Shown piece after piece: positions 1 through 64,000 of a DNA stretch of 64,000 bases (position 1 is the first letter of the stretch; every line of letters starts with the position of its first letter). Source of the stretch: Candidatus Saccharimonadota bacterium (lineage in GTDB: Bacteria > Patescibacteriota > Saccharimonadia > Saccharimonadales > Saccharimonadaceae). The stretch spans positions 1 to 64,000 of the forward strand of contig JAFRBI010000003.1 of NCBI GenBank assembly GCA_017404935.1, given 5' to 3'. The position numbers were made by a program, and so were the translations under genes. The notes below the pieces were generated by a model. It was not told the DNA's origin and made no database searches. It was given only the letters and a program-made list of their open reading frames with translations.

Positions 1-1232
1 ACCTTGGTGTTTAAGATTTTGATAACATTCTTGTAGAATTTCTCGTAGATGAGTTTAAGAAAGAATCTGGTATTGATATTAGAAAAGATGCGGCTGCGAT
101 GCAACGTATTAAAGATGAAGCTGAAAAAGCCAAGAAGGAGTTGTCTAGCTCTACTTCTACTGATATCAATCTACCATTCCTTTCTGTCGATGATGAAGGG
201 CCAAAGCATTTTGAATATACCCTTACTCGTGCCAAGCTAGAAGAATTGGTGCAACCACTTCTTGATAGATTGGCTGGCCCAGTAGAGAAGGCACTTAAAG
301 ATGCTAAACTCAAAACTTCTGATATTAATGAAGTAGTGATGGTTGGTGGTATGACTCGTATGCCAGCTGTAATTGAAAAAGTAAAATCTATCTTTGGTAA
401 AGACCCAATGCAGGGTGTGAACCCAGATGAGGTAGTAGCCGTGGGTGCTGCAATTCAAGGTGGCGTTCTTCAAGGTGATGTAAAGGACGTTTTGCTGCTT
501 GATGTAACTCCACTTACTCTTGGTATTGAAACTATGGGTGGTGTGAGAACCCCACTTATTGATAGAAATACTACAATTCCTACATCTAAGTCTGAGATTT
601 TCTCCACGGCTTCGGACAATCAGCCACAAGTAGAAATTCACGTGCTTCAGGGTGAGCGCGAATTTGCAGCTGACAACAAATCTCTCGGTAGATTTATTCT
701 TGATGGTATTGCTCCTGCCCCTCGTGGCGTGCCGCAAATTGAAGTGACCTTTAACTTGGACGCTAACGGTATTTTGAACGTAACCGCCAAAGATAAAGGC
801 ACTGGCAAAGAGCAATCTATTACCATTCAAAACTCTGGTAATATGAGCAAGGAAGACATTGAAAAGGCTCAAAAAGAAGCAGAAATGCATGCCGAAGAAG
901 ACAAGAAGAAAAAGGATGTGATTGAGGTAAAGAACCGTCTTGAAAATGCAATTTATCAGGCTGAAAAGATGCCAGATGAATACAAAGATAAGATTTCTGA
1001 CGAAGATAAAGAAACCATCAAGAGTGCTGTAGAAGATGCTAAAAAAGTTTTGAATGATGCAGACGCTGACAAGGACGCTCTTGAGGCTGCTGCTAAGGAA
1101 CTCTCTGATAAGATTATGCCAATTGGCGCAAAGATGTACCAAGAGGCTTCAAAAGATGCAGGTACTTCGGAAGGTGCTTCCGACAAATCTTCTGATGACG
1201 ATGCCGTTGAAGGCGAAGTAGTAGACAAGTAA
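1..1232 (+). CDS. dnaK: Chaperone protein DnaK (Hsp70), 5' partial
   Basis: This is the C-terminal two thirds of Hsp70, the ATP-dependent folding chaperone that works with DnaJ and GrpE in the cytoplasm. The frame (phase from base 3) shows the end of the ATPase domain ([33 protein letters not shown]), then the substrate-binding domain ([35 protein letters not shown]) and an alpha-helical lid ending in the acidic tail EGEVVDK. The first 30 bases contain an in-frame TAA (12-14) and a non-consensus codon at 27-29 where the family has GGEDFDNR. They look like base errors at a contig edge, not a broken gene. A hairpin and terminator follow the stop. Confidence 0.97.
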
Positions 1233-1238
1233 GCAGCT

Positions 1239-1320
1239 TAAACTTTTCTTTAAAAAGAAAAGTTTAGCAAAAGAAACTAGCATGAAAACAAAGTCAGGCG
1301 CATGTCCTGACTTTGTTTTT
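1239..1320 (+). repeat. Hairpin-linker-terminator repeat, copy 1 (dnaK terminator)
   Basis: A 13-bp hairpin (1239-1251 with 1254-1266, core CTTTTCTTT/AAAGAAAAG) is followed by the linker GCAAAAGAAACTAGCATG. A 14-bp GC-containing stem then runs 1285-1298 with 1306-1319, with loop CGCATGT and a T-run. The second stem is a Rho-independent terminator for dnaK. The hairpin/linker/terminator order recurs at 5251-5332 (reverse orientation) and 7491-7575. Confidence 0.75.
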
Positions 1321-1338
1321 GATTAAAATACAAATTTT

Positions 1339-1414
1339 TGGTAGCCCCGGCGTGACTTGAACACGCAACCTTCTCCTTAGGACGGAGCTGCTCTATCCAT
1401 TGAGCTACGGAGCC
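1339..1414 (-). tRNA. tRNA-Arg(CCT)
   Basis: A 76-nt cloverleaf with encoded CCA (TGG at 1339-1341). The acceptor stem pairs GGCTCCG with CGGGGCT. The anticodon loop is GTCCTAA, giving anticodon CCT for codon AGG. Confidence 0.93.
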
Positions 1415-1457
1415 ACATTGGCTAAAAAAGCCAGGTATGTTATACTTATATTATACC

Positions 1458-2468
1458 ATGAAACTACTATCTAAGAAAGACAAGAAGACTGAACAAGAGA
1501 AGGTTGACGAGCGTCGCGAAGAGGTTTTGGCGCAGGGCCGGAAGTTTAAATATCCTCTTCAATGGACCAAACATCGCATTGTAATTAGCACGGTTTTGAT
1601 TGCTTTTGTGGTGATTGCTGTTTTGATTGTAGGTGGTTGGCTTGCACTTTATCGTTTCAATATGACGGACGATTTACTTTTTAGGGTGACTAAAATTTTG
1701 CCAATTTCGGTAGCTACGGTTGATGATGAATCGGTGAGATTTTCGGATTATTTGATGCTTTATCGGAGCAGTATTACTTCGATTGAACGGCAGTCTGGGC
1801 AAGTAGATAACGAGGCTTCAATTGAGGCGCTTCGGGCGCAGTATCGTCGTGCGGCACTTTCTGAAGCCGAAAAATACACTTACGCAGTAAAATTGGCGCA
1901 CGAAAATGATATTACAATTTCGGATGAAGATGTAGATGCTGAATTTGAAAGACATCTTCATATTGGTGGGATCGAACGAAGTGAAGATAGTTTTGTAAAA
2001 ATCGTGGAAGATAATTTTGGGCTTTCTAAAACTGAATATAAAAGAATGCTTTATTTGACACTTTTGAAGGCAAAAGTGGAAGAAAAAATTGATAAAAAAG
2101 CTTCTGAGCTAGCTTCTAAGGTTGAAAAAATGCTTGCTGAAAATGGTGGTAATTATACGGCAGTGGCTGAGGCTCTTGGTGAAGAAATTGTGTATGAGGA
2201 AACGGGTGGCTATGTGTCGGCACAAAACATTGATGGTGGTCGCGCGTCTGAGGCAATTAAATTGGAACCAGGTGGGCAGTCTGGTAAGTTTGTGTCGATC
2301 AATGGTGATGGTTATTATTTTGTAAAATTGATTGCTAAAACTGACACGGAAGTAAACTTTGTGTCTATCAAAGTACCGTTTACAGAATTTCAAAGTCAAT
2401 TTGAAGCCTTAGAACAAGATAATAAGATTTCTGAATTTATTACACCGAGCGAAGCCAACGGCGACTAG
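1458..2468 (+). CDS. Membrane-anchored SurA/PrsA-like foldase (peptidyl-prolyl isomerase family)
   Basis: A 336-residue protein with a basic, charged N-terminus (1-40), one membrane segment (about 41-64) and an extracytoplasmic part. The outer part has an alpha-helical SurA-N-like region and a C-terminal parvulin-like segment (GGYVSAQNIDGG ... EPGGQSGKFVSINGDGYYFVKL). Proteins of this build fold exported proteins at the outer face of the membrane. The upstream ATG at 1437 is rejected because it lies within an AT-rich promoter-like stretch (TTATATTATACC) that ends just before ATG 1458. Catalytic parvulin residues cannot be confirmed by eye, so isomerase activity is uncertain. Confidence 0.65.
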   Translation: MKLLSKKDKKTEQEKVDERREEVLAQGRKFKYPLQWTKHRIVISTVLIAFVVIAVLIVGGWLALYRFNMTDDLLFRVTKILPISVATVDDESVRFSDYLMLYRSSITSIERQSGQVDNEASIEALRAQYRRAALSEAEKYTYAVKLAHENDITISDEDVDAEFERHLHIGGIERSEDSFVKIVEDNFGLSKTEYKRMLYLTLLKAKVEEKIDKKASELASKVEKMLAENGGNYTAVAEALGEEIVYEETGGYVSAQNIDGGRASEAIKLEPGGQSGKFVSINGDGYYFVKLIAKTDTEVNFVSIKVPFTEFQSQFEALEQDNKISEFITPSEANGD

Positions 2469-2478
2469 GCATAAAAAA

Positions 2479-2553
2479 TGGTGCGGGTACAGGGAGTCGG
2501 ACCCTGGTCTTATCCTTGGGAAGGATACATAATAGCCGTTATACGATACCCGC
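2479..2553 (-). tRNA. tRNA-Gly(CCC)
   Basis: A 75-nt cloverleaf with encoded CCA. Acceptor GCGGGTA pairs with TACCCGC. The anticodon loop TTCCCAA gives CCC. The T-loop reads GTCCGAC, so the usual T55 is C, a mild oddity. Confidence 0.9.
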
Positions 2554-2604
2554 ACAGCTGTTCTTATTATACCATATAACCTGTAATTATGCTATAATAT
2601 ATAT

Positions 2605-4449
2605 ATGCAAGAACTGCGAGAAAATCTTAAAAAAGTTATTTCAGAACTCTATGGAATTGATTTTGAACCAGAAATTGTAGTTGCGCCAGAAAATATTGAT
2701 GCAGATTATTCTTCCAATGCGCCGCTAAGACTTACCAAAGAGCTTCATAAAAATCCTATGGAAATAGCAGAAGAAATAATTAAAAAGGTCCATCTCGGAC
2801 ACACTCAAGGCCGTTCGGCCGAGCTTATGGTCCTCGATGAACCTTTTTCAATTATTTCCACCCCACCTGGGTTTATTAATTTTAAACTCTCTGATAAGGC
2901 TTTGAACGAGAAGATTTCTGCGCTTTCGGAAAATTTTGAAATTGCGTCAGACAAATTTGCGGGTAAAACGGTAATTTGTGAATTTTCAGACCCGAATCCA
3001 TTTAAAGTTTTGCACGTAGGGCATCTTTATACTTCGGTAGTGGGTGATTCGATTTCTCGGCTGTTTGAATACGCAGGCGCTAAAGTTGTGCGTGCTAATT
3101 TTGGTGGTGATGTGGGTCTTCATGTAGCTAAGACAATGTACGCCCTATTATTAGAGTGCTCTTCTTCGTCAACAGATGCGTTGCTCGCTCACCGTACTTC
3201 AAGTACGGCTCGCTCCGCTACTCCTGTTTCCTCGAATAGCATCTCTAATAATAAGGCTTTGACTATAGAGACGATTGCGCGATGCTATGTGGAAGGCACG
3301 GCAGCTTATGAAGACGACGAAAATGCCAAGGCTGAAATTACCGAGCTTAACAAAGAAATTTATAAAATCAACGCCGAAAATATTCACGGCACTTTAATTT
3401 CTGATCTCTATTGGAAGGGTCGGGAACTAAGCTACGAATATTTCAAAGATTTTTATGCTAAGATTGGTGTTAAGTTTGATATATTTTACCCAGAATCTAC
3501 AGTGGCATCACTCGGGCTTTCTAAAGTTTTGGAAGAACTAGCTGCCGGTGTTTATGAAAAATCTGGTGATGCAGTAATTTTTGATGGCGAAAAATATGGA
3601 CTTCATACGCGCGTATTTATTAATAGCGAGGGTGTGCCAACTTACGAGGCAAAAGATGTAGGGTTGATTTTCAAAAAATATGAAGATTATCATTTTGATA
3701 AATCGGTGGTGATTACGGGTAATGAGCAACTCGAATATATGAAAGTGGTTTTGAAGTCGGTAGAACAATATGCACCAGAACTAGTAGAAAAAACTTCGCA
3801 TCTTACACACGGTTTGGTAAAACTTCCGGGCAATGTAAAAATGTCTTCTCGGAAAGGTAATTTCTTAAAAGCTGTGGATGTTCTTAAAATGGTTTCGGAT
3901 GAATTAAAAAATCAATATGATTCGGAAGATTCTAAAGTTTCTACTGCCGCTTATAAATATGCGTTCTTGAAATACAAAATGGGTGGCGATATCATTTTCG
4001 ACCCAGAAGAGTCAGTAAAAATGACCGGAAATTCTGGGCCGTATTTGCTATATTCTGCTGTACGTGCTAAAAAGATCCTATCCGCGGTTTCTGAAATGCT
4101 TTCTCGGAACGCTCCCTCAGGCCCGTCGTCACGGGCTTCGGTCGCTCCGTATTTGACCCGTCGTCAAATATGCTCCTCGAAAGCATATTCAGAACCCGCT
4201 GAACGAAATTTAGCAAAGAAACTGTTGGAATACAGGAATGTGCTTGATGAGGCAGTGGAGGAAATGGCGCCACACAAGCTTGCGAACTATCTTTATGAAG
4301 TGGCACAAGAATTTTCGAGATTTTATGAAAACTGTCCGGTGGTAGGAAGCGCTGAAGAAGTCGAGCGAATTAAACTTGTAAAAGTATTTTATAATGTGCT
4401 CGAACACGGGCTTAATATTTTGGGAATTGAAATCCCGGAGGAAATGTAA
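2605..4449 (+). CDS. argS: Arginine-tRNA ligase with two palindromic in-frame insertions
   Basis: Class I synthetase that charges tRNA-Arg. The HIGH signature appears as HVGH (137-140) and KMSKS as KMSSRKGN (from 412). FGGDVGLHVAKTM and the C-terminal anticodon-binding helices are also present. At 614 residues it is longer than its core needs because residues about 181-217 and 494-532 are encoded by palindromic DNA with terminal inverted repeats. These give low-complexity Ser/Arg/Ala peptides in loop regions. The frame stays open through both, so the enzyme is probably functional. TATAAT (2593-2598) lies 6 nt before ATG, implying a leaderless mRNA. The stop overlaps the orn start (TAATG). Confidence 0.95.
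   Translation: MQELRENLKKVISELYGIDFEPEIVVAPENIDADYSSNAPLRLTKELHKNPMEIAEEIIKKVHLGHTQGRSAELMVLDEPFSIISTPPGFINFKLSDKALNEKISALSENFEIASDKFAGKTVICEFSDPNPFKVLHVGHLYTSVVGDSISRLFEYAGAKVVRANFGGDVGLHVAKTMYALLLECSSSSTDALLAHRTSSTARSATPVSSNSISNNKALTIETIARCYVEGTAAYEDDENAKAEITELNKEIYKINAENIHGTLISDLYWKGRELSYEYFKDFYAKIGVKFDIFYPESTVASLGLSKVLEELAAGVYEKSGDAVIFDGEKYGLHTRVFINSEGVPTYEAKDVGLIFKKYEDYHFDKSVVITGNEQLEYMKVVLKSVEQYAPELVEKTSHLTHGLVKLPGNVKMSSRKGNFLKAVDVLKMVSDELKNQYDSEDSKVSTAAYKYAFLKYKMGGDIIFDPEESVKMTGNSGPYLLYSAVRAKKILSAVSEMLSRNAPSGPSSRASVAPYLTRRQICSSKAYSEPAERNLAKKLLEYRNVLDEAVEEMAPHKLANYLYEVAQEFSRFYENCPVVGSAEEVERIKLVKVFYNVLEHGLNILGIEIPEEM
3145..3255 (+). repeat. Palindromic element inside argS, copy 1
   Basis: The left arm TATTATTAGAGTGCT (3146-3160) is complementary to the right arm AGCATCTCTAATAATA (3238-3253) apart from one extra base. 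The core contains the perfect hairpin CCGTACTTCAAGTACGG, then CTCGCTCCG, and CCTCGAATAGCAT next to the right arm. It is translated in frame as a Ser/Ala/Arg-rich loop of ArgS. Confidence 0.75.
4084..4199 (+). repeat. Palindromic element inside argS, copy 2
   Basis: The left arm 4084-4103 (GCGGTTTCTGAAATGCTTTC) pairs with the right arm 4179-4199, with one base change and one extra base. Core hairpins are CCCGTCGTCACGGG and ATTTGAC...GTCAAAT. CGGTCGCTCCG and CTCCTCGAAAGCAT match the equivalent parts of copy 1. The element stays in frame within argS. Confidence 0.75.
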
Positions 4450-4973
4450 TGGCAAAAGCAAAACTTCTTTGGATTGATTTAGAAATGACTGGGCTAGAAC
4501 CAGAAAATGATAAAATTTTGGAAGTGGCAGCGATCGGCACAAATATGAGCTTAAAAGAAGTTGCAAGATATGAAGCAGTAGTAAAAGTTTCTGATAAGTT
4601 GATGAAAGAAAGAATGGTGGGGGAATTTTGGGACAAAAATGCCAAATCTCGTGATGCTTTGATAGAACAAAATAAAGATGGCAAGCCGGTAGAAGAAGTA
4701 GAAAAAGAACTTCTAGAATTTTTGGATAAAAATTTTGGTAAAGAAATATATTTGGCTGGAAATTCAATTCACCAAGACCGGAAGTTTATCGAACGCGAAA
4801 TGCCAGAGCTAAATCGGCGTTTGCATTATAGAATGCTTGATGTGTCGGCGTGGAAAATTTATTTTGAAAATGGGCTGGGGCGTAAATTTACAAAGCCAGA
4901 AAATCATCGCGCGCTTGATGATATAGAAGGTTCAATAGAGGAGTTAAAATGGTATTTGACATTTCTAAAGTAA
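4449..4973 (+). CDS. orn: Oligoribonuclease (DEDDh 3'-5' exonuclease)
   Basis: Degrades 2-5 nt RNA oligomers (nanoRNA), the last step of RNA turnover in the cytoplasm. ExoI WIDLEMTGL carries the D and E ligands, ExoII is AGNSIHQDRKFIEREMP, and ExoIII is HRALDDIEGSIEEL with the catalytic His and Asp. The length of 174 residues is normal for the family. It starts inside the argS stop (TAATG), so it is translationally coupled, and it overlaps the next gene by 25 nt. Confidence 0.93.
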   Translation: MAKAKLLWIDLEMTGLEPENDKILEVAAIGTNMSLKEVARYEAVVKVSDKLMKERMVGEFWDKNAKSRDALIEQNKDGKPVEEVEKELLEFLDKNFGKEIYLAGNSIHQDRKFIEREMPELNRRLHYRMLDVSAWKIYFENGLGRKFTKPENHRALDDIEGSIEELKWYLTFLK

Positions 4974-5248
4974 GTGGAATCGGTGAATATACTTTTAAAA
5001 CTGAAATTCACGATGAAAAAGAACGGACGCTTTATTTGAAAGACGAAAAAGTTTTTTTGGTAGTGAATAAAAATACCATTGAAGTGAGGACCGACGCAGA
5101 ACTTAAAAAATTGTTAGTAGAAAAATATGAATCGGTGATGGAATCGCGGTATTTTGGAAAAGGCGGAATAGAAATCGTGTTAGCTGGTAAACAACTTGAT
5201 GAAAATGAATTGCAAGATTTAACAAGATTGAGTTATAATTTATCATAA
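4949..5248 (+). CDS. MmcQ/YjbR-like small protein
   Basis: 99 residues. The pattern ISKVSGIGEYTFKTEIHD ... LYLKDEKVFLVV ... LLVEKYESVMESRYFGKGGIEIVL ... ELQDLTRLSYNL resembles the MmcQ/YjbR (CyaY-like fold) family, whose molecular role is poorly defined. The start overlaps the 3' end of orn and is preceded by a GAGGAG ribosome-binding site. The family call rests on remembered C-terminal motifs (SRYFGKGG..., RLSYNL) and is moderate. Confidence 0.55.
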   Translation: MVFDISKVSGIGEYTFKTEIHDEKERTLYLKDEKVFLVVNKNTIEVRTDAELKKLLVEKYESVMESRYFGKGGIEIVLAGKQLDENELQDLTRLSYNLS

Positions 5249-5250
5249 TC

Positions 5251-5332
5251 AAAAAAGAAAATCAGGACATGTGCCTGTTTTCTTTTTTTATACTGAATTT
5301 CTTTGCTAAACTTTCTTTTTAAAGAAAGTTTA
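5251..5332 (-). repeat. Hairpin-linker-terminator repeat, copy 2 (reverse orientation)
   Basis: On the minus strand it reads hairpin TAAACTTTCTTT/AAAGAAAGTTTA (5307-5332), linker GCAAAGAAATTCAGTATA, then the stem about 5255-5266 with 5274-5284 and loop ACATGTG-like. The same stem is followed by TTTTTTT on the plus strand, so it also terminates the argS-orn transcript before ruvB. The linker and loop match copy 1. Confidence 0.7.
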
Positions 5333-5350
5333 AGATGTTATAATTAAGAT

Positions 5351-6358
5351 ATGGCAATTGAGAGAATGGTGGAGCCGAATTTGGCGCCAGATGATAAAGA
5401 GGAAGAGCAAGTTGAAAAAACACTTCGGCCGATTAGTTTTGATGAATATATTGGGCAAGAACATCTCAAAAATAATTTAAAACTCGCGATTGATGCGGTT
5501 AAAAAACGTGGAAAAGGCGCAGTTTTGGATCACGTGCTTTTGTATGGCCCACCTGGGCTTGGCAAAACTACAATGGCTGGTGTGATTGCGCATGAGCTAG
5601 GTTCTTCGCTTAGAGTAACGAGCGGCCCTGCGATTGAAAGGGCTGGAGATCTTGCTTCTATTTTGACGAATTTAAAAGAAGGCGATGTTTTATTTATTGA
5701 TGAAATCCATCGGTTGCGTCGGTCGGTGGAAGAAATTCTTTATTCTGCGATGGAAGATTATAAGCTAGACATTGTGATTGGTAAAGGTCCGGCGGCTCGT
5801 TCGATGCGACTTGATCTTCCAAAAATTACGATAATTGGTGCCACCACAAGAACGGGGGCTCTCGCGGGGCCGCTTCGCGATAGATTTGGAATTGTGCATA
5901 GATTGGAATATTATAAAGAGCCAGAAATTGAGCAGATTATTTCTAGGACTTCTAGAATTTTGGGTACCGAAATTAAGCCAGAGGCTTTGGAGCTTTTGGC
6001 GTCTAGGTCGCGTTTGACTCCGAGAATCGCGAACAGAATTTTTAGAAGAGTGCGCGATTATGCTGATGTAAATGGTGATGGAATTGTAGACAAAGTAGTT
6101 GCAGAAAAGGCGCTAGATTTGATGGAAATTGATTATCTTGGGCTAGACCCAGCAGACAGAAATATGCTATCTCTTATGTGGGAAAATTATGGCGAAAAGC
6201 CAGTAGGGCTTACTACGATTGCCGCACTTACTGGTGATGAAGCCAGTACGATTGAAGATTTTTATGAACCGTATCTTCTGCAAATGGGGCTTCTTGCGAG
6301 AACTCCAAAGGGGAGAGTGATTACCGAAAAAGGGCGAAAACATTTGCAAAAAACATAA
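5351..6358 (+). CDS. ruvB: Holliday junction branch migration ATPase RuvB
   Basis: Hexameric AAA+ motor that drives branch migration with RuvA. Walker A is GPPGLGKT (66-73) and Walker B is DVLFIDEIHR. Sensor 1 is GATTRTGALAGPLRDRFG, with the arginine finger region beside it, and the C-terminal winged helix includes SRLTPRIANRIFRRVRDYA. The length of 335 residues is normal. TATAAT (5339-5344) is exactly 6 nt before ATG and there is no ribosome-binding site, so the mRNA is probably leaderless. Confidence 0.97.
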   Translation: MAIERMVEPNLAPDDKEEEQVEKTLRPISFDEYIGQEHLKNNLKLAIDAVKKRGKGAVLDHVLLYGPPGLGKTTMAGVIAHELGSSLRVTSGPAIERAGDLASILTNLKEGDVLFIDEIHRLRRSVEEILYSAMEDYKLDIVIGKGPAARSMRLDLPKITIIGATTRTGALAGPLRDRFGIVHRLEYYKEPEIEQIISRTSRILGTEIKPEALELLASRSRLTPRIANRIFRRVRDYADVNGDGIVDKVVAEKALDLMEIDYLGLDPADRNMLSLMWENYGEKPVGLTTIAALTGDEASTIEDFYEPYLLQMGLLARTPKGRVITEKGRKHLQKT

Positions 6359-6391
6359 TACTGTGATATAATAATAGAAAGGAGTTACCAT

Positions 6392-6982
6392 ATGGATGAA
6401 GGTTTGGTAAGAATCCGGCACGAAAGAAGCGTAAAAGATTTCCCATTTTTGAAACTAGAAGATAATGAATACGTGGAATTCGCGTTTAAGAGAGCTAGAA
6501 TTTGGTTAAATTTGATATTGGGTAGCTTGTCGGCTGGCCTTATTTTGATTTTACTTGCATTTCTTTTGGTCCTTTTGGGACAAAGTTCTATTGATGCAAC
6601 GGGAATTAGTTTTCTTTATATTATCCTTGGTGCGCTTTTATTTGCGGTGCTTTTGGCTGGCCTATTCACGATAATTGTTTATCGCGGGAATAGACTTTTT
6701 GTGACTAACAAGCACGTGATTCAACTAACGATGGTTTCGCCAATGGCAAACTCGGTGAATATGATTGACCTTTCCTCTATTGAAGATACGAGCTTTTCGC
6801 AAAATGGTATTATGCAAAAAATCTTTGGCTATGGAACTTTTCGGCTTTCTACGATTGGCGAAGAAACCACTTACACGTTTAAGAATTCCGATATTACTCA
6901 AGAAGAACTTCGTGCAGTTTCTAAACTTGTGACACTTGCAAAAACTGCGGATGATAAAGATAACGTAATTATTGTAAGCTAG
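6392..6982 (+). CDS. Membrane protein with bacterial PH (bPH2/YdbS-like) domain
   Basis: 196 residues. A soluble N-terminus is followed by two membrane segments (about 38-60 and 70-92) and a C-terminal beta-rich domain typical of DUF304/bPH2 proteins (YRGNRLFVTNKHVIQLTMVSPMANSVNMIDLSSIEDTSFSQNG...FGYGTFRLSTIGEETTY). These domains sit at the membrane; their ligand is generally unknown. TATAAT (6367-6372) and a strong AAAGGAG (6378-6384) precede ATG, so this gene has a leader, unlike ruvB. Its stop overlaps the convergent pseudopilin stop. Confidence 0.75.
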   Translation: MDEGLVRIRHERSVKDFPFLKLEDNEYVEFAFKRARIWLNLILGSLSAGLILILLAFLLVLLGQSSIDATGISFLYIILGALLFAVLLAGLFTIIVYRGNRLFVTNKHVIQLTMVSPMANSVNMIDLSSIEDTSFSQNGIMQKIFGYGTFRLSTIGEETTYTFKNSDITQEELRAVSKLVTLAKTADDKDNVIIVS

Positions 6983-7365
6983 TTTTTGCGATTGGTTTTG
7001 ATGTAAGGATTTTCTTTTTCGAGGTCGGCTTTTAGAATATATTCTTTGCATTTGCCGTTGTCACAGTTAGCTGGTTGGTAGGAATAGTTGCTTTTTGGGT
7101 CGCCGAGATTATAGCCGTTTGGGTCAGTCCAAAGAGCTGGGTCGATCACAGAAATATTATCTTCGGAAATTGTTTCTGGGTAATAGCCGTTGTCTTTGTA
7201 AAAACTTTCTTCCAATGCATAATACATCGCGTTGATAGCAGTTTTACGATCTTCGTCACGAGCGAGAGCATCTAAATTGGTTTTTTGAATAAAGAAAAGT
7301 AGGAATAAAAGCCCTGCAAAAGTGGCAACAATGACGAGTTCTAAAATGGTGAAACCCTTCTTCAT
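6979..7365 (-). CDS. Type IV pilin-like protein (prepilin)
   Basis: The N-terminus MKKGFTILELVIVATFAGLLFLLFF is a class III signal: Gly-Phe at the prepilin peptidase site, Glu at position +5 and a hydrophobic helix. The rest (about 100 residues) is a short globular pilin head. It fits type IV pilus or pseudopilus assembly, consistent with pilB at 25.8 kb. The start is set by TATAAT 7 nt upstream of this ATG on the minus strand; an upstream in-frame ATG lies beyond the promoter. It is convergent with the PH-domain gene. Confidence 0.85.
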   Translation of the reverse strand: MKKGFTILELVIVATFAGLLFLLFFIQKTNLDALARDEDRKTAINAMYYALEESFYKDNGYYPETISEDNISVIDPALWTDPNGYNLGDPKSNYSYQPANCDNGKCKEYILKADLEKENPYIKTNRKN

Positions 7366-7406
7366 ATCTTTTATTATAACACATTTTGTGATATAATATA
7401 TCAAAT

Positions 7407-7483
7407 GGTACTGTAGCTCAGTTGGTTAGAGCGTGGGACTCATAAGCCCGAGGTCGGTGGTTCAAACCCACCCAGTACCACCA
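7407..7483 (+). tRNA. tRNA with CAT anticodon (Met, or Ile2 if lysidine-modified)
   Basis: A 77-nt cloverleaf with encoded CCA. Acceptor GGTACTG pairs with CAGTACC. The loop CTCATAA gives CAT. It does not show the GGG/CCC anticodon-stem pattern at the positions typical of initiator tRNA. TATAAT at 7392-7397 is its promoter. Elongator Met versus Ile2 cannot be decided by eye. Confidence 0.88.
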
Positions 7484-7490
7484 GAGAGCT

Positions 7491-7575
7491 GGGCTTTTCT
7501 TTAAGAAAGAAAAGTCCCAACGAAAAGAAATTAGTATGAAAAATGAGTTGAAAGTGAATTCCAACTCATTTTTAG
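7491..7575 (+). repeat. Hairpin-linker-terminator repeat, copy 3
   Basis: Hairpin GGGCTTTTCTTT/AAAGAAAAGTCCC (7491-7502 with 7506-7518), linker CGAAAAGAAATTAGTATG, then stem AAATGAGTTG/CAACTCATTT with a T-run. The inner hairpin core and linker match copies 1 and 2, while the outer base pairs changed together (AAA/TTT to GGG/CCC). It probably terminates the tRNA transcript. Confidence 0.7.
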
Positions 7576-7587
7576 AATAAGATTTAG

Positions 7588-7664
7588 GCCGTCGTAGCTC
7601 AGTGGATTAGAGCATCTGTCTTCGGAACAGAGGGTCGTGGGTTCGAGTCCCTCCGACGGTACCA
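7588..7664 (+). tRNA. tRNA-Arg(TCG)
   Basis: A 77-nt cloverleaf with encoded CCA. Acceptor GCCGTCG pairs with CGACGGT. The loop CTTCGGA gives TCG for codon CGA. A short terminator (AAGCC-GAAA-GGCTTTTTTT, 7672-7690) follows. Confidence 0.93.
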
Positions 7665-8010
7665 ACAAAAATAAGCCGAAAGGCTTTTTTTGTGGTACAC
7701 CGTAGTGAAAGAAGTCGCAACCATGCTAAAAGAAGATTTGATGGCCGGAATCTGTTCATCTTATCTGGTTTTCTCTCATTAAGGTGTCTGGGATCTATCA
7801 TATCGCATCTGTGAGAAAAAATCTATATCTGTAAAACCCCAAAAATATACCTTCAAAAACTAAAAAGTTCTCTGCAAAAGTACTAGAGGGCCATTCCCAT
7901 TATATTTTTTGAGGTGGGCAGACCCCTAGAGTCTATATCCTATGGCCCCTGCGAAGCTAGGGGGTGTTTAGGGGTAATATAGCAAGCTTGTAATCTGAAT
8001 AAGTTTGTGA
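7665..8010. other. Non-coding stretch; probable left end of integrative element 1
   Basis: After the tRNA terminator I see no credible gene. TGGTACACC at 7693-7701 resembles TGGTACGCC at the 3' end of tRNA-Arg(CCG) (17749-17757), where the element's recombinase lies, so this may be the other attachment site. An open frame on the minus strand here is only the antisense of the tRNA. GC-rich palindromic pieces (AGGGCCATT..., CCCCTGCGAAGCTAGGGG) occur at 7890-7975. Confidence 0.35.
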
Positions 8011-8125
8011 TATAATGAAGATACAAAGATTTGCTACTGATAAGTGGCGCCCTGTGTGTACCTTCTTAGGATTAATCCTCAAGATAGGTAGCAGATCGCA
8101 ATAATAAGCCCATTCGGGCTTATTT
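8011..8125 (+). ncRNA. Candidate structured small RNA beside DUF3800
   Basis: TATAAT at 8011-8016 starts a transcript of about 100 nt. The terminal helix GATTTGCTAC (8028-8037) pairs with GTAGCAGATC (8088-8097). The inner hairpin TCTTAGGATTAATCCT...AAGA occupies 8064-8084. A terminator (AATAAGCCC ATTC GGGCTTATT, 8103-8124) follows and is shared with the convergent DUF3800 gene. Conserved RNA motifs next to DUF3800 genes are known from comparative genomics; whether this is one of those families was not tested. Confidence 0.55.
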
Positions 8126-8127
8126 GT

Positions 8128-8760
8128 TTATCTGAGAATCCCAATGTCTTCTGTTTGAGCTTTTAGCATGCGTAGGTAATCATGCTTCAAATGCTTATTT
8201 TTATCATATTTTGCCATTATCGCGCCCGCCACCATATCGGCCAACTGAATCAATACACTATCTTTGGAATCTACCAAGCGAAAATCTATCATCCTATGAT
8301 TACCTTTATTAATGGCTTGGCGAATTTTGGCAGTGGATTTTTTGCGAAAACTCCTATTACCACTACCATCAAGAGAGATGCGCGCCAAATGCATATCTTT
8401 ATAATCGTCTAAAACTTTTTCGATCACATAACTATAAAAAGATTCGCTCTTTTTAAGATTTGGCTCTACTATTTTGTTTTTATCTACTACAATGGCACGG
8501 ATTTTAAATTCACATTTTTTGATGGTATTGAAGAAAAGTTTCTTTTGCTCATCATTAGCGCGATGGAATTTGAATTCGCGCTCTTGCTTCCATCCCATTT
8601 GCTCTTTTAACATCTTTAAACTAGCAGCAGTGTATTCCGCACTGACAGGACTATCAAAGATAATACAAGCAATCACGAATAACTGACTAGAGCCTCGGTT
8701 TAGTTTGAACCCTGGGTCACCACTATCGTCTATGAAGATTAGTTGTTGATATTTTGGCAT
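8128..8760 (-). CDS. DUF3800 domain protein
   Basis: 210 residues. The start MPKYQQLIFIDDSGDPGF has the acidic FIDDSGD strand that defines DUF3800, and QLADMVAGAIMAKYD near the C-terminus is the second conserved acidic motif. The family is predicted to have an RNase H-like fold and is common in mobile elements, but its activity is not established. TATAAT precedes ATG by 9 nt on the minus strand. It converges on the small RNA at 8011-8125, with which it shares a terminator. Confidence 0.85.
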   Translation of the reverse strand: MPKYQQLIFIDDSGDPGFKLNRGSSQLFVIACIIFDSPVSAEYTAASLKMLKEQMGWKQEREFKFHRANDEQKKLFFNTIKKCEFKIRAIVVDKNKIVEPNLKKSESFYSYVIEKVLDDYKDMHLARISLDGSGNRSFRKKSTAKIRQAINKGNHRMIDFRLVDSKDSVLIQLADMVAGAIMAKYDKNKHLKHDYLRMLKAQTEDIGILR

Positions 8761-8819
8761 GTGCTACCCATTATACCTCAATAGGCCCTAAAAAGATACC
8801 CTTACATTTGGTGCCAAGT

Positions 8820-9568
8820 TTAATTGTCTTGAATAATACAATTTTCCTTAAGGATTGATTGTAATTTTGCTTTTTCTTCGGAAGTGACTGTGAGCTTATA
8901 CCTATTTTTGATTTGAATCTGCTTGATTGCGTAAGTACAGAGAAAATTGGTATTTGCAGGTTGCCAATCAACAATATTTTTGCTACCTTTACTCTCATTA
9001 GTGCTAGAGGCAGTAGGAAGAAGGTTATCTGTATCATTCGCATACCCAGTCCATTTTTGAGTGTCTAGATTGCCTTGATTATCTTTCCAATTGTAGCCGC
9101 CTGATACCCAAGCATCGCCTAGAGAGACGATATGATCTATCTGGATCCCGCCATCGGTTTGTTTGTCTGTCTTATGGTATTTAAGAATATTGCCATTGTA
9201 ATAATCAAAAAGTGTGCCGGATTTGATAGTGCAACTTTCAGTATCATATCTGGCATATTTTCTAAAGTTGTTAGTGAGAACATCAAATCTAGTAGGGCAA
9301 CCATTGCCGTCTAAATCTTTCCGGCCACTAAATACAGCGTCTCTATTATATTCTGGAATTGTCATAGAACTACTTTTGGTTGTCAGAGAGGACAATGTCT
9401 TAGCGCAGAGTCGCGTTCTGATGAGGTAATAGCATAATCTTCTGGAGAGTCTCCAACATATTGATGAGTTGCAGCACCGATACCGTAGCCTCCGACACCA
9501 GTCACTAAAAGTGCAGTTGCTCCAATAGCTACAACTTTTTTGCTTGTTGATGTATTTTTCTTTACCAT
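8820..9568 (-). pseudogene. Secreted HNH/DUF1524-type nuclease, split by a frameshift
   Basis: The first part (9383-9568, 61 residues) is a lysine-rich N-terminus plus a hydrophobic segment (VVAIGATALLVTGVGGYGIGAAT), a signal or anchor. It ends at a TGA. The second part (open from at least 9395 to 8820) is a GmrSD-C/DUF1524-like nuclease: YNRDAVFSGRKDLDGNGCPTR and IDHIVSLGDAW with the catalytic His, then DTDNLLPTASSTNESKGSKN. The two frames overlap near 9383-9395 and together give one secreted nuclease of about 240 residues. The cause could be a real frameshift or a sequencing error; the second frame alone has only a weak TTG start. Exported DNases of this kind could supply nucleotides. Confidence 0.7.
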
Positions 9569-9661
9569 TATCTTAATTTTACATTATTTTTTGTGTCAAC
9601 ACCATAGCAATATCAATATGTCATTTGAGATGGGACCTTTGTTATTTGCCTGATTTAGTGG

Positions 9662-9667
9662 TATAAT
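9662..9667 (+). promoter_or_regulatory. -10 element of structured RNA 1
   Basis: TATAAT lies exactly 6 nt before GTTCGAAG, the first strand of the terminal helix. The same spacing is seen for the RNAs at 16045 and 30725. Confidence 0.7.
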
Positions 9668-9673
9668 TAAGAT

Positions 9674-9820
9674 GTTCGAAGTCCAACTCTGCAACAAGTT
9701 TACCCCCGACGAGGTAAGCAAAGAGTTAAGCACCTTATGGAGCACTCGCTCCAGTCGGCTTAACCGCTTGCTGCAGATAACGGAACTTCGAACACTCCTA
9801 GCGAGTGTTCCATTTGGTTT
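9674..9820 (+). ncRNA. Structured leader RNA 1 (GTTC/GAAC family, candidate)
   Basis: The terminal helix GTTCGAAGTCC (9674-9684) pairs with 9782-9793. Inside are CTGCA..CAAG with CTTG.TGCAG (9689-9698 with 9767-9776), TTACC/GGTAA (9700-9717), GTTAAGC/GCTTAAC (9725-9764), and GGAGC-ACTC-GCTCC. Loop CCGAC (9706-9710) can pair with GTCGG (9754-9758). The 3' tail AGCGAGTGTTCC (9800-9811) can pair either with adjacent GAACACTC as a terminator or with the internal GGAGCACTCGCT (9739-9750). The latter gives 12 bp with one G-U. T-rich sequence follows. It lies upstream of the metallopeptidase operon on the same strand, which suggests attenuation-type control. Confidence 0.65.
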
Positions 9821-9871
9821 TAAGAGCACTTAATGAGGGGAAATATCATATTGCTTTTATGAAATAAAGAG

Positions 9872-10747
9872 ATGGGAACTACTCATAGAAAAACTAAGTT
9901 AAAAAATAAATGGGGCTATTTTATAATTGCAATTACATTTGTAATTATTCTCGCCTTGATTATTTTGATAAATCAAGATTATGGCTTGATTAGCGACCGG
10001 AAGAAGGCTAATGAATTTAATCCCTCTCCTGAGATCGAAGCGCTTGTCTCAAAAATGAATTTAACAGATAGAGCAAAAACTATGCTATACGCAAGTTCCC
10101 CTCAGCTAAAAGATAAAGTAGCTTTTAATGGAACTTGTGGACATGATGGCGATCCAGATGCTTATGTCGCCGGTTGCTATTATAAAATTAATGATGAAGA
10201 ATATATCGACATTTATAATTCTGGCAAGGATGCAACCGAGCTACAAAATTCTTACTATAACTATACCAACTCAAAAATCGTAACACTCGCCCACGAGATG
10301 ATGCATGCTGTTTACTCAAGGCTACCTGATAGTGATAAAGAGTGGATTGAGATTGAATTAAATAAAATTTATGCGAACAACTCAAATTTACGATCGGAGT
10401 TATCGTCATATCCAAGTTCTCAAAAATTTGATGAGCTTTATGTCCGTGTTGCCACCGAAGTATACGGTATTTCCAGCAGCCTAGAAAAACACTATGCTTT
10501 ATATTTCAAAGATCGGCAGTATATTGCAAAACTTTACCATGGTGTTGAGGACCAGCTAAACACTATGTTTCATGGAGCAGACGAAATTTTAGAAAAAATA
10601 AAAAAGCAAGAAGTTGTTATCCAGAATAGCTATGGTTATTATGCTAGAAGGGATGCAATTAATGAGTATAACAGGTTAGTAGATTTATATAATTCTCAAA
10701 TTGGTGTTTATAGGGATATTTTGGATAAAAGAGATAGTGAAAAATAG
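9872..10747 (+). CDS. Membrane-anchored putative zinc metallopeptidase (HEMMH)
   Basis: 291 residues. A basic N-terminus is followed by a single membrane helix (about residues 14-34), then an extracytoplasmic domain with TLAHEMMHAVYSRL. This matches the HExxH zinc-binding motif; a later Glu (ATEVYG) could be a third ligand. The C-terminal third is helical and charged. No specific peptidase family is recognised. It heads a three-gene operon with two Cys-rich membrane proteins and lies behind structured RNA 1. Proteolysis of surface proteins is an inference from HExxH and topology only. Confidence 0.6.
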   Translation: MGTTHRKTKLKNKWGYFIIAITFVIILALIILINQDYGLISDRKKANEFNPSPEIEALVSKMNLTDRAKTMLYASSPQLKDKVAFNGTCGHDGDPDAYVAGCYYKINDEEYIDIYNSGKDATELQNSYYNYTNSKIVTLAHEMMHAVYSRLPDSDKEWIEIELNKIYANNSNLRSELSSYPSSQKFDELYVRVATEVYGISSSLEKHYALYFKDRQYIAKLYHGVEDQLNTMFHGADEILEKIKKQEVVIQNSYGYYARRDAINEYNRLVDLYNSQIGVYRDILDKRDSEK

Positions 10748-10759
10748 AAAGGAGATTAA

Positions 10760-11797
10760 ATGGCCAAAAAGAAAGTGCAAAAGAGAAAAAAGAACTATTT
10801 CAAAATCGGTAGTTTTAAAATAACGAAAAAACTAGCAATATTTCTTTTCTGTGTGCTTGTGTCTATTGTTGGCTTCATGTTCTTCCGTACTAGCGACTAT
10901 TGGCCTTGGCCTTCTCAGGATGAAGTTGACCAAAGACTGATTAATGTTATAGATGCCTGTATATATAACGAGGGTAGTCGCGCCTGTACAAACCTGCAAA
11001 AAAGGTATAATATGACCTTTGAATATTGTTATGCTTTATCTGATATTCCTGAAATAGGTGTTGCAATGCCAATATATGGGGTAACAAAGAAAAACACATT
11101 CATCCCATCTTCTATAAATTATGAACCTGCACATAGGGGGTCTTCGCATGATTATCCGGTCTCATCTTATGAATATGATAAACTGAGTGACGAGATAAAA
11201 AGGGCTACTAGTAGTGGATATACAGCCCAGATAGGCGTGAAAGGCGACAGCAAGTACCCATATTATGGTTGTACTGGCTCATTAGATAAAGCTAGAGACC
11301 AAAAAGGCACAAATTTAATTGAAAATCCAGAGACAATTGCATTATTTGGGCTGTCTAAAATTCCTCAGTATTCTATGACCTACGACCCACATGGGGAATA
11401 TGGCTGCACTCTCCACCATGCTAGCATTAATAACCTATGGATGCAAATACCCAATATATCTGTAATACGTGACGAGGTTAATAATCTATCAAGGGTGTAC
11501 CCTTATTGCAATATGCAAACAGATATAGATAACTTTATAGCTAATTTAAATACTAAGTTAAGTAATTATGCTAACGACTATTCTACTCAGTTATTTTATC
11601 AGAAATATGATGAATGGTCTATTCGGGAAGGTACTGGCTGCACATGGTATGATACAAAATTTAGTAACCAATTATGTGGAGCTGCTTCAGATGGGGAATC
11701 GGCGGGTAGTGATGTAATGCTTAAAGATTTTATTACTGATATGTCCAAATATCTACATACAAACTATTTCACCTCAAAAATTGTTGTTACGGATTGA
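10760..11797 (+). CDS. Cys-rich membrane-anchored protein, paralogue A
   Basis: 345 residues of unknown function. A lysine-rich N-terminus precedes one membrane helix (about 25-43), then the motif DYWPWPSQDEVDQRLINVIDACIYN and an outer domain with about ten Cys residues, probably disulphide-bonded. It is clearly homologous to the next gene (shared WPWPS, VIDAC-YNE-SR-C, FEYC--L-DIPEI--A-P-YGV, and the C-terminal FTSKIVVT). A GAAAGGAG site precedes ATG. Tandem duplication next to a metallopeptidase suggests that the three act together at the cell surface. Confidence 0.6.
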   Translation: MAKKKVQKRKKNYFKIGSFKITKKLAIFLFCVLVSIVGFMFFRTSDYWPWPSQDEVDQRLINVIDACIYNEGSRACTNLQKRYNMTFEYCYALSDIPEIGVAMPIYGVTKKNTFIPSSINYEPAHRGSSHDYPVSSYEYDKLSDEIKRATSSGYTAQIGVKGDSKYPYYGCTGSLDKARDQKGTNLIENPETIALFGLSKIPQYSMTYDPHGEYGCTLHHASINNLWMQIPNISVIRDEVNNLSRVYPYCNMQTDIDNFIANLNTKLSNYANDYSTQLFYQKYDEWSIREGTGCTWYDTKFSNQLCGAASDGESAGSDVMLKDFITDMSKYLHTNYFTSKIVVTD

Positions 11798-11825
11798 TTA
11801 AATTATTAAATAAGGAGTAAATATA

Positions 11826-12824
11826 ATGGTCCAAAAAAAGAAAAATGGTAAAACCAGCCATAAATCTACGCGAAAACGAGATATAATAAAAATTGGTAAT
11901 TTTTCTATTGCGAGAAAAAAGGTGATAAAGATTGGTGGAATTCTTGTTGTTCTAGCTACAATATTTTGGTTTGTAAATAGCAGCTTTTGGCCGTGGCCAT
12001 CTTCTACTGAAATTAGCCGTCGGCTTAATGAGGTAATCGATGCTTGCATGTACAATGAGCAAAGTCGTGGCTGTTCTTCAACACAGGAAAAATATCATAT
12101 TTCGTTTGAATATTGTCACTCTCTTGCTGACATCCCAGAGATAGATAAAGCAGTGCCAGTTTATGGTGTGGCGAAGAGAGAAGGCATAGAAACGAGAGAG
12201 ATTAGTTACAGAGGAGGCGATAAAACTCTTGATAAGTACCCATATTACAGCTGTGCCCCTTCTCTTGATGACATAAATAAAACCAGTGATATTAATATTC
12301 TGTCGTCTGAGCCTTCTACAATAGCATTATTTGCCCTCTATAAGACCCCACATTATAGTATTAGTGGAGATAATCGCCAGTGTCGCATAACACTAGATCC
12401 AGGCTACAATTTTCTTTGGGACCAAATACCAAATATCGAAATTATAAAAAATAGATACCAGATTGTTTCTGACACCTATAATAAGTGCAGCATGTTATCT
12501 GATCTTCAAAGCGCCTTAGATGGTATTAATTCTGAGTTGTCGGCTTACTCTGGCAATAAAATCGTTCAACAATTCTACAAATATTATGACGAATGGACTA
12601 ATACACTCATCAGTGGCGGGAAGATCTGTAGCTCCATGGACGATATGGCTAGTGGATGTTATATGCCGGTTACTTGTAATTTTATGAACAAGAATTTTTA
12701 CTCTAGTATATGTAGTGCAACAACTGGGCCGAGTTCCACAAATAATTTGGAAAGTTTTTCTAATGAGATGCGTTCTTACACTTCAACTGATGACTTCACC
12801 TCAAAAATAGTAGTTACTAATTAA
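11826..12824 (+). CDS. Cys-rich membrane-anchored protein, paralogue B
   Basis: 332 residues, a tandem paralogue of the previous gene with the same build: lysine-rich tail, membrane helix (about 29-48), SFWPWPSSTEISRRLNEVIDACMYNEQSRGC, and FEYCHSLADIPEIDKAVPVYGVAK. The end TSKIVVTN matches the other copy's TSKIVVTD. The middle and C-terminal regions have diverged (an extra Cys cluster, CYMPVTCNFMNKNFYSSIC). The ribosome-binding site is TAAGGAG. No known family is recognised. Confidence 0.6.
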   Translation: MVQKKKNGKTSHKSTRKRDIIKIGNFSIARKKVIKIGGILVVLATIFWFVNSSFWPWPSSTEISRRLNEVIDACMYNEQSRGCSSTQEKYHISFEYCHSLADIPEIDKAVPVYGVAKREGIETREISYRGGDKTLDKYPYYSCAPSLDDINKTSDINILSSEPSTIALFALYKTPHYSISGDNRQCRITLDPGYNFLWDQIPNIEIIKNRYQIVSDTYNKCSMLSDLQSALDGINSELSAYSGNKIVQQFYKYYDEWTNTLISGGKICSSMDDMASGCYMPVTCNFMNKNFYSSICSATTGPSSTNNLESFSNEMRSYTSTDDFTSKIVVTN

Positions 12825-12909
12825 TAGATCTAATCATAGATAAAAGAAAGTTTGAGCATTTTTTAAAGGTATGCAAGAATGATATAATTTAACAAAATAG
12901 GACAGCGAG

Positions 12910-13659
12910 ATGAGTTTTAAAATTTTTGCACCGGAAGAGGTGGCTATATTTAATTTAATTGCTACGCAGCGAGAACATAGTGACCGTGATGATGATTGCC
13001 TAGTTTATAGTATAAGTCGGGGGCAGAGGATGTTGCAATCTACTGGTGAAGCGGTAAAATATGGGATTGGACTTTCAGAACAGCGTAGAATTATACTTGG
13101 TCTAGTCAACGATGAAATCATCAATGCAGATTGGGTCATGGCGCAAGGTGAGCAGAATATTACTGGTCTTAAATTCGCCCACCACGAAGAGAGTTGGATG
13201 TGGGAAAAATATGGAACTTTATTGATGCCTATTGATAACAATTATGATGACTATTTCTTTATTCAGATTAGCTTTAATCGCATTAGGACTATTAGAGAGA
13301 ATTGTGTAGCTGAATACCAGTGCGAGTTGTTTTATGATGAAGAGCAATGTTGCTTTTGCGTAGAATGCAAAAATACTGGTAAAATTTATTATATCAATAA
13401 GCTTAGAAGCACTATGAAACCTTTTAAGATACTGTTAGCTACATTCAATAGTGCACATAAGCATGTTACGAGAACTTGGTTGAATGGGAATGATGAGACC
13501 CATATTGGAAAGCAATCAATAACTACTCGCGCGTTTGCTAAGAAGAGTGTAGTAAGAAACGAGCTTTCGCCCTTTGTAACACTTGGCACTGAGGATATTA
13601 ATATCGAGGTAGAGGCGACACTTACGTTGAGCCAGCTTAAAGCCTTAGAGAAAGCCTAA
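12910..13659 (+). CDS. Hypothetical protein of integrative element 1
   Basis: 249 residues, soluble, not recognised. It is acidic in the middle with a Cys cluster (QCELFYDEEQCCFCVECKNTGKIYY) that could bind metal, and it ends in a short helical segment. It has its own TATAAT about 20 nt upstream and an AGGACAGCGAG region before ATG. It lies between the surface-protein operon and the iteron-like repeats that precede the replication/recombination genes, so a role in element maintenance is possible but unsupported by motifs. Confidence 0.5.
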   Translation: MSFKIFAPEEVAIFNLIATQREHSDRDDDCLVYSISRGQRMLQSTGEAVKYGIGLSEQRRIILGLVNDEIINADWVMAQGEQNITGLKFAHHEESWMWEKYGTLLMPIDNNYDDYFFIQISFNRIRTIRENCVAEYQCELFYDEEQCCFCVECKNTGKIYYINKLRSTMKPFKILLATFNSAHKHVTRTWLNGNDETHIGKQSITTRAFAKKSVVRNELSPFVTLGTEDINIEVEATLTLSQLKALEKA

Positions 13660-13702
13660 TTTCAATTACTTTTCAACTAGTTTTCAATTACTTTTCAACT
13701 AA
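13660..13702 (+). repeat. Four tandem 11-bp iterons
   Basis: Four direct units of the form TTTTCAAYTAV lie head to tail (TTTCAATTAC, TTTTCAACTAG, TTTTCAATTAC, TTTTCAACTAA). They begin at the stop of the preceding gene and lie upstream of a primase-helicase gene, like iteron arrays bound by replication initiators. Confidence 0.6.
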
Positions 13703-13889
13703 TTTGCTAATAACCTCGTGGGGCGTTTTTTGTGACAGAGAGGGGCTAACTATTTTTTGTATTATTTTCTACTATTATCGTCATATCTTGGAAATCTAGG
13801 TAAACTAGAAGGTAGGGCAGAAGCTGGGCTACTTAACCTGATAGCTGTCCCGATTGAGTAGCCCTCCACTAAATAGAAAGAAATGTATT
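13703..13889 (+). promoter_or_regulatory. Leader region of the small protein/primase-helicase operon
   Basis: It contains an AT-rich stretch and a strong hairpin GGGCTACT...AGTAGCCC (13828-13866). Part of its loop (AGCTGTCCC) is roughly complementary to upstream GGGCAGAAGCT. No separate gene is seen. Confidence 0.35.
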
Positions 13890-14045
13890 ATGCAAATTCC
13901 CAAAGGTCTCATACGGGCCTTCCAAGAAACGTATGAGCGAGAGTTCGGCCAAACTATTTCTGCTGGCGAAGCTGAAAGTAACCTATCTGATTTAGTAGAA
14001 TTAGTAAAGTTAATCACACGCGAAAGGAGTGAAAATGAAAAGTAA
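13890..14045 (+). CDS. Small helical protein upstream of primase-helicase
   Basis: 51 residues (MQIPKGLIRAFQETYEREFG...), predicted as two or three helices with the pattern F..Y...FG..IS..EA......LV.LV.LI. Small proteins of this look are often found in mobile elements of Patescibacteria, but I know no function. ATG 13890 is chosen over an upstream in-frame start inside the leader hairpin. Its 3' end overlaps the start of the next gene, so the two are translationally coupled. Confidence 0.55.
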   Translation: MQIPKGLIRAFQETYEREFGQTISAGEAESNLSDLVELVKLITRERSENEK

Positions 14046-16026
14046 TTTTGAAAATAGGGGGGACCTCAGTGCCGAGGGTGTTAAACAAGAGATAATTAGT
14101 GGCAAAGGTAAGCCATCTCTAGATTCTGTTGTACAACGTATTCATAAAGATACGCGCGAAGATGTCCGTGAGTATTTTAACGGACGAGGTATCAATAATG
14201 ATAGCATCGATAAATTTATGCTTGGTATTCACAACTTCGATGGGAAAGATAGGTATGTAATTCCTGTCTTTAACAAACGAGGCAAAGTGGCCTATGCCAA
14301 ACTCCACAGGATGCCTACCGATGACAGTGCTGAATGGCTAGCGGAATCAATGGGAGAAGAAAATCCTATTCCGAAATACACTATGTATCCAGAGAATGCA
14401 AAGCTAATACTGGTCGGAGAAGATCAACTAGTAAAGAGCAACTCTAGCTCGGTATTGATTTGCCGGAGTGAACTGGATAGAATTATCGCTATTCAAGAGG
14501 GGGTAAAAATGCCGGTTGTTACAGGTGGCGGCATCGTAGAACTGCTCGAGGACAGTTGGATAGATCAACTTAAAAATATGAGAGACATCTTCATATGTAT
14601 GGGGAAAGATGGAGTCACAGAAGACCACGTAGAAGATTTGGCTCAGCGTCTAGCCGATCGCATTCCTACAGCATCGGTATATTTGATTACGCTTCCGTTT
14701 GGCAGGGATACGGAGGCTGATTTGACAGATTACTTTGTTGAAAAACGAGGCTCTGCTGAAGATTTATTTTCTAAATATGCCGAGTTTTACTGTGGAGCAA
14801 AGCCGATCGATAAGTCCCAGTTTAAAGAGATGACGGTAGAGGATATAGCAAGTGTATTAAACTCAACAATTAAGTACGATTACCTTAGTAAAACCGTTAC
14901 ATTTTTGGCTATGATTTTAGCCTACACGGAGTCTGATCAGTTAAACGTGATGTTTAATGCGGACAGCTCTACAGGTAAGACGTATATCTGTACTGAGGTA
15001 GGAAAGCTATTTCCACCGCAAGACGTAAAGGTATTTGGCAAAACTACTCCTACCGCCTTCTATTATAGCAAGACTCTGGGTAGAACAGATGAGAAAACTG
15101 GCCAACCATATGTTGATCTAGAGCGTCTTATCCTTATTTTCACGGAGCAACCAGATACAAAGTTACAAGAAAACTTGCGCTCTGTGTTGTCTCACGATGC
15201 TAAGCGCACCCCATTTGCTTTGACCAATAAGAGCAAAAACGGAAGAAATGCTGCGGATGAAGGGTATATCTTAGGATTCCCGTCTGCGTTCTTTTGTAGT
15301 GCTAATATGCGGATTGATGAGCAGGAACAGACTAGGTGTTTGATTCTAAGCCCAGAAAGTACCCGGGAGAAACTTATGGCAAGTATTAATACCAGCATTG
15401 CCAAGAATAGCAATAAAGATGCTTATAATGCTGAGCTGGAAAAGGATCAGGCTCGTAGGCAGCTTATGGAGCGAATATTATATATCAAAGGTCTGAATGT
15501 AGGGAATATTGATATCAGTGATAGTGAATATCTCAAGAAAGCCTTTATGAAGGATAGGAAAGCGGTCTTGCCAAAGACGCAACGTGAGATATCTCATTTT
15601 GTATCGCTCGTGAAAGCTATGGCGCTAGTTAATGCTCCGTTTAGGATGGTAGATGGTAAAATCGTTGCCACTAATAAGGACGTCGATGAAGCTGTAAAGC
15701 TTTGGAAGCCACTTAGTATGTGTATGTCATACGGTGTCTCTCCACATCTATTTAATTTCTACAAGACCGTCATCTTGCCCGTCTATTATGAGAAGGTCAA
15801 TAAGCATGGGAGCAATAAGGTAAAAGGTGTCACTATTAAAGAGATTATAGATGAGGTATTTAGGCAGACTGGTAGCCTACCAAATACAGAGAATCTACGT
15901 AAACAGTATATGCCGGCACTTGAGGCTGCAGCACTAATCTCTTGCGATAAGGATGAGGATGACAAGCGACAAAAGCTAATTATTCCGCTAGTCTTATTAG
16001 ATAGAGACCTAGAGAAAAAAGCCTAA
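14035..16026 (+). CDS. Primase-helicase-like replication protein of integrative element 1
   Basis: 663 residues. The N-terminal part resembles a DnaG/TOPRIM-type segment (YVIPVFNKRGKVAYAKLHR, SSSVLICRSELDRIIAIQEGVKMPVVTGGG, RDIFICMGKDG). The central part is a P-loop NTPase: Walker A FNADSSTGKTYI, Walker B LERLILIFTEQPD, then an SANMR sensor. The C-terminus looks like a winged helix (VTIKEIIDEVFRQTG). This layout fits primase-helicases that replicate excised elements. AAAGGAG (14023-14029) selects ATG 14035 over GTG 14029. It is preceded by iterons and followed by the recombinase. Confidence 0.7.
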   Translation: MKSNFENRGDLSAEGVKQEIISGKGKPSLDSVVQRIHKDTREDVREYFNGRGINNDSIDKFMLGIHNFDGKDRYVIPVFNKRGKVAYAKLHRMPTDDSAEWLAESMGEENPIPKYTMYPENAKLILVGEDQLVKSNSSSVLICRSELDRIIAIQEGVKMPVVTGGGIVELLEDSWIDQLKNMRDIFICMGKDGVTEDHVEDLAQRLADRIPTASVYLITLPFGRDTEADLTDYFVEKRGSAEDLFSKYAEFYCGAKPIDKSQFKEMTVEDIASVLNSTIKYDYLSKTVTFLAMILAYTESDQLNVMFNADSSTGKTYICTEVGKLFPPQDVKVFGKTTPTAFYYSKTLGRTDEKTGQPYVDLERLILIFTEQPDTKLQENLRSVLSHDAKRTPFALTNKSKNGRNAADEGYILGFPSAFFCSANMRIDEQEQTRCLILSPESTREKLMASINTSIAKNSNKDAYNAELEKDQARRQLMERILYIKGLNVGNIDISDSEYLKKAFMKDRKAVLPKTQREISHFVSLVKAMALVNAPFRMVDGKIVATNKDVDEAVKLWKPLSMCMSYGVSPHLFNFYKTVILPVYYEKVNKHGSNKVKGVTIKEIIDEVFRQTGSLPNTENLRKQYMPALEAAALISCDKDEDDKRQKLIIPLVLLDRDLEKKA

Positions 16027-16044
16027 TCGTGATATAATAGTAAT

Positions 16045-16153
16045 GTTCAACATCTAAATATGGCATAAATCTATCTTTTCTGTCCAATGTAGGGCAGTGA
16101 GTGCAGAAAGGATTTATGCCTGGATGTTGAACAACTCACTGCCCTTTTTGGAC
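16045..16153 (+). ncRNA. Structured leader RNA 2 (GTTC/GAAC family), upstream of recombinase
   Basis: TATAAT (16033-16038) is 6 nt before GTTCAACATC (16045-16054), which pairs perfectly with GATGTTGAAC (16123-16132). Next, GGCATAAATC (16062-16071) pairs with GATTTATGCC (16111-16120), and CTTTTCTG pairs with CAGAAAG. The apical loop AGGGCAGTGAGT (16091-16102) is perfectly complementary to the tail ACTCACTGCCCT (16134-16145). GTCCAA (16082-16087) also pairs with TTGGAC (16148-16153). This forms a pseudoknot followed by TTTTT and then by the AAGGAG site (16157-16162) of the recombinase, so control of termination or translation is likely. Confidence 0.75.
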
Positions 16154-16167
16154 GGGAAGGAGCAAAA

Positions 16168-17778
16168 ATGAAATTACAAAACCAAAGCAAAAAAGCTGTG
16201 CTCTATGCACGAAAGTCGACTGAATCAGAAGATAAACAGGTCCAGTCTATCGATGACCAGATTAGGGCCATGAAAAGAGTAGCGAAAGACGAAGGACTAG
16301 AGATCGTTGAGATATTATCAGAATCTAAAAGTGCAAAAGAGCCTAATGTGAGAGTTCAATTTGGTAAAATGATGAAGAATATATCTGCCGGTAAATATAG
16401 CATCATTCTCGCATGGGATACGAGTCGGTCATCTCGCAATGCAAAGGACGGTGGCGATTTGCAATGGTTGCTTGATAGTGGAGCTTTGTCCGGTATTAGA
16501 ACGCATGAAAAATGGTACAGAGAGAACGATGAGCTCTTATTCACTATTGAAAATAGTATGAATAGTAGATTCGTAAAAGAGCTTAAAGCAAAAGTTAAGC
16601 GTGGCATGGACTCAAAGGCAGATAAGGGGGATTTTCCAGCCTGTGCTCCTATTGGTTACCTGAATGATAGGCTTGAGAAAAAGATTATTAAAGATCCAGA
16701 GATGTGGGATAAAGTTTCTATGTTGTGGCGGAAGGCTCTTACTGGTACATATACCGTTGCGGAACTCACTAGAATTGCAGATGAGGAATTAAGAATAAAA
16801 AAGCCGTTAAAAAAGAGAACTGGCGGCAATCCGCTTTGCCACAATGCTGTGCGCGGTATTTTGACGAACCCATTCTATGCCGGCAAATTTAGATGGAGCG
16901 GCAAAATATATAATGGGAATTACCCCCCTATGGTTACAGAAAGCGAGTTTGAGCGCATGCAAGAAATTTTAAAGCCAGGCCATGCGAGTAGGCCACAAAA
17001 AGAGCCGTATCAGTTTCTTTTAAGAGGTATGCTGACATGTGCAGAGTGCGGATATGCTATTGTTACTGAGAGAAAATTCAAAAAACTGAAAGATGGTACT
17101 GTCCATGAACACAGATATTGCCGGTGTAGCGATAAATGCCCTGGGCATTGTAAAAATCGCTCTATCTATGTTAGAGAAGAAGATTTAATACAACAGATTA
17201 AGGACGAGCTGAGTAAATACACCATAGATGAGAAGTTCTTTAAGCTGGCAGTAGAGGCACTAGCAGAAGAGGACGAGATTGAGGTATCTAAACAAAACGA
17301 AAGGATTGCTAATTACAATAAACAGATAGCCACGAAGAAGAATGAATTAGACAATTTAAGGCGATCAGTTTATAGAGGCCTAATCACAGACAATGCTTTC
17401 TTCTTATCGGAGCAGAAATCATTAGAGAAGGATATAGAGGTGTTAGAGAAAGAACGGGAAAAGGTAACAGTGGTAGCTCACGATTGGAGAAAGACTGCGA
17501 TGGATATCTTTATGTTTGCCAGATATGCCAAAGAGGATTTTGATAGTGATGATTGGGAGAAGAAAAGGGCTGTGATAAAACAGCTAGGTGCGGATCTCAA
17601 ACTTTCGGGTAGAACCATACAATTTACCCCTGTAAAATACCTCGTGCCGATAGAAAAAGCTCATCCCGAACTAAAAGACAAAAAAGAATTGGTTAGAACC
17701 AACCCACAACAGATGAAAAAAGACCCGGGAGGGGGCTTAATTTCAGAATGGTACGCCCGGCACGATTTGAACGTGTGA
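16168..17778 (+). CDS. Large serine recombinase (integrase) of element 1
   Basis: 536 residues. The resolvase catalytic domain starts VLYARKSTESEDKQVQSIDDQ, with the nucleophile Ser of RKSTES, and includes AWDTSRSSRN. The recombinase domain (GYLNDR ... GILTNPFYAGKF) is followed by the zinc ribbon CAECGYAI...CRCSDKCPGHC and a long coiled coil. It catalyses integration and excision. The last ten codons (WYARHDLNV, stop at 17776-17778) are the antisense of the 3' end of tRNA-Arg(CCG). This is expected when an element integrates at the tRNA end with its recombinase at the junction. Confidence 0.92.
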   Translation: MKLQNQSKKAVLYARKSTESEDKQVQSIDDQIRAMKRVAKDEGLEIVEILSESKSAKEPNVRVQFGKMMKNISAGKYSIILAWDTSRSSRNAKDGGDLQWLLDSGALSGIRTHEKWYRENDELLFTIENSMNSRFVKELKAKVKRGMDSKADKGDFPACAPIGYLNDRLEKKIIKDPEMWDKVSMLWRKALTGTYTVAELTRIADEELRIKKPLKKRTGGNPLCHNAVRGILTNPFYAGKFRWSGKIYNGNYPPMVTESEFERMQEILKPGHASRPQKEPYQFLLRGMLTCAECGYAIVTERKFKKLKDGTVHEHRYCRCSDKCPGHCKNRSIYVREEDLIQQIKDELSKYTIDEKFFKLAVEALAEEDEIEVSKQNERIANYNKQIATKKNELDNLRRSVYRGLITDNAFFLSEQKSLEKDIEVLEKEREKVTVVAHDWRKTAMDIFMFARYAKEDFDSDDWEKKRAVIKQLGADLKLSGRTIQFTPVKYLVPIEKAHPELKDKKELVRTNPQQMKKDPGGGLISEWYARHDLNV

Positions 17779-17825
17779 CCTTCAGTTCCGGAAACTGACG
17801 CTCTATCCAGCTGAGCTACGGGCGC
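17749..17825 (-). tRNA. tRNA-Arg(CCG); integration site of element 1
   Basis: A 77-nt cloverleaf with encoded CCA. Acceptor GCGCCCG pairs with CGGGCGT. The loop TTCCGGA gives CCG for codon CGG. Its 3' 30 nt overlap the recombinase reading frame. Confidence 0.93.
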
Positions 17826-17865
17826 ATATATAATATATTATACCATTTTATAGCGGTTTTTAAAG

Positions 17866-17889
17866 CATAAGCCAGGGGTGGGGGGTTGA
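17866..17889 (+). repeat. G-rich 24-bp repeat, copy 1
   Basis: CATAAGCCAGGGG then TGGGGGGTTGA is identical to 43240-43263. Weaker similarity (AGTGTGGT..AAGT) continues for about 25 bp. It lies just upstream of comEC. Confidence 0.6.
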
Positions 17890-17920
17890 TTTTTTTGGCG
17901 AAGTGTGGTTTAAGTTTCGT

Positions 17921-19795
17921 ATGCAAAAAATTGAGAAAATTGTGACAAAAACTTTGCATCAGTCGTGGGGTGTGGTAATGCTTTCGGTGGGAATTATTGT
18001 GGGTGCGATTCTTGGCGTGGTTTTTAGAATTAATTATTTTGCGAGTCCGCTGTGGGTTTTGTTTTCGATTTTGATTTTTGTGTTTATGTATTTTAAACCA
18101 AAATTTTTGATGGTGGGACTGTGTTTGATTGCAGGAATGGTGTTGATATTTTTTCGCGTGGCGACAGTTTTATCAACCGAAATAAAAGATGATGAAGAAA
18201 TAAAATCTGGCACGGAAAGTTTGGTTTTATCTACCCGCGATTTTTTGGCAGAAAGAATCGAAGATAGTTTGCCAGAAAGGGAAGCGAAACTTGGAATGTC
18301 GTATCTTCTTGGTATGAAATCTGGGCTGGATAAAAAACTTTCTGAAGATCTAAAAACCGTGGGGCTCACACATATTGTGGTGGCGAGTGGCGCGCACCTT
18401 TCAATTTTGGTAGAAATTGCTAGAAAAATTTTTGGACGTTTGTCTAGATTTTCGGGACTTTTGTTTTCAATTTTATTTATTTTGTTTTTTATGTGTATGG
18501 TGGGGTGGACGCCGTCGATTTTGAGAGCTGGAATTATGGCAATTTTAACTTTGGTCTCGTGGTATGTGGGAAGAAAAATTGCGCCACTTAGATTAATTTT
18601 AATAGTGATGGCATTTACGCTGATGCTAAATCCAATGTTTTTGACAAGTCTTGGTTGGCTTTTATCATTTGCAAGTTATGCTGGAATTATGCTACTTGGC
18701 CCTTCGATTTCTAAATTCTTTTATGGTGATAAAAAGCCCGGCTTTATTGCTAGCGTGATTTTAACAACGATTGCGGCGACTTTGATGACGCTCCCGATTA
18801 CACTTTATTATTTTGGACAAGTGTCCATAATTTCTCTAATTGCAAATTTAATAATTTTGCCGACGCTGCCTTATGCGATGGGGCTGACGTTTCTTACGGG
18901 AATAGGTCTCCCTGTGAGTTTTTTGGCAGAAAAAATTTTGAGTTTTCACATTTCTACGGTAGAATTTTTTGGCTCAATGGAACAATTTTTGATTAGAATT
19001 GAGCCATATAATCCTTGGGTGTTTTTGATTTACGTGCCGATTTTGATACCACTTGTGGTTGGGTTTTTAAAGAGAAGGTGTTATAATAAAAATATGTCAG
19101 GACACAGTAAATGGGCGACGACCAAACGTCAAAAAGCAGTAGTAGATGCAAAGCGCGGTGCGCTATTTACTAAGATTGGTAATCAAATTGCGATTGCAGC
19201 ACGGGCTGGGACAGACCCAAATATGAACCCTTCGCTTGCAATGGTGCTTGAAAAAGCAAGACTTGCTAATATGCCAAAAGCTAACATTGAAAGAGCAATT
19301 GCAAGAGTGGCCGATAAAACTGCGGCGGCTCTAATCGAAGAAGTTTATGAGGCTTATGGGCCTGGTGGGGTTGGTATTGTAATTGAAGTTGCAACTGATA
19401 ATAAGAATCGCACAATGCCAGAAGTGCGTCACACTCTAGACAAAAACGGTGGCCGGATGGCAGACCCAGGAAGTGTGATGTTCCAATTCACAAGAAAAGG
19501 CGTAATTGAAATTTCTGAAAAGGGTGATGATGCAATGATGGCAGCACTTGATGCTGGAGCTTCGGACGTAGTTGAAGAAGATGAATATACAGTAATTTAC
19601 ACGGACGCTTCCGACTTAATGAAAGTGCGTCAAGCTTTGGTAGATGCTGGAATGAATGTAACTTCGGCTGAGCTTCAATATGTGCCAAATTCTTATGTGC
19701 CGGTAGAAGGTGAAAATGCTGAAAAGTTAGAAAATTTGCTCTCAGCGATTGACGATCTTGATGATGTAACTAACGTCTATACAAACGCAGAATAA
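17921..19795 (+). CDS. comEC: ComEC/Rec2 competence channel, open in frame into YebC
   Basis: DNA-uptake channel of natural transformation. The ComEC part covers about residues 1-390 (to about 19090). It has several N-terminal membrane helices and a Competence domain (HIVVASGAHLSILVEIARKIFG, WTPSILRAGIMAILTLVSWYVGRK, LTSLGWLLSFASYAGIMLLGP). There is no metallo-beta-lactamase domain. No stop codon separates it from yebC, so the frame reads LKRRCYNKN-MSGHSKWA. A fusion protein is possible, but yebC also has its own promoter. ATG 17921 is preferred; a GTG at 17903 is also in frame. Confidence 0.85.
   Translation: MQKIEKIVTKTLHQSWGVVMLSVGIIVGAILGVVFRINYFASPLWVLFSILIFVFMYFKPKFLMVGLCLIAGMVLIFFRVATVLSTEIKDDEEIKSGTESLVLSTRDFLAERIEDSLPEREAKLGMSYLLGMKSGLDKKLSEDLKTVGLTHIVVASGAHLSILVEIARKIFGRLSRFSGLLFSILFILFFMCMVGWTPSILRAGIMAILTLVSWYVGRKIAPLRLILIVMAFTLMLNPMFLTSLGWLLSFASYAGIMLLGPSISKFFYGDKKPGFIASVILTTIAATLMTLPITLYYFGQVSIISLIANLIILPTLPYAMGLTFLTGIGLPVSFLAEKILSFHISTVEFFGSMEQFLIRIEPYNPWVFLIYVPILIPLVVGFLKRRCYNKNMSGHSKWATTKRQKAVVDAKRGALFTKIGNQIAIAARAGTDPNMNPSLAMVLEKARLANMPKANIERAIARVADKTAAALIEEVYEAYGPGGVGIVIEVATDNKNRTMPEVRHTLDKNGGRMADPGSVMFQFTRKGVIEISEKGDDAMMAALDAGASDVVEEDEYTVIYTDASDLMKVRQALVDAGMNVTSAELQYVPNSYVPVEGENAEKLENLLSAIDDLDDVTNVYTNAE
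19094..19795 (+). CDS. yebC: YebC/PmpR-family translation or transcription factor
   Basis: 233 residues with the classic start MSGHSKWATTKRQKAVVDAKRG and the motifs LEKARLANMPKANIERAIAR, YEAYGPGGVGIVIEVATDNKNRT, GSVMFQF. YebC-family proteins act as regulators and, in recent work, as helpers for translating proline-rich stretches. TATAAT (19082-19087) lies exactly 6 nt before this ATG but inside the 3' end of comEC, so a separate leaderless transcript is likely. A terminator follows at 19812. Confidence 0.95.
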   Translation: MSGHSKWATTKRQKAVVDAKRGALFTKIGNQIAIAARAGTDPNMNPSLAMVLEKARLANMPKANIERAIARVADKTAAALIEEVYEAYGPGGVGIVIEVATDNKNRTMPEVRHTLDKNGGRMADPGSVMFQFTRKGVIEISEKGDDAMMAALDAGASDVVEEDEYTVIYTDASDLMKVRQALVDAGMNVTSAELQYVPNSYVPVEGENAEKLENLLSAIDDLDDVTNVYTNAE

Positions 19796-19811
19796 TCTAA
19801 AACAAAAAGTT

Positions 19812-19838
19812 GTCCCCGGACGAGCCGGGGGCTTTTTG
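19812..19838. terminator. Bidirectional terminator between yebC and hppA
   Basis: Stem GTCCCCGG/CCGGGGGC with a 5-nt loop and TTTTT on the plus side. AAAAA precedes it, so it also serves the convergent hppA. Confidence 0.8.
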
Positions 19839-19844
19839 AGGATA

Positions 19845-22166
19845 TTAGAACAGGTGCATTATAGAAATTAATGAGGCATTTGCCATAACAGGTGCAACGT
19901 GTGACATAACAAACGTTGCTGCTTCTGTTACGAGCGATGCCGCCTGCCCAACATATGCCACTACTTGTTCGGCGAATGCTATTGTGGGCGCAAATAACTC
20001 TGCTGCGCTGGGTGCTCCGTTTTGCTGTATAGCTAAAGCGATGGGAGCGATGGTGCAAGCCGAAGTAGATAGCGATTTGGAGAAGATATCGATACAGACT
20101 GCCCAAACATCTTTGAGACCATCTCCGAATGTGTCGCCGATGACTGCAATAAGATGAGCGGGACCATGTTTCTTCTGCCCAGGTAAACGCTCTTCTTCGA
20201 TATATTTTTTACCGTTATCAAAGGCGCCACCAGTGTTGCTAGTGTAGATTGCCAACACTACTCCAAGTAATATGACACCGATCTGCATACCGCCGACGAA
20301 TTCATAACCGAGTATAAATATACAAGGTATAGGCGAGAGCAAGGCCAAAAGTGACGGAGCAACCATTTTACGGTTGGATTGCTTAGTGCCGATTTTGGTT
20401 AGACCGTTATAGTCGGGCAGAGCTTTTCCTTCCAGGATAGCAGGATTGGCATCTAACTGTTTTTTGCCTTCTACTGTTAGAACATGTGTAGAGTCTCTCA
20501 AATTCTTTAACAGCATAAATGAGAAATATGCCAGAAGGCCGGTGCCAAGGAATGCCCCTGATAAGGTGTTGGGATCAGCAATGTTCAGTATCAGAGCCCC
20601 ACCAAGACTGAATATTCCAATATATGAAATATTGAGCGCGGTGCTGGCATAAGCGGCTGAACCGATGGCAGAACCTTTGCCAATGGCTGCGGTGGTGTTC
20701 CCAGTAGCATCAAGCGGGTCGGTAACATATTTGCGGATTTCAGGATCCAAATGGCAAGCTTCAGCAATACCGCCGGCATTATCTGCGATTGGACCGAATG
20801 CGTCGATTGACACAGTGGCGCCAACGAATGATAGCATACCAACGGAAGCCATAGCTATACCATAAAGCCCGCAGATGTAGTTTGACCCGTAGATTGACGC
20901 GGCTACCAAAATGATGGGCACAAGGCAAGATCTAAATCCTAACGCTGTACCGCTTGTAAGTAGATCTGCTGCTCCGTCTATAGCTGCCTCAGCAAGCTCT
21001 CTGACGAACTTGAACTCTGTGCTGGTGTATATCTCGGTGGATTTACCGATTAATACTCCTGAGGCAATACCGAATAATGTGGCAAGCCATGGAGAAATCC
21101 AACCGGCCTTGAAATCACTGTAGAGTGCGATGCCGTTGAACATGAAGTATGAAACGACCAGACTACCAAGGACGCTAATCCCAGCAGAAACATAAGTGAC
21201 ATTATTGAGCTCTTTAGCCGGATTGTCGGTCATTTTCTCCTTACGGAGCATTGCTATCCCGATACCTACTATGCAGCCAAATAGTCCAATTGTTGCAATA
21301 ATAATAGGGAATAAGCAGGTGAGGTTGTAAAGTTCTGCAAATTCTGCACCATGTCTAGCCTGGACCGTATTGGAAATAAGCTGTGAGGCAACCAGGGTCG
21401 CAACAAAACTTTCCAAAAGGTCTGAGCAGTTGCCGGCAATGTCGTTGACGAGGTCGCCGATAAAATCCAAAAGAACATTCGGAATTCTGGGGTCGTCCTC
21501 TTCAAATCCAAGATCAAGCTTATTCATTTTGTCAGCCGAAATATCAGCTGATTTGGTGAAGTTGCCGCCTGATACACGGTTAAACATTGCAACGGTAGAA
21601 CATCCTAACGCATAGGTGGTGCTACGCATCATGTTGGCGTCGCATTTAAGGCTCATAGCCAGCCCGTGCCCGGTAGAATGATCTTTAAATATGACATACT
21701 GTAAGATATAAATAACAGTAATGCCGAACATGCCTAAGGCTTGGACTGATAAACCCGCAATACTTCCGCCTTTCAATGCGGTCCAGCACGATCTCCCGAC
21801 TGACCTGCTCTTAAAAGCTCGTCTTGCTACCCGGTAGTTGGCATGGGCAGCGCCGTACATGCCGATATAAACGGCGGCACTACTCATGCAAGCTCCGAGT
21901 ATGAAGCTGAGACCACTGGTGGATTCAATGAATAAAGTGAATCCGAGAGCCACCAATAATACCACTACAGTAATAGTGCCATATTCTGTATTTAAGAAAG
22001 TTTTGGCACCTTCGCGAATTGTTTTCGCGAGTTTGAACATATCATCTTCTTCTTTTGAGTTGTGTGTCTTCGGCTTTCTGATATTGAAAAAATGTTTAAA
22101 AGCCATAAGAAGCGCCAACACAACGACCACAATGGTAGATGAATAAACTGCTACATTCAGGTTCAT
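19845..22166 (-). CDS. hppA: Membrane-bound proton/sodium-translocating pyrophosphatase
   Basis: Hydrolyses pyrophosphate and pumps H+ or Na+. 773 residues, about 16 helices. Catalytic Asp and Lys motifs are kept but divergent: GGNFTKSADISADK, EEDDPRIP (family EDDPRNP), DFIGDLVNDIAG (family DNVGDNVGDCAG), GNTTAAIGKGSAIGSAA, GGAFDNGKKYIE and GDTFGDGLKD. The Asp ladder is complete, so activity is plausible. The Ala in GNTTAA fits the potassium-dependent class. A ribosome-binding site AAGGAGGG precedes ATG. A leader with a possible fluoride aptamer lies upstream. Confidence 0.93.
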   Translation of the reverse strand: MNLNVAVYSSTIVVVVLALLMAFKHFFNIRKPKTHNSKEEDDMFKLAKTIREGAKTFLNTEYGTITVVVLLVALGFTLFIESTSGLSFILGACMSSAAVYIGMYGAAHANYRVARRAFKSRSVGRSCWTALKGGSIAGLSVQALGMFGITVIYILQYVIFKDHSTGHGLAMSLKCDANMMRSTTYALGCSTVAMFNRVSGGNFTKSADISADKMNKLDLGFEEDDPRIPNVLLDFIGDLVNDIAGNCSDLLESFVATLVASQLISNTVQARHGAEFAELYNLTCLFPIIIATIGLFGCIVGIGIAMLRKEKMTDNPAKELNNVTYVSAGISVLGSLVVSYFMFNGIALYSDFKAGWISPWLATLFGIASGVLIGKSTEIYTSTEFKFVRELAEAAIDGAADLLTSGTALGFRSCLVPIILVAASIYGSNYICGLYGIAMASVGMLSFVGATVSIDAFGPIADNAGGIAEACHLDPEIRKYVTDPLDATGNTTAAIGKGSAIGSAAYASTALNISYIGIFSLGGALILNIADPNTLSGAFLGTGLLAYFSFMLLKNLRDSTHVLTVEGKKQLDANPAILEGKALPDYNGLTKIGTKQSNRKMVAPSLLALLSPIPCIFILGYEFVGGMQIGVILLGVVLAIYTSNTGGAFDNGKKYIEEERLPGQKKHGPAHLIAVIGDTFGDGLKDVWAVCIDIFSKSLSTSACTIAPIALAIQQNGAPSAAELFAPTIAFAEQVVAYVGQAASLVTEAATFVMSHVAPVMANASLISIMHLF

Positions 22167-22195
22167 TATGTATCCCTCCTTTTTATTTTGTTAAT

Positions 22196-22248
22196 GTACG
22201 AGTTCTGATTTGCACCTGCAAAAAAATATGGGCGTATCCTCATCGCCC
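22196..22248 (-). promoter_or_regulatory. Candidate fluoride (crcB) riboswitch in the hppA leader
   Basis: On the minus strand the leader reads GGGCGATGAGGATACGCCC (helix GGGCG/CGCCC, loop ATGAGGATA). A T-rich linker, a small helix TTGCA/TGCAA and ATCAGAACTCGTAC follow. The first 11 nt equal those I recall for a fluoride riboswitch from Thermotoga. GAG in the loop can pair with CTC, as in that fold's pseudoknot, followed by the conserved-looking TAC. Fluoride inhibits pyrophosphatases and such genes are known fluoride-riboswitch targets. TATAAT lies just upstream (minus strand, about 22258-22263). The linker helix is weak, so this is tentative. Confidence 0.4.
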
Positions 22249-22292
22249 ACTATATATATTATACCACAATAGAGTAAATTTTTCAATATGCT

Positions 22293-22328
22293 AGATAAAA
22301 AACGCCCCGCCTAAATTGCAGGCGGGGC
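22293..22328 (-). terminator. Terminator of the L,D-transpeptidase gene
   Basis: GCCCCGCC/GGCGGGGC 8-bp stem (22304-22311 with 22321-22328), followed on the minus strand by GTTTTTT. Confidence 0.85.
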
Positions 22329-22340
22329 TAAGGTACAGGC

Positions 22341-22871
22341 TCAGTAATCTATGACGATTACTGAGCATCCATCGGATGTGGCATTATACAACCATTCTGC
22401 GTCCGTGACGTTTAAACGGACACAACCGCGTGAAACAGAAGTGCCAATATCGGCAACTTCTTGAGGAATTGGTTCGGCATCGCCAGCGTTAGCATAGCAA
22501 ACTGAGTGAATCATATATCCACCTTGTTTGAAACGCATACACCAGCGACCATAAGTGCCATCCACCATCGGATGATACCAACCTTTGTCGGTGTGCTGAT
22601 AAATTTGGTAAACTCCAAGCGGAGTTTCGTGGCCGGCTTTGCCAGTGGAGACAAAACAAGCTCGTAAGAGCTGGTTATTGGCATCGTAAACTCCCATAAC
22701 GTTAGACTTACGATAAACCACGATGGTGGCCGGTGGGCCAGGGATGATTTCCGCTATGGAATTTCCCGATACGGAATTTTCTGCCTGCGCTACGAGAGGC
22801 TCAAGCAGAGGCATAGCCAAAATACTTAAAAATAATGAAATACTTAGAAAAATGCTAAGAAACTTTTTCAT
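22341..22871 (-). CDS. Secreted L,D-transpeptidase (YkuD family)
   Basis: 176 residues. A signal peptide (MKKFLSIFLSISLFLSILA...AQA) is followed by a YkuD domain. Catalytic motif: MIHSV, then GTSVSRGCVRLNVTDAEWLY, which carries the nucleophile Cys and the conserved Arg. It forms 3-3 cross-links or anchors proteins in peptidoglycan outside the membrane. The ribosome-binding site GGAGGG precedes ATG. It has a single-gene transcript with its own terminator. Confidence 0.93.
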   Translation of the reverse strand: MKKFLSIFLSISLFLSILAMPLLEPLVAQAENSVSGNSIAEIIPGPPATIVVYRKSNVMGVYDANNQLLRACFVSTGKAGHETPLGVYQIYQHTDKGWYHPMVDGTYGRWCMRFKQGGYMIHSVCYANAGDAEPIPQEVADIGTSVSRGCVRLNVTDAEWLYNATSDGCSVIVIDY

Positions 22872-22978
22872 TTTCTACCCTCCTCATCAGTATAATGCGT
22901 GTTAAAGTACGATATATATATTATACCACACAAGCTTAAATTTTGCAAGTATTAATATAATGTGGTATAATAGTATAC

Positions 22979-23068
<90 letters not shown>

Positions 23069-23074
23069 TATTTT

Positions 23075-24235
23075 ATGAAAAAAAGAAAAATAATTCTAAT
23101 AGCTGTAATTTCAGCTATTTTTATTTTTCTAATTTTTGTGGGGGTGAGGATGGCGACGTGTGATATTTCGATTAATCTTGTAACAACTTATAAATCACCG
23201 GAAATTGCAGAAACTAAAATTGATTTTGTGAGTGATAGTGAGTGGGCGGTAAGTTTAAATGGTAGGACAATTTCAAAAAATTCAGATGAGATTAGGCCTA
23301 CGGCTAGCACAGCAAAAATGATTTTGGCGCTTAGCGTAATGAAAGCAAAGCCATTTGAACTTGGCGAGAATGGTGAAACAATTATAATTAATCAAGAAAT
23401 GTATGATAGATATATTTGGTATCGCTCACATAATGGCTCTAACACGCCGGTAAAAATTGGCGAGGAAATTTCGGAATATGACGCGCTGGCTTCGGCACTT
23501 CTAGCGTCTTCGAATAATATGGCAGACTCGCTTGCGATTTGGGCATTTGGTTCAATTGAAGAATATAAAAATTACGCAACTGAAATGTTAAAGGAGATTG
23601 GCGCAAAAAGCACCACGATAGGAAAAGATGCAAGTGGCTATGATGAGAGCACAGTTTCTACGGCAGAAGATTTGGCAAAGATTGGAAATTTGATTTTGAA
23701 TCAACCAGTTTTGGCAGAAATTGTAGCAAAAACTGAAACTACTGTACCGGTGGCTGGCGTGATTAAAAACACTAACAAATTGCTTGGTACAAATAGAATT
23801 ATTGGAATTAAAACGGGATATATTGGTGAGCCATCTGGTTATTGTTTGGTGTCTGGGTACAAGGAAGGCTTAGAAAATGTAACGGTGGCCCTTTTGAATG
23901 CGTCGACTCGGCAAAAATCTTTTGATGATAGTCTTGCGATTGTAACGGAAGCTCAAGAAAAAATCAAAACGAGAGAACTCGTGGCGGAAAATCAGGAAGT
24001 TGGATATTTTGAAAGTTGGTGGCTTGGCAAAATTCCGATTGTAGCTTCAAACAAAATTGATGGCGTAGCTATATCGGAACCTACGGTTTATTTGGAAATG
24101 GAAGATTTTGATGGGGCGCTAAAAATTATGACAAACGAAACTGAATACACCACAAATGTGAAGTCAGAAAAATTTGAAAAAGAGCCAGATTTTTGGCAGA
24201 GATTTTTACACGTATTTTCTTGGTCTTTGATATAA
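23075..24235 (+). CDS. D-alanyl-D-alanine carboxypeptidase (PBP5/DacA family)
   Basis: 386 residues. An N-terminal membrane anchor (about 6-25) is followed by a serine peptidase S11 domain: STAKM (SxxK), SSNNMAD (SxN) and IKTGYIG (KTG), in the right order. A C-terminal beta-rich domain follows. It trims pentapeptide side chains of peptidoglycan outside the membrane. The frame is open upstream through the tRNA-Ser gene; ATG 23075, just after the tRNA, is the sensible start. Confidence 0.92.
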   Translation: MKKRKIILIAVISAIFIFLIFVGVRMATCDISINLVTTYKSPEIAETKIDFVSDSEWAVSLNGRTISKNSDEIRPTASTAKMILALSVMKAKPFELGENGETIIINQEMYDRYIWYRSHNGSNTPVKIGEEISEYDALASALLASSNNMADSLAIWAFGSIEEYKNYATEMLKEIGAKSTTIGKDASGYDESTVSTAEDLAKIGNLILNQPVLAEIVAKTETTVPVAGVIKNTNKLLGTNRIIGIKTGYIGEPSGYCLVSGYKEGLENVTVALLNASTRQKSFDDSLAIVTEAQEKIKTRELVAENQEVGYFESWWLGKIPIVASNKIDGVAISEPTVYLEMEDFDGALKIMTNETEYTTNVKSEKFEKEPDFWQRFLHVFSWSLI

Positions 24236-24245
24236 TATATAGTGT

Positions 24246-25832
24246 ATGAAGAGGTGTAAATATATTTTTGTGACAGGTGGCGTTCTTTCTGGTGTGGGCA
24301 AAGGTATCACGGCAGCTTCGATGGGGGCGATTCTTAAAGCCAAAGGTTACCGAGTAACAATGCAAAAATGCGATCCGTATCTCAATGTAGACGCAGGGCT
24401 TTTAAATCCGGTAGAACACGGTGAATGTTTTGTAACGCATGACGGTGTAGAAACAGATTTGGATCTTGGTCACTATGAAAGATTTTTGGATTTTGAAACT
24501 TCTAAATATTCGATTACACTTTCGGGTTCGATTTACAAAGAATTGATTGAGCGTGAGCGCGCTGGTGGTTTTCATGGAAAAACTGTGCAGCTGGTGCCAC
24601 ATTTTACTAATCTCGTGATTGAAAAAATCGAAAAAGCTTCGGCAAATTCTGATATTCATATTGTAGAAATTGGTGGGACAGTTGGTGATTATGAAGGGCT
24701 TCCATTTATTGAAGCAATTAGGCTTTTTGCAAATAAAGTAGGGCGAAGAAACTGTCTTTATCTTTCGGTGGTGTATGTGCCGTGGATTAATACGTCTAAA
24801 GAGCTCAAGACTAAGCCGGCGCAAAATGCGCTTAAAGATTTACGTGGTTTTGGGATTATTCCAGACATTGTATGCGTGAGAACCGAAAAGCCGTGCCCGC
24901 GCTCAATTTGCGAAAAGATTGCAGCGTTTTCGGGAATTTCTGGTGATGCAGTGGTAAATCTTCCTGATATTAATTCGGTTTATGATGTGCCATTTAATGT
25001 TTTAAAATCTGGCGTGCTTGAAATTTTGAATGATTTTGTGGGCGACGATTCAGATCCAGATATGAGTAAATGGGCAGATTTTTCGGCCTGGCGGGCAACT
25101 GATTTTGATAAAACTATTACTGTGGGGTTGGTGGCAAAATATGTAGGGAATGAAGATACTTATATTTGTGTGACAGAAGCTTTGAAGGCAGCAGCCGCGC
25201 ACAACAAAGTAAACTTAGATCTCAAATGGATTAATGCAGAAGATGCAACTGACAAAGATTTTGAGAGTGTAGATGGAGTTGTGGTGCCAGGTGGTTTTGG
25301 CGCGAGAGGCACAGAGGGTAAAATTGCCGCTGCAACTTATGCACTCAAAAACGACAAACCATATCTTGGTTTGTGCTTGGGTATGCAGGCGGCTTGTATT
25401 GCGGCGGCGAGAATGGGTGGAATAAAAAATGCAAATTCAGAAGAATTTGGTGCAACTGAAAAAGACAAAAATAATGTGATTTATATTATGGAAGGACAAA
25501 AAGGCAAAGAATCTACTGGTGGCACGATGCGGCTTGGTGATTACCCGGCAGTGCTCAAAAAGGGTACCAAAACTTACGATATCTATGGTAAAAAAGATGT
25601 AGTAGAAAGACATCGTCATCGTTATGAAGTAAATCAAAAATTCTTACCGCAAATCGAAAAAGGTGGACTTAAAGTATCAGGAACTTCGCCAGATGGTAAA
25701 TTGGTAGAGTTTGTAGAAGCGCCTGACAATAAATTCTTTGTAGCAACCCAAGCTCACCCAGAGTTTAAATCTAGACCGCTTGATGTGCATCCATTATTTA
25801 TGGAATTTATCAGAAGCATAAAAGATTTATGA
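24246..25832 (+). CDS. pyrG: CTP synthase
   Basis: Converts UTP to CTP using glutamine. 528 residues. The amidoligase domain has the P-loop VTGGVLSGVGKGITAAS and the GLLNPVEHGE region. The class I glutaminase domain has GLCLGMQAA (nucleophile Cys), then HRHRYEV and HPEFKSRP (His and Glu). TATAAT is 9 nt before ATG. Confidence 0.97.
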   Translation: MKRCKYIFVTGGVLSGVGKGITAASMGAILKAKGYRVTMQKCDPYLNVDAGLLNPVEHGECFVTHDGVETDLDLGHYERFLDFETSKYSITLSGSIYKELIERERAGGFHGKTVQLVPHFTNLVIEKIEKASANSDIHIVEIGGTVGDYEGLPFIEAIRLFANKVGRRNCLYLSVVYVPWINTSKELKTKPAQNALKDLRGFGIIPDIVCVRTEKPCPRSICEKIAAFSGISGDAVVNLPDINSVYDVPFNVLKSGVLEILNDFVGDDSDPDMSKWADFSAWRATDFDKTITVGLVAKYVGNEDTYICVTEALKAAAAHNKVNLDLKWINAEDATDKDFESVDGVVVPGGFGARGTEGKIAAATYALKNDKPYLGLCLGMQAACIAAARMGGIKNANSEEFGATEKDKNNVIYIMEGQKGKESTGGTMRLGDYPAVLKKGTKTYDIYGKKDVVERHRHRYEVNQKFLPQIEKGGLKVSGTSPDGKLVEFVEAPDNKFFVATQAHPEFKSRPLDVHPLFMEFIRSIKDL

Positions 25833-25844
25833 TATAATTAACCT

Positions 25845-27602
25845 ATGGATGAGAGGGAAATACAACAAAAGCGCCGCGACAATGAGGAGCAGGCGACTGA
25901 GCAACGCTCAAAAATTTTAGGTTTGCCGTATCTTGATGCGCGCGAATTTGAAGATACTATACCACTAGTAAAAGATTTACTAAGTATAGAACAAATGCAT
26001 AAAGATTTTATTTTGCCACTGGCCAAAGGTACTGGTGAAGAGCATTATCAATTTTTGGTAACTAGCCAAACACCAAAATCGGTGATTGATAAAATGCGTC
26101 AAGATTATCTTGACCAAGGCGAGAGGGCGGATTTCTTCTTGATTTCTGGGTCTGCATACAAAGTTTTGATGCTTCGTTATGATCCGCCTAAGGAAGTTCA
26201 TTATGACGATATTAAAATTGCTGGTGAGGGCGATTCCGAGACGATTGCTTCGGTTTCTCAAACTTTGGCTGGTGTTTCTACCGAGCAAGTTTTTGATTTC
26301 TTGATTGACCAAGCAGACAAACTCGGGGCATCCGATATTCACATTGAAAATCTTAGAAATGAAATTAGAATTAGAATGCGTGTGGATGGTTTGCTCCACC
26401 CAGTGGCTACGATCGACAAAGATAAATATCGTATCTTTATGGGCGAGCTTTCCTCTCGTGCCAATGTTTCTACAGCGTCTAATGAGCCACAGTCTGGGCA
26501 TATGCAAAAAGATATTACGAGAGATGGCGCAACGCACCTTCTCAATATCCGTGTAGAAACTATTCCAACTATGTATGGGCAGGATGCAGTGCTTCGTCTA
26601 TTTAACTTTGATGAGTCGCTTCTAAATCTTGATCTTCTTGGGCTTTCCAAAGAAGAACGTGCTGAAATTAACGAAGTGATTTCGCACCCACGTGGTTTGG
26701 TACTTATGGTAGGTCCTACGGGTTCTGGTAAATCTACCACGCTTTATTCGATGCTTAATGCACTCAATACTACCGATAGAAAAATCATCACATTGGAAGA
26801 CCCGATTGAGTATGGTATTACCGGTATTTCGCAGATTCCAATTCATACTAACGATGGTGGTTCGTTTGCAGATGGGCTAAGGTCTGTTCTTCGTTTGGAC
26901 CCTGATGTAGTAATGGTGGGTGAGATTCGTGATGCTGATACTGCCAAAACGGCAATTCAGGCATCTATTACTGGGCATTTGGTGCTTTCATCTTTCCATG
27001 CTAATTCCACTTCGGCAGCATTTTCTAGAATGATTGACCTTATTGGCGTAAACCCAATTTTCTCGTCTTCGATTCGTTTGGTAGTGGCACAGAGATTAGT
27101 ACGTAAACTTTCTAGCAATAAGAAGGCCCGCAAGGCTACCGAAGCTGAGGCACGTTATATTAAAAAGGTGCTTGCTGGTGTAAATCCAAAATGGCTAAAA
27201 GGTATCAAAGGTATTGATATTGATGATGAGCCAAAAGGCAAAAAGAAAACTCCAATATATACAGACGATGCAATGAAAGCTACTAAACTTGATAAAGCAG
27301 TAGAAGCATTTGATGATTGGGATGATGTAGAATATGATCTTGACCTTGATGATATTATACTTTACGATCCAGTACCATCTAAGGAAGATCCGTTTGGTTA
27401 TAGTGGTAGAACGGTGATTATGGAACAACTTGTAGTATCTGAAGATATTCAGGCATTTATTCGTGGTGATGTAGCGGATATTAATACTGATGCAATCGAA
27501 AAAGTAGCAAGAAAACATGGTATGCTTACCCTCGAACAAAAAGGAGTGCTGGCAGCACTCAGAGGGGAAACGACGCTTAGTGAAATCTCGCGTGTAATAT
27601 AA
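25845..27602 (+). CDS. pilB: Type IV pilus assembly / type II secretion ATPase (PilB/GspE)
   Basis: 585 residues. A MshEN-like N-terminal region is followed by the secretion ATPase core: Walker A GPTGSGKSTTL, the Asp box ITLEDPIEY, Walker B DPDVVMVGEIRD and the His box TGHLVLSSFHAN. An acidic insert at about 465-505 replaces the tetracysteine zinc motif seen in many PilB proteins. It powers pilus extension at the inner membrane. Leaderless-type promoter: TATAAT 6 nt before ATG. The stop is 2 nt before the left end of integrative element 2. Confidence 0.93.
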   Translation: MDEREIQQKRRDNEEQATEQRSKILGLPYLDAREFEDTIPLVKDLLSIEQMHKDFILPLAKGTGEEHYQFLVTSQTPKSVIDKMRQDYLDQGERADFFLISGSAYKVLMLRYDPPKEVHYDDIKIAGEGDSETIASVSQTLAGVSTEQVFDFLIDQADKLGASDIHIENLRNEIRIRMRVDGLLHPVATIDKDKYRIFMGELSSRANVSTASNEPQSGHMQKDITRDGATHLLNIRVETIPTMYGQDAVLRLFNFDESLLNLDLLGLSKEERAEINEVISHPRGLVLMVGPTGSGKSTTLYSMLNALNTTDRKIITLEDPIEYGITGISQIPIHTNDGGSFADGLRSVLRLDPDVVMVGEIRDADTAKTAIQASITGHLVLSSFHANSTSAAFSRMIDLIGVNPIFSSSIRLVVAQRLVRKLSSNKKARKATEAEARYIKKVLAGVNPKWLKGIKGIDIDDEPKGKKKTPIYTDDAMKATKLDKAVEAFDDWDDVEYDLDLDDIILYDPVPSKEDPFGYSGRTVIMEQLVVSEDIQAFIRGDVADINTDAIEKVARKHGMLTLEQKGVLAALRGETTLSEISRVI

Positions 27603-27604
27603 AA

Positions 27605-27613
27605 TATGGTAGA
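27605..27613 (+). repeat. Left attachment repeat (attL) of element 2
   Basis: TATGGTAGA is repeated exactly at 32830-32838 in the 3' end of tRNA-Arg(TCT), where the element 2 recombinase ends. Confidence 0.7.
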
Positions 27614-27971
27614 CCTTATCAATTCGAATTGGAACCGTATCATATCTGATATGTACCGAATTAAGGGCCTAACTACCGTATTGTATCATACAAACTACAT
27701 TCCTAATCGTAGTAGAACCAAGTAGTATTATTATAGTCACCCTGCTCCAAAGGGTTTTCCATCAGGGCCAGCTATCCCAAAGCAAGGCCCTGTGGTAAAC
27801 CCTTTGGGAGTTTAGTCAAAAAAAGAAAACCTCCAATCAAGTGGAGTCAGTTTAGGGCTGAACATCCGAGCGATAAGTCGCCAGTTAGGAAGTTTTCTAC
27901 CAAAGAAAGACCCAGGTGGGGCTGTGATTGCCGCCCCAGCAGGGTCTAATAAAATTATATCACTAATAATA
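27614..27971. other. Non-coding left flank of element 2 with a chain of hairpins
   Basis: No credible gene. Large imperfect palindrome at 27750-27812 (CTCCAAAGGGTTT...AAACCCTTTGGGAG, with CAGGGCC/GGCCCTG inside). Small hairpins at 27830-27846 (CCTCCA/TGGAG) and 27868-27885 (GCGA/TCGC). A strong stem AGACCC..GGGGC/GCCCC..GGGTCT at 27907-27946 is followed on the minus strand by TTTCTTT, so it may terminate the minus-strand operon. A short minus-strand frame through these hairpins is not considered a gene. Confidence 0.5.
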
Positions 27972-28874
27972 CTAATTCCCATCAAAACGCACAAATAAGC
28001 AATGTGGGTAATCAAATCTTTCTCTAGCCGTCACAAGAAAATCATAAACTTCATGGGATAGTTTAGCAATTCTTTTGTTGCCATTTTCTAACGCATGTTT
28101 TTCCACAAATGAGAAATCTTCCGCAACTGGGTAAATGGGCAAAATCACATGCCCATAATAATCAACCGTAGTTAAAAAAGGCAAATCATGACGAAAAACA
28201 GACTTTATTTTCTCGACTTGTTTTTTGCCTAATCCCGATATATCAGGCCGCATAAAATACTCAATATAATTGAATATCTCGGTTAATTTACGGCTCGGAA
28301 AACTATCGAGGTCGATTATTATATCATTATTGCTTGCACACCCATCGAACGTAATAAGCGACATCCACACCCCATCACAGCCCCATGCATATTTCGCTCC
28401 ATCGTCCACGATGACATCGTGTAAAACTACAATCCAACCTATCAAAAGCAACCCATTTTTTGACTCTATGCGAGTGCTGTTCGTGTCGTATAGGCCTTGA
28501 ACGGTGGCTGTTTCAATAGAACCAAGCCCGGCGCTATCGTTCTTCCCATAACAAGCAATAAAATCATAGACTTCACCACGCAAGCAGTGCAAAGCTGTTT
28601 TATATTTTTTCTTTTCAGCGTCCGTTGCAGGTTTATTTAGATTCGATACTCTCAGATATTTGTACTGAACTTTTCCAAATAGACTTAATTCTTTAGTATC
28701 CTCTTCATCACAATCTATAACAAGACAATACAAGTTATCCCTGGGCTCTATGTTGCAGTCAAGTTTATCACGCGATATAAATATGCCGGTAAAGGTTTTC
28801 CATGGTAATTTCTCACCGTTAATTACCCTAAAATGACAATTTCTCCCGTCTGGCAACTCTCCCTCTTGTATCAT
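27972..28874 (-). CDS. Hypothetical protein of element 2
   Basis: 300 residues, soluble, not recognised. It contains LYCLVIDCDEEDTKELSLFGKVQYKYLRVSNLNKPATDAEKKKYK, GLGSIETATVQGLYD, LISFDG-like LITFDGCASNND, and ISGLGKKQVEKIKSVF (possibly a short helix-hairpin-helix). TAAAAT lies 6 nt before ATG, so it may be transcribed separately as well as being last in the operon behind the G5 protein. Confidence 0.5.
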   Translation of the reverse strand: MIQEGELPDGRNCHFRVINGEKLPWKTFTGIFISRDKLDCNIEPRDNLYCLVIDCDEEDTKELSLFGKVQYKYLRVSNLNKPATDAEKKKYKTALHCLRGEVYDFIACYGKNDSAGLGSIETATVQGLYDTNSTRIESKNGLLLIGWIVVLHDVIVDDGAKYAWGCDGVWMSLITFDGCASNNDIIIDLDSFPSRKLTEIFNYIEYFMRPDISGLGKKQVEKIKSVFRHDLPFLTTVDYYGHVILPIYPVAEDFSFVEKHALENGNKRIAKLSHEVYDFLVTARERFDYPHCLFVRFDGN

Positions 28875-28890
28875 ATTATTATTTTATCAT

Positions 28891-29808
28891 TTAATAACCG
28901 TAGCCTCGCATACAATCACTATATGTTGATTCATAAGCAGACTGCGGAACTGTACTATATTGCGAACCACCAACGCCCATGGCACCTAATTGTCTTCTTG
29001 CGCTTTCTCTCGCTTGTTCGGCCCGAGCTTTGCAACTGCTTTCCGCCGCCGCTCTTGCTTGTCTTTCGGCTTCTTGCCTAGCTCTTTCTTCAGCAAATGG
29101 GTCACTATTAATTGTTGAGCTATTAAAAGGTTCGGTAGAAGTAGTGTTATCAGATGTGCTATTTCTAAGTTCTCTCTCATGTTCCGCAATTATCTCCATG
29201 GCTCTAACATAGGATTCGGACAATTTACCATCTCGCGTATATGCGTTAGCCGCAGGCGGGGTATCAGCAAGGCCAATCATTGTGCCTTGGCTATTCTTCG
29301 CACAATCATCCTCTGAGGAATGAGTAAAACCAACTTTAGGATTCTGGAATTGTTCATCAGTGTAATAACGATAGCCACCATCCGAACAAATCATGTATTG
29401 CCATTTTCTCGTCCCACGTCTTATAATTTCTTTGGTAGGCTCTTTGATTGTTTCAACGTTCACGATGTCGGTATTTCGTACCTCACCGGTTATTAACTTC
29501 TTCTTTTCTTCGGTATAAATCTTTTTAATTCCATCCTCGCCAGTCTGTTTAACTTTCTCCGTTCCAAGCTCGAGGCTGTTATCATCTTCATATTCAGTAT
29601 AAAAATAAATTGGCTCTTCACTTTCGATTATTTCTGTCCTAGTGATAGAATTATCTAATATTATGCCCAAACTAATAAGCACAATTACTGCCGCAACAGA
29701 ATAATAAATAATTAAGCCAACTTTTCGACGGGGATTTTGCTGGTTTTTGGCAGTTATCTTCTTTTGCTTAACTATCTTTCCGGTTTTCTTCTTTGATTCC
29801 TTACCCAT
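28891..29808 (-). CDS. Membrane-anchored G5-domain protein
   Basis: 305 residues. A lysine-rich N-terminus is followed by a single membrane helix (about 27-48), then a G5-type domain (YTEYEDDNSLELGTEKVKQTGEDGIKKIYTEEKK...GEVRNTDIVNVETIKEPTKEIIRRGTR). G5 domains are found on surface proteins that bind amino sugars or peptidoglycan. The C-terminus is a charged Ala/Arg/Glu coiled coil (AEERARQEAERQARAAAESSCKA cannot be assigned) and a Tyr-rich tail. Start MGKESKKK follows an AAAGGA site; upstream in-frame codons overlap the previous gene. Confidence 0.7.
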   Translation of the reverse strand: MGKESKKKTGKIVKQKKITAKNQQNPRRKVGLIIYYSVAAVIVLISLGIILDNSITRTEIIESEEPIYFYTEYEDDNSLELGTEKVKQTGEDGIKKIYTEEKKKLITGEVRNTDIVNVETIKEPTKEIIRRGTRKWQYMICSDGGYRYYTDEQFQNPKVGFTHSSEDDCAKNSQGTMIGLADTPPAANAYTRDGKLSESYVRAMEIIAEHERELRNSTSDNTTSTEPFNSSTINSDPFAEERARQEAERQARAAAESSCKARAEQARESARRQLGAMGVGGSQYSTVPQSAYESTYSDCMRGYGY

Positions 29809-29819
29809 ACAATATTCCT

Positions 29820-30008
29820 TTAAGACGTTAATAATATCCAAACCAAAAGAGCCACTCCAAAAACTAATATTGCTAACCACTTTCTTTTAAGAAGTTCGTA
29901 TCTTAACAAATCTTCTGACGTTTTGTATCCTTTTTTAGACAGAGAACCATCTTTTTTCTTGTACCTATATAAGCCATCTTCGCATTGTACTATCTTAAAG
30001 TGAAACAT
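29820..30008 (-). CDS. Small single-pass membrane protein, paralogue 3
   Basis: 62 residues: a short soluble part (FHFKIVQCEDGLYRYKKKDGSLSKKGYKTSEDLL) and a C-terminal membrane helix. It shares the layout with the two upstream genes: K/Y-rich strand, DG-Y, DG--SKK--K, basic patch, helix. No known family. It sits tightly packed in the operon. Confidence 0.55.
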   Translation of the reverse strand: MFHFKIVQCEDGLYRYKKKDGSLSKKGYKTSEDLLRYELLKRKWLAILVFGVALLVWILLTS

Positions 30009-30011
30009 ATT

Positions 30012-30227
30012 TTAAAGTCTCCCAAACATAAAAACCACGAGTGCGGCAATCAAAGACAATACGGCTAAAAAACAGCATACTTTTAAGCGAAATTTTACCG
30101 CAACCCAACCCGATAAATTCTCTAGTTTTTTAAATCTCTTTTTCGAAACATTACCATTTGCTAGCACCTCATGATAAAAGCCATCGTTGTCTTTTTTGTA
30201 GCTGAAACTCGTTTGTAGCATTACCAT
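30012..30227 (-). CDS. Small single-pass membrane protein, paralogue 2
   Basis: 71 residues from the ATG that aligns with its paralogues (MVMLQTSFSYKKDNDGFYHEVLANGNVSKKRFKKLENLSG) and a C-terminal membrane helix (CFLAVLSLIAALVVFMF). GGTGGTAGG before ATG may be its ribosome-binding site. It overlaps the stop of the upstream gene. Function unknown. Confidence 0.5.
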   Translation of the reverse strand: MVMLQTSFSYKKDNDGFYHEVLANGNVSKKRFKKLENLSGWVAVKFRLKVCCFLAVLSLIAALVVFMFGRL

Positions 30228-30228
30228 A

Positions 30229-30540
30229 TTACCTACCACCACTATTGATTAAAAAACCAACCAGCGAGACTGCTCCTGCAAATATTGCCATTACCGCCAT
30301 AATTTCCCAATCTCGAAGTTCTTTCATTGAGTGCATTGTATCTATAGCGCTTCTTTCTTTAGACCACTTGGTGCCCTTAATAAACCCGAAAAACCAATCT
30401 TTTCTGTATTGGAACATACCGTTTTTAGTCTGACGAACTGGGTATCTATAAGCTCTATTTTTAACTTCACCATTCTGTTTAATTTGGTAGCAATAGAAAT
30501 AATCATCCCCCTCAAATTTCTTTAATTTAAAATAAAGCAT
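30229..30540 (-). CDS. Small single-pass membrane protein, paralogue 1
   Basis: 103 residues: LYFKLKKFEGDDYFYCYQIKQNGEVKNRAYRYP..., an extended basic linker, and a C-terminal membrane helix (EIMAVMAIFAGAVSLVGFLI). It is the first gene behind structured RNA 3. The N-terminal module matches the two genes downstream, so this looks like a tandem expansion. Function unknown. Confidence 0.55.
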   Translation of the reverse strand: MLYFKLKKFEGDDYFYCYQIKQNGEVKNRAYRYPVRQTKNGMFQYRKDWFFGFIKGTKWSKERSAIDTMHSMKELRDWEIMAVMAIFAGAVSLVGFLINSGGR

Positions 30541-30584
30541 TTCTACTACTCCTCATATTATTGAATACAGGAGTCCTTAAATAA

Positions 30585-30725
30585 AAAGGACACCGTGCGA
30601 CGGTGTTCAGATTCGTTTTCCCGCAACAGGTTTTGCCCGATTGCTTGCACACGGTGCCCTTTTTTGAGCAAAACCGTGTCTTTACGGGCACTCCTATATT
30701 GGGAGCGTTTATATTGAATCTGAAC
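30585..30725 (-). ncRNA. Structured leader RNA 3 (GTTC/GAAC family, candidate)
   Basis: TATAAT on the minus strand (30737-30732) is exactly 6 nt before GTTCAGATTC (30725-30716), which pairs perfectly with GAATCTGAAC (30614-30605). Inside are hairpins CTCC/GGAG, GCCCG/CGGGC and GGTTTTGC/GCAAAACC. The tail ACACCGT-CGC-ACGGTGT then TCCTTTTT is a terminator. The internal GGGCACCGTG (30659-30650) can pair with the tail CACGGTGTCC (30597-30588), 10 bp with one G-U. It lies directly upstream of the minus-strand operon 30540-27972. Confidence 0.7.
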
Positions 30726-30737
30726 ATATTAATTATA

Positions 30738-31050
30738 TCATAATTTGTATCAAAAAGATAATGCGTACACGCACTAGAAACAAAAATATACAGGTCGGGT
30801 TAGATGTTCTGCAACAGAGGTGAACAGGTCGGGATTACCTAGAAACACTACAAAATAGTGAGAAATAAGTCTTAGCCATCTTAGATAAATAAAGATGGCG
30901 GTGGAAACTTCAATAATAGAGATAAACAGATGGCGGTTTGTTTTTTGACTACCTTACAAAAAGGTAAGTATTTTTTGAGTTTTACAGGGAAAAAAGGTAA
31001 GTATTTTTACATACTTGCACGTGGTGTCGATACAAAAATAAAATAGTATT
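30738..31050. promoter_or_regulatory. Non-coding control region of element 2 with paired direct repeats
   Basis: No gene. Three pairs of direct repeats: ACAGGTCGGG at 30790 and 30824, AGATGGCGGT at 30893 and 30928, and AAAAAGGTAAGTATTTTT at 30958 and 30991. Within each pair the spacing is 33-35 bp. GCCATCT (30875-30881) is an inverted copy of the second. They lie between divergent operons and could be operators, an origin or recombinase-directionality sites. Confidence 0.5.
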
Positions 31051-31269
31051 ATGGGAAACGAATATAAAAGGCCAGCAAAGAAAAAAGATGGCTTTTTGTG
31101 TTCTGACAAAATAATCATTTCTGTAAAAGAGGCCCGAAAACTATTAGGTAAAGATTGCTCCGACAAGCTATCAGACACCGACCTTTCTAGAATGATTGGC
31201 GTATTTTCTAAGCTAGCAAATAGCCTAGTCGATACAAATGCCGTTCCAAAATCCAAAGTGGTGTTATAA
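31051..31269 (+). CDS. Small protein upstream of recombinase
   Basis: 72 residues (MGNEYKRPAKKKDGF ... IISVKEARKLLGKDCSDKLSDTDLSRMIGVFSKLANSL). The S..EAR..LG......LSD.DL..MI pattern is helical and recurs, to my knowledge, in small genes next to recombinases in such genomes. It is similar in placement to the 51-residue protein of element 1. A role in recombination directionality or regulation is a guess. The recombinase promoter (TATAAT 31265) overlaps its 3' end. Confidence 0.5.
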   Translation: MGNEYKRPAKKKDGFLCSDKIIISVKEARKLLGKDCSDKLSDTDLSRMIGVFSKLANSLVDTNAVPKSKVVL

Positions 31270-31279
31270 TAGAATTATC

Positions 31280-32872
31280 ATGAATGATGGAATACGTAGA
31301 CTTGCCTACGGATATACTCGAGTATCAACCGACGAGCAAGTCCCCGGTGCCTCACTTGAAAATCAACGTTTAGCAATTCAAAGATACGCCGACGAAAATA
31401 ATATAGAAATAGTTGGTTGGTATACCGACCCGGGTTATTCTGCTAAAACCGCTAATCGTCCAGACCTTCAAAAAATGCTTAATGATATTTATATACGTAA
31501 AGGAGAGATTTCTTACGTAATTGTTTACAATGTTAGCCGTATTTCCAGAAATCTCGAATCTTTTAGTAAAGATATTGGCTACCGTATGGCTGGGTGCGGA
31601 GCGACTCTCCTTTCAACCCTAGAGGCCATAAATGACAAGCCAGAGGGTCGTTTAATGCTTAATATCGCTCTGTCCGTTCACCAATATGATAACGACGTTA
31701 AAGCTCAAACCGTGAGGGATAACATGACTCTCCTAGCAAAGCAGGGCTGGTGGATGTCACACCCACCATTAGGATTGAAATTAAAACACATTCTTATTGA
31801 TGGGATAACAACAAAAGACGGTAAGAAAAAATATCATAATACATTGGAAATCGACCATACGAATAACATAGGCGAAGACATCAGATTTTTACTTAATCGT
31901 TTTTCCGAGGGAGATATTAACATAGCTGATTTGTTAAGACTCGCTCAAAAAATGGGCGTAAAATCTAGAAATGGCAAACTCATTAAGTTTACAACATTAA
32001 ATAATATACTTCTTCAGTCTGCTTATGCTGGCTATAATTCTTCTCCAAAACTATTAAAGGGGGAACCAGCTAAACTTAAAGACTTCGATGGGATTATATC
32101 ATTAGAAACTTTTAATAGAAACCAAAAAATTCTAAAAGGTGATATGAGAGAATTAACTCCTAGCGATGACGCAATGTATCCACTAAAGAAAACTCTTATT
32201 TGTTCGAAATGCGGTAAGCCAATTCGTGCAAGTGCGCCTACAACGGGAAGTGGTAAAAAATCGCCGAGATACCATTGTTGCGAAAAAGGGCATGGCTCTA
32301 TCGGAGTAGCCGAAATGCACCAATTATTTGTGGATTACATCAAAGATATTACGCCCAATGATGGCACAGTCAAATTGTTCAAAGAAATAGTAAAAAGAAC
32401 AGCCGCCAAAAAACTAGGTGATACGAACAAAGAATTGGCAAAATGCCGAGAAGATATATCGATTATCGATTCTAAACTCAACAGTGCCTTAGACGCTCTT
32501 CTAGAGGGTAAAATCAGCCAAAATGAAAAGGCTAGATATACTGACGCTTTGATGTTTAAGCGAAACGAGCTAGACCAAAAAATACTAGAATTAGAGAAGA
32601 CACAACGCATTAGCGAGTCGACTATTGAATATGTATGCAACTTTATCACCAAGCCAGCCAAACTCTGGATGGATTCCGACCTCGAATCTCGCCAAGCGTT
32701 TCAAACTACCATGTTTCCAAATGGCCTACACTTTGATATAAAGGAGCGAAAATTTGGAACGGAAGATTTAGGCCCACTTTACTCTGTTATTTGCAACAAA
32801 AAAGAGTCAATTTCTGACTCTAATTCCAGTATGGTAGAGCCAGCTGGAATCGAACCAGCATCGCAGACTTAG
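31280..32872 (+). CDS. Large serine recombinase (integrase) of element 2
   Basis: 530 residues. The catalytic domain has LAYGYTRVSTDEQVPGASLENQ (nucleophile Ser in RVST) and YNVSRISRN. The recombinase domain is followed by a zinc ribbon CSKCGKPIRA...YHCCEKGHG and a coiled coil. TATAAT lies 9 nt before ATG 31280. The last codons (EPAGIEPASQT, stop at 32870-32872) are the antisense of the 3' part of tRNA-Arg(TCT), the same junction arrangement as element 1. Confidence 0.92.
   Translation: MNDGIRRLAYGYTRVSTDEQVPGASLENQRLAIQRYADENNIEIVGWYTDPGYSAKTANRPDLQKMLNDIYIRKGEISYVIVYNVSRISRNLESFSKDIGYRMAGCGATLLSTLEAINDKPEGRLMLNIALSVHQYDNDVKAQTVRDNMTLLAKQGWWMSHPPLGLKLKHILIDGITTKDGKKKYHNTLEIDHTNNIGEDIRFLLNRFSEGDINIADLLRLAQKMGVKSRNGKLIKFTTLNNILLQSAYAGYNSSPKLLKGEPAKLKDFDGIISLETFNRNQKILKGDMRELTPSDDAMYPLKKTLICSKCGKPIRASAPTTGSGKKSPRYHCCEKGHGSIGVAEMHQLFVDYIKDITPNDGTVKLFKEIVKRTAAKKLGDTNKELAKCREDISIIDSKLNSALDALLEGKISQNEKARYTDALMFKRNELDQKILELEKTQRISESTIEYVCNFITKPAKLWMDSDLESRQAFQTTMFPNGLHFDIKERKFGTEDLGPLYSVICNKKESISDSNSSMVEPAGIEPASQT
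32830..32838 (+). repeat. Right attachment repeat (attR) of element 2
   Basis: TATGGTAGA, identical to 27605-27613, covers the CCA end of tRNA-Arg(TCT). It bounds an element of about 5.2 kb. Confidence 0.7.
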
Positions 32873-32906
32873 AGGGTCTGGGTCCTATCCGTTGAACGAT
32901 GGCTCC
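32832..32906 (-). tRNA. tRNA-Arg(TCT); integration site of element 2
   Basis: A 75-nt cloverleaf with encoded CCA. Acceptor GGAGCCA pairs with TGGCTCT. The anticodon stem CAGAC/GTCTG has loop CCTCTAA giving TCT for codon AGA. The recombinase frame overlaps its 3' 41 nt. Confidence 0.93.
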
Positions 32907-32923
32907 ACACTATATATTATACA

Positions 32924-33673
32924 CTATTCTTCAGGTTTTCTCAACTTATAATAGATAGATGGTGCGAATCTGATTGGTGCAAGGGCTTTTTGGGCGGTAT
33001 TTTCCATTTTTACGAGACGGTCGGTTTTGAAAACTTTCTTTAGGGCTTCGCTACGGAAGTTAGAAACCGATAGAACCTTTTCTTGTTTGAAGCCAATGCG
33101 TTTGAATAATTCTTCTACATATTTTGGGTGATAGTTGTAAAAGCCGGTTTCGCAAATTTCGGTGTAGTTGGATGGATCTTTGCTCCATGGATTTTCTTTG
33201 GAACGGAAAGTAACGTAGCGAGCCATTTTTGGAAGAGTGCGTTTGTTAGCAACTTCTATTACGGCTACGCCACCTGGCTTTAAAACACGGTAAAGTTCTT
33301 CTAGAGCTCTATCTAGGTGTTCTAGGTGATGAGTAACGCGAACCATCATCAAACCGTCTAACTCGCCATCTCTAAATGGGAGTTTGTAAATATCGCCAGC
33401 TTTGGTATCTAGTTTGTCACCGTAAATTTCTTTGGCTTGCTCGAGCTCGGTTTTGGAATAGTCAAAAAGATAAATCTTGCGAGCGCGCTTCAAATATTCA
33501 TTGGCAAGACGACCATAACCGCCGCCGATATCGGCGAATTTTTCCATTCTCTTTGGGAGAAGTTTGCGGATAGCCATACGATCGGCTTGATCTTCGTATT
33601 CGCGATCAGCGTCTTCCCAGAAGATCTTTTTATAGTCGTATCCGTTATAGTCTGAAACTACTTTATCTGCCAT
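32924..33673 (-). CDS. Class I SAM-dependent methyltransferase
   Basis: 249 residues. Rossmann motifs: FADIGGGYGRLANEYLKRARKIYLFDYS (SAM-binding Gly loop and acidic end of strand 2), DIYKLPFRDGELDGLMMVRVTHHLEHLDRALEELYRVLKPGGVAVIE. This is a methyltransf_11-type enzyme; the substrate is unknown. The start is set by TATAAT exactly 6 nt before ATG 33673. Confidence 0.85.
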   Translation of the reverse strand: MADKVVSDYNGYDYKKIFWEDADREYEDQADRMAIRKLLPKRMEKFADIGGGYGRLANEYLKRARKIYLFDYSKTELEQAKEIYGDKLDTKAGDIYKLPFRDGELDGLMMVRVTHHLEHLDRALEELYRVLKPGGVAVIEVANKRTLPKMARYVTFRSKENPWSKDPSNYTEICETGFYNYHPKYVEELFKRIGFKQEKVLSVSNFRSEALKKVFKTDRLVKMENTAQKALAPIRFAPSIYYKLRKPEE

Positions 33674-33692
33674 ATCTATATTATACCATATA

Positions 33693-35075
33693 TTATATAG
33701 ATGGGGTTTTGACAACGAATTTTACAGATTTGGCGTCGGTATTACCGAAGTTTCTGTAGCTAGCAGCAGCGCGAACAGTAGCGCGAAGATTGTTGGTAAA
33801 TCTAGAAAGATCATTTTTGGCAAAGTTTACAAGTTTGTCGATGCCAGAAGTTTTGAAGGTATTGAGGCCATCACGTAAAGTAATGGTGCCTTGATAAAGC
33901 TTGGTTTGGCCTTCTACGAGGTCACCAAGACTATCTGAAATTTGAGTAGCACCAGCGGAGAGCTCAATAACTTTTTCACCACCAGCGGCAGCTGCGACAC
34001 CTGCGGTGTAATCTTTGAGCCCGTCGCAGAAACCTTTTACGGTTCTTAGTTGTGCCAAAGTTTGTTGAAGAGCAGTTTTTTCTGGCCCTTCTGGAGTGAT
34101 TCTGATAAGATAATTTAGGGTAATTTCAAAATTTTCTTGAGTGAGATTGATTGGATGATCAGGGGCGCTAAGCCTCTGGCTGGCGGTTGCTAGAATAGAG
34201 TCGAAGATGCTAGAAGCACCGTTATTTAAATTGTCATTATTATCTGTGAGTTCACCTAATTTAGTTCTGAGTTCAGTGATACCGTTGGCGATAGCTTTAG
34301 AACCTTCGTGGAGCTTTTTGGTTCCATCAAGAGCGGCGGCAGAACCATCAACAAGTGTGTTGGCACCACTAATAATTTTGTCTAGGCCATCGGACAATTG
34401 ATAAATAGAATTAACTACGCTATCTAGGTCGGTGAGTTTAGAAAGATCTAAATCGGCGATAAGGCTGTTATCAAATACGGTGTAAGTATTTTCGAGTTTA
34501 AAATCGGTGACGTCAGCTTCGAGAGTAAAGGTTTCTGGAATAAAATCTACGCCGAGATTGCTATTGCCGCCGGCAAGAGAAAAACCAGCGATAATGTAGC
34601 TGTCTGGAGTTTCGTGAACGATTTTGCCATTATCTAATTTAATATTGGCAAATTTGGAATGATCTAGAACTAAGTTAGTGATTGCAATAAAGGGAACTAA
34701 GCGACTTTGGTAGCGGGCAGTAGAAGCATAGTTAAAAACAATTTTAACGTGGCCAGATTTGCCTGCGAGATCTTTTGCGGTAATTTCTTGGCCGTCCAAA
34801 AAGTAAGAAACTTTAAATTCAAAAGGAAGATTTTCGTTGCCATCATAAATAGTGCTGCCGATAAATTTGCTTTTGGCATTGCCATTTTCGTCGGTCATCA
34901 CGTAGACGGTTTCGCTAGATGTGGCGATTGGGGTTTTGGTGGTGAGAGTAGAGTTGTTGGCAAGAAGGCCACTAGATTCAGATTCTTTGGCGCTGGCAGT
35001 ATTAAAAACTGCAATTGCAGTGAGACTCCAAAGTGCAGCCACGATTAAACTTGATATTATAATCTGCTTTTTCAT
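33693..35075 (-). CDS. Exported protein with xxxLxxG heptad repeats (MMPL partner)
   Basis: 460 residues. A signal peptide or anchor (IIISSLIVAALWSLTAIAVF) is followed by a beta-rich N-terminal half and then repeated heptads (LSDGLDKIISGANTLVDG, LDGTKKLHEGSKAIANGI, LVEGQTKLYQGTITLRDGL) typical of YhgE/Pip-like and MMPL-associated proteins. It overlaps the upstream MMPL gene by ATGA, so the pair probably forms one export complex in the envelope. Its cargo is unknown. Confidence 0.7.
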   Translation of the reverse strand: MKKQIIISSLIVAALWSLTAIAVFNTASAKESESSGLLANNSTLTTKTPIATSSETVYVMTDENGNAKSKFIGSTIYDGNENLPFEFKVSYFLDGQEITAKDLAGKSGHVKIVFNYASTARYQSRLVPFIAITNLVLDHSKFANIKLDNGKIVHETPDSYIIAGFSLAGGNSNLGVDFIPETFTLEADVTDFKLENTYTVFDNSLIADLDLSKLTDLDSVVNSIYQLSDGLDKIISGANTLVDGSAAALDGTKKLHEGSKAIANGITELRTKLGELTDNNDNLNNGASSIFDSILATASQRLSAPDHPINLTQENFEITLNYLIRITPEGPEKTALQQTLAQLRTVKGFCDGLKDYTAGVAAAAGGEKVIELSAGATQISDSLGDLVEGQTKLYQGTITLRDGLNTFKTSGIDKLVNFAKNDLSRFTNNLRATVRAAASYRNFGNTDAKSVKFVVKTPSI

Positions 35076-37147
35076 TTTTTCTCCTTTGTTAACTTTTTCA
35101 TTCCGAGCGTAGTTCTAATAATAATTGGGTCGGTCAAAATGAGCATTGGTGCGAGGAAGAGTGGAACAGCAAATACAGAAATTATAGCGCCGCGAGCCAT
35201 GAGCATACACATAGAGCTGATGATGTCGGCGCGAGAGTAAACAGCTACGCCGATAGTGGCGGCAAACAAAACTGCACCAGAAATAATAATAGATGGAATG
35301 GAAGTTTTGAGAGCAATAACGGCAGCTTCCTTTTTGTCTTTGCCGTCTAAGCGTTCGCGTTTGTAACGCGTGGTCATTAAAATAGCGTAATCAATAGTGG
35401 CGCCAAGTTGAATGGTGCTAATACAAATTGGCGTGATGAAAGAAAGTTTTTGGCCGAGGAAATAACAAAGGCCTAAATTAATAAAGATAGACGCCTCGAT
35501 TACGGTGATTAAAATTACAGGAAGAGAAATACTGCCGGTAACGATGGCGATAATAATAAAGATAGCAACAATAGAAATGGCGTTGACTACTTGAAAATCT
35601 ACAGAAGTTAGATCAATCATGTCTTGAGTGGAAGAGGCTTCGGAGACAAGTAGTGCGTCTTTGTCATATTTTTTAATAATACTACCTATGTCTTTGATTT
35701 GTGTGGCCATTTCGTCACTAGCTGTGCGATATTCAGAAATCATAATAGTAAGTTCCCATTTGTCGCTTTTTGCTACATCAACAACGCTAGAAGGTAAAAT
35801 TTCCAAAGGAATTTCATTTCCGAGTGCGGCTTCGAGATTTAAAATAGTTTTGATGCCAGCGAGTTCCTTTAGCTCGTTAGTCATATTAATAACAGTAGAT
35901 TGATCTAGACTGGAGCTAGACAAAATCATATGAGTGTTGGCCATACCAAAGTTTTCGGTGAGTTTTTTGTTGGCGACGGCAAATTCCATATCCTGAGGAA
36001 GGCTATCGCCGATAGTATAATAAACATTTTCGTTGGCTTGTTTGTAGCCGATAATAGCCGGTGGAAGAACAGCTACAAAGATGATAAGAAGGGCTGGGAA
36101 AATTTTGACGATGCCTTTACTTACTTTGGTAAAATCTGGCAAAATACTTTTGTGGTCGAGTTTTTCAATGACATTACTGCAAGTAAGAATGAGGGCAGGA
36201 AGTACAGTAACAGAGCCAATTACACCAAGAAGAACACCTTTGGCCATCACGAGACCAAGGTCTAGGCCGAGGCCAAAAGTCATAAAGCAAAGTGCCAAAA
36301 AGCCGGCGATGGTAGTAGCAGAACCACCGAATACTGAGGAAAGAGCAGATTTAACAGCCTTTTCCATGGCTTTTTCGGGGTTTTTATCTTTTCTCAAAAA
36401 TTCACGGTAAGCGTGCCAGAGGAAAATAGAATAGTCCATCGTAACGGCAAGTTGCAAAATTGCAGAGAGTGCCTTGGTGATGTAAGAAATTTCGCCGAAT
36501 ATAATATTAGTACCGAGATTAATAATGATCATAATGCCGATACTTAGAAGGAATAAAACTGGTGCGAGCCAGTTGTCTAGAAGAAGGAGCATTACAAGAA
36601 GCGCCAAGCATACCGCAATAACTACATAAAAGACTTCTTCTTCTTCGCTTAATTTTTTGAGGTCGGTGGCAAAGGCAGACATACCAGAAAGATAGGCGTG
36701 GCCATCGGCAATTTCGCGGATTTTGACTACGGCGTCCATAGTTTCGTCGGCAGAAGTGGAAGTGTCAAAGAATACAGCGATTAAAGTTTCGTCGCCTTTC
36801 TTGAATTTGTTGTAGATTTCGTCTGGGAGAACTTTGGCAGGAAGGTCGGTGCTATTTAAAGTGCCAAAACCAAGTACGGTGTCTACGTGAGGAACGGTTT
36901 TGATTTTGTCTTCTAGTTTTTGCTGCTCGGATTCGGGTAAGTTTTCGGCAATAATCATCGAAAACGCACCTTTATGAAAACTATCAAGTAATTCTTTTTG
37001 GCCTTTTACGGTTTCCATACTATCTGGAAGATAGGTTAGCATATCGTAATTAACGCGAGTATTCAAAAAACCAATGATCGCTGGAATAATTAAGATAATA
37101 GCCAGTGCCAAAATAAATTTACGGTATTTTACAATAAATTTTTCCAT
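35072..37147 (-). CDS. MMPL/RND-family transporter
   Basis: About 691 residues from ATG 37147, which follows AAAAGGTGAG. Two repeats, each of one membrane helix, a large outer domain and five helices: FVIKYRKFIL-like start, YLSGMSAFATDLKKLSEEEEVFYVVIAVCLALLVMLLLLDN, KALSAILQLAVTMDYSIFLWHAYRE, and a second half with GATIDYAILMTTRYKRER. The membrane Asp-Tyr (MDYSIF, IDYAIL) is the expected proton-relay position. It is probably a lipid or envelope-component exporter, acting with the heptad-repeat protein downstream. Confidence 0.88.
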   Translation of the reverse strand: MEKFIVKYRKFILALAIILIIPAIIGFLNTRVNYDMLTYLPDSMETVKGQKELLDSFHKGAFSMIIAENLPESEQQKLEDKIKTVPHVDTVLGFGTLNSTDLPAKVLPDEIYNKFKKGDETLIAVFFDTSTSADETMDAVVKIREIADGHAYLSGMSAFATDLKKLSEEEEVFYVVIAVCLALLVMLLLLDNWLAPVLFLLSIGIMIIINLGTNIIFGEISYITKALSAILQLAVTMDYSIFLWHAYREFLRKDKNPEKAMEKAVKSALSSVFGGSATTIAGFLALCFMTFGLGLDLGLVMAKGVLLGVIGSVTVLPALILTCSNVIEKLDHKSILPDFTKVSKGIVKIFPALLIIFVAVLPPAIIGYKQANENVYYTIGDSLPQDMEFAVANKKLTENFGMANTHMILSSSSLDQSTVINMTNELKELAGIKTILNLEAALGNEIPLEILPSSVVDVAKSDKWELTIMISEYRTASDEMATQIKDIGSIIKKYDKDALLVSEASSTQDMIDLTSVDFQVVNAISIVAIFIIIAIVTGSISLPVILITVIEASIFINLGLCYFLGQKLSFITPICISTIQLGATIDYAILMTTRYKRERLDGKDKKEAAVIALKTSIPSIIISGAVLFAATIGVAVYSRADIISSMCMLMARGAIISVFAVPLFLAPMLILTDPIIIRTTLGMKKLTKEKK

Positions 37148-37310
37148 AGACTCACCTTTTCGTGCCATCTATTATAGCACTCTAAGGTAAAAAAGAAAAT
37201 TGCTAGCGCTTGAAATAAATGTAAAGGTTTGATAATATAGATAAAGTTGCTTAAAAATTTCCAATTTATTTAGGTCGTAAAGCAATAAACATTAAGGAGA
37301 AAATGGATAC

Positions 37311-37394
37311 ATGCGTATCAAAAAGCTAAAGCGCCGTGAGGTGTCTAAGGCAAAAGTAGCTCCTGCTGAATGGCAAGAGTTCATTGAAATATAA
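37311..37394 (+). CDS. Very small basic protein (27 residues)
   Basis: MRIKKLKRREVSKAKVAPAEWQEFIEI lies within a short transcript unit. An AAGGAG site (37294-37299) is 10 nt before ATG. Nothing else is on this strand, and a terminator follows immediately. The N-terminal half is Lys/Arg-rich. No family is recognised. It could be a real microprotein or part of a small RNA. Confidence 0.4.
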   Translation: MRIKKLKRREVSKAKVAPAEWQEFIEI

Positions 37395-37422
37395 AATAAG
37401 CCCTAAAACAGGGCTTATTTTA
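37395..37422. terminator. Bidirectional terminator
   Basis: AAATAAGCCC/GGGCTTATTT stem with loop TAAAACA and T/A runs on both sides, shared with the convergent DsbA-like gene. Confidence 0.8.
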
Positions 37423-37430
37423 TTGCCTAG

Positions 37431-38213
37431 TTATTTTAGCTTAGCTTCGACGATTTTCTTGATGAGGGCGGTGAAGTTGGCTCCAGTTTGAGCGCCTTCC
37501 CAGCTGATGGTTTCGCCATTAATGGTGACGCTGTCGGTGCCGGTTTTGTCGGAATCAGCCCAGTCAATCCATTGACCGTCGATATAAAAGGCTGGAGTGC
37601 CGGCGATGTCGATGCGTTTGCCGATGCCCATATCAAAGCTGATTTTCTTAGAAACGGCGTCGGAACTCATATCTTGGCGGAACTTCTCAAGGTCGCCCTG
37701 ACCGTTTGTGACTTCGGTGAAGTATTGCTCAAAGGTGGCGGTGCGTTTAGAACCGCTTAGGTATTTCCATTCAGATTGTTCGGTGAAAAGTTTGTCGCCG
37801 TATTCTCGGTAGTAGCCTTGAAGGCCAGCAGCTTCGGCGGCAGAGGCAGCGGCGGTGGCGTTTTGGTGGTAGCTTAGTAAATAATTGCGGTGGATAACAG
37901 CGAGTTTGCCGTCCAATTCATCGATGGCTTGGTTAACGCGTGAGTTTAACGATGCACAAGCTTCGCATTGAAAATCGGCATACTCTACAATGTAAACTGG
38001 ACGACCGGTATAAGTGCCATTTTTGTCGGTGATGATGTGGTCGTCGATGTTGCCGTTGTGCTCGTCGCCTTTGATGATGGAAGTAAAATCATAATTATCA
38101 TAATTGGTGGCTTTGTTGTTACCATCAATAACGAGCCAAGTGCCAACACCAACAGCGGCTAAGATTAAAACAACCACAATTGCCCCCGCCACGGAAAAAC
38201 CTGTTTTTTTCAT
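37431..38213 (-). CDS. DsbA-like thiol-disulphide oxidoreductase, membrane-anchored
   Basis: 260 residues. A membrane anchor (about 8-29) is followed by a thioredoxin fold with an inserted helical domain: YIVEYADFQCEACASLNSRV carries the CEAC redox pair, and GKRIDIAGTPAFYIDGQWID has the cis-Pro loop. It forms or shuffles disulphides in exported proteins, which fits the many Cys-rich surface proteins here. ATG 38213 follows AAGGAGTG; a longer in-frame start overlaps the divergent promoter and is rejected. Confidence 0.9.
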   Translation of the reverse strand: MKKTGFSVAGAIVVVLILAAVGVGTWLVIDGNNKATNYDNYDFTSIIKGDEHNGNIDDHIITDKNGTYTGRPVYIVEYADFQCEACASLNSRVNQAIDELDGKLAVIHRNYLLSYHQNATAAASAAEAAGLQGYYREYGDKLFTEQSEWKYLSGSKRTATFEQYFTEVTNGQGDLEKFRQDMSSDAVSKKISFDMGIGKRIDIAGTPAFYIDGQWIDWADSDKTGTDSVTINGETISWEGAQTGANFTALIKKIVEAKLK

Positions 38214-38247
38214 ATACACTCCTTCTATGTTATAATGATTATAACAT

Positions 38248-38805
38248 ATGTTTAAAGAGTTTTTGGGAAAAATTTGGGGCGAGGAAGAAAAAACTGTTAG
38301 CACGCCAAAAGCGCCAGAGCCTTATACGCCAAAAACAGTGAATGACTTTATTGGCGTGATAAAAAGAACACCACTTTCGGTAATAAATAAAAAAGGCAGA
38401 GCCAGAATCGCAGCAGTGATGTCTTTTGATGATAGAATTGTGGCAGATTTGATGGTAGGAAAAGATGCGATGGTATTTGTAAATGCCAAGGATTTTCTTG
38501 GGCCTTTGATGTTAGATAAATTATATAAATCTGGGTTTACAAATTTTCCGGTGGTAGATAACAAAAATCACGTTAAAGGCGTGATTCATACCGAGGCATT
38601 AAACGCTCTAGAAATTAAAAAAACGGACCGGGCAGAAAAATATATGGACAAAACAGTGTGCTATCTTCACACTACGGACCCTTTGGAATTTGCAGTAGAA
38701 GAAATTGAGCGGACGAATTCGTATTACTTTTTGGTGCTAGACCCATCAGATGAACTCGCTGGGTTTTTTACAGCAAAAATGCTGCTCGATTATCTACTTA
38801 GCTAA
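38248..38805 (+). CDS. CBS-domain pair protein
   Basis: 185 residues. After a short N-terminal tail come two CBS repeats (VMSFDDRIVADLMVGKDAMVFVNAKDFLGPLMLDKLYKSGFTNFPVVDNKNHVKGVIHTEAL and the C-terminal YMDKTVCYLHTTDPLEFAVEEI...FLVLDPSDELAGFFTAKMLLDYL). CBS pairs sense adenosine nucleotides. The arrangement resembles the CBS part of CorC/CNNM transporters but without the membrane domain. It is divergent from the DsbA-like gene with a shared promoter region. Confidence 0.75.
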   Translation: MFKEFLGKIWGEEEKTVSTPKAPEPYTPKTVNDFIGVIKRTPLSVINKKGRARIAAVMSFDDRIVADLMVGKDAMVFVNAKDFLGPLMLDKLYKSGFTNFPVVDNKNHVKGVIHTEALNALEIKKTDRAEKYMDKTVCYLHTTDPLEFAVEEIERTNSYYFLVLDPSDELAGFFTAKMLLDYLLS

Positions 38806-38820
38806 AGTTGGCAAAAAGTG

Positions 38821-38869
38821 TTGACAAAAGCGGAATGACTATATTATAATAGGGTCATACGGGTCATAC
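38821..38869 (+). promoter_or_regulatory. Strong promoter and tandem operator of the DGR target gene
   Basis: TTGACA (38821-38826), an 18-bp spacer and TATAAT (38845-38850) match the consensus -35/-10. Two tandem 9-bp units GGGTCATAC (38852-38860 and 38861-38869) span the expected start of transcription and could be a repressor site. Confidence 0.75.
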
Positions 38870-38873
38870 AAAA

Positions 38874-40481
38874 ATGTTATTGATAAAAAATATAAACTGT
38901 TGTGCTAATATGCACATCAAAAAAGCAAAAAAGCTCCGTATGGTTAGTACGGGGGCTTTCTGTGTTCTTGGTGTAATCGGGTTTTTGGGGGTTTTCCCGA
39001 TCACTAAGACTTCTGATGACGCCGAGGCGACCGTAACTCCAGCAACCACCACCCTTACGATGACCTCTAGTTCTACGACAGCTTCGGTGAGCGTGACACC
39101 AATGTCTAGTAATGGTACCTTTGCGACCTCGGAATCTGCAGACGAAGTGGCATTTACCGTCACCACCAACAATGTGACGGGATACAACCTCACCATCGCT
39201 GGCAGCGACGATACTAGACAATTGTCCAACACGGATGCGGCGGCGACGCTGGATTCGATCAGTGCCACTACTACGGCGGCGGACTTTGCTTCTGGGGCGG
39301 CAGCTACCTATTCCAACAAGTGGGGCTATAAACCTAGCTTTTATAACGGTGCCGCTAACACCAATTACCTTCAGGCTCCAACCACTACTGCAGAAACTCT
39401 AAACCAAACCACTAGCGCCAATACCACTGCAGATACCTATACCATTGGACTTGGTGCAAGAGTAGATTATACCAAACCAGTAGGAACTTATACTAATACT
39501 TTTGTCATTGAAGCTGTAGCAAACAATGTAGCCTACCAAATCAATTATCTAGATAATTCTGGCGCTACGGTGACTGGTCTGCCGGCGGCTGAAGGAAGCT
39601 CAATTGCTACGGCCTCTGCCTTCACCCTAGATACTGGCACTCCTACTAGAACTGGCTACACCTTCCAGGGTTGGTGCTATGGCACAGCAGACTACACAAC
39701 CAACCCAACTGGTTGTACCGGCACTACTTACCAAGCCGGCGATAACTTCGTCTTTACCAGCTATTCTTCCACCAGCACTAACACAGCAAATCTTTATGCG
39801 ATGTGGAAGCTAGATAAACTTTATATCCAGGACTATACCAAAGCTACTTGTCAAACTGACGCAGCTTCGGGTAATGTGACGCTTACGGATAAACGCGACA
39901 ACAACGACTACACCGTCCGCTATATCAATGGCAACTGCTGGATGACGCAGAATCTAAGATACCAGGGCGATACCGTAGGTAGCACCTCTACTACCACTTC
40001 CTGGATTATGAAGTCTGCCACATCCAATATTAGCACAGATACTACTATGACTATGACCGACCTCACTGCTGGCAATAGCTACGACGTAGCTAGATACCAT
40101 GTACCCACTAGTACACAAATTCCATCAGGCCTTACCGCAAATGATATTGGTGTCTGGTATAACTACGCCGCAGCTTCTGCTATGACTATTACTGGAAGCT
40201 CAAACCAAAACCCCCAAACTTACGATATCTGTCCTAAAGGTTGGAGACTACCTACTAATACGGAACAATCCGGTATCACTAGTTACGCCAGTGCTTATTC
40301 CCCTGTTACCGGTGGCGTCTTCAACGGTGGTACACTCCTCACTACCGGTTACGGGTTCTGGTGGTCGTCTACTTCCTACAGCGCGACGAATCGCTACTAC
40401 CTGTACTGGTATGGCTCTAGTCTGAATACCAGCTACTACGGTCGCGGCAGCGGGTTCTACGTGCGCTGTGTTCGCTCGTAG
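38874..40481 (+). CDS. DGR-diversified surface protein with FISUMP domain
   Basis: 535 residues. A hydrophobic N-terminal signal or anchor (GAFCVLGVIGFLGVFPI) is followed by a long Thr/Ser-rich stalk, an InlB-B/Listeria-Bacteroides-type repeat (INYLDNSGATVTGLPAAEGSS...GYTFQGWCYG...ANLYAMWK) and a C-terminal FISUMP module (NGNCWMTQNLRYQG, YDICPKGWRLPT, WWSSTS, FYVRCVRS). The last about 64 residues are the variable repeat (from base 40289). It is probably the binding face that the retroelement changes, displayed on the surface for contact with host cells or substrates. ATG 38910 is an alternative start. Confidence 0.88.
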   Translation: MLLIKNINCCANMHIKKAKKLRMVSTGAFCVLGVIGFLGVFPITKTSDDAEATVTPATTTLTMTSSSTTASVSVTPMSSNGTFATSESADEVAFTVTTNNVTGYNLTIAGSDDTRQLSNTDAAATLDSISATTTAADFASGAAATYSNKWGYKPSFYNGAANTNYLQAPTTTAETLNQTTSANTTADTYTIGLGARVDYTKPVGTYTNTFVIEAVANNVAYQINYLDNSGATVTGLPAAEGSSIATASAFTLDTGTPTRTGYTFQGWCYGTADYTTNPTGCTGTTYQAGDNFVFTSYSSTSTNTANLYAMWKLDKLYIQDYTKATCQTDAASGNVTLTDKRDNNDYTVRYINGNCWMTQNLRYQGDTVGSTSTTTSWIMKSATSNISTDTTMTMTDLTAGNSYDVARYHVPTSTQIPSGLTANDIGVWYNYAAASAMTITGSSNQNPQTYDICPKGWRLPTNTEQSGITSYASAYSPVTGGVFNGGTLLTTGYGFWWSSTSYSATNRYYLYWYGSSLNTSYYGRGSGFYVRCVRS

Positions 40482-40532
40482 CGGCTCGTTGCGCGCGCCT
40501 AGAGGTGCTCCGGCTCTCTCCGACCTCCACCT
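40289..40532 (+). repeat. DGR variable repeat (VR)
   Basis: Aligned with the template repeat 42689-42932 (opposite strand) without gaps. Up to base 40521 I count 27 differences at template A positions and one other (G to T at 40349). Sixteen Asn codons of the template read V, L, T, Y, F, S or G here. The repeat passes the stop codon (40479-40481) into a GC-rich, nearly invariant tail, as expected for an initiation-of-mutagenic-homing region. Confidence 0.95.
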
Positions 40533-40544
40533 GGCGCAAAAAAC

Positions 40545-40566
40545 GCCCCCGCCCATAGGCGGGGGC
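40545..40566 (+). other. Hairpin/cruciform downstream of VR
   Basis: Perfect 9-bp stem GCCCCCGCC/GGCGGGGGC with loop CATA, 13 bp after the VR. Inverted repeats at this position assist target recognition in characterised DGRs. Confidence 0.75.
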
Positions 40567-40592
40567 CGCCGCAAAAAAAATGAAAGGAGAAG

Positions 40593-41543
40593 ATGACAAA
40601 AAAAGACGAAACTGGAATTTCAAAAGCAGAAAGCTTGTCAAAGCCGGCAGTAAGGAAGGTGCTGAATGAAAAACACAACCACCGTGGACGTGGGCTGACC
40701 GACCCCGAGAAGAAAAAGCGCTACGCTGAATATGAAAAGCGTAAGAAAGTGGTTTTTGAAATCGAGAAACGGAATATGGACTATCTGGTGCTGTTTTTGG
40801 CTTCAGACGGTGTGCTTGATGAAAACAGGGAAGGCGGGGAACACGACGCGACTAACTATTATGTGATGGGTGGAAATTCGGCATTGATTTATGTTTCGGA
40901 TATTGCCGGGAAAATTGGCAGAAATTCCAAACTTCATTCTGATGACGACGCGTCGCCGATTAAGTTCAAAACTGGCATTGCAAAAATTAAGGGACTAAAA
41001 AAGTTTACGGAAGCGCTTGGAGGAATTGGAATTGAAAGGCAATTGACCAAAAGTGGCGACGAGATTGCGTATTTTAAACTCAAGAAAGCTTATGACAAAA
41101 AAGAATTAAAGACGGCAGTCAAAAAGTTAAAAGCCATGCGGGAAGAAAATAACGCGCTTTTATATGGCGAGGTGCTACACCCGACTCTGCATAAATTGAT
41201 TTTGCAACTAAGGGTAATGCTCTATAGAAAAATCAAGGCGACTAACGCGGAATATCGTGTAATGATGGGGCAGCCGATGGCTGAGCTCTTATTTGAGCTC
41301 AATAAACACTACGTGGAAATGGTGCGCGGAGTGATAGACGATAGAGAAGGATTGGTGAGGATGCGCATTACTATGGATAGAATTAGTGATATGGTAGCGA
41401 TGATGCAGGAACTTGATTTGTGGGACGTACTGTTTGTAGTGAGAACGGCGGAAACGATTGTAAAAATTCAGAAAAATATCGACGAGCTAATTGTTGTTTA
41501 TGATAAAAAGAGATTAAAAGATGAAAATCATGCCGAAAGATAG
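40593..41543 (+). CDS. avd: DGR accessory protein: Avd-like helical bundle with extra N-terminal domain
   Basis: 316 residues; typical Avd is about 120-130. The C-terminal part (about 195-305: LHKLILQLRVMLYRKIKATNAEYRVMMGQ..., VRMRITMDRISDMVAMMQELDLWDVLFVVRTAETIVKIQ) looks like the four-helix Avd that binds the reverse transcriptase. The N-terminal part (about 65-185: YLVLFLASDGVLDENREGG..., YFKLKKAYDKKELKTAVKKL) is an alpha/beta domain, perhaps MutS-I-like mismatch recognition as reported for some DGR accessory proteins; that part is uncertain. AAAGGAG precedes ATG, and the 3' end overlaps the RT gene. Confidence 0.75.
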   Translation: MTKKDETGISKAESLSKPAVRKVLNEKHNHRGRGLTDPEKKKRYAEYEKRKKVVFEIEKRNMDYLVLFLASDGVLDENREGGEHDATNYYVMGGNSALIYVSDIAGKIGRNSKLHSDDDASPIKFKTGIAKIKGLKKFTEALGGIGIERQLTKSGDEIAYFKLKKAYDKKELKTAVKKLKAMREENNALLYGEVLHPTLHKLILQLRVMLYRKIKATNAEYRVMMGQPMAELLFELNKHYVEMVRGVIDDREGLVRMRITMDRISDMVAMMQELDLWDVLFVVRTAETIVKIQKNIDELIVVYDKKRLKDENHAER

Positions 41544-42690
41544 AGAGGGGACAAAATGGCTACAAAATTATCAAAATCAGCTACTTTTTGAACTTTATAT
41601 TGCTTATTTGTATGCTAGAAAGGGCGGGAAGCGCGGAACTTTTGATGAACATAAGTTTGAGATTTTTCAGTTTATGAATTTGTATAATTTGATGGAGACG
41701 ATTACAAAGAAAGAATTTTATCCTTCGCGTGGGGTGGCACATATTATTTTCAACCCGGTGATTCGGGAAATTTTTGCGGCGGCATTTAGAGACAGAGTGG
41801 TGCACCACTGGATTTATAATTTGATTTATGATTGGTGGAATAAGCTATTTATCTTGGACTCATATTCTTGTCGGGAGGGGAAGGGGACACTTTTTGGGAT
41901 TTTAAGATTACAAGAACAAATTAACGAGGTAGAGAAGAAATACGGTGAGAGAGCTTGGATTATTAAACTAGATATCCAGGGGTATTTTATGAGTATAGAC
42001 CGAGAAATTTTATATAAATTGGCAATCAAAGGTCTAGACGAGCAATTCAAAAAGAATCGTGGTGTTGTCTATGAAATGGCAAAATTTTGTTTGCATGAAA
42101 TTATTTTTGATAATCCGTGCGACGGAGTAATTAAACGAGGTTGGCCGTATGATTGGCGGAATTTGCCGGATACTAAAAGCCTTCTGAAGCAATTGCCAGG
42201 GGTTGGAATTGTGATTGGAAATCTGACATCGCAGCTTTTGTCAAATATTTATCTGAACGAATTAGATAAGTATGTTACAAATGAGTTGGGCTGGAAATAT
42301 TATGGGCGGTATGTGGATGATTTTTATATCGTGGCGCCAGAATCTCTGGCGGATGAGGCTTGGGCTGACCTTGAAAAAATTGAAAAGTTTTTGAAAAAAG
42401 AGTTGAGGCTGACTCTGCATCCAAATAAACGTTCTAAACAACCGTCTTCTAATGGGGTAGCGTTTCTTGGCGCGGTGGTTTATCCTACGGCAATCCATCC
42501 GGGGAAAAGGCTGAAAAAGCGGACCAGGAGAGCTTTTTATGATTTTGTGAATGGGAAGGCTTCTTCTGAGACGATTATATCTTATATTGGGCATATGCGG
42601 TATATGAAACATCATAAGTTTTTGTCTGAGTTGTGTGAGGAAGTGGGATTGCCTGCGGATTTTTGGTGTCAATACGAAAACGTGGCATAG
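41521..42690 (+). CDS. DGR reverse transcriptase
   Basis: 389 residues. RT motifs in order: KLDIQGYFMSIDREIL, VIGNLTSQLLSNIYLNELDKYV, GRYVDDFYIVAPE, LHPNKRSKQPSSNGVAFLG. The [IVL]GxxxSQ form in place of QGxxxSP marks the DGR clade, and YVDD is the catalytic box. No maturase or endonuclease domain follows, so this is not a group II intron enzyme. It copies the template RNA with adenine-specific errors into VR. Confidence 0.95.
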   Translation: MKIMPKDREGTKWLQNYQNQLLFELYIAYLYARKGGKRGTFDEHKFEIFQFMNLYNLMETITKKEFYPSRGVAHIIFNPVIREIFAAAFRDRVVHHWIYNLIYDWWNKLFILDSYSCREGKGTLFGILRLQEQINEVEKKYGERAWIIKLDIQGYFMSIDREILYKLAIKGLDEQFKKNRGVVYEMAKFCLHEIIFDNPCDGVIKRGWPYDWRNLPDTKSLLKQLPGVGIVIGNLTSQLLSNIYLNELDKYVTNELGWKYYGRYVDDFYIVAPESLADEAWADLEKIEKFLKKELRLTLHPNKRSKQPSSNGVAFLGAVVYPTAIHPGKRLKKRTRRAFYDFVNGKASSETIISYIGHMRYMKHHKFLSELCEEVGLPADFWCQYENVA

Positions 42691-42932
42691 GTGGAGTGCG
42701 GAGAGAGCCGGAGCTCCTCTAGGCGCGCGCAACGAGTCGCTACGAGCGAATACAGCGCACGTAGTTCCCGTTGTTGCGATTGTTGTTGTTGGTATTCAGA
42801 CTAGAGCCATTCCAGTTCAGGTTGTAGCGATTCGTCGTGCTGTTTGAAGTAGACGACCACCAGTTCCCGTTCCCGGTATTGTTGAGTGTACCACCGTTGA
42901 AGTTGCCACCGGTAACAGGGGAATAAGCACTG
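42689..42932 (-). repeat. DGR template repeat (TR), inverted relative to VR
   Basis: Read on the minus strand it matches VR over 244 bases. It is rich in AAC/AAT codons (GGC-AAC-TTC-AAC..., AAC-AAC-AAC-AAT-CGC-AAC-AAC), the classic TR signature that lets A-mutagenesis reach many residues. Its 3' end abuts the RT stop codon. Confidence 0.95.
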
Positions 42933-43239
42933 CTACCAATATTGCCCTTTTCTAAAGACAAGTAGTGAGGTAACTACTACGGGCCTGTCCACATACTCTA
43001 GAGGAATACTACATACAGCAATCTTCCCGACGGGATAAAAGGATAACTTTTGAACGCCACCAGAGTGCTTGACGCTGGTTTTTGCGATCGTATTGCCTAA
43101 TTAACAAAGGGTATCCTAGACCTCCACCTTGCGGCGACTTTTGATGAGGAATAGCTTTTTGCTGGTGTCCTTCGCGAGTTGGGGATGAATATCCCGGGTA
43201 TATTTTAACATAAACACCTTGTGACGCCCAGGTTTTAAC
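42933..43239 (-). ncRNA. Probable 5' part of the DGR template RNA
   Basis: Non-coding, immediately upstream of TR on the same strand. It holds several hairpins (AGTAGT/ACTACT at 42962-42979; ACCAG/CTGGT at 43059-43079; CCCG/CGGG near 43028). A -10-like TTAAAATA at 43199-43206 (minus strand) would start an RNA that includes this segment and TR. DGRs need such structured flanks for cDNA priming. The exact ends are unknown. Confidence 0.45.
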
Positions 43240-43263
43240 CATAAGCCAGGGGTGGGGGGTTGA
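43240..43263 (+). repeat. G-rich 24-bp repeat, copy 2
   Basis: Identical to 17866-17889. Similarity continues through GAGTGTGGT..AAGT to about 43290. It lies upstream of a MazF-like gene. Confidence 0.6.
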
Positions 43264-43328
43264 AAATTTGGGTGGAGTGTGGTAGAAGTGTTGTGACTAA
43301 AAATAATTTTGGTGGGCGGAAAGGAAAT

Positions 43329-43730
43329 ATGGACAAGAAAGATTTTAATGGGTGGATAAAATTAAAAACTAAACTACATTATTTAGGGCACCCTATGGAT
43401 ATTAGCGAGGGTGATGTGTGGTGGTGTGCGGCCGGAGAGAACATCCAGACAGAAATAAATGGTAAAAGTAGTAGATTTTCTAGGCCGGTGTTGGTGGTGA
43501 AAAAGTTTGGTAGATATAGTTTTTGGGGAGTGCCACTTACTACAAAAATACACGATGGTAGTTGGTATGTTTCTTTCGAATTCCAAGATAGAATCGAGAT
43601 AGCGGCAGTTCATCAAATGAGAAATATGGACGTTTCAAGATTGTATGACAAAATTGGGCAGGTTCCAGATTCTGATTTGAAAATCGTGAAAAATAGAATC
43701 ATTGATTTGCTATTTAATTCAAGTAAATAA
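43329..43730 (+). CDS. PemK/MazF-family toxin-like protein
   Basis: 133 residues with the MazF fold pattern: ISEGDVWWCAAGENIQ...SRPVLVVKKFG..FWGVPLTTKIHDGSWYV, and AAVHQMRNMDVSRLYDKIGQVPDSDL. The family cleaves mRNA at short motifs, usually with an antitoxin. No antitoxin gene is seen beside it, so it may be a solitary or domesticated copy. ATG 43329 is chosen because homology starts there; the upstream frame overlaps the G-rich repeat. Confidence 0.8.
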   Translation: MDKKDFNGWIKLKTKLHYLGHPMDISEGDVWWCAAGENIQTEINGKSSRFSRPVLVVKKFGRYSFWGVPLTTKIHDGSWYVSFEFQDRIEIAAVHQMRNMDVSRLYDKIGQVPDSDLKIVKNRIIDLLFNSSK

Positions 43731-43818
43731 AAAATGTGCCCCAACCTCACGGATGGGGGACGACGGGTATTCCCGAATATACTTTTATTATAGCAAACTT
43801 TGTGAAATCTGTAAAGTT

Positions 43819-44109
43819 TTACAAGGCTTTTCGGGCTTCGTTGGCGGCTCTATCGGCGAGCTCGTTTAACTCTTCGCCGGCGTGGCCTTTTACCCAAACG
43901 AGCTTAACGTTGTGGGTAGTGTATAGTTCGTAAAGAACTTTGACGAGATCTAAATTTTTGATTTCGCCTTCGCGTTTTTTCCAGCCACGTTTTTTCCAGG
44001 CGGGTGCCCATTTGGTAACTACGTTAATCCAGAATTCGGAATCGGTGCGAATTTCTAGGGGTTCTGTGCCAGCCATTTTGATGGCTTCAATAAGAGCGGT
44101 GCCTTCCAC
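43819..44109 (-). pseudogene. Truncated RNase HI copy lacking its N-terminus
   Basis: 96 residues that correspond to residues 43-138 of the intact copy at 45198 (MEGTALI.AIK...RTDSEFWINVVTKWAPAWKKRGWKKREGEIKNLDLV...VWVKGHAGEELNELADRAANEARK). The first catalytic Asp (YTDGS) is missing, so it should be inactive. DNA similarity also extends past the stop (TTATTATAGCAAACTTT). It is one end of a duplication that flanks the fic gene. Confidence 0.85.
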
Positions 44110-44195
44110 TATTTAAGGTGCGAGCAAGTGAGCGTTTATCGGTTTCGCTTGCTTTCGCCATTCCTATTTTATTTTAGCATAAGAGGTATTGTCAA

Positions 44196-44216
44196 AATGC
44201 CACAGCTTGTGGCATT
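44196..44216. terminator. Palindromic terminator at the end of fic
   Basis: AATGCCACA/TGTGGCATT with loop GCT, overlapping the fic stop codon; followed on the minus strand by TTGAC. Confidence 0.5.
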
Positions 44217-45135
44217 ATTCAGAAATTTCTTCTGAAACTTCCAAAATAGAGTTAGCGATTAGTAGCTCTAGTGGGTCATAAATCTCTCGCTCGTTTGCGA
44301 GCTCCAGATATTTGTAATAGGCTTCGCGTTTTTCTTTATAAAGAATTGGGGGGATCAAGTCTAATTTTAGTGCCAAGGCAAAAAGCAGAAGCCTGCCGGT
44401 GCGACCATTGCCATCTGAGAACGGATGGATTTTTTCAAACTCTGCGTGGGTTCTGGCTAGCAAGTTGATTTTGTCCATAGTCTCACTATTAGCTTCATTA
44501 CACCAATTATTAATGAGCTCTGGGATTTTTAGATAATTAGCGCGGGCGACTTTGCTACCCGTAACCCTAACGCCGTGGTTGCGCCAGAGACCAGCGTTAG
44601 ATATAATGCCACTCATCATTCTAAGGTGGGTGTTTAAGATTATTTCTGGAGTGAAAACAAAATTTGGGCCCTTCTCCACAAGCTCATCTAGCAAATAATA
44701 GAGAGCCGTTTGGTGGTTGATAGCCTCACGTTGCTCCGTTTGAGTGCGGTTTTTAAGGGTTTGATTCTCGTAAATTACCGCCTTGACATCTTGTTCGGTC
44801 ATAGTGCTGCCTTCGGTGCCATTACTGTGATAAGTAAGGGAAGTAGTGATTTTTTCTAGAAGCTCACGGTCTCTAGCGATTTTTTTAGCGCTGCATTTCT
44901 CTTTGAGAGCTCTTTTTTTGGTGGTTTTTAATTCTTCTGGATTTACCGTATCTGCTCCCATCACGTCCGCAAAAATTAGGTCGATCTTCTGTTTGGTCTT
45001 ATCGCGTGGTTCGGATTTTTCATTAGCCCAAGCATTTAGGGACACAAAACTAACACCCAGCTTGCTAGCCAAGGTTTCCTGGCTCCAAGAAGTGGCCAAG
45101 AGAATTTTTTTAATTTTATCACTATATTTTTCCAT
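44215..45135 (-). CDS. Fic-domain protein with N-terminal HTH
   Basis: 306 residues. The N-terminal helix-turn-helix (WSQETLASKLGVSFVSLNAWANEKSEPRD) resembles XRE types. Next is an SNGTEG segment fitting the (S/T)xxxE(G/N) inhibitory motif, then the Fic core with HPFSDGNGRTGRLLLF. Such enzymes AMPylate or otherwise modify proteins and are held off by the inhibitory Glu. TATAAT lies 6 nt before ATG. The promoter overlaps repeats of CAAACTTTATAAA, probable binding sites for its own HTH domain. It sits between two rnhA copies. Confidence 0.9.
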   Translation of the reverse strand: MEKYSDKIKKILLATSWSQETLASKLGVSFVSLNAWANEKSEPRDKTKQKIDLIFADVMGADTVNPEELKTTKKRALKEKCSAKKIARDRELLEKITTSLTYHSNGTEGSTMTEQDVKAVIYENQTLKNRTQTEQREAINHQTALYYLLDELVEKGPNFVFTPEIILNTHLRMMSGIISNAGLWRNHGVRVTGSKVARANYLKIPELINNWCNEANSETMDKINLLARTHAEFEKIHPFSDGNGRTGRLLLFALALKLDLIPPILYKEKREAYYKYLELANEREIYDPLELLIANSILEVSEEISE

Positions 45136-45141
45136 AACCTT

Positions 45142-45180
45142 ATTATAGCAAACTTTATAAACTTTTGCAAACTTTATAAA
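45142..45180 (-). promoter_or_regulatory. fic promoter with repeated operator
   Basis: TATAAT (minus strand 45147-45142) and two copies of CAAACTTTATAAA spaced about 19 bp apart (45149 and 45168). The second is part of the palindrome AACTTTATAAAGTT. Confidence 0.55.
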
Positions 45181-45197
45181 GTTTTGGTTGTGAAAGT

Positions 45198-45614
45198 TTA
45201 CAAGAGTTTTCTGGCTTCGTTGGCGGCTCTATCGGCGAGCTCGTTTAGCTCTTCGCCGGCGTGGCCTTTTACCCAAACTAATTTGATATCGTGAGATTGA
45301 TACAATTCATATAATTTTTGAACGAGGTCTAAGTTTTTGATTTCGCCTTCGCGTTTTTTCCAGCCACGTTTTTTCCAGGCGGGTGCCCATTTGGTAACTA
45401 CGTTAATCCAGAATTCGGAATCGGTGCGGATTTCTACTGGCTCGCCGCCTGCGCATTTGATGGCATTAATAAGAGCGGTGCCTTCCATTCTAATGTTGGT
45501 GGTGTTTTTATCGGCGCCGGTTTTGACAGGCCGTTTAGTATTAACATCTATAATTGCCCAGCCACCAGGACCTGGGTTGGGGCTAGCGCTGCCGTCTGTA
45601 TAAAAAGTTTTCAT
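45198..45614 (-). CDS. rnhA: Ribonuclease HI
   Basis: 138 residues. Removes RNA from RNA-DNA hybrids. The catalytic residues are present: YTDGS (D7), RMEG (E44), IRTDSEFW (D65) and ELADRAANEA (fourth acidic). VKGHAGEELNE carries the conserved His. It is a complete copy, 2 kb from a truncated one. Confidence 0.95.
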   Translation of the reverse strand: MKTFYTDGSASPNPGPGGWAIIDVNTKRPVKTGADKNTTNIRMEGTALINAIKCAGGEPVEIRTDSEFWINVVTKWAPAWKKRGWKKREGEIKNLDLVQKLYELYQSHDIKLVWVKGHAGEELNELADRAANEARKLL

Positions 45615-45669
45615 AATACCATTTTATATCACCTTGGCGAAAGAGGCAAAAGGTGGTATAATTTTGACT

Positions 45670-47442
45670 ATGGAAGTAGGAAAAGAAATTGAGATTTCTG
45701 GCTGGGTAAATAGCCGGCGTGATCACGGGGGACTGATTTTTATTGATCTTAGAGATTTTAAGGGAATTTTACAATTGGTGGTGACACCAGAAAATAAAGA
45801 GGCGTTTTCGCTTGCTGAGACGGTGCGTGATGAATTTGTGCTGAAGGCTCGTGGTGTGATACGTAAGCGTGAGCCGGAGCTAGTAAACCCAAATATTCCT
45901 ACTGGTGACATTGAATTAGTGGTATCCGAGCTTAAACTTATCAATCGTTCTGAACCTTTGCCGGTAAATACTCACGATGATGGTGATAAATCTTCTGAAG
46001 AAATGCGTCTTAAATATCGCTTTTTGGATCTTCGCCGTCCATCTATGCAGAGGCGTTTGAAACGGCGTTCGGAATATTACCGGGTGATTCGTGACTATAT
46101 GTACTCACGTGGTTTTACTGAAATTACTACACCTATCCTTGCCAACTCTTCGCCAGAAGGGGCTAGAGATTTCTTGGTGCCTTCTAGGCTTCACCCGGGC
46201 AAGTTTTATGCACTTCCACAAGCACCACAGCAATTTAAACAACTTTTGATGGTGGGGGGTGTAGAAAAATATTTCCAAATTGCACCGTGTTTTAGAGATG
46301 AAGACCCACGGGCGGACCGGCTTTATGGCGATTTTTATCAGCTAGATTTTGAAATGTCGTTTGTGGAAGATGGGGAAGTGGTGCGTAAAGAAATCGAGCC
46401 ACTATATATTAAATTGGTAACCGAATTTGCTGAAAAGAAAATTGTGCTAAGAAGCGAGGTGGCGAAAGCCTATGTACCAGAAGACGATATTGTGCCACGA
46501 ATTCCTTATGAAGTTTCTATGGACACTTATGGCGTAGATAAGCCAGATCTTCGCTACGGCATGGAATTAATTGACCTTACCGACGTATTTTCTAAAACTG
46601 AGTTTAAGGTATTTAAGCAACCTTGTGTGAAGGCTCTTTGTGTAAAGGGCGCTGCGGGGCTAACTCGCCGCGAGATTGATGAATTTACCGAAAAAGCGCG
46701 TAAGCTTGGTGCTGGTGGTTTGGCATATATATTATATAGTGATGGTGAAGCAAAATCGCCAATTCTGAAATTTATGAGCGAAGAAGAAATTGCAGGCGTT
46801 CGTGAGAGAATGGGGGCTGAAGATGGTGATGCCGTATTCTTTGGTGCTGATACTAGAGATTTAGTAAACAAAGTTTTGGGCCAGCTTAGAATCGCTTTTG
46901 CTGACCACATGGGGCTCAAAAAATCTGACGAAGTTTCACTGGCTTGGATTGTAGATTTTCCATTTTACGAATGGGACGAGAAAAACAAGAAAATTGATTT
47001 TGGGCACAACCCATTCTCGATGCCAAAAGGCGGTCTCGCTGCTTTGGAAGCGGCCAAGACTGACGAAGAAAAATTGGCGATTAAAGCTGACCAATACGAT
47101 ATGGTGATGAATGGTTATGAATGTGCTTCGGGCGCTGTTCGTAACTACAACCCAGAGATTATGTTTAAGGTATTTAATATTCTTGGTCATAACAATGAAT
47201 ATGTAGAAGCGAGATTCGGTGGGATGCTCAATGCCTTTAAATTCGGTGCACCACCACATGCTGGTTGTGCGCCAGGGCTTGATAGAATCTTTATGATTCT
47301 TGAGGACGAAGAAAACATTCGCGACGTAGTGGCATTTCCAAAGAACGGAAATGGCGTAGATTTGATGATGGACTCGCCTTCCTCTGTAGATAAAGAGCAA
47401 CTAGATGAAGCTCATCTTGCGATTTTGCCAGAAGACGAATAG
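45670..47442 (+). CDS. aspS: Aspartate-tRNA ligase
   Basis: 590 residues, class II synthetase. OB-fold anticodon domain (EISGWVNSRRDHGGLIFIDLRDFKGILQLVV), motif 2 (CFRDEDPRADRLYGDFYQLDFEMSF), bacterial GAD insert, and motif 3 (GLDRIFMIL). GGMLNAFKFGAPPHAG is typical of bacterial enzymes. ATG 45670 is chosen because TATAAT ends 7 nt before it; an in-frame codon at 45634 lies upstream of the promoter. Confidence 0.96.
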   Translation: MEVGKEIEISGWVNSRRDHGGLIFIDLRDFKGILQLVVTPENKEAFSLAETVRDEFVLKARGVIRKREPELVNPNIPTGDIELVVSELKLINRSEPLPVNTHDDGDKSSEEMRLKYRFLDLRRPSMQRRLKRRSEYYRVIRDYMYSRGFTEITTPILANSSPEGARDFLVPSRLHPGKFYALPQAPQQFKQLLMVGGVEKYFQIAPCFRDEDPRADRLYGDFYQLDFEMSFVEDGEVVRKEIEPLYIKLVTEFAEKKIVLRSEVAKAYVPEDDIVPRIPYEVSMDTYGVDKPDLRYGMELIDLTDVFSKTEFKVFKQPCVKALCVKGAAGLTRREIDEFTEKARKLGAGGLAYILYSDGEAKSPILKFMSEEEIAGVRERMGAEDGDAVFFGADTRDLVNKVLGQLRIAFADHMGLKKSDEVSLAWIVDFPFYEWDEKNKKIDFGHNPFSMPKGGLAALEAAKTDEEKLAIKADQYDMVMNGYECASGAVRNYNPEIMFKVFNILGHNNEYVEARFGGMLNAFKFGAPPHAGCAPGLDRIFMILEDEENIRDVVAFPKNGNGVDLMMDSPSSVDKEQLDEAHLAILPEDE

Positions 47443-47453
47443 AATAAAAAAAA

Positions 47454-47530
47454 TGGTCTGGGATAGGAGATTTGAACTCCTGGCCTCGACATCCCGAATG
47501 TCGCGCGCTACCGGGCTGCGCCAATCCCAG
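47454..47530 (-). tRNA. tRNA-Pro(CGG)
   Basis: 77 nt with encoded CCA. Acceptor CTGGGAT/ATCCCAG. Stem CGACA/TGTCG with loop TTCGGGA gives CGG. Confidence 0.92.
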
Positions 47531-47545
47531 TGGCTCTAAAAAATA

Positions 47546-47621
47546 TGGTCTGGGTGACAGGACTTGAACCTGCGACCTCGACTTCCCAAAAGTCGCGCGC
47601 TACCAACTGTGCTACACCCAG
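47546..47621 (-). tRNA. tRNA-Pro(TGG)
   Basis: 76 nt with encoded CCA. Acceptor CTGGGTG/CACCCAG. Stem CGACT/AGTCG with loop TTTGGGA gives TGG. It is adjacent to tRNA-Pro(CGG) in the same orientation. Confidence 0.92.
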
Positions 47622-47672
47622 ATAATATAATTATACCATATTTTGAGGAAAAAATGCTATAATATATAATAT

Positions 47673-48974
47673 ATGGTGCGAAATTTGGGCAAAAAGGTGG
47701 TGATTTGGTCCTTGGTCTTGATTTTTACGTTTATAACTACCGGTGCAGCTAGCGCACTCTCTTCGGAACGTTTAGGTAGATTTTCTAATTATCGGATTTA
47801 TTTTTATGATCCAGATGCAAAATGTGTGGAAGGCACTACAATTGCTGGCGGTCGTAATAGCGCGCCTTATGCTGGCGATGAGCAGTGGAATGGTTCTTGT
47901 ACAGCTATGACAGCTACTAGGGCTACCTGGCTTAAAAAACAAATTCCGGGTATGCAAAAAGTCGCTACAGCTAATGGGCTTCCTTGGGAACTAATTGCAG
48001 CTCAGGCAATTGCAGAGTCTGGCGGTGGCTCACAAGAAGTTTGTCCTTATAACCCACTTGGTCTTAAAGGCAGTGGTCCATCTTGCAATGGTAGGCACCG
48101 CTCATTTAACAGTTATGAGGAAGCTTACCAACATTATGTAGATAGTATCATTCCAATTAAAAAAGTGAAGTATAAATACCCGAATGATCCATATTCTGCG
48201 ATTGCTTATATTCAATATGGTTCGGGTGCACCTTATGCACAGTGTAGCAAACAAGAATATCTAACTAATCCAAACCATTCTTGTTATGGGCATAATTTGG
48301 GCGATCCTACTCCAAGTTATGTAAATAATGTTTCGTCCATTATTTGTGGTTTACAAAAATGGGCGAAGGGCGAGGGAATTGCAATTTCTAGTGTAACGTG
48401 GGAAACTTATTCACCATCTGAAGCCACTAACGAAGAGCCAGAAGAAGTTACTGAAGAAGAAATTATAGAATACGAAAACAAGGCCACTTATTGTAACGAA
48501 GAAGGTTCTTCTGAATCTGGCGAAGATGAAGATTATGAAGCACCAGAATCTGGAAATTTGATAAGTTATATTAAAGCTTGGGCTTGGCCAGAATACCATT
48601 CGGCGCCATACACTAATAAAAAGCCAGCCTATGCAGATTATATTAATAATCAGGCTAGTTATAAGGGTGACTGTAATGGCGTAGATTGTGGTGCATTTGT
48701 AGCAAATATTATCAAAGCCAGTGGTTGGGATACGAGCTATCCACAAACAGGAACTGCTGGGCAAAGTTCGTGGCTTTCTAAAAACTGGAATAGAGTAAGT
48801 CCCGATTCGCTTCGGCTTGGTGATGTTGGCATTAAGACTGGTCACGTGATTTTGTATGTTGGTAGTATTCCTGGATTTGGTTCTAATACAGCTTCGGCTT
48901 CGCAGTGCGAGCGTGCGCCGATGGCTGGTGCCGATAAAAACTTAGGTAAATATACTTGGTATAGAAAGAGGTAA
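47673..48974 (+). CDS. Secreted peptidoglycan hydrolase: glucosaminidase plus NlpC/P60-like domain
   Basis: 433 residues. The signal peptide is at about 1-28. A glucosaminidase domain (PWELIAAQAIAESGGGSQEVCPYNPLGLKG, SYEEAYQHYVDSI) is followed by an acidic linker (EEPEEVTEEEIIEYE) and a CHAP/NlpC-like domain (GDCNGVDCGAFVANIIKASGWDTSYPQTG, LRLGDVGIKTGHVILYVG) with Cys and His in the expected order. It cuts glycan and peptide bonds of peptidoglycan, from itself or its host. It heads a run of surface proteins. Tandem TATAAT boxes lie upstream. Confidence 0.82.
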   Translation: MVRNLGKKVVIWSLVLIFTFITTGAASALSSERLGRFSNYRIYFYDPDAKCVEGTTIAGGRNSAPYAGDEQWNGSCTAMTATRATWLKKQIPGMQKVATANGLPWELIAAQAIAESGGGSQEVCPYNPLGLKGSGPSCNGRHRSFNSYEEAYQHYVDSIIPIKKVKYKYPNDPYSAIAYIQYGSGAPYAQCSKQEYLTNPNHSCYGHNLGDPTPSYVNNVSSIICGLQKWAKGEGIAISSVTWETYSPSEATNEEPEEVTEEEIIEYENKATYCNEEGSSESGEDEDYEAPESGNLISYIKAWAWPEYHSAPYTNKKPAYADYINNQASYKGDCNGVDCGAFVANIIKASGWDTSYPQTGTAGQSSWLSKNWNRVSPDSLRLGDVGIKTGHVILYVGSIPGFGSNTASASQCERAPMAGADKNLGKYTWYRKR

Positions 48975-48975
48975 G

Positions 48976-49875
48976 ATGAAGGAATTTTGGCAAAATCTAA
49001 AATGGTGGCAAAAAGGTGGAATTTTTGTGGCGTTGGTTGCTGTGATTGTGATTATAATTGTGGCAGTGGTAACAGCAGTTAATTCTGAGCCAAATGTAAA
49101 AATTAATTTTAGCGAGAATGTTTCTATACCTGGTGGAGAAATTAGAAAAATTCGTGAAAAATTGGTGAACGTAATTTCTAATAATACCGAGAATTTTAGT
49201 AAGAGTGTAACTTATGTTGGTAATGCAAGAGATTACGAAGAAGATAAAGGCGATAAATATTCTACTGCTACATTTATTGTAGATTTTGATACGATTTCTG
49301 AATCTTATGCTGTGACGGTGACTTGGCCAGATCCAGAAGATAATTCGCCAAACATTATCATAGCTTGTCCACTTCTTGATAGTAAATATCTAGAAACTCC
49401 TTGCAAAACTGAATATAATGATTCCTCGGACATTACGGGTTATTTGCCATATGAGGGCACATTACCTTCGGGAGCGAAATTTAAAATTGCAGCTGAGTAT
49501 GATAATGGTAAGTTATATTTAAATATTAAGACTGATGGCGATGCAAGCGAAGCAGTTGAAGCGGCCAAAAAATGGATTTCTTTTATTCATTTAAATCCAG
49601 ATGATTATACGTTTTTTGTGGCGGGTAAACAATATGTGCAAGCGAATAATGCAAAAACCAAAGACGCTAATGTGAATAAAAATTTACCATACTATATGCC
49701 GGGAGTTTATAACGTATATCCAGTGACAGATGAAAACGGAAATGTGAGTTCAATCAAGGCGGAACTTGCTGGTTGTACTGATGCGCAAACCGACCCAATA
49801 GAAGAAGATATTAATGCATATTTAAGTAGCAAAGGAATTTCTTATCCTGTGAGTTTTGAATACTGCGCAGAATAA
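48976..49875 (+). CDS. Membrane-anchored extracytoplasmic protein, unknown function
   Basis: 299 residues. A Trp/Lys-rich N-terminus (MKEFWQNLKWWQKGG), a membrane helix (about 16-36) and an outer alpha/beta domain with two Cys pairs (IACPLLDSKYLETPC; AGCTDAQ...FEYC). It begins 1 nt after the hydrolase stop, so the two are co-translated. No family is recognised. Confidence 0.6.
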   Translation: MKEFWQNLKWWQKGGIFVALVAVIVIIIVAVVTAVNSEPNVKINFSENVSIPGGEIRKIREKLVNVISNNTENFSKSVTYVGNARDYEEDKGDKYSTATFIVDFDTISESYAVTVTWPDPEDNSPNIIIACPLLDSKYLETPCKTEYNDSSDITGYLPYEGTLPSGAKFKIAAEYDNGKLYLNIKTDGDASEAVEAAKKWISFIHLNPDDYTFFVAGKQYVQANNAKTKDANVNKNLPYYMPGVYNVYPVTDENGNVSSIKAELAGCTDAQTDPIEEDINAYLSSKGISYPVSFEYCAE

Positions 49876-49889
49876 TATATAATATATAT

Positions 49890-50345
49890 ATGGCAACTCA
49901 TAGAGATAGAAAATTTTGGCTGCTGATTGGGTTTGGTGGTTTTGTGATTGTAATTTTATTTATAACACTTTTATTTTTGGCGTTTTCTGATAAAAAACTT
50001 CCTGATAATGCAGTGGTGGTTTCTAATGAACTGATTGAGGGCGAAACCTTAAATGCCGAAATGGTAGAAAAGATTAATAAACTGATTCAGGAAAATCCAG
50101 CGCTTAATGATTTGCCTTTGACAGTGGAATATTATTCTGAAGATTTAAGTTCTTACACTAAATACATTTTGACTTATGAACTCGATAATTCGGAAAAAGG
50201 TTTTGTTCTGATTATGAAAGATTATACTGGCGCAGGTGAAGAAGCTGGTTTTTCCAAACTTCGCGAAATGGGCATGGACTTAACGGACGTAAAAATGGCT
50301 TATGAAGATTTGACGGAAGATGTGCTGAACTATCGGGCTGAGTGA
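49890..50345 (+). CDS. Small membrane-anchored protein, unknown function
   Basis: 151 residues with an N-terminal membrane helix (about 9-30) and an acidic outer domain (LPDNAVVVSNELIEGETLNAEMVEKINKLIQ...). TATAAT (49878-49883) is exactly 6 nt before ATG, so it has its own leaderless-type promoter although it follows closely on the previous gene. Confidence 0.6.
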   Translation: MATHRDRKFWLLIGFGGFVIVILFITLLFLAFSDKKLPDNAVVVSNELIEGETLNAEMVEKINKLIQENPALNDLPLTVEYYSEDLSSYTKYILTYELDNSEKGFVLIMKDYTGAGEEAGFSKLREMGMDLTDVKMAYEDLTEDVLNYRAE

Positions 50346-50396
50346 GTTTTTGTGGTAAAATAGATATAATAATACGAGAAAATTGAGGAGAAAATT

Positions 50397-52328
50397 GTGG
50401 CAGGACAAAATCCAAAAAATTCTGTGACCGGGACGCCAAAAAATGTTCCAAATAAGTCTAATATGATAAGAAGCGGCTTTTTTAGCTTGATAATTGTGTG
50501 TCTTTTTGCGATGCTGATTGTAAATTGGACTAATAAATCGCCTGTGAAGGTAGAAATACCAATGTCTGAGGTAATTACCCGTGCTAATGATCCAAACGGC
50601 GACATTGCTAAGATCACCGTGACGGGCGACACTCTAGATATTACATTAAAAGGCAAAGACCAGCCGACTGAAACTTCCAGAAAAGATGGTTCTGGCACTT
50701 TGTATGAGCAAGGCCTGATTAACCACTGTGAAAATCTAGAAGGTGACGAGCTTAAAAAATGTAATGAAACTTACCCTACCATTGAATATAAAGAAGATGT
50801 CAATACTTGGGGCATTGTGCTTGATGTAGCTTTGACTATCCTTCCAATTATTGCCGTGGTGATTTTCTTCTCGTGGATGATGAAACAAGCGACAGCTGCA
50901 AATTCGCAGTCGCTTTCTTTTGGTAAATCTAAGGCTAGAATGTATGGGCCAGATAAGAAAAAAGTTACTTTCAAAGATGTAGCAGGAAATGAATCGGCCA
51001 AACAAGATTTGACGGAGATAGTGGACTTTCTCAAAAATCCAAAAAAATATGAGAAGTTGGGTGCAAAAATTCCGCGCGGGGTGCTGCTGGCTGGTGATCC
51101 TGGCACGGGTAAAACTTTGATGGCTAGGGCAGTGGCTGGCGAAGCCGATGTGCCATTTTTCTCAATTTCGGGTTCGGAATTTGCAGAAATGTTTGTGGGT
51201 GTAGGCGCTTCGAGAGTTCGTGATTTATTCTCTAAAGCTAAGAAAAATGCACCGTCGATTATCTTTATTGATGAGATTGATGCGGTGGCACACAAGCGTG
51301 ATGCGCGTGGTGGGGCTGGGCGTGAAGACGAGCAAACTTTAAACCAAATCTTAGTAGAGATGGATGGGTTTGATAATGATTCTGGCGTAATTGTGATGGC
51401 TGCAACTAACCGTGTAGATATGCTTGATAAGGCACTGCTTCGTCCGGGTCGGTTTGACCGTCACGTAAACGTAACACTTCCTGAAAGAAAAGACCGTCTT
51501 GAAATTTTGAAAGTCCATTTTAAGGGCAAACCAGTAGAGGCAGATGTAGATCTTGAGGCTCTTGCTAAAAAGACTGCTGGTTCTTCTGGCGCTGATCTTG
51601 CAAACATCGCCAACGAAGCTGCTATTACTGCAGCGCGTGAAGGCCACAAAGCTATTTCTAATGCTGACGTGGTAGAAGCATTTGAACGCGTAGCAATTGG
51701 CCCAGAAAGAAAGTCTAAAGTGATGAACGAAAAAGAACGTAAAATCACGGCTTACCACGAAGCTGGGCACGCAATCGTGGGGCACGTGCTTCCTGATTCT
51801 GACCCAGTGCATAAAGTGACGATTATTCCACGTGGCCAAACTGGTGGGGTGACTTGGTTCTTGCCACCAGAAGATAGAAGCTACAAAAATATTTATGAGC
51901 TAAAAGATATTCTCGCCCGCGCGATGGGTGGAAGAATTGCCGAAAAATTAATTTTCGGTACCGATGCGATTACTACTGGCGCATCGTCTGACCTTAAAAA
52001 CGTAGCCGAGCTGGCTAAGTCGATGATTGTAGAAGAAGGTATGGGCTCGTCCACTCGTAACTTGGTATTTCCGGGCGAAGAGACTGGTTATTATACTATT
52101 ACTACTGGAAAACCGTATTCCGAAAAAACCGCAGAATTAATTGATACAGAAATCAAGAAACTTTCTGACGAAGCTGCTATTCGGGCTGAGGCAGTTCTTA
52201 AAGCCAACAAAAAAGTTTTGGACGATTTGGCTAATGAACTTTTGAAACACGAAACTTTGGAAGAAGCAGAACTAAAACCAATTTTGAAGGACGCTAAATT
52301 ACCAGTTGCCGCAAAACTTTATAAATAA
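50397..52328 (+). CDS. ftsH: ATP-dependent zinc metalloprotease FtsH
   Basis: 643 residues. Two membrane helices frame an outer domain. The AAA+ domain has Walker A GDPGTGKT, Walker [10 protein letters not shown] and the SRH region ([20 protein letters not shown]). The M41 protease has [10 protein letters not shown] and a later Asp ligand. It degrades membrane and regulatory proteins at the inner membrane. The GTG start is supported by a GAGGAG site 6-7 nt upstream. Confidence 0.97.
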
Positions 52329-52342
52329 AAGGAGGTTTAAAA

Positions 52343-54670
52343 GTGGAAAAGTTTTTAGATTATTTTGTGCCGGAAAAGTATATTTTAGATCTTAATATTG
52401 ATAAATTTAAAAAAACGATTGGTGGGGTAGTAACGGTAACTGGTGAAGTGGTTTCTGACTTGGTGAAATTTCACGCAGTAGATTTTGAAATCTCAAAAGT
52501 TTTGGTGGATGGCAAACCATGTGAATTTAAAAATAATAAAAAAGTTCTTATAATTTCTGGTTTGAAACCGGGCGCTAGTGAAATTAAGATTTTTTATGAT
52601 GGGACTTTAAATGAAAATATGCAGGGGGCATATCTTTCGTATTATAAATATAAAGGTAAAACCGAAACGATTGTAGCGACGCAATTTGAAAGTCATTATG
52701 CGCGTGAGGCGTTCCCGTGTGTTGATGAGCCGGCAGCTAAGGCGGTGTTTGAAGTAAATATTAATCTTCCAAAAGGTTCTGACGACATAGTTTTAGTAAA
52801 TACGCCGTCTCCGAAAATGAGCACATATCTTCTCGCGTGGGTGATTGGGCATTTTCACGGGAAAACCGTGACGAATTCGCACGGCGTGGAAATTACGACT
52901 TATGCAGCCTTGAATCAGGATGTTGATTCGGTTGATTTTGCAAATGAAGTGGCAGCAAAATCTTTAGAATTTTATGATGATAATTTTGGTGTGAAGTATC
53001 CTTTGAAAAAATGTATTCAGGTGGCGATTCCAGATTTTGAAGCTGGAGCAATGGAAAACTGGGGGCTTGTGACTTATCGTGAATCAATGCTTCTTACTCC
53101 TAAGTCTTCTACTTTGGCAACTCGTAAGTCTGTGGCTTTAACGGTGGCGCACGAACTTTCCCACCAATGGTTTGGTGATCTTGTAACGATGAAATGGTGG
53201 GACGATTTGTGGCTCAATGAATCGTTTGCGAGTGTGATGGAATATTATGCGGTAGATTATATTTTTCCGGAATTTAAAATTTGGGAAGGTTTCTTTACGG
53301 GTGATGCTCTCGCTGCACTTAGGCGCGACTGTATTTCTGGCGTGCAATCAGTACATCAAGATGTTTCGGATCCAGAAGAAATCGCGACTTTGTTTGACGG
53401 GGCGATCGTATATGCTAAGGGCGCTCGTTTGATGCTGATGGTAATTAGACTGATGGGTTGGGAAAATTTTTGCAAAGGCATCAAAGACTATTTTGAAAAA
53501 TATAAATATCAAAATACGGTTGGTGATGATCTTTGGAATGCGCTAAATAAATATGCCGATTTTGACGTAAAAGAATTGATGCATACATTTATTGACAAAC
53601 CGGGTTATCCAGTAATTTCTGAAGGCATCCAAAAGAGATTTCTTTTGGACGGTGAAATGGTGGAATCTTCTTGGCCGATTCCAGAAATTACGGGAGATAT
53701 GAGTGGGCATTATATTTTGAATTTGACCGATGCGGAATTTTCCGAAAGACTGGCTCGGTTTGATGAGCTTTCTTTGGAGGAAAAACTAAGACTTTTGATT
53801 GACCGCGATTTGGTTTCTAAGACTGATTTATGTTCTTCGGCATCGCTTCTTCCTTTGGTGTGGAAATTTAGAGAAGAAGAATCTGCGGCAGTGTGGAGTA
53901 TAATTTTGACTATAGTTTCGGGACTTAAAATTTTCTTTGCATACGGTTCGGATGAAGAAAAGAAATATAAGAAATTTGTAGGCGATTTGGTGGCGCCTGG
54001 AATTTCTAAAGTCGGCCTGGTGGCAAAAAAAGACGATGATGAAAATACTTTGAGACTAAGGTCGATTTTACTCGCGTTAGATTTTTATGCAGGGACCAAA
54101 GAAAATCTAGAAAAACTTGCTAAATTGTACAACAAAGATCTGAGTTCTTTAGATACTGAAACTAGGACGGATATTTTGGACGCGAAATTATATTTGGAGC
54201 CAGAATTTTTGGACGAATATATTTCGCTTTATAAAGAAATCGCAGACCCAGAAATTAAATATGATTTAATGCTTGCGATGACTTTGACCAAGGATAAGTC
54301 GGCACTTTTAAAGGTAATGAAACTTTTGAAGCAACCGGAGATTGTAAAACCACAAGACCAATTTTATTTGTATATATATTTATTTAGAAACCCGGAAATT
54401 AAAAATGAAGTGTTTGAATGGCTTTTTGAAAATTGGGATTATGTAAAGAAAATTTCTGGTGATAAGTCGCTTGATAATTACCCGAGATATATGGCAGGTG
54501 CGATTAAAAATAAAGAAGATTTTGAAAAGTATTTGGAATTCTTTGAGCCAAAGGAAAAAGAGCCGGCGCTTTCTCGCGCAATAGAAATGGGAAGAAATGA
54601 AATTTCTGCCAGACTTAAATTGATTGAAGAAGACAAAGAATCGGTCTATTCAGCTTTGTTTCAGCTTTAG
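52343..54670 (+). CDS. pepN: M1-family aminopeptidase (aminopeptidase N type)
   Basis: 775 residues. GAMENWGLVTYRE (substrate-binding exopeptidase motif) and HELSHQWFGD...NESFASVMEYY (HExxH-x18-E zinc site) are present. A long alpha-helical C-terminal domain follows (repeats such as DLSSLDTETRTDILDAKLYLE). There is no signal peptide, so it is cytoplasmic and finishes digestion of imported peptides. GTG start 8 nt after AAAGGAGG; 14 nt behind ftsH. Confidence 0.93.
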   Translation: MEKFLDYFVPEKYILDLNIDKFKKTIGGVVTVTGEVVSDLVKFHAVDFEISKVLVDGKPCEFKNNKKVLIISGLKPGASEIKIFYDGTLNENMQGAYLSYYKYKGKTETIVATQFESHYAREAFPCVDEPAAKAVFEVNINLPKGSDDIVLVNTPSPKMSTYLLAWVIGHFHGKTVTNSHGVEITTYAALNQDVDSVDFANEVAAKSLEFYDDNFGVKYPLKKCIQVAIPDFEAGAMENWGLVTYRESMLLTPKSSTLATRKSVALTVAHELSHQWFGDLVTMKWWDDLWLNESFASVMEYYAVDYIFPEFKIWEGFFTGDALAALRRDCISGVQSVHQDVSDPEEIATLFDGAIVYAKGARLMLMVIRLMGWENFCKGIKDYFEKYKYQNTVGDDLWNALNKYADFDVKELMHTFIDKPGYPVISEGIQKRFLLDGEMVESSWPIPEITGDMSGHYILNLTDAEFSERLARFDELSLEEKLRLLIDRDLVSKTDLCSSASLLPLVWKFREEESAAVWSIILTIVSGLKIFFAYGSDEEKKYKKFVGDLVAPGISKVGLVAKKDDDENTLRLRSILLALDFYAGTKENLEKLAKLYNKDLSSLDTETRTDILDAKLYLEPEFLDEYISLYKEIADPEIKYDLMLAMTLTKDKSALLKVMKLLKQPEIVKPQDQFYLYIYLFRNPEIKNEVFEWLFENWDYVKKISGDKSLDNYPRYMAGAIKNKEDFEKYLEFFEPKEKEPALSRAIEMGRNEISARLKLIEEDKESVYSALFQL

Positions 54671-54707
54671 ATTTCATAATGTATAATATAATTAATAGGA
54701 GAACTAT

Positions 54708-55373
54708 ATGAGAGTATTATACGTTGAAGATGAAAAGTTCCTGGCTGATGCTGTTAAGCATAATTTGGAAAAGCAGGGAATTTCTGTAGATTTGGCGCAC
54801 GATGGTGAGGAAGGTCTAGAAAAAGCCTTGATGGATATTTATGATTGTGTGGTACTTGATATAATGCTTCCGAAACTTTCGGGGACAGATATTTTAAAAA
54901 GAATGCGTGAGAAAAAACTTAATACGCCGGTGATTATGCTTTCGGCACTCTCGGAAGTAGAATCAAAAATCGAGCATCTTGATAAAGGCGCAGATGATTA
55001 TTTGGCGAAGCCATTTAAGACGGCCGAACTTGTGGCTAGAATTAAAGCAATTCTTCGTCGCCCAAATATTGTAGATGATACCAAAATGAATTATGAAAAT
55101 ATTGTGCTTGATAAAACCAATATGACTTTGAATGGGATGCAACTAACTGCCAAGGAAGCAGAAATTTTAACTGAATTTATGAATTCGCCAGAAAAGTTGA
55201 TTAGTAAAGAATTTCTTTTAGCTAAAGTTTGGGGTGAAGATGGTATGGGTGAAGATAATTATGTGGAATCGTATATTTCTAGAATTCGTAAGTTGCTGAA
55301 AAAAGCGCATAGCAAAGCTAAAATTATTACAATTCGTAATTTAGGTTATAAATTGGTAGGTAAAAATGTTTAA
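54708..55373 (+). CDS. OmpR/PhoB-family response regulator
   Basis: 221 residues. The receiver domain has VEDEKF acidic residues, the phospho-acceptor Asp in VVLDIMLPKLSG, and the KPFKTAEL lysine. The winged-helix output domain has LTAKEAEIL...YVESYISRIRKLLKKA...TIRNLGYKL. It pairs with the sensor kinase that overlaps its 3' end by 8 nt. AGGAG precedes ATG. Confidence 0.94.
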   Translation: MRVLYVEDEKFLADAVKHNLEKQGISVDLAHDGEEGLEKALMDIYDCVVLDIMLPKLSGTDILKRMREKKLNTPVIMLSALSEVESKIEHLDKGADDYLAKPFKTAELVARIKAILRRPNIVDDTKMNYENIVLDKTNMTLNGMQLTAKEAEILTEFMNSPEKLISKEFLLAKVWGEDGMGEDNYVESYISRIRKLLKKAHSKAKIITIRNLGYKLVGKNV

Positions 55374-56301
55374 TAAACTTCGCAACAAAATTATTATTAT
55401 CACAATGACGATTACAACTGTGGTTTTAATTTTGGCGGGTTGTAGTGTGATGTTCTTTTCTTCTACGATGCGGCCAGAACCGAAACCATTTCAAAATGCA
55501 TTTGGTCCAGAACCAGAAGCGAATATGAGAGAATATATTAAGACCGATCGTGATGAAGGAAGTACTAGATTACTCGTGACGCTATTTTCAGTTGGTGCAA
55601 TTGTAGAACTTTTGGCATTTTTAATTTCTTATTATCTTTCCAAAAGAATTGTGGCGCCGGTAAAAGAATCTTATGATAATCAAAAATTATTTATTGCCAA
55701 TGCATCGCACGAGTTAAAAACGCCGCTTGCAGTAATTGAAGCGAATGTAGAAGCGCTTGAAGTAAATAAAGAAAATAAAAAATGGAAAGACAATATAGAA
55801 AATGAAATCACGCACGCAAATAAATTAGTTTTGAATCTTCTACAGCTTGCCAAAATGGACGCGGGTAATGTTGAAAAAGTTGCGATAGAAGAAGTAGATA
55901 TGAACTCTGAGATCAAAGAACGGGTAGAGATTTTTAAACCAAAATTTAAAGGCAAAATTAATTTTAAATCAAATGCTAAGTCCAAAAAATATATGTTGCC
56001 AAAACAAGACGCCTTGCAGGTTTTGGATATTTTGATGGATAATGCGACTAAATATGGTAAAAACAAAATTGTGGTGAGTTTGGAATCGAATGGGTTTTCT
56101 ATTTTGAATGATGGTGCTACGGTTGATAAAAAAGATTCAGAGAAGATCTTTGAAAGGTTTTATCAAACCGACAAAACTAAAGAAGGTTCTGGGCTTGGGC
56201 TTTCGATTGCTAGTGCAATTTGTAGGCAGAATAATTGGAAAATTGTTTGCGAAAGTGATAAAAATACTACGAAATTTTCAGTTAAACTTGGTGCTCGCTA
56301 A
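55366..56301 (+). CDS. Sensor histidine kinase
   Basis: 311 residues. Two membrane helices (about 8-28 and 67-88) flank a short outer loop with EPKPFQNAFGPEPE. The H box is NASHELKTPLAVIEANVEAL. The N box is DILMDNATKYGKN (with a shortened lid), and GSGLGLSIASAI is the G2 box. No HAMP is evident. Its last codons (LGAR, stop 56299-56301) overlap the 3' end of the convergent tRNA-Leu gene. The stimulus is unknown. Confidence 0.92.
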   Translation: MFNKLRNKIIIITMTITTVVLILAGCSVMFFSSTMRPEPKPFQNAFGPEPEANMREYIKTDRDEGSTRLLVTLFSVGAIVELLAFLISYYLSKRIVAPVKESYDNQKLFIANASHELKTPLAVIEANVEALEVNKENKKWKDNIENEITHANKLVLNLLQLAKMDAGNVEKVAIEEVDMNSEIKERVEIFKPKFKGKINFKSNAKSKKYMLPKQDALQVLDILMDNATKYGKNKIVVSLESNGFSILNDGATVDKKDSEKIFERFYQTDKTKEGSGLGLSIASAICRQNNWKIVCESDKNTTKFSVKLGAR

Positions 56302-56375
56302 GAGACTTGAACTCTTACAGTGTTGCCACCACTAGCACCTGAAGCTAGCGCGTCTACCAATTCCGCCAAGCGAGC
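56289..56375 (-). tRNA. tRNA-Leu(CAG)
   Basis: 87 nt with a long variable arm and encoded CCA. Acceptor GCTCGCT/AGCGAGC. Stem CTAGC/GCTAG with loop TTCAGGT gives CAG. Confidence 0.92.
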
Positions 56376-56417
56376 ATATATATTATATATATTATAACAT
56401 ATGGTATAATAATAGAT

Positions 56418-57548
56418 ATGATAGAAGTGAATTTTAGTCCGAAAGTTGACGAAAATAAACTGGGGGGAATCTTGGGGGAATTAAAAGAAGATGCCTTTGG
56501 TGGCTGGGTAGATTTGCCACTAAAAATCAGCACCGAAGAAATTAAAAAAATCAATGAAACTGCTGAGAAAATTCAAAATGAATCGGAAGTTTTGGTTTGT
56601 ATTGGAATTGGTGGGTCTTATTTGGGGCACCGAGCAATTATTGAGGCTTTAAGACCTAAATCCAAACTTGAGATTGTGTATGCAGGAAATTCTTTATCTT
56701 CTCGCGAGCTGGAATTCGCACTTAAAAAAGTAGCTGATAAAGATTTTTCAGTAATTGTAATTTCTAAATCTGGCACGACTTTGGAGCCAGCGTTAGCTTT
56801 TGAAGCGTTTAAGAAAAAGTTGGCTGAAAGATATGGCGTAGTTGGTGCGATTAAAAGAATTTATGCAATTACGGACGGGTATTCTGGTACGCTTTATGAA
56901 GAAGCTAAGCGCGACAATTATACAAGATTTGTGATTCCAAGAAATATTGGCGGTAGATATTCGGTCCTTTCGCCAGTTGGGCTTCTTCCAATGGCAGCAG
57001 CGGGAGTAGATATTGATGCTTTGATTTCTGGTGCAGCTTCTGCTTCTGAAGATAATAAAAATGCAGCAAAATATGCATTTATGAGGAAAATGCTATTTGA
57101 TAAAGGTTTTGACACGGAAGTTTTTGCAAGTTTTGAGCCGGCTACATTTTATTTTAATGAGTGGATCAAACAATTATTTGGCGAAAGTGAAGGTAAAAAT
57201 AAACGGGGAATTTTCCCGGCTTCGGTGGTTTATTCTACGGATCTTCATTCGCTTGGGCAATTTATGCAAGATGGGCGCCGCAATTTATTTGAAACAATTA
57301 TTAATTACCCAACGGATGATTTGAACGCAAAAATTGTAGAAGCAGTTTTGAAAGCTCACACGGCTGGTAGAATTCCGGTATTAAAACTTGATGTGCCATC
57401 GTATGACGAAAAAGGTTTTGGCGAGCTAATCTATTTCTTTGAAATAGCTTGCGCGATTTATTGTAAACTCGTGGGCGTGAATCCATTTGATCAACCGGGC
57501 GTAGAAGCTTACAAAGAAGAACTTAAAAAATTAATGGAGGAAAAATGA
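56418..57548 (+). CDS. pgi: Glucose-6-phosphate isomerase
   Basis: 376 residues, a short bacterial form. SIS domains: VCIGIGGSYLGHRAIIEAL, VISKSGTTLEPALAF, GGRYSVLSPVGLLPMA, and GIFPASVVYSTDLHSLGQFMQDG. Interconverts glucose-6-P and fructose-6-P. TATAAT is 7 nt before ATG. The stop overlaps the start of carbamate kinase (ATGA), linking glycolysis and agmatine fermentation in one transcript. Confidence 0.95.
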   Translation: MIEVNFSPKVDENKLGGILGELKEDAFGGWVDLPLKISTEEIKKINETAEKIQNESEVLVCIGIGGSYLGHRAIIEALRPKSKLEIVYAGNSLSSRELEFALKKVADKDFSVIVISKSGTTLEPALAFEAFKKKLAERYGVVGAIKRIYAITDGYSGTLYEEAKRDNYTRFVIPRNIGGRYSVLSPVGLLPMAAAGVDIDALISGAASASEDNKNAAKYAFMRKMLFDKGFDTEVFASFEPATFYFNEWIKQLFGESEGKNKRGIFPASVVYSTDLHSLGQFMQDGRRNLFETIINYPTDDLNAKIVEAVLKAHTAGRIPVLKLDVPSYDEKGFGELIYFFEIACAIYCKLVGVNPFDQPGVEAYKEELKKLMEEK

Positions 57549-58477
57549 AAAAACGGGTGGTTCTAGCATTTGGTGGAAATGCTTTGCAAAAAAATGGTGA
57601 AGTTAGTGCTGAGGCACAGAAAAAAATTGCAAACGAAGTGGGGGAAGCAATTTATGAGCTATCATCAAAATATGAAATTGTGATTGCGCACGGTAATGGT
57701 CCGCAAGTAGGAAATATTTTGATTCACGAAGAAGTTGGTGATTCGGAAAAGGCGCCAGCAATGCCGCTAGAAACTGCAGTAGCAATGAGCCAAGGGCAGA
57801 TTGGTTATTGGCTAACTCAGGCAATTAACAATGCGTTTATTAAAAATGGGAAGCAGGCCAAAGTTGCGACGGTAGTTTCGCAAGTGGTAGTGTCTAAATC
57901 TGACCCGGCATTTAAAAATCCAACAAAACCAATCGGGCAATTTTATTCAGAGAAAGAAGCTAAAGAACTAGCGCGCGAGAAAGGTTGGGTGGTGAAGGAA
58001 GACGCAGGGCGAGGATGGCGCCGCGTGGTGGCTTCACCTCGGCCAATTGATATTGTAGAAAAGAAAACCATCATAGAATTAATTGAAGATGGCGTGATTG
58101 TAATTGCTGCTGGTGGCGGTGGAATTCCAGTTTACAGGACTAAAGTGCTTCGTAGAATCAAAGGCGTAGATGCTGTGATTGATAAAGATTTTGCAGGCGA
58201 AAAATTAGCCGAGCTGGTAAAGGCAGATATCTTTGTAAGCGTTACGGCAGTTCCAAATGCGTGCGTAAATTTTGGCACGCCAGAAGAAGAAAAGTTGGGT
58301 GAAATTTCGGTTTCTGAAATTTCTAAATATTTGCCAGAATTTAAAGCTGGTTCGATGCTGCCAAAAGTGCAAGCGGCGATGGCATTTGCTTCCAAAAATA
58401 AAACTGGTATTATTACGGATATTGAGCATCTCAAAGAAGCCTTATCTGGTAAAGCCGGGACTATAATAAGAAGGTAA
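57545..58477 (+). CDS. arcC: Carbamate kinase
   Basis: 310 residues. Motifs AFGGNALQK, HGNGPQVGNIL, AAGGGGIPVYR and DKDFAGEKLAELV are family hallmarks. It makes ATP from carbamoyl phosphate and ADP, the energy-yielding last step of agmatine breakdown. It is coupled to pgi and followed by a palindromic element whose left arm includes its stop codon. Confidence 0.95.
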   Translation: MKKRVVLAFGGNALQKNGEVSAEAQKKIANEVGEAIYELSSKYEIVIAHGNGPQVGNILIHEEVGDSEKAPAMPLETAVAMSQGQIGYWLTQAINNAFIKNGKQAKVATVVSQVVVSKSDPAFKNPTKPIGQFYSEKEAKELAREKGWVVKEDAGRGWRRVVASPRPIDIVEKKTIIELIEDGVIVIAAGGGGIPVYRTKVLRRIKGVDAVIDKDFAGEKLAELVKADIFVSVTAVPNACVNFGTPEEEKLGEISVSEISKYLPEFKAGSMLPKVQAAMAFASKNKTGIITDIEHLKEALSGKAGTIIRR

Positions 58478-58564
58478 AAATTCTAAAGCGTGTCCTTCGG
58501 ACACGCTCCGGGCCGCTCTGGCCAAGTCTTCAAGTCCGTAGAACACGTTTAGAATTTTTACCTT
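58471..58564 (+). repeat. Palindromic intergenic element, copy 1 (arcC-ptcA)
   Basis: Arms AAGGTAAAAATTCTAAA (58471-58487) and 58548-58564 are perfectly complementary over 17 bp and can extend by GCGTGT/ACACG with one bulge. The core carries hairpin GTGTCC-TTCG-GGACAC-like GTGTCCTTCGGACAC, then GCTCCGGGCCGC and GGCC-AAGTCTTCAAGTCCG. The core is nearly identical to 61122-61202, but the arms differ. Confidence 0.85.
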
Positions 58565-58597
58565 CCTTTTTCATTTCGGTTATGTTATAATGGGCTT

Positions 58598-59614
58598 ATG
58601 GATGGGTATACACTAACACATAAGGTTCCGTCGCGTAAAGATTTTATTGATACCGCGGACTTTGATCAATCAGAAATTTTAGACATTATTACAACTTCTA
58701 GAACAGTTCGAGAATTTATAAAAAGTGGTGAATATTTAAATTCACTTTTTCATAAATCACTCGCGATGGTATTTGAACAAAAATCTACTAGAACGAGAGT
58801 TTCGTTTGAAGTAGCAATGGAACAACTTGGTGGGCACGCTTTGAATCTTGCGCCGGGCGCAATTCAACTTGGTGGTCACGAAACGATTGAAGATACTGCA
58901 CAGGTTTTGGGCAGAATGTGTGATTTGGTAATGAGCCGGGTAGATAGACACGAATCAATTGAAGCGCTGGCTAAATATTCTAGAGTTCCAGTAATCAATG
59001 GTATGAGCGATAGAGTGCATCCAACTCAAGGTATTGGCGATATGATCACGATTTTTGATTATTGGCCGACTGGTAAAGAAGCCAAAGATATTAAAGTTGT
59101 TTTTGTGGGTGATGCAACACAAGTTTGTAATACCTTATGTGAAATGACTACCAAAATGGGTATGAACTTTGTACATTACGGACCAGCTAACCACAAAATT
59201 ACTGACGAATGGTTAGAAATTGGCCGCAAGAATAACGAAAAATATGGTGGCACCTGCATCTGGAGCGAAGACCCAGAAGTTTTGAAGGGTGCTGATTTTA
59301 TTTACACAGATGTTTGGTATGGTCTTTATGACAAAGAAACGCCAAAAGAAGTTTACATGAAAGATTTTTATCCGAAATATCAAGTAAATGATGAACTAAT
59401 GGCAGCGACAGGAAATCCAAATTGTAAATTTATGCATTGTTTACCGGCAAATAGAAATGAAGAAGTCACGGATTCGGTTTTGGACGGCCCGAATTCGGTA
59501 GCATTTGACGAGGCAGAAAACCGTCTGACAGCCCAAAGAGGTTTGGTGCTGTATTTCGGTAGAGTAGCACAAGCTACGTTAGACTACATTAAACAACAAA
59601 AGGAGGGCAAATAA
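58598..59614 (+). CDS. ptcA: Putrescine carbamoyltransferase (ornithine carbamoyltransferase family)
   Basis: 338 residues. Carbamoyl-phosphate site EQKSTRTRVSFE; second-domain motifs FVGDATQVCNTL, YTDVWYGLYDKE and MHCLPANRNEEVTD. The YTDVWYGLY loop and the neighbours favour putrescine over ornithine as acceptor: it splits N-carbamoylputrescine to putrescine and carbamoyl phosphate. Leaderless-type promoter: TATAAT (58586-58591) 6 nt before ATG. The stop overlaps the transporter start (TAATG). Confidence 0.87.
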   Translation: MDGYTLTHKVPSRKDFIDTADFDQSEILDIITTSRTVREFIKSGEYLNSLFHKSLAMVFEQKSTRTRVSFEVAMEQLGGHALNLAPGAIQLGGHETIEDTAQVLGRMCDLVMSRVDRHESIEALAKYSRVPVINGMSDRVHPTQGIGDMITIFDYWPTGKEAKDIKVVFVGDATQVCNTLCEMTTKMGMNFVHYGPANHKITDEWLEIGRKNNEKYGGTCIWSEDPEVLKGADFIYTDVWYGLYDKETPKEVYMKDFYPKYQVNDELMAATGNPNCKFMHCLPANRNEEVTDSVLDGPNSVAFDEAENRLTAQRGLVLYFGRVAQATLDYIKQQKEGK

Positions 59615-61092
59615 TGCCAAAGAAGAAATATAAGTTCAGGCTGATTTCTGCAGTGTTTGCAACAGTCTGTATTATTCTCGTGGGCGATGCGGTAGCACCG
59701 ACAGCCGCCATCGGGAATCAAATGTATCTCTGGTGGGCCATTATGCTCATCGGTTTCTTCGTACCGTATGCTCTTATCTCGGCAGAGCTTGGTACGCAAT
59801 ATCCGTCCGAGGGTGGTATGTATACCTGGATCAAGAAAGCTTTCGGCAAAAAATGGGCCGCTAGAGTAGCTTGGTTCTACTGGGTGAACTTCCCACTATG
59901 GATTGCCTCACTTGCTGATCTCATCACGACGATGATTATGCAAATGTTTGGTATCGAGTTGGAAATGTGGATGGTACTTTCTATCCAACTTTTCTACATT
60001 GCACTCGTAACGATTCTTGGTATGCTCCGGATCTCTCAGTCTGACTGGGTTGCGAATATCGGCGCTATCATCAAGATGGTTCTTCTTGGTGCGATTGGTT
60101 TCTTGGGTCTTTATGTACTCTTTACTAAAGGTACCGCAAACCCAATTGAAGGTTGGCAAGATTTTGTGCCACTAGCATCAGCTGATGGGGGAATTGACTG
60201 GGCCGGTCTCGGTTTCGTAGCATTAATCATCTTCAATATGCTTGGCTTTGAAGTGGTCGGCACATTCTATGATGATATGGATAAACCGAAAAAACAAATT
60301 CCAAAAGCCATTATACTTGGTGGTATCTTGATTGCGATTTTCTATATCTTCCCATCCTTTGGTATGGGCGTAGGAACACCATTTGAAGAAATCCAAACCA
60401 ATACTGGTTTTCTAGATTCTTATAATGTTTTGATGGCAAACGCAGGTATTTCTGAAGCTGCTATTCAAGCAATTACAATTGTAGTAGGCGGCCTGTTTAT
60501 ATTGACGCTTATTTCAAACATTTCTTCCTGGACGTTTGGTGTGTATTCGGTGACGGCTTATGCTGCTGAAGACGGAGCATTTCCAAAGTCTTGGGCTAAA
60601 AGAAACAAAGACGGTGCTCCATATGTAGTAAGCATTTGGACCGGTATTATTGCAGCGATTCTTTCGGTAGCGGGTATCTTTATTGGATATGTACTACCAG
60701 AAATGGGCGTAGATGAAGAACTCCTCGTGAACTTCTCAAATATGTTCTGGGCATTCTTCTCGCTGTCCTTGGTATGTCTATTGTTCTCATATATCCCAAT
60801 GTTTGCGGCGTTTATTAAACTTCATAAACAAGGTCCGCAAGTTAAAAATGGTTACTGGGTAAAAGTCGGCCCAGTCTTGAGATGGTTAATGGGGCTTGTG
60901 CCATTACTACTTCTCTTTGTATCGTTATTCTTCGTACTCATTCCTACTCCAGACGATTTTGAGTTGGTATGGGAAACTAATAACGTATTGATCGTTTCCA
61001 CAATTGCATGTATCGTAGTTGGTGAAATTATGGTACTTAACATGGTAAGAAAAGATCATAAAAAGAAAATTGCCAAAAAAAGTAAAAGATAA
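59613..61092 (+). CDS. aguD: APC-family agmatine/putrescine antiporter
   Basis: 492 residues with about 12 membrane helices. APC features are LVGDAVAPTAAIGNQMYLWWAIM, SEGGMYTWIKKAFGKKWAARVAW and FNMLGFEVVGTFYDDMDKPKKQIPKA. Its place between ptcA and aguA points to exchange of agmatine for putrescine, as in the characterised agmatine deiminase operons. It follows ptcA directly (TAATG) and precedes the second palindromic element. Confidence 0.85.
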
Positions 61093-61104
61093 AATTTATT
61101 AAAA

Positions 61105-61219
61105 GGGTAAGAGTTTCTAAAGCGTGTCCTTCGGACACGCTCCGGGCCGCAACTTCGTGCGCCGAAGGCGAGCAGGCCAAGTCTTCAAGTCCGTAGAACA
61201 CGTTTAGAAACTCTTACCC
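61105..61219 (+). repeat. Palindromic intergenic element, copy 2 (aguD-aguA)
   Basis: Arms GGGTAAGAGTTTCTAAA (61105-61121) and 61203-61219 are perfectly complementary over 17 bp. The core matches copy 1 except that a 24-nt piece with its own hairpin (CTTCG-TGCGC-CGAAG) replaces TCT between GGGCCGC and GGCC. Only TCTAAA of the arms is shared with copy 1. Confidence 0.85.
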
Positions 61220-61236
61220 ATTTTTAGGAGGATTTT

Positions 61237-62331
61237 ATGAAATTAAATTCTACACCAAAAGCTGATGGATTTTATATGCCATCAGAGCTTTCGGAACATG
61301 AATGTACATATCTTTTGTGGCCGGAACGTCCAGACAACTGGCGGGGTGGGGCAAAGCCAGCCCAAGCGGCATTTAAACAAGTAGTAGAAACTATCGCAAA
61401 ATATGAGCCGGTAATTTTGGGTGTAAACCAATCACAGTATTCACACGTTCTTGGTATGAACATGAAAAACGTATCGGTGGTAGAAATTTCTAACAATGAT
61501 TCCTGGATTCGTGATACCGGCGCTACGATGGTAGTGAATGGTAAGGGCGAAATGCGTGCTGTAGACTGGGCCTTTAATGGCTACGGTGGGTTGGTTGACG
61601 GTATTTATTTCCCGTGGGATCTTGATGATATGATTGCTGCCAAGATGGCAAATATCGAAGATGTAGATAGGTATCGTACGGATGATTTTGTGCTTGAAGG
61701 TGGCTCAATTCACTCAGATGGCGAAGGAACACTTCTCGTGACGGAAGAAACTTTGCTTTCCGAAGGTAGAAATCCGCACAAATCTAAAGAAGAAATTGAA
61801 AAATATCTTTTGGACTATACGGGCGCCGAAAAAGTTTTGTGGATTCCTTATGGTGTTTACAAAGATGAAGATACAAATGGGCACGTAGACAATATTTGTC
61901 AATTTGTAGCTCCAGGTAAAGTAGTACTTGCTTGGGAAGACAATGAAGATGATCCACAACACGAACGCTCGGTGAAAGATTTGGAATATCTAGAATCTGT
62001 AACTGATGCTAAAGGTAGAAAACTAGAAATTCATAAAATTCACGTACCAAACGTGATTACAATTACTAAAGAAGAATCTGAAGGCGTTGACGTAGTGGAA
62101 GGGACTTTCCCTCGCAATGAAGGCGATAGGCTCCCAGCATCATATATCAATTACTACAACTGCAATGGCGCAATTATTTTGCCGGTATTTAATGATCCAC
62201 ATGATGCGGATGCAGTAAAAACTTTGCAAGAACTATTCCCAGACCGAGTGATTGAACCAATTTACGCACGGGAGATTTTGCTGGGTGGCGGTAATATTCA
62301 CTGTATTACGCAACAAGTGCCAAAAGCCTAA
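61237..62331 (+). CDS. aguA: Agmatine deiminase
   Basis: 364 residues. Converts agmatine to N-carbamoylputrescine and ammonia. Guanidino-modifying enzyme motifs: TYLLWPERPDNWRGG, NDSWIRDTGATMV, DDFVLEGGSIHSDGEGTLLVTEE (catalytic Glu), NGHVDN (His) and LLGGGNIHCITQQ (nucleophile Cys). It supplies PtcA. GAGGAT follows TTTAGGAG before ATG. Confidence 0.96.
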   Translation: MKLNSTPKADGFYMPSELSEHECTYLLWPERPDNWRGGAKPAQAAFKQVVETIAKYEPVILGVNQSQYSHVLGMNMKNVSVVEISNNDSWIRDTGATMVVNGKGEMRAVDWAFNGYGGLVDGIYFPWDLDDMIAAKMANIEDVDRYRTDDFVLEGGSIHSDGEGTLLVTEETLLSEGRNPHKSKEEIEKYLLDYTGAEKVLWIPYGVYKDEDTNGHVDNICQFVAPGKVVLAWEDNEDDPQHERSVKDLEYLESVTDAKGRKLEIHKIHVPNVITITKEESEGVDVVEGTFPRNEGDRLPASYINYYNCNGAIILPVFNDPHDADAVKTLQELFPDRVIEPIYAREILLGGGNIHCITQQVPKA

Positions 62332-62352
62332 AATTTGTGATATAATAAGCTT

Positions 62353-63939
62353 ATGGATAGACTGCAGTATGATGGGCCTGTGGTGCTCGCAATCTTGGAT
62401 GGTGTTGGACTTGCCCCTGATGGGCCGGGTAATGCTGTAAGTCGTGCAAAAACACCATTTTTAGGTAAAGCTGCCAAAGATTATATGCATATTGCGCTTG
62501 ATGCTTCTGGTGAAGCAGTTGGGCTTTCTGAAGGACAGATGGGCAATTCTGAAGTAGGCCATCTTACGATGGGCTCTGGGCAAGTAGCAAAGCAGGGTAT
62601 TGCTGCGATTAATGCCGCATTTGACTCTGGTGAAGTATTTAATTCTGAAGCTTGGCGAAGTGCCGTAACTAAAGCTCTAAATGGTGGCACTTTGCATTTT
62701 TCTGGAATTTTTTCTGATGGCGGTGTACATAGCCATATGGCGCATCTAGAGCAAATGATTACCCGTGCTTATAATGAAGGTGTTCGTAATATGCGAGTGC
62801 ATGCGGTATTTGATGGTAGAGATGTAGATCCGTATTCGGCGAAACTTTATATTCAAAGATTTGAAAACTTTGCGAGAGATTTTAGAGATGCAGATATTAG
62901 AATTGCATCTGGTGGTGGTAGAATGGCGTGCGTTTCAGATAGATATGAGAATGATTGGGATATGGTGAGAAAAGGTTTTGATATGATGGTAAAAGGTGAG
63001 GCGGAATTTTACTTTAGAACGCCAGAAGAAGGTCTACAAATACTTCGAAGAATTGATCCAAAGGTACAAGACCAATATCTAAAACCATTTGTAATCGTAG
63101 ATGATATGGACAGGCCGGTAGGTTTGATTAAAAAAGGTGATGCTTTGATTTACTTTGATTTTAGAGCTGATCGGGCGATAGAGATTGCGCAGGCTTTTAC
63201 GTATTATGATTTTCCATATTTTGATAGAGGCGATTATTCACCTGACGACGTTTATTTTGTGGGCATGACGGAATATAATTCTGATACGCACGTGCCAGAA
63301 CATCGTTTGGTGCAGCCAAATAAAGTGCTTGGAACTTTGAATAAGTTTTTGGAAGCGAGAGGCTTATCACAACTTGCAGTTTCGGAAACGGTAAAATTTG
63401 GGCATATCACCTATTACTTTGATGGTGCAAGCTATGAAAAAGCCAAGGGTGAAGAATTTATTGAAATTAGTTCGGATACTCAACCCTTTGAAACTAGACC
63501 GTGGATGAAATCAGCAGAAATTGCCGATACCGTAATAGAAAATATTAATGATTTTAAATTTATTCGTTTGAATTTTCCGGGTGGCGATATGGTGGGGCAT
63601 ACGGCTGATGTAGATGCAACGATTATGGCGATGGAAGCAATTGACCTTGCACTTGCGAGAATTGCTGAAGCTGTAGATAAAGCTGGTGGTGTGATGATAA
63701 TCGTGGCAGACCATGGTAATGCCGAGGAACTTTTGGATACCGATGGCAACAAAAAGACCGCTCATACTACAAACCAGGTGCCTTGTATTATTTATGACAA
63801 TACTAAAAATCGGGTTGAATATGAAGTTTCTGATGTAATGAACCCGGGAATTTCTAATATTGCTGCCACGGTCGCGGTGCTTTTGGGGTATAAAGACTAC
63901 CCATCTTCTTGGAATAAATCACTAATAAAAGTGTTATAA
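62353..63939 (+). CDS. gpmI: 2,3-bisphosphoglycerate-independent phosphoglycerate mutase
   Basis: 528 residues, alkaline phosphatase superfamily. AILDGVGLAPDGPGNAVSRAKTPFL (metal site), GQMGNSEVGHLTMGSG (phosphorylated Ser), FDGRDVDPYSA, FDFRADRAIEIAQAF, PGGDMVGHTAD and IVADHGNAEEL all fit. Interconverts 3- and 2-phosphoglycerate. TATAAT (62341-62346) is exactly 6 nt before ATG. Confidence 0.96.
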   Translation: MDRLQYDGPVVLAILDGVGLAPDGPGNAVSRAKTPFLGKAAKDYMHIALDASGEAVGLSEGQMGNSEVGHLTMGSGQVAKQGIAAINAAFDSGEVFNSEAWRSAVTKALNGGTLHFSGIFSDGGVHSHMAHLEQMITRAYNEGVRNMRVHAVFDGRDVDPYSAKLYIQRFENFARDFRDADIRIASGGGRMACVSDRYENDWDMVRKGFDMMVKGEAEFYFRTPEEGLQILRRIDPKVQDQYLKPFVIVDDMDRPVGLIKKGDALIYFDFRADRAIEIAQAFTYYDFPYFDRGDYSPDDVYFVGMTEYNSDTHVPEHRLVQPNKVLGTLNKFLEARGLSQLAVSETVKFGHITYYFDGASYEKAKGEEFIEISSDTQPFETRPWMKSAEIADTVIENINDFKFIRLNFPGGDMVGHTADVDATIMAMEAIDLALARIAEAVDKAGGVMIIVADHGNAEELLDTDGNKKTAHTTNQVPCIIYDNTKNRVEYEVSDVMNPGISNIAATVAVLLGYKDYPSSWNKSLIKVL

Positions 63940-63946
63940 TATAAGT

Positions 63947-64000
63947 ATGAGCAATTTCTCTGCGAGGTTTAGGAGGTTTAAATATCGGCTGCGCCACGAT
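63947..64000 (+). CDS. Start of an unidentified gene, 3' partial
   Basis: TATAAT (63935-63940) lies 6 nt before ATG, then MSNFSARFRRFKYRLRHD runs to the window end. The basic N-terminus is too short for identification. Confidence 0.55.
   Translation, partial: MSNFSARFRRFKYRLRHD

Follow-up and report, generated by a model that had tools for sequence, protein, structure and literature searches.

This locus raises the question of how a diversity-generating retroelement (DGR) can copy a template repeat (TR) that is turned against its own reverse transcriptase (RT). In BPP-1, avd, TR, the spacer (sp) and brt follow one another on one strand; the folded spacer 3′ of TR recruits RT-Avd, and cDNA starts at IMH* from an internal adenine (PMC12875486). 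In the window (the whole stretch of DNA analysed, 64,000 nt), unlike in BPP-1, TR faces the RT gene, its 3′ end lies inside the RT stop codon and there is no TR with a spacer on the RT strand.

The inverted element and its genes

The genes for a target (535 aa), an accessory protein (316 aa) and an RT (389 aa) succeed one another on the + strand and are followed by TR on the − strand. The variable repeat (VR, 40289-40532, + strand) and TR (42689-42932, RNA strand −, convergent with RT) form an inverted pair of 244 nt, free of gaps and 88% identical. Up to position 40521, VR carries 28 substitutions, of which 27 fall on a template A (14 A>T, 10 A>G and 3 A>C) and one is G>T; A occupies 59 of the 233 TR positions in the stretch matching VR up to that point. 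Over the full 244 nt there are 30 differences, 28 of them at A. Sixteen template Asn codons are altered in VR to V, L, T, Y, F, S or G. The gapless alignment of the original prediction could be recomputed exactly to the base, and our recounts of the substitutions, of those at template adenines and of the Asn codons agreed with it. The inversion of TR relative to VR, avd and RT was likewise found as described; rather than abutting the RT stop, TR overlaps the stop codon by 2 nt.

VR extends 51 nt beyond the target stop codon (IMH) and is directly followed by a 9-bp hairpin (GCCCCCGCC-CATA-GGCGGGGGC; 40545-40566, + strand; z=6.4 in the hairpin scan). This hairpin sits where the DGR stem-loop is expected, as does the stem-loop of BPP-1, and completes the IMH plus stem-loop feature. 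Hairpins with z>3 after VR were observed in 34/74 loci of the genus, compared with 2/74 for the RT control.

The target gene (38874-40481, + strand) encodes an N-terminal hydrophobic segment and a FISUMP/Lcl_C-like C-terminus that holds VR. Its assignment as a FISUMP protein is borderline: the score against Pfam PF09603 (FISUMP) is barely over the cut-off (34.3 bits for 33.9), as the original prediction would have it, and that against NCBIfam TIGR02145 is slightly under (39.5 for 41.65). As to the C-type-lectin fold that DGR targets have at VR, a match to PF07603 Lcl_C (30.1 bits, E=6e-7) is also under the Pfam cut-off, and the structural model has a pLDDT of about 40 at the VR part, too poor to interpret there.

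The accessory protein (40593-41543, + strand) gave no significant match in Pfam, NCBIfam or PHROG and no sequence match in PDB. Its AlphaFold model (pLDDT 90.7) consists of an N-terminal alpha/beta domain and an Avd-type helix bundle. Residues 197-308 superimpose on the BPP-1 Avd bundle 4dwl with a Z of 15.6 and an rmsd of 1.6 Å over 109 residues, and the Foldseek probability against BPP-1 Avd is 1.00. As judged by its predicted fold, the middle gene thus carries an Avd-type accessory domain, and the avd assignment made earlier from sequence holds for this C-terminal bundle. The large N-terminal domain distinguishes the window Avd from that of BPP-1; no structural counterpart for it came from the whole-protein match list, which barely probed that domain.

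The RT gene (41521-42690, + strand; PF00078) encodes the motifs GIVIGNLTSQ and YVDD, the former being the DGR-type motif already pointed out. In a profile search of solved structures the RT of 8ub7, a DGR ribonucleoprotein, ranks first (E=4.6e-42). With a TR/VR pair, a DGR-type RT and an Avd fold all found, the element is, by its sequence, a diversity-generating retroelement with TR facing RT, and complete as had been proposed. It shares with BPP-1 the RT family, the Avd fold, adenine mutagenesis from TR to VR, and the IMH and stem-loop after VR.

Distribution and activity of the convergent layout

The window belongs to a draft genome of 740 kb in 11 contigs, which contains two further DGRs, on contigs 8 and 3, built alike: VR, an avd-like gene and RT on the + strand, and TR on the − strand immediately after RT. 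Among named genomes, the closest RTs are from Candidatus Saccharibacteria, mostly of the ruminant gut, including Candidatus Nanosyncoccus alces, and we therefore infer that the genome is that of a Saccharibacterium of or near Candidatus Nanosyncoccus. This host fits the reduced, episymbiont-type cell anticipated by the original prediction.

RT relatives are present in 83 of the 147 genomes of the genus. A TR/VR pair could be identified in 79 genus loci, and in 78 of these TR is located on the strand opposite to RT and downstream of it; in the named genomes, a set partly overlapping these 79 loci, 60/64 loci are convergent, NZ_PRLM contigs of Ca. N. alces among them. The original prediction had also staked itself on TR not being lost from the closest relatives that keep the target gene, and the relatives retain it. 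It had overlooked that the layout is genus-wide, and equally the conserved RNA element in the leader whose pairing partner is the TR end (see below). A draft assembly in 11 contigs might suggest that the inverted TR is a product of misassembly; since independent genomes share the layout, together with the three loci here, we regard such an artefact as practically ruled out. Read from these contigs, the convergent arrangement of TR and RT is the rule across the genus, neither local nor accidental.

The arrangement is different outside the genus. In other families of the order, TR lies downstream on the RT strand in all five loci (three of which come from one genome), and across the phylum it lies upstream on the RT strand in 15 of 19 sampled Patescibacteria loci, two of the 19 being convergent. 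RT relatives from viral contigs are canonical in 68/70 cases and convergent in 0/70. TR with its leader gave no DNA match among phage records, and the nearest RTs from viral contigs are canonical; a phage origin of the layout was therefore not found. On an RT tree (FastTree, 126 rows, details unsure), a single well-supported clade of 85 rows takes in nearly all the convergent ones, and the convergent label needs 5 changes, compared with a mean of 37.8 after shuffling.

So few changes would agree with a neutral history in which TR was inverted once in an ancestor and the layout simply inherited, since one or few inversions suffice. TR would then be transcribed from any nearby promoter and complementarity in its leader would be a relic. 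Against this, VR lies upstream on the RT strand in 62 genus loci and downstream on the TR strand in 16: the target therefore flips while TR stays convergent with RT. Two further observations that bear on this history are given below.

Convergent elements appear to be active. The TRs of two convergent loci from different genomes (L069 and L070) are 98.7% identical, and their VRs differ at 24/61 adenine positions and at 0/173 others. Since these differences are restricted to adenines, the convergent layout is active, as read from VR sequences in these relatives, which are other loci than that of the window. Consistently, the paralogues L045 and L046 differ at 25/71 adenine and 3/148 other positions.

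A probable separate transcript for the template

We searched for −10 boxes that face TR. TATAAT occurs at −450 to −120 in 52/72 loci, compared with 12.1 ± 3.0 (maximum 20) in dinucleotide shuffles and 32 on the opposite strand in the same search, the boxes facing TR being strongly enriched about 150-300 nt upstream of it. This more than fourfold excess over shuffles would not be expected if any nearby promoter served. In the window, the candidate is TAAAAT preceded by TG (extended −10; 43202-43207, − strand), identified by its sequence and by a position as in the genus; it is non-consensus and a plain consensus scan does not report it. The proposal that TR has its own promoter is thus backed by the genus-wide enrichment and, for the window itself, by TAAAAT only. 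The region between this box and TR (42933-43195, − strand) would be the 5′ leader of the TR RNA, in keeping with the promoter and structure enrichment of the genus.

At the other end of the transcript, the space left to TR is often small. In 17/73 loci, TR ends ≤10 nt from the RT stop or within the RT gene itself, 9 of the 17 overlapping. A strong hairpin follows TR in 16/74 loci and may end the TR transcript; in some loci, 30-110 nt and a hairpin lie 3′ of TR and could hold a short 3′ element. Beyond 120 nt, structure on the RT antisense strand is not in excess (mean z 0.02). The TR RNA, described as antisense to the operon in the original prediction, would be so only where the transcript continues beyond the TR 3′ end as far as the RT gene.

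This proximity could have a regulatory sense. The convergent TR might mainly set RT dosage, its transcript entering the RT gene and lowering RT expression, with helices in the TR RNA as a stability or termination device and priming via a short 3′ element as in BPP-1. Both the closeness of the TR end to RT and the terminator-like hairpins after TR are compatible with this proposal. However, the RT antisense region beyond 120 nt is devoid of excess structure, and hairpins between TR and RT would limit the antisense overlap in the loci that have them.

Taken together, the repeat pair, the genes and the promoter data indicate that the element is almost certainly a DGR of functional type whose TR is transcribed separately from RT and convergently with it, and suggest that TR behaves almost always in the genus as an RNA gene of its own.

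Probable pairing of the leader with the template end

In the window, strand A of the leader (AGGTGGAG, 43122-43129, − strand) is complementary to strand A′ at the TR 3′ end, that is, at IMH* (CTCCACCT, 42689-42696, − strand). The A/A′ helix has 8 bp only, with a mean pair probability of 0.99 in an unconstrained fold. To compare loci, we scanned 73 loci for the best helix without gaps that the leader (−270 to −95) can form with the TR end (−18 to +16). The mean energy was −15.9 kcal/mol, compared with −11.7 to −12.7 in five control windows, and 32/73 loci reached −16 kcal/mol, for 2 to 11 in the control windows; over half of the 73 loci are therefore without a strong single helix by this mark. 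When partners were permuted, the observed mean was reached in 0/20,000 cases (−15.93 for −13.26 ± 0.28), a test that should be conservative because the strands of relatives also pair. A previous comparison of whole leaders with tails by RNAduplex showed no cognate signal (−51.6 for −51.4); the ungapped scan was adopted because RNAduplex allows long loops. No helix effect between leader and TR end was observed in 69 canonical viral loci and, reciprocally, the same method gave no helix signal between IMH* and the 3′ spacer of canonical elements.

The helices also carry compensatory changes. When leaders and tails are aligned separately, the helices occupy matching columns within each of several clades and their two strands change together, as in GCAGGG/CCCTGC versus GTGGGG/CCCCAC (L018, L023) or GGGGCAT/ATGCCCC versus GGGGTAT/ATACCCC (L074, L092), and L053, L055 and L087 carry wholly different yet complementary pairs. 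Leader strands that differ between loci, with complementarity kept through paired changes, are hardly what a relic would look like; with the flipping of the target and the facing −10 boxes, this makes mere inheritance of an ancestral inversion quite improbable. Similarly, the compensatory changes coincide with the priming site, IMH*, and other windows give little or no helix signal, which argues against a stability or termination device; we consider it unlikely that the convergent TR serves mainly to set RT dosage.

Unconstrained folds gave the same picture: 11.7 pairs are expected between a natural leader and its TR end, compared with 6.9 in chimeras with foreign TR ends (p=1.3e-7). The window has 13.6 such pairs and its two paralogues 11.3 and 15.6; both paralogues thus still pair leader and TR end in folds, and in one of them (L005) the best single helix is weak. 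From these sequence comparisons, leader and TR end probably pair in the RNA.

Directly 3′ of leader strand A lies a purine-rich stretch with adenines, followed by CAC and a hairpin (P2). The whole motif, strand A included (43090-43128, − strand), is described by a covariance model, R1, built from 17 hand-registered loci. As the alignment is padded and its pair counts stem from a hand-made register, these counts are not independent evidence and only the held-out search counts as a test. Among 62 sources outside the training set, 10 of 15 matches fell in leaders on the TR strand, 59-283 nt 5′ of TR, the leaders being an estimated 1.6% or so of the sequence searched. The window, also outside the training set, scored 11.6 bits (E=0.02 in a 368-nt search). 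Four viral loci that closely resemble one another have R1 matches immediately 3′ of TR; these matches were considered as a moved module and rejected, being AU-rich terminator-like hairpins of one group.

We propose the following mechanism. A minus-strand TR transcript would start near 43195, and strand A of its leader would fold onto IMH* at the TR end. The RT-Avd complex would bind the leader and initiate cDNA synthesis at that site, perhaps at an adenosine immediately 3′ of strand A; from the 3′ end of this strand, synthesis would proceed into TR, and the cDNA, once mutated at adenines, would rewrite VR in the target gene. The leader would thereby take over the role of the BPP-1 3′ spacer. 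It is proposed as a replacement because TR often ends at the RT stop, because antisense structure is not in excess beyond 120 nt, and because it is the 5′ leader that contains the partner strand of IMH*, with conserved adenines following. These are also points of difference from BPP-1: TRs of the genus are often without room for a spacer, and it is the 5′ leader that pairs with IMH*. That the pairing primes cDNA seems to us an evenly balanced proposition. Somewhat more tentatively, and with slightly more doubt than trust, we suggest that the module which recruits RT-Avd and primes cDNA has moved from 3′ of TR to the 5′ leader and is tied back by the long-range helix, no 3′ spacer being needed. 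As a whole, the reading of a working DGR whose template is a stand-alone RNA gene convergent with RT, with a leader replacing the 3′ spacer, appears probable.

Other DGRs with unusual orientations are known. Schillinger 2012 described an ‘inverted’ group 4, with TR, VR and target on one strand and RT by itself on the other; opposite-strand TR and VR were held to be theoretically possible, and one multi-VR element had two distant opposite-strand VRs (PMC3521204). The window shares with group 4 a TR transcribed apart from RT, and differs in that TR alone is flipped, VR and target being on the RT strand; the strand pattern of group 4 is that of the 16 relatives in the genus. Yan 2019 distinguished 122 cassette patterns, including one with RT inverted. 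DGR clade 2 of Roux 2021 (Patescibacteria; PMC8144416) shares with the window cellular CPR DGRs and poorly annotated targets; no mention of orientation or strand was found in its main text. In the literature covered, which did not include Paul 2017, Wu 2018 and Handa 2025, no earlier account was found of this leader, nor of any genus in which the layout is fixed. These comparisons suggest that what is new here is TR as its own RNA gene, with a conserved leader pairing with the TR end.

This gut genus of Saccharibacteria, with genomes mostly <1 Mb, maintains an active, often multi-copy DGR system, which is present in more than half of the species sampled and has secreted FISUMP-like proteins as its targets. 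Its loci are a source of numerous natural variants with which the RNA determinants of priming could be mapped. If the proposed mechanism is true, the module from which a DGR begins mutagenic copying can change its place around the template, and these elements would offer a naturally occurring design that keeps template and enzyme on separate transcripts.

A second FISUMP-like gene end and a distant RT gene

Similarity to the TR of the window was also found elsewhere in the same genome, at the end of a second FISUMP-like gene (L325:2580-2765, that is contig 8, 52579-52764). The two sequences share 80% identity across 186 nt, and 28 of the 34 substitutions between them fall at TR adenines. This gene end lacks the IMH tail and has no RT in its vicinity. 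It probably represents a former or frozen DGR target. A distant RT gene (L007:7097-8410) can be matched to the RT of the window along part of its length, at 32% identity; no TR/VR was detectable for it.

The region beyond the TR promoter

A G-rich intergenic repeat, CATAAGCnnGGGGTGGGGGG (43240-43259), lies past the TR promoter and occurs in 9 copies genome-wide, compared to none for the reversed control pattern. Adjoining the promoter is an orphan PemK/MazF-like gene (43260-43730). Similar ORFs occur on contig 3 (L326:2742-3248), behind a FISUMP gene, and on contig 7 (L007:8766-9284), behind an RT gene; the Pfam comparison covered the window copy only. Further on, two RNase HI copies (43810-44108 and 45189-45487), 85% identical and one of them truncated, lie on either side of an HTH-containing Fic/DOC gene on the minus strand (44215-45135).

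A helix-turn-helix domain on Avd-like proteins

In a subset of the DGR relatives (loci L013, L014, L021, L027, L038, L045, L046 and L050), an XRE-type helix-turn-helix domain forms the N-terminus of the Avd-like protein, as judged by a Pfam HTH_3 match for L014 and by sequence for the other seven. Such a domain could link DGR expression to regulation.
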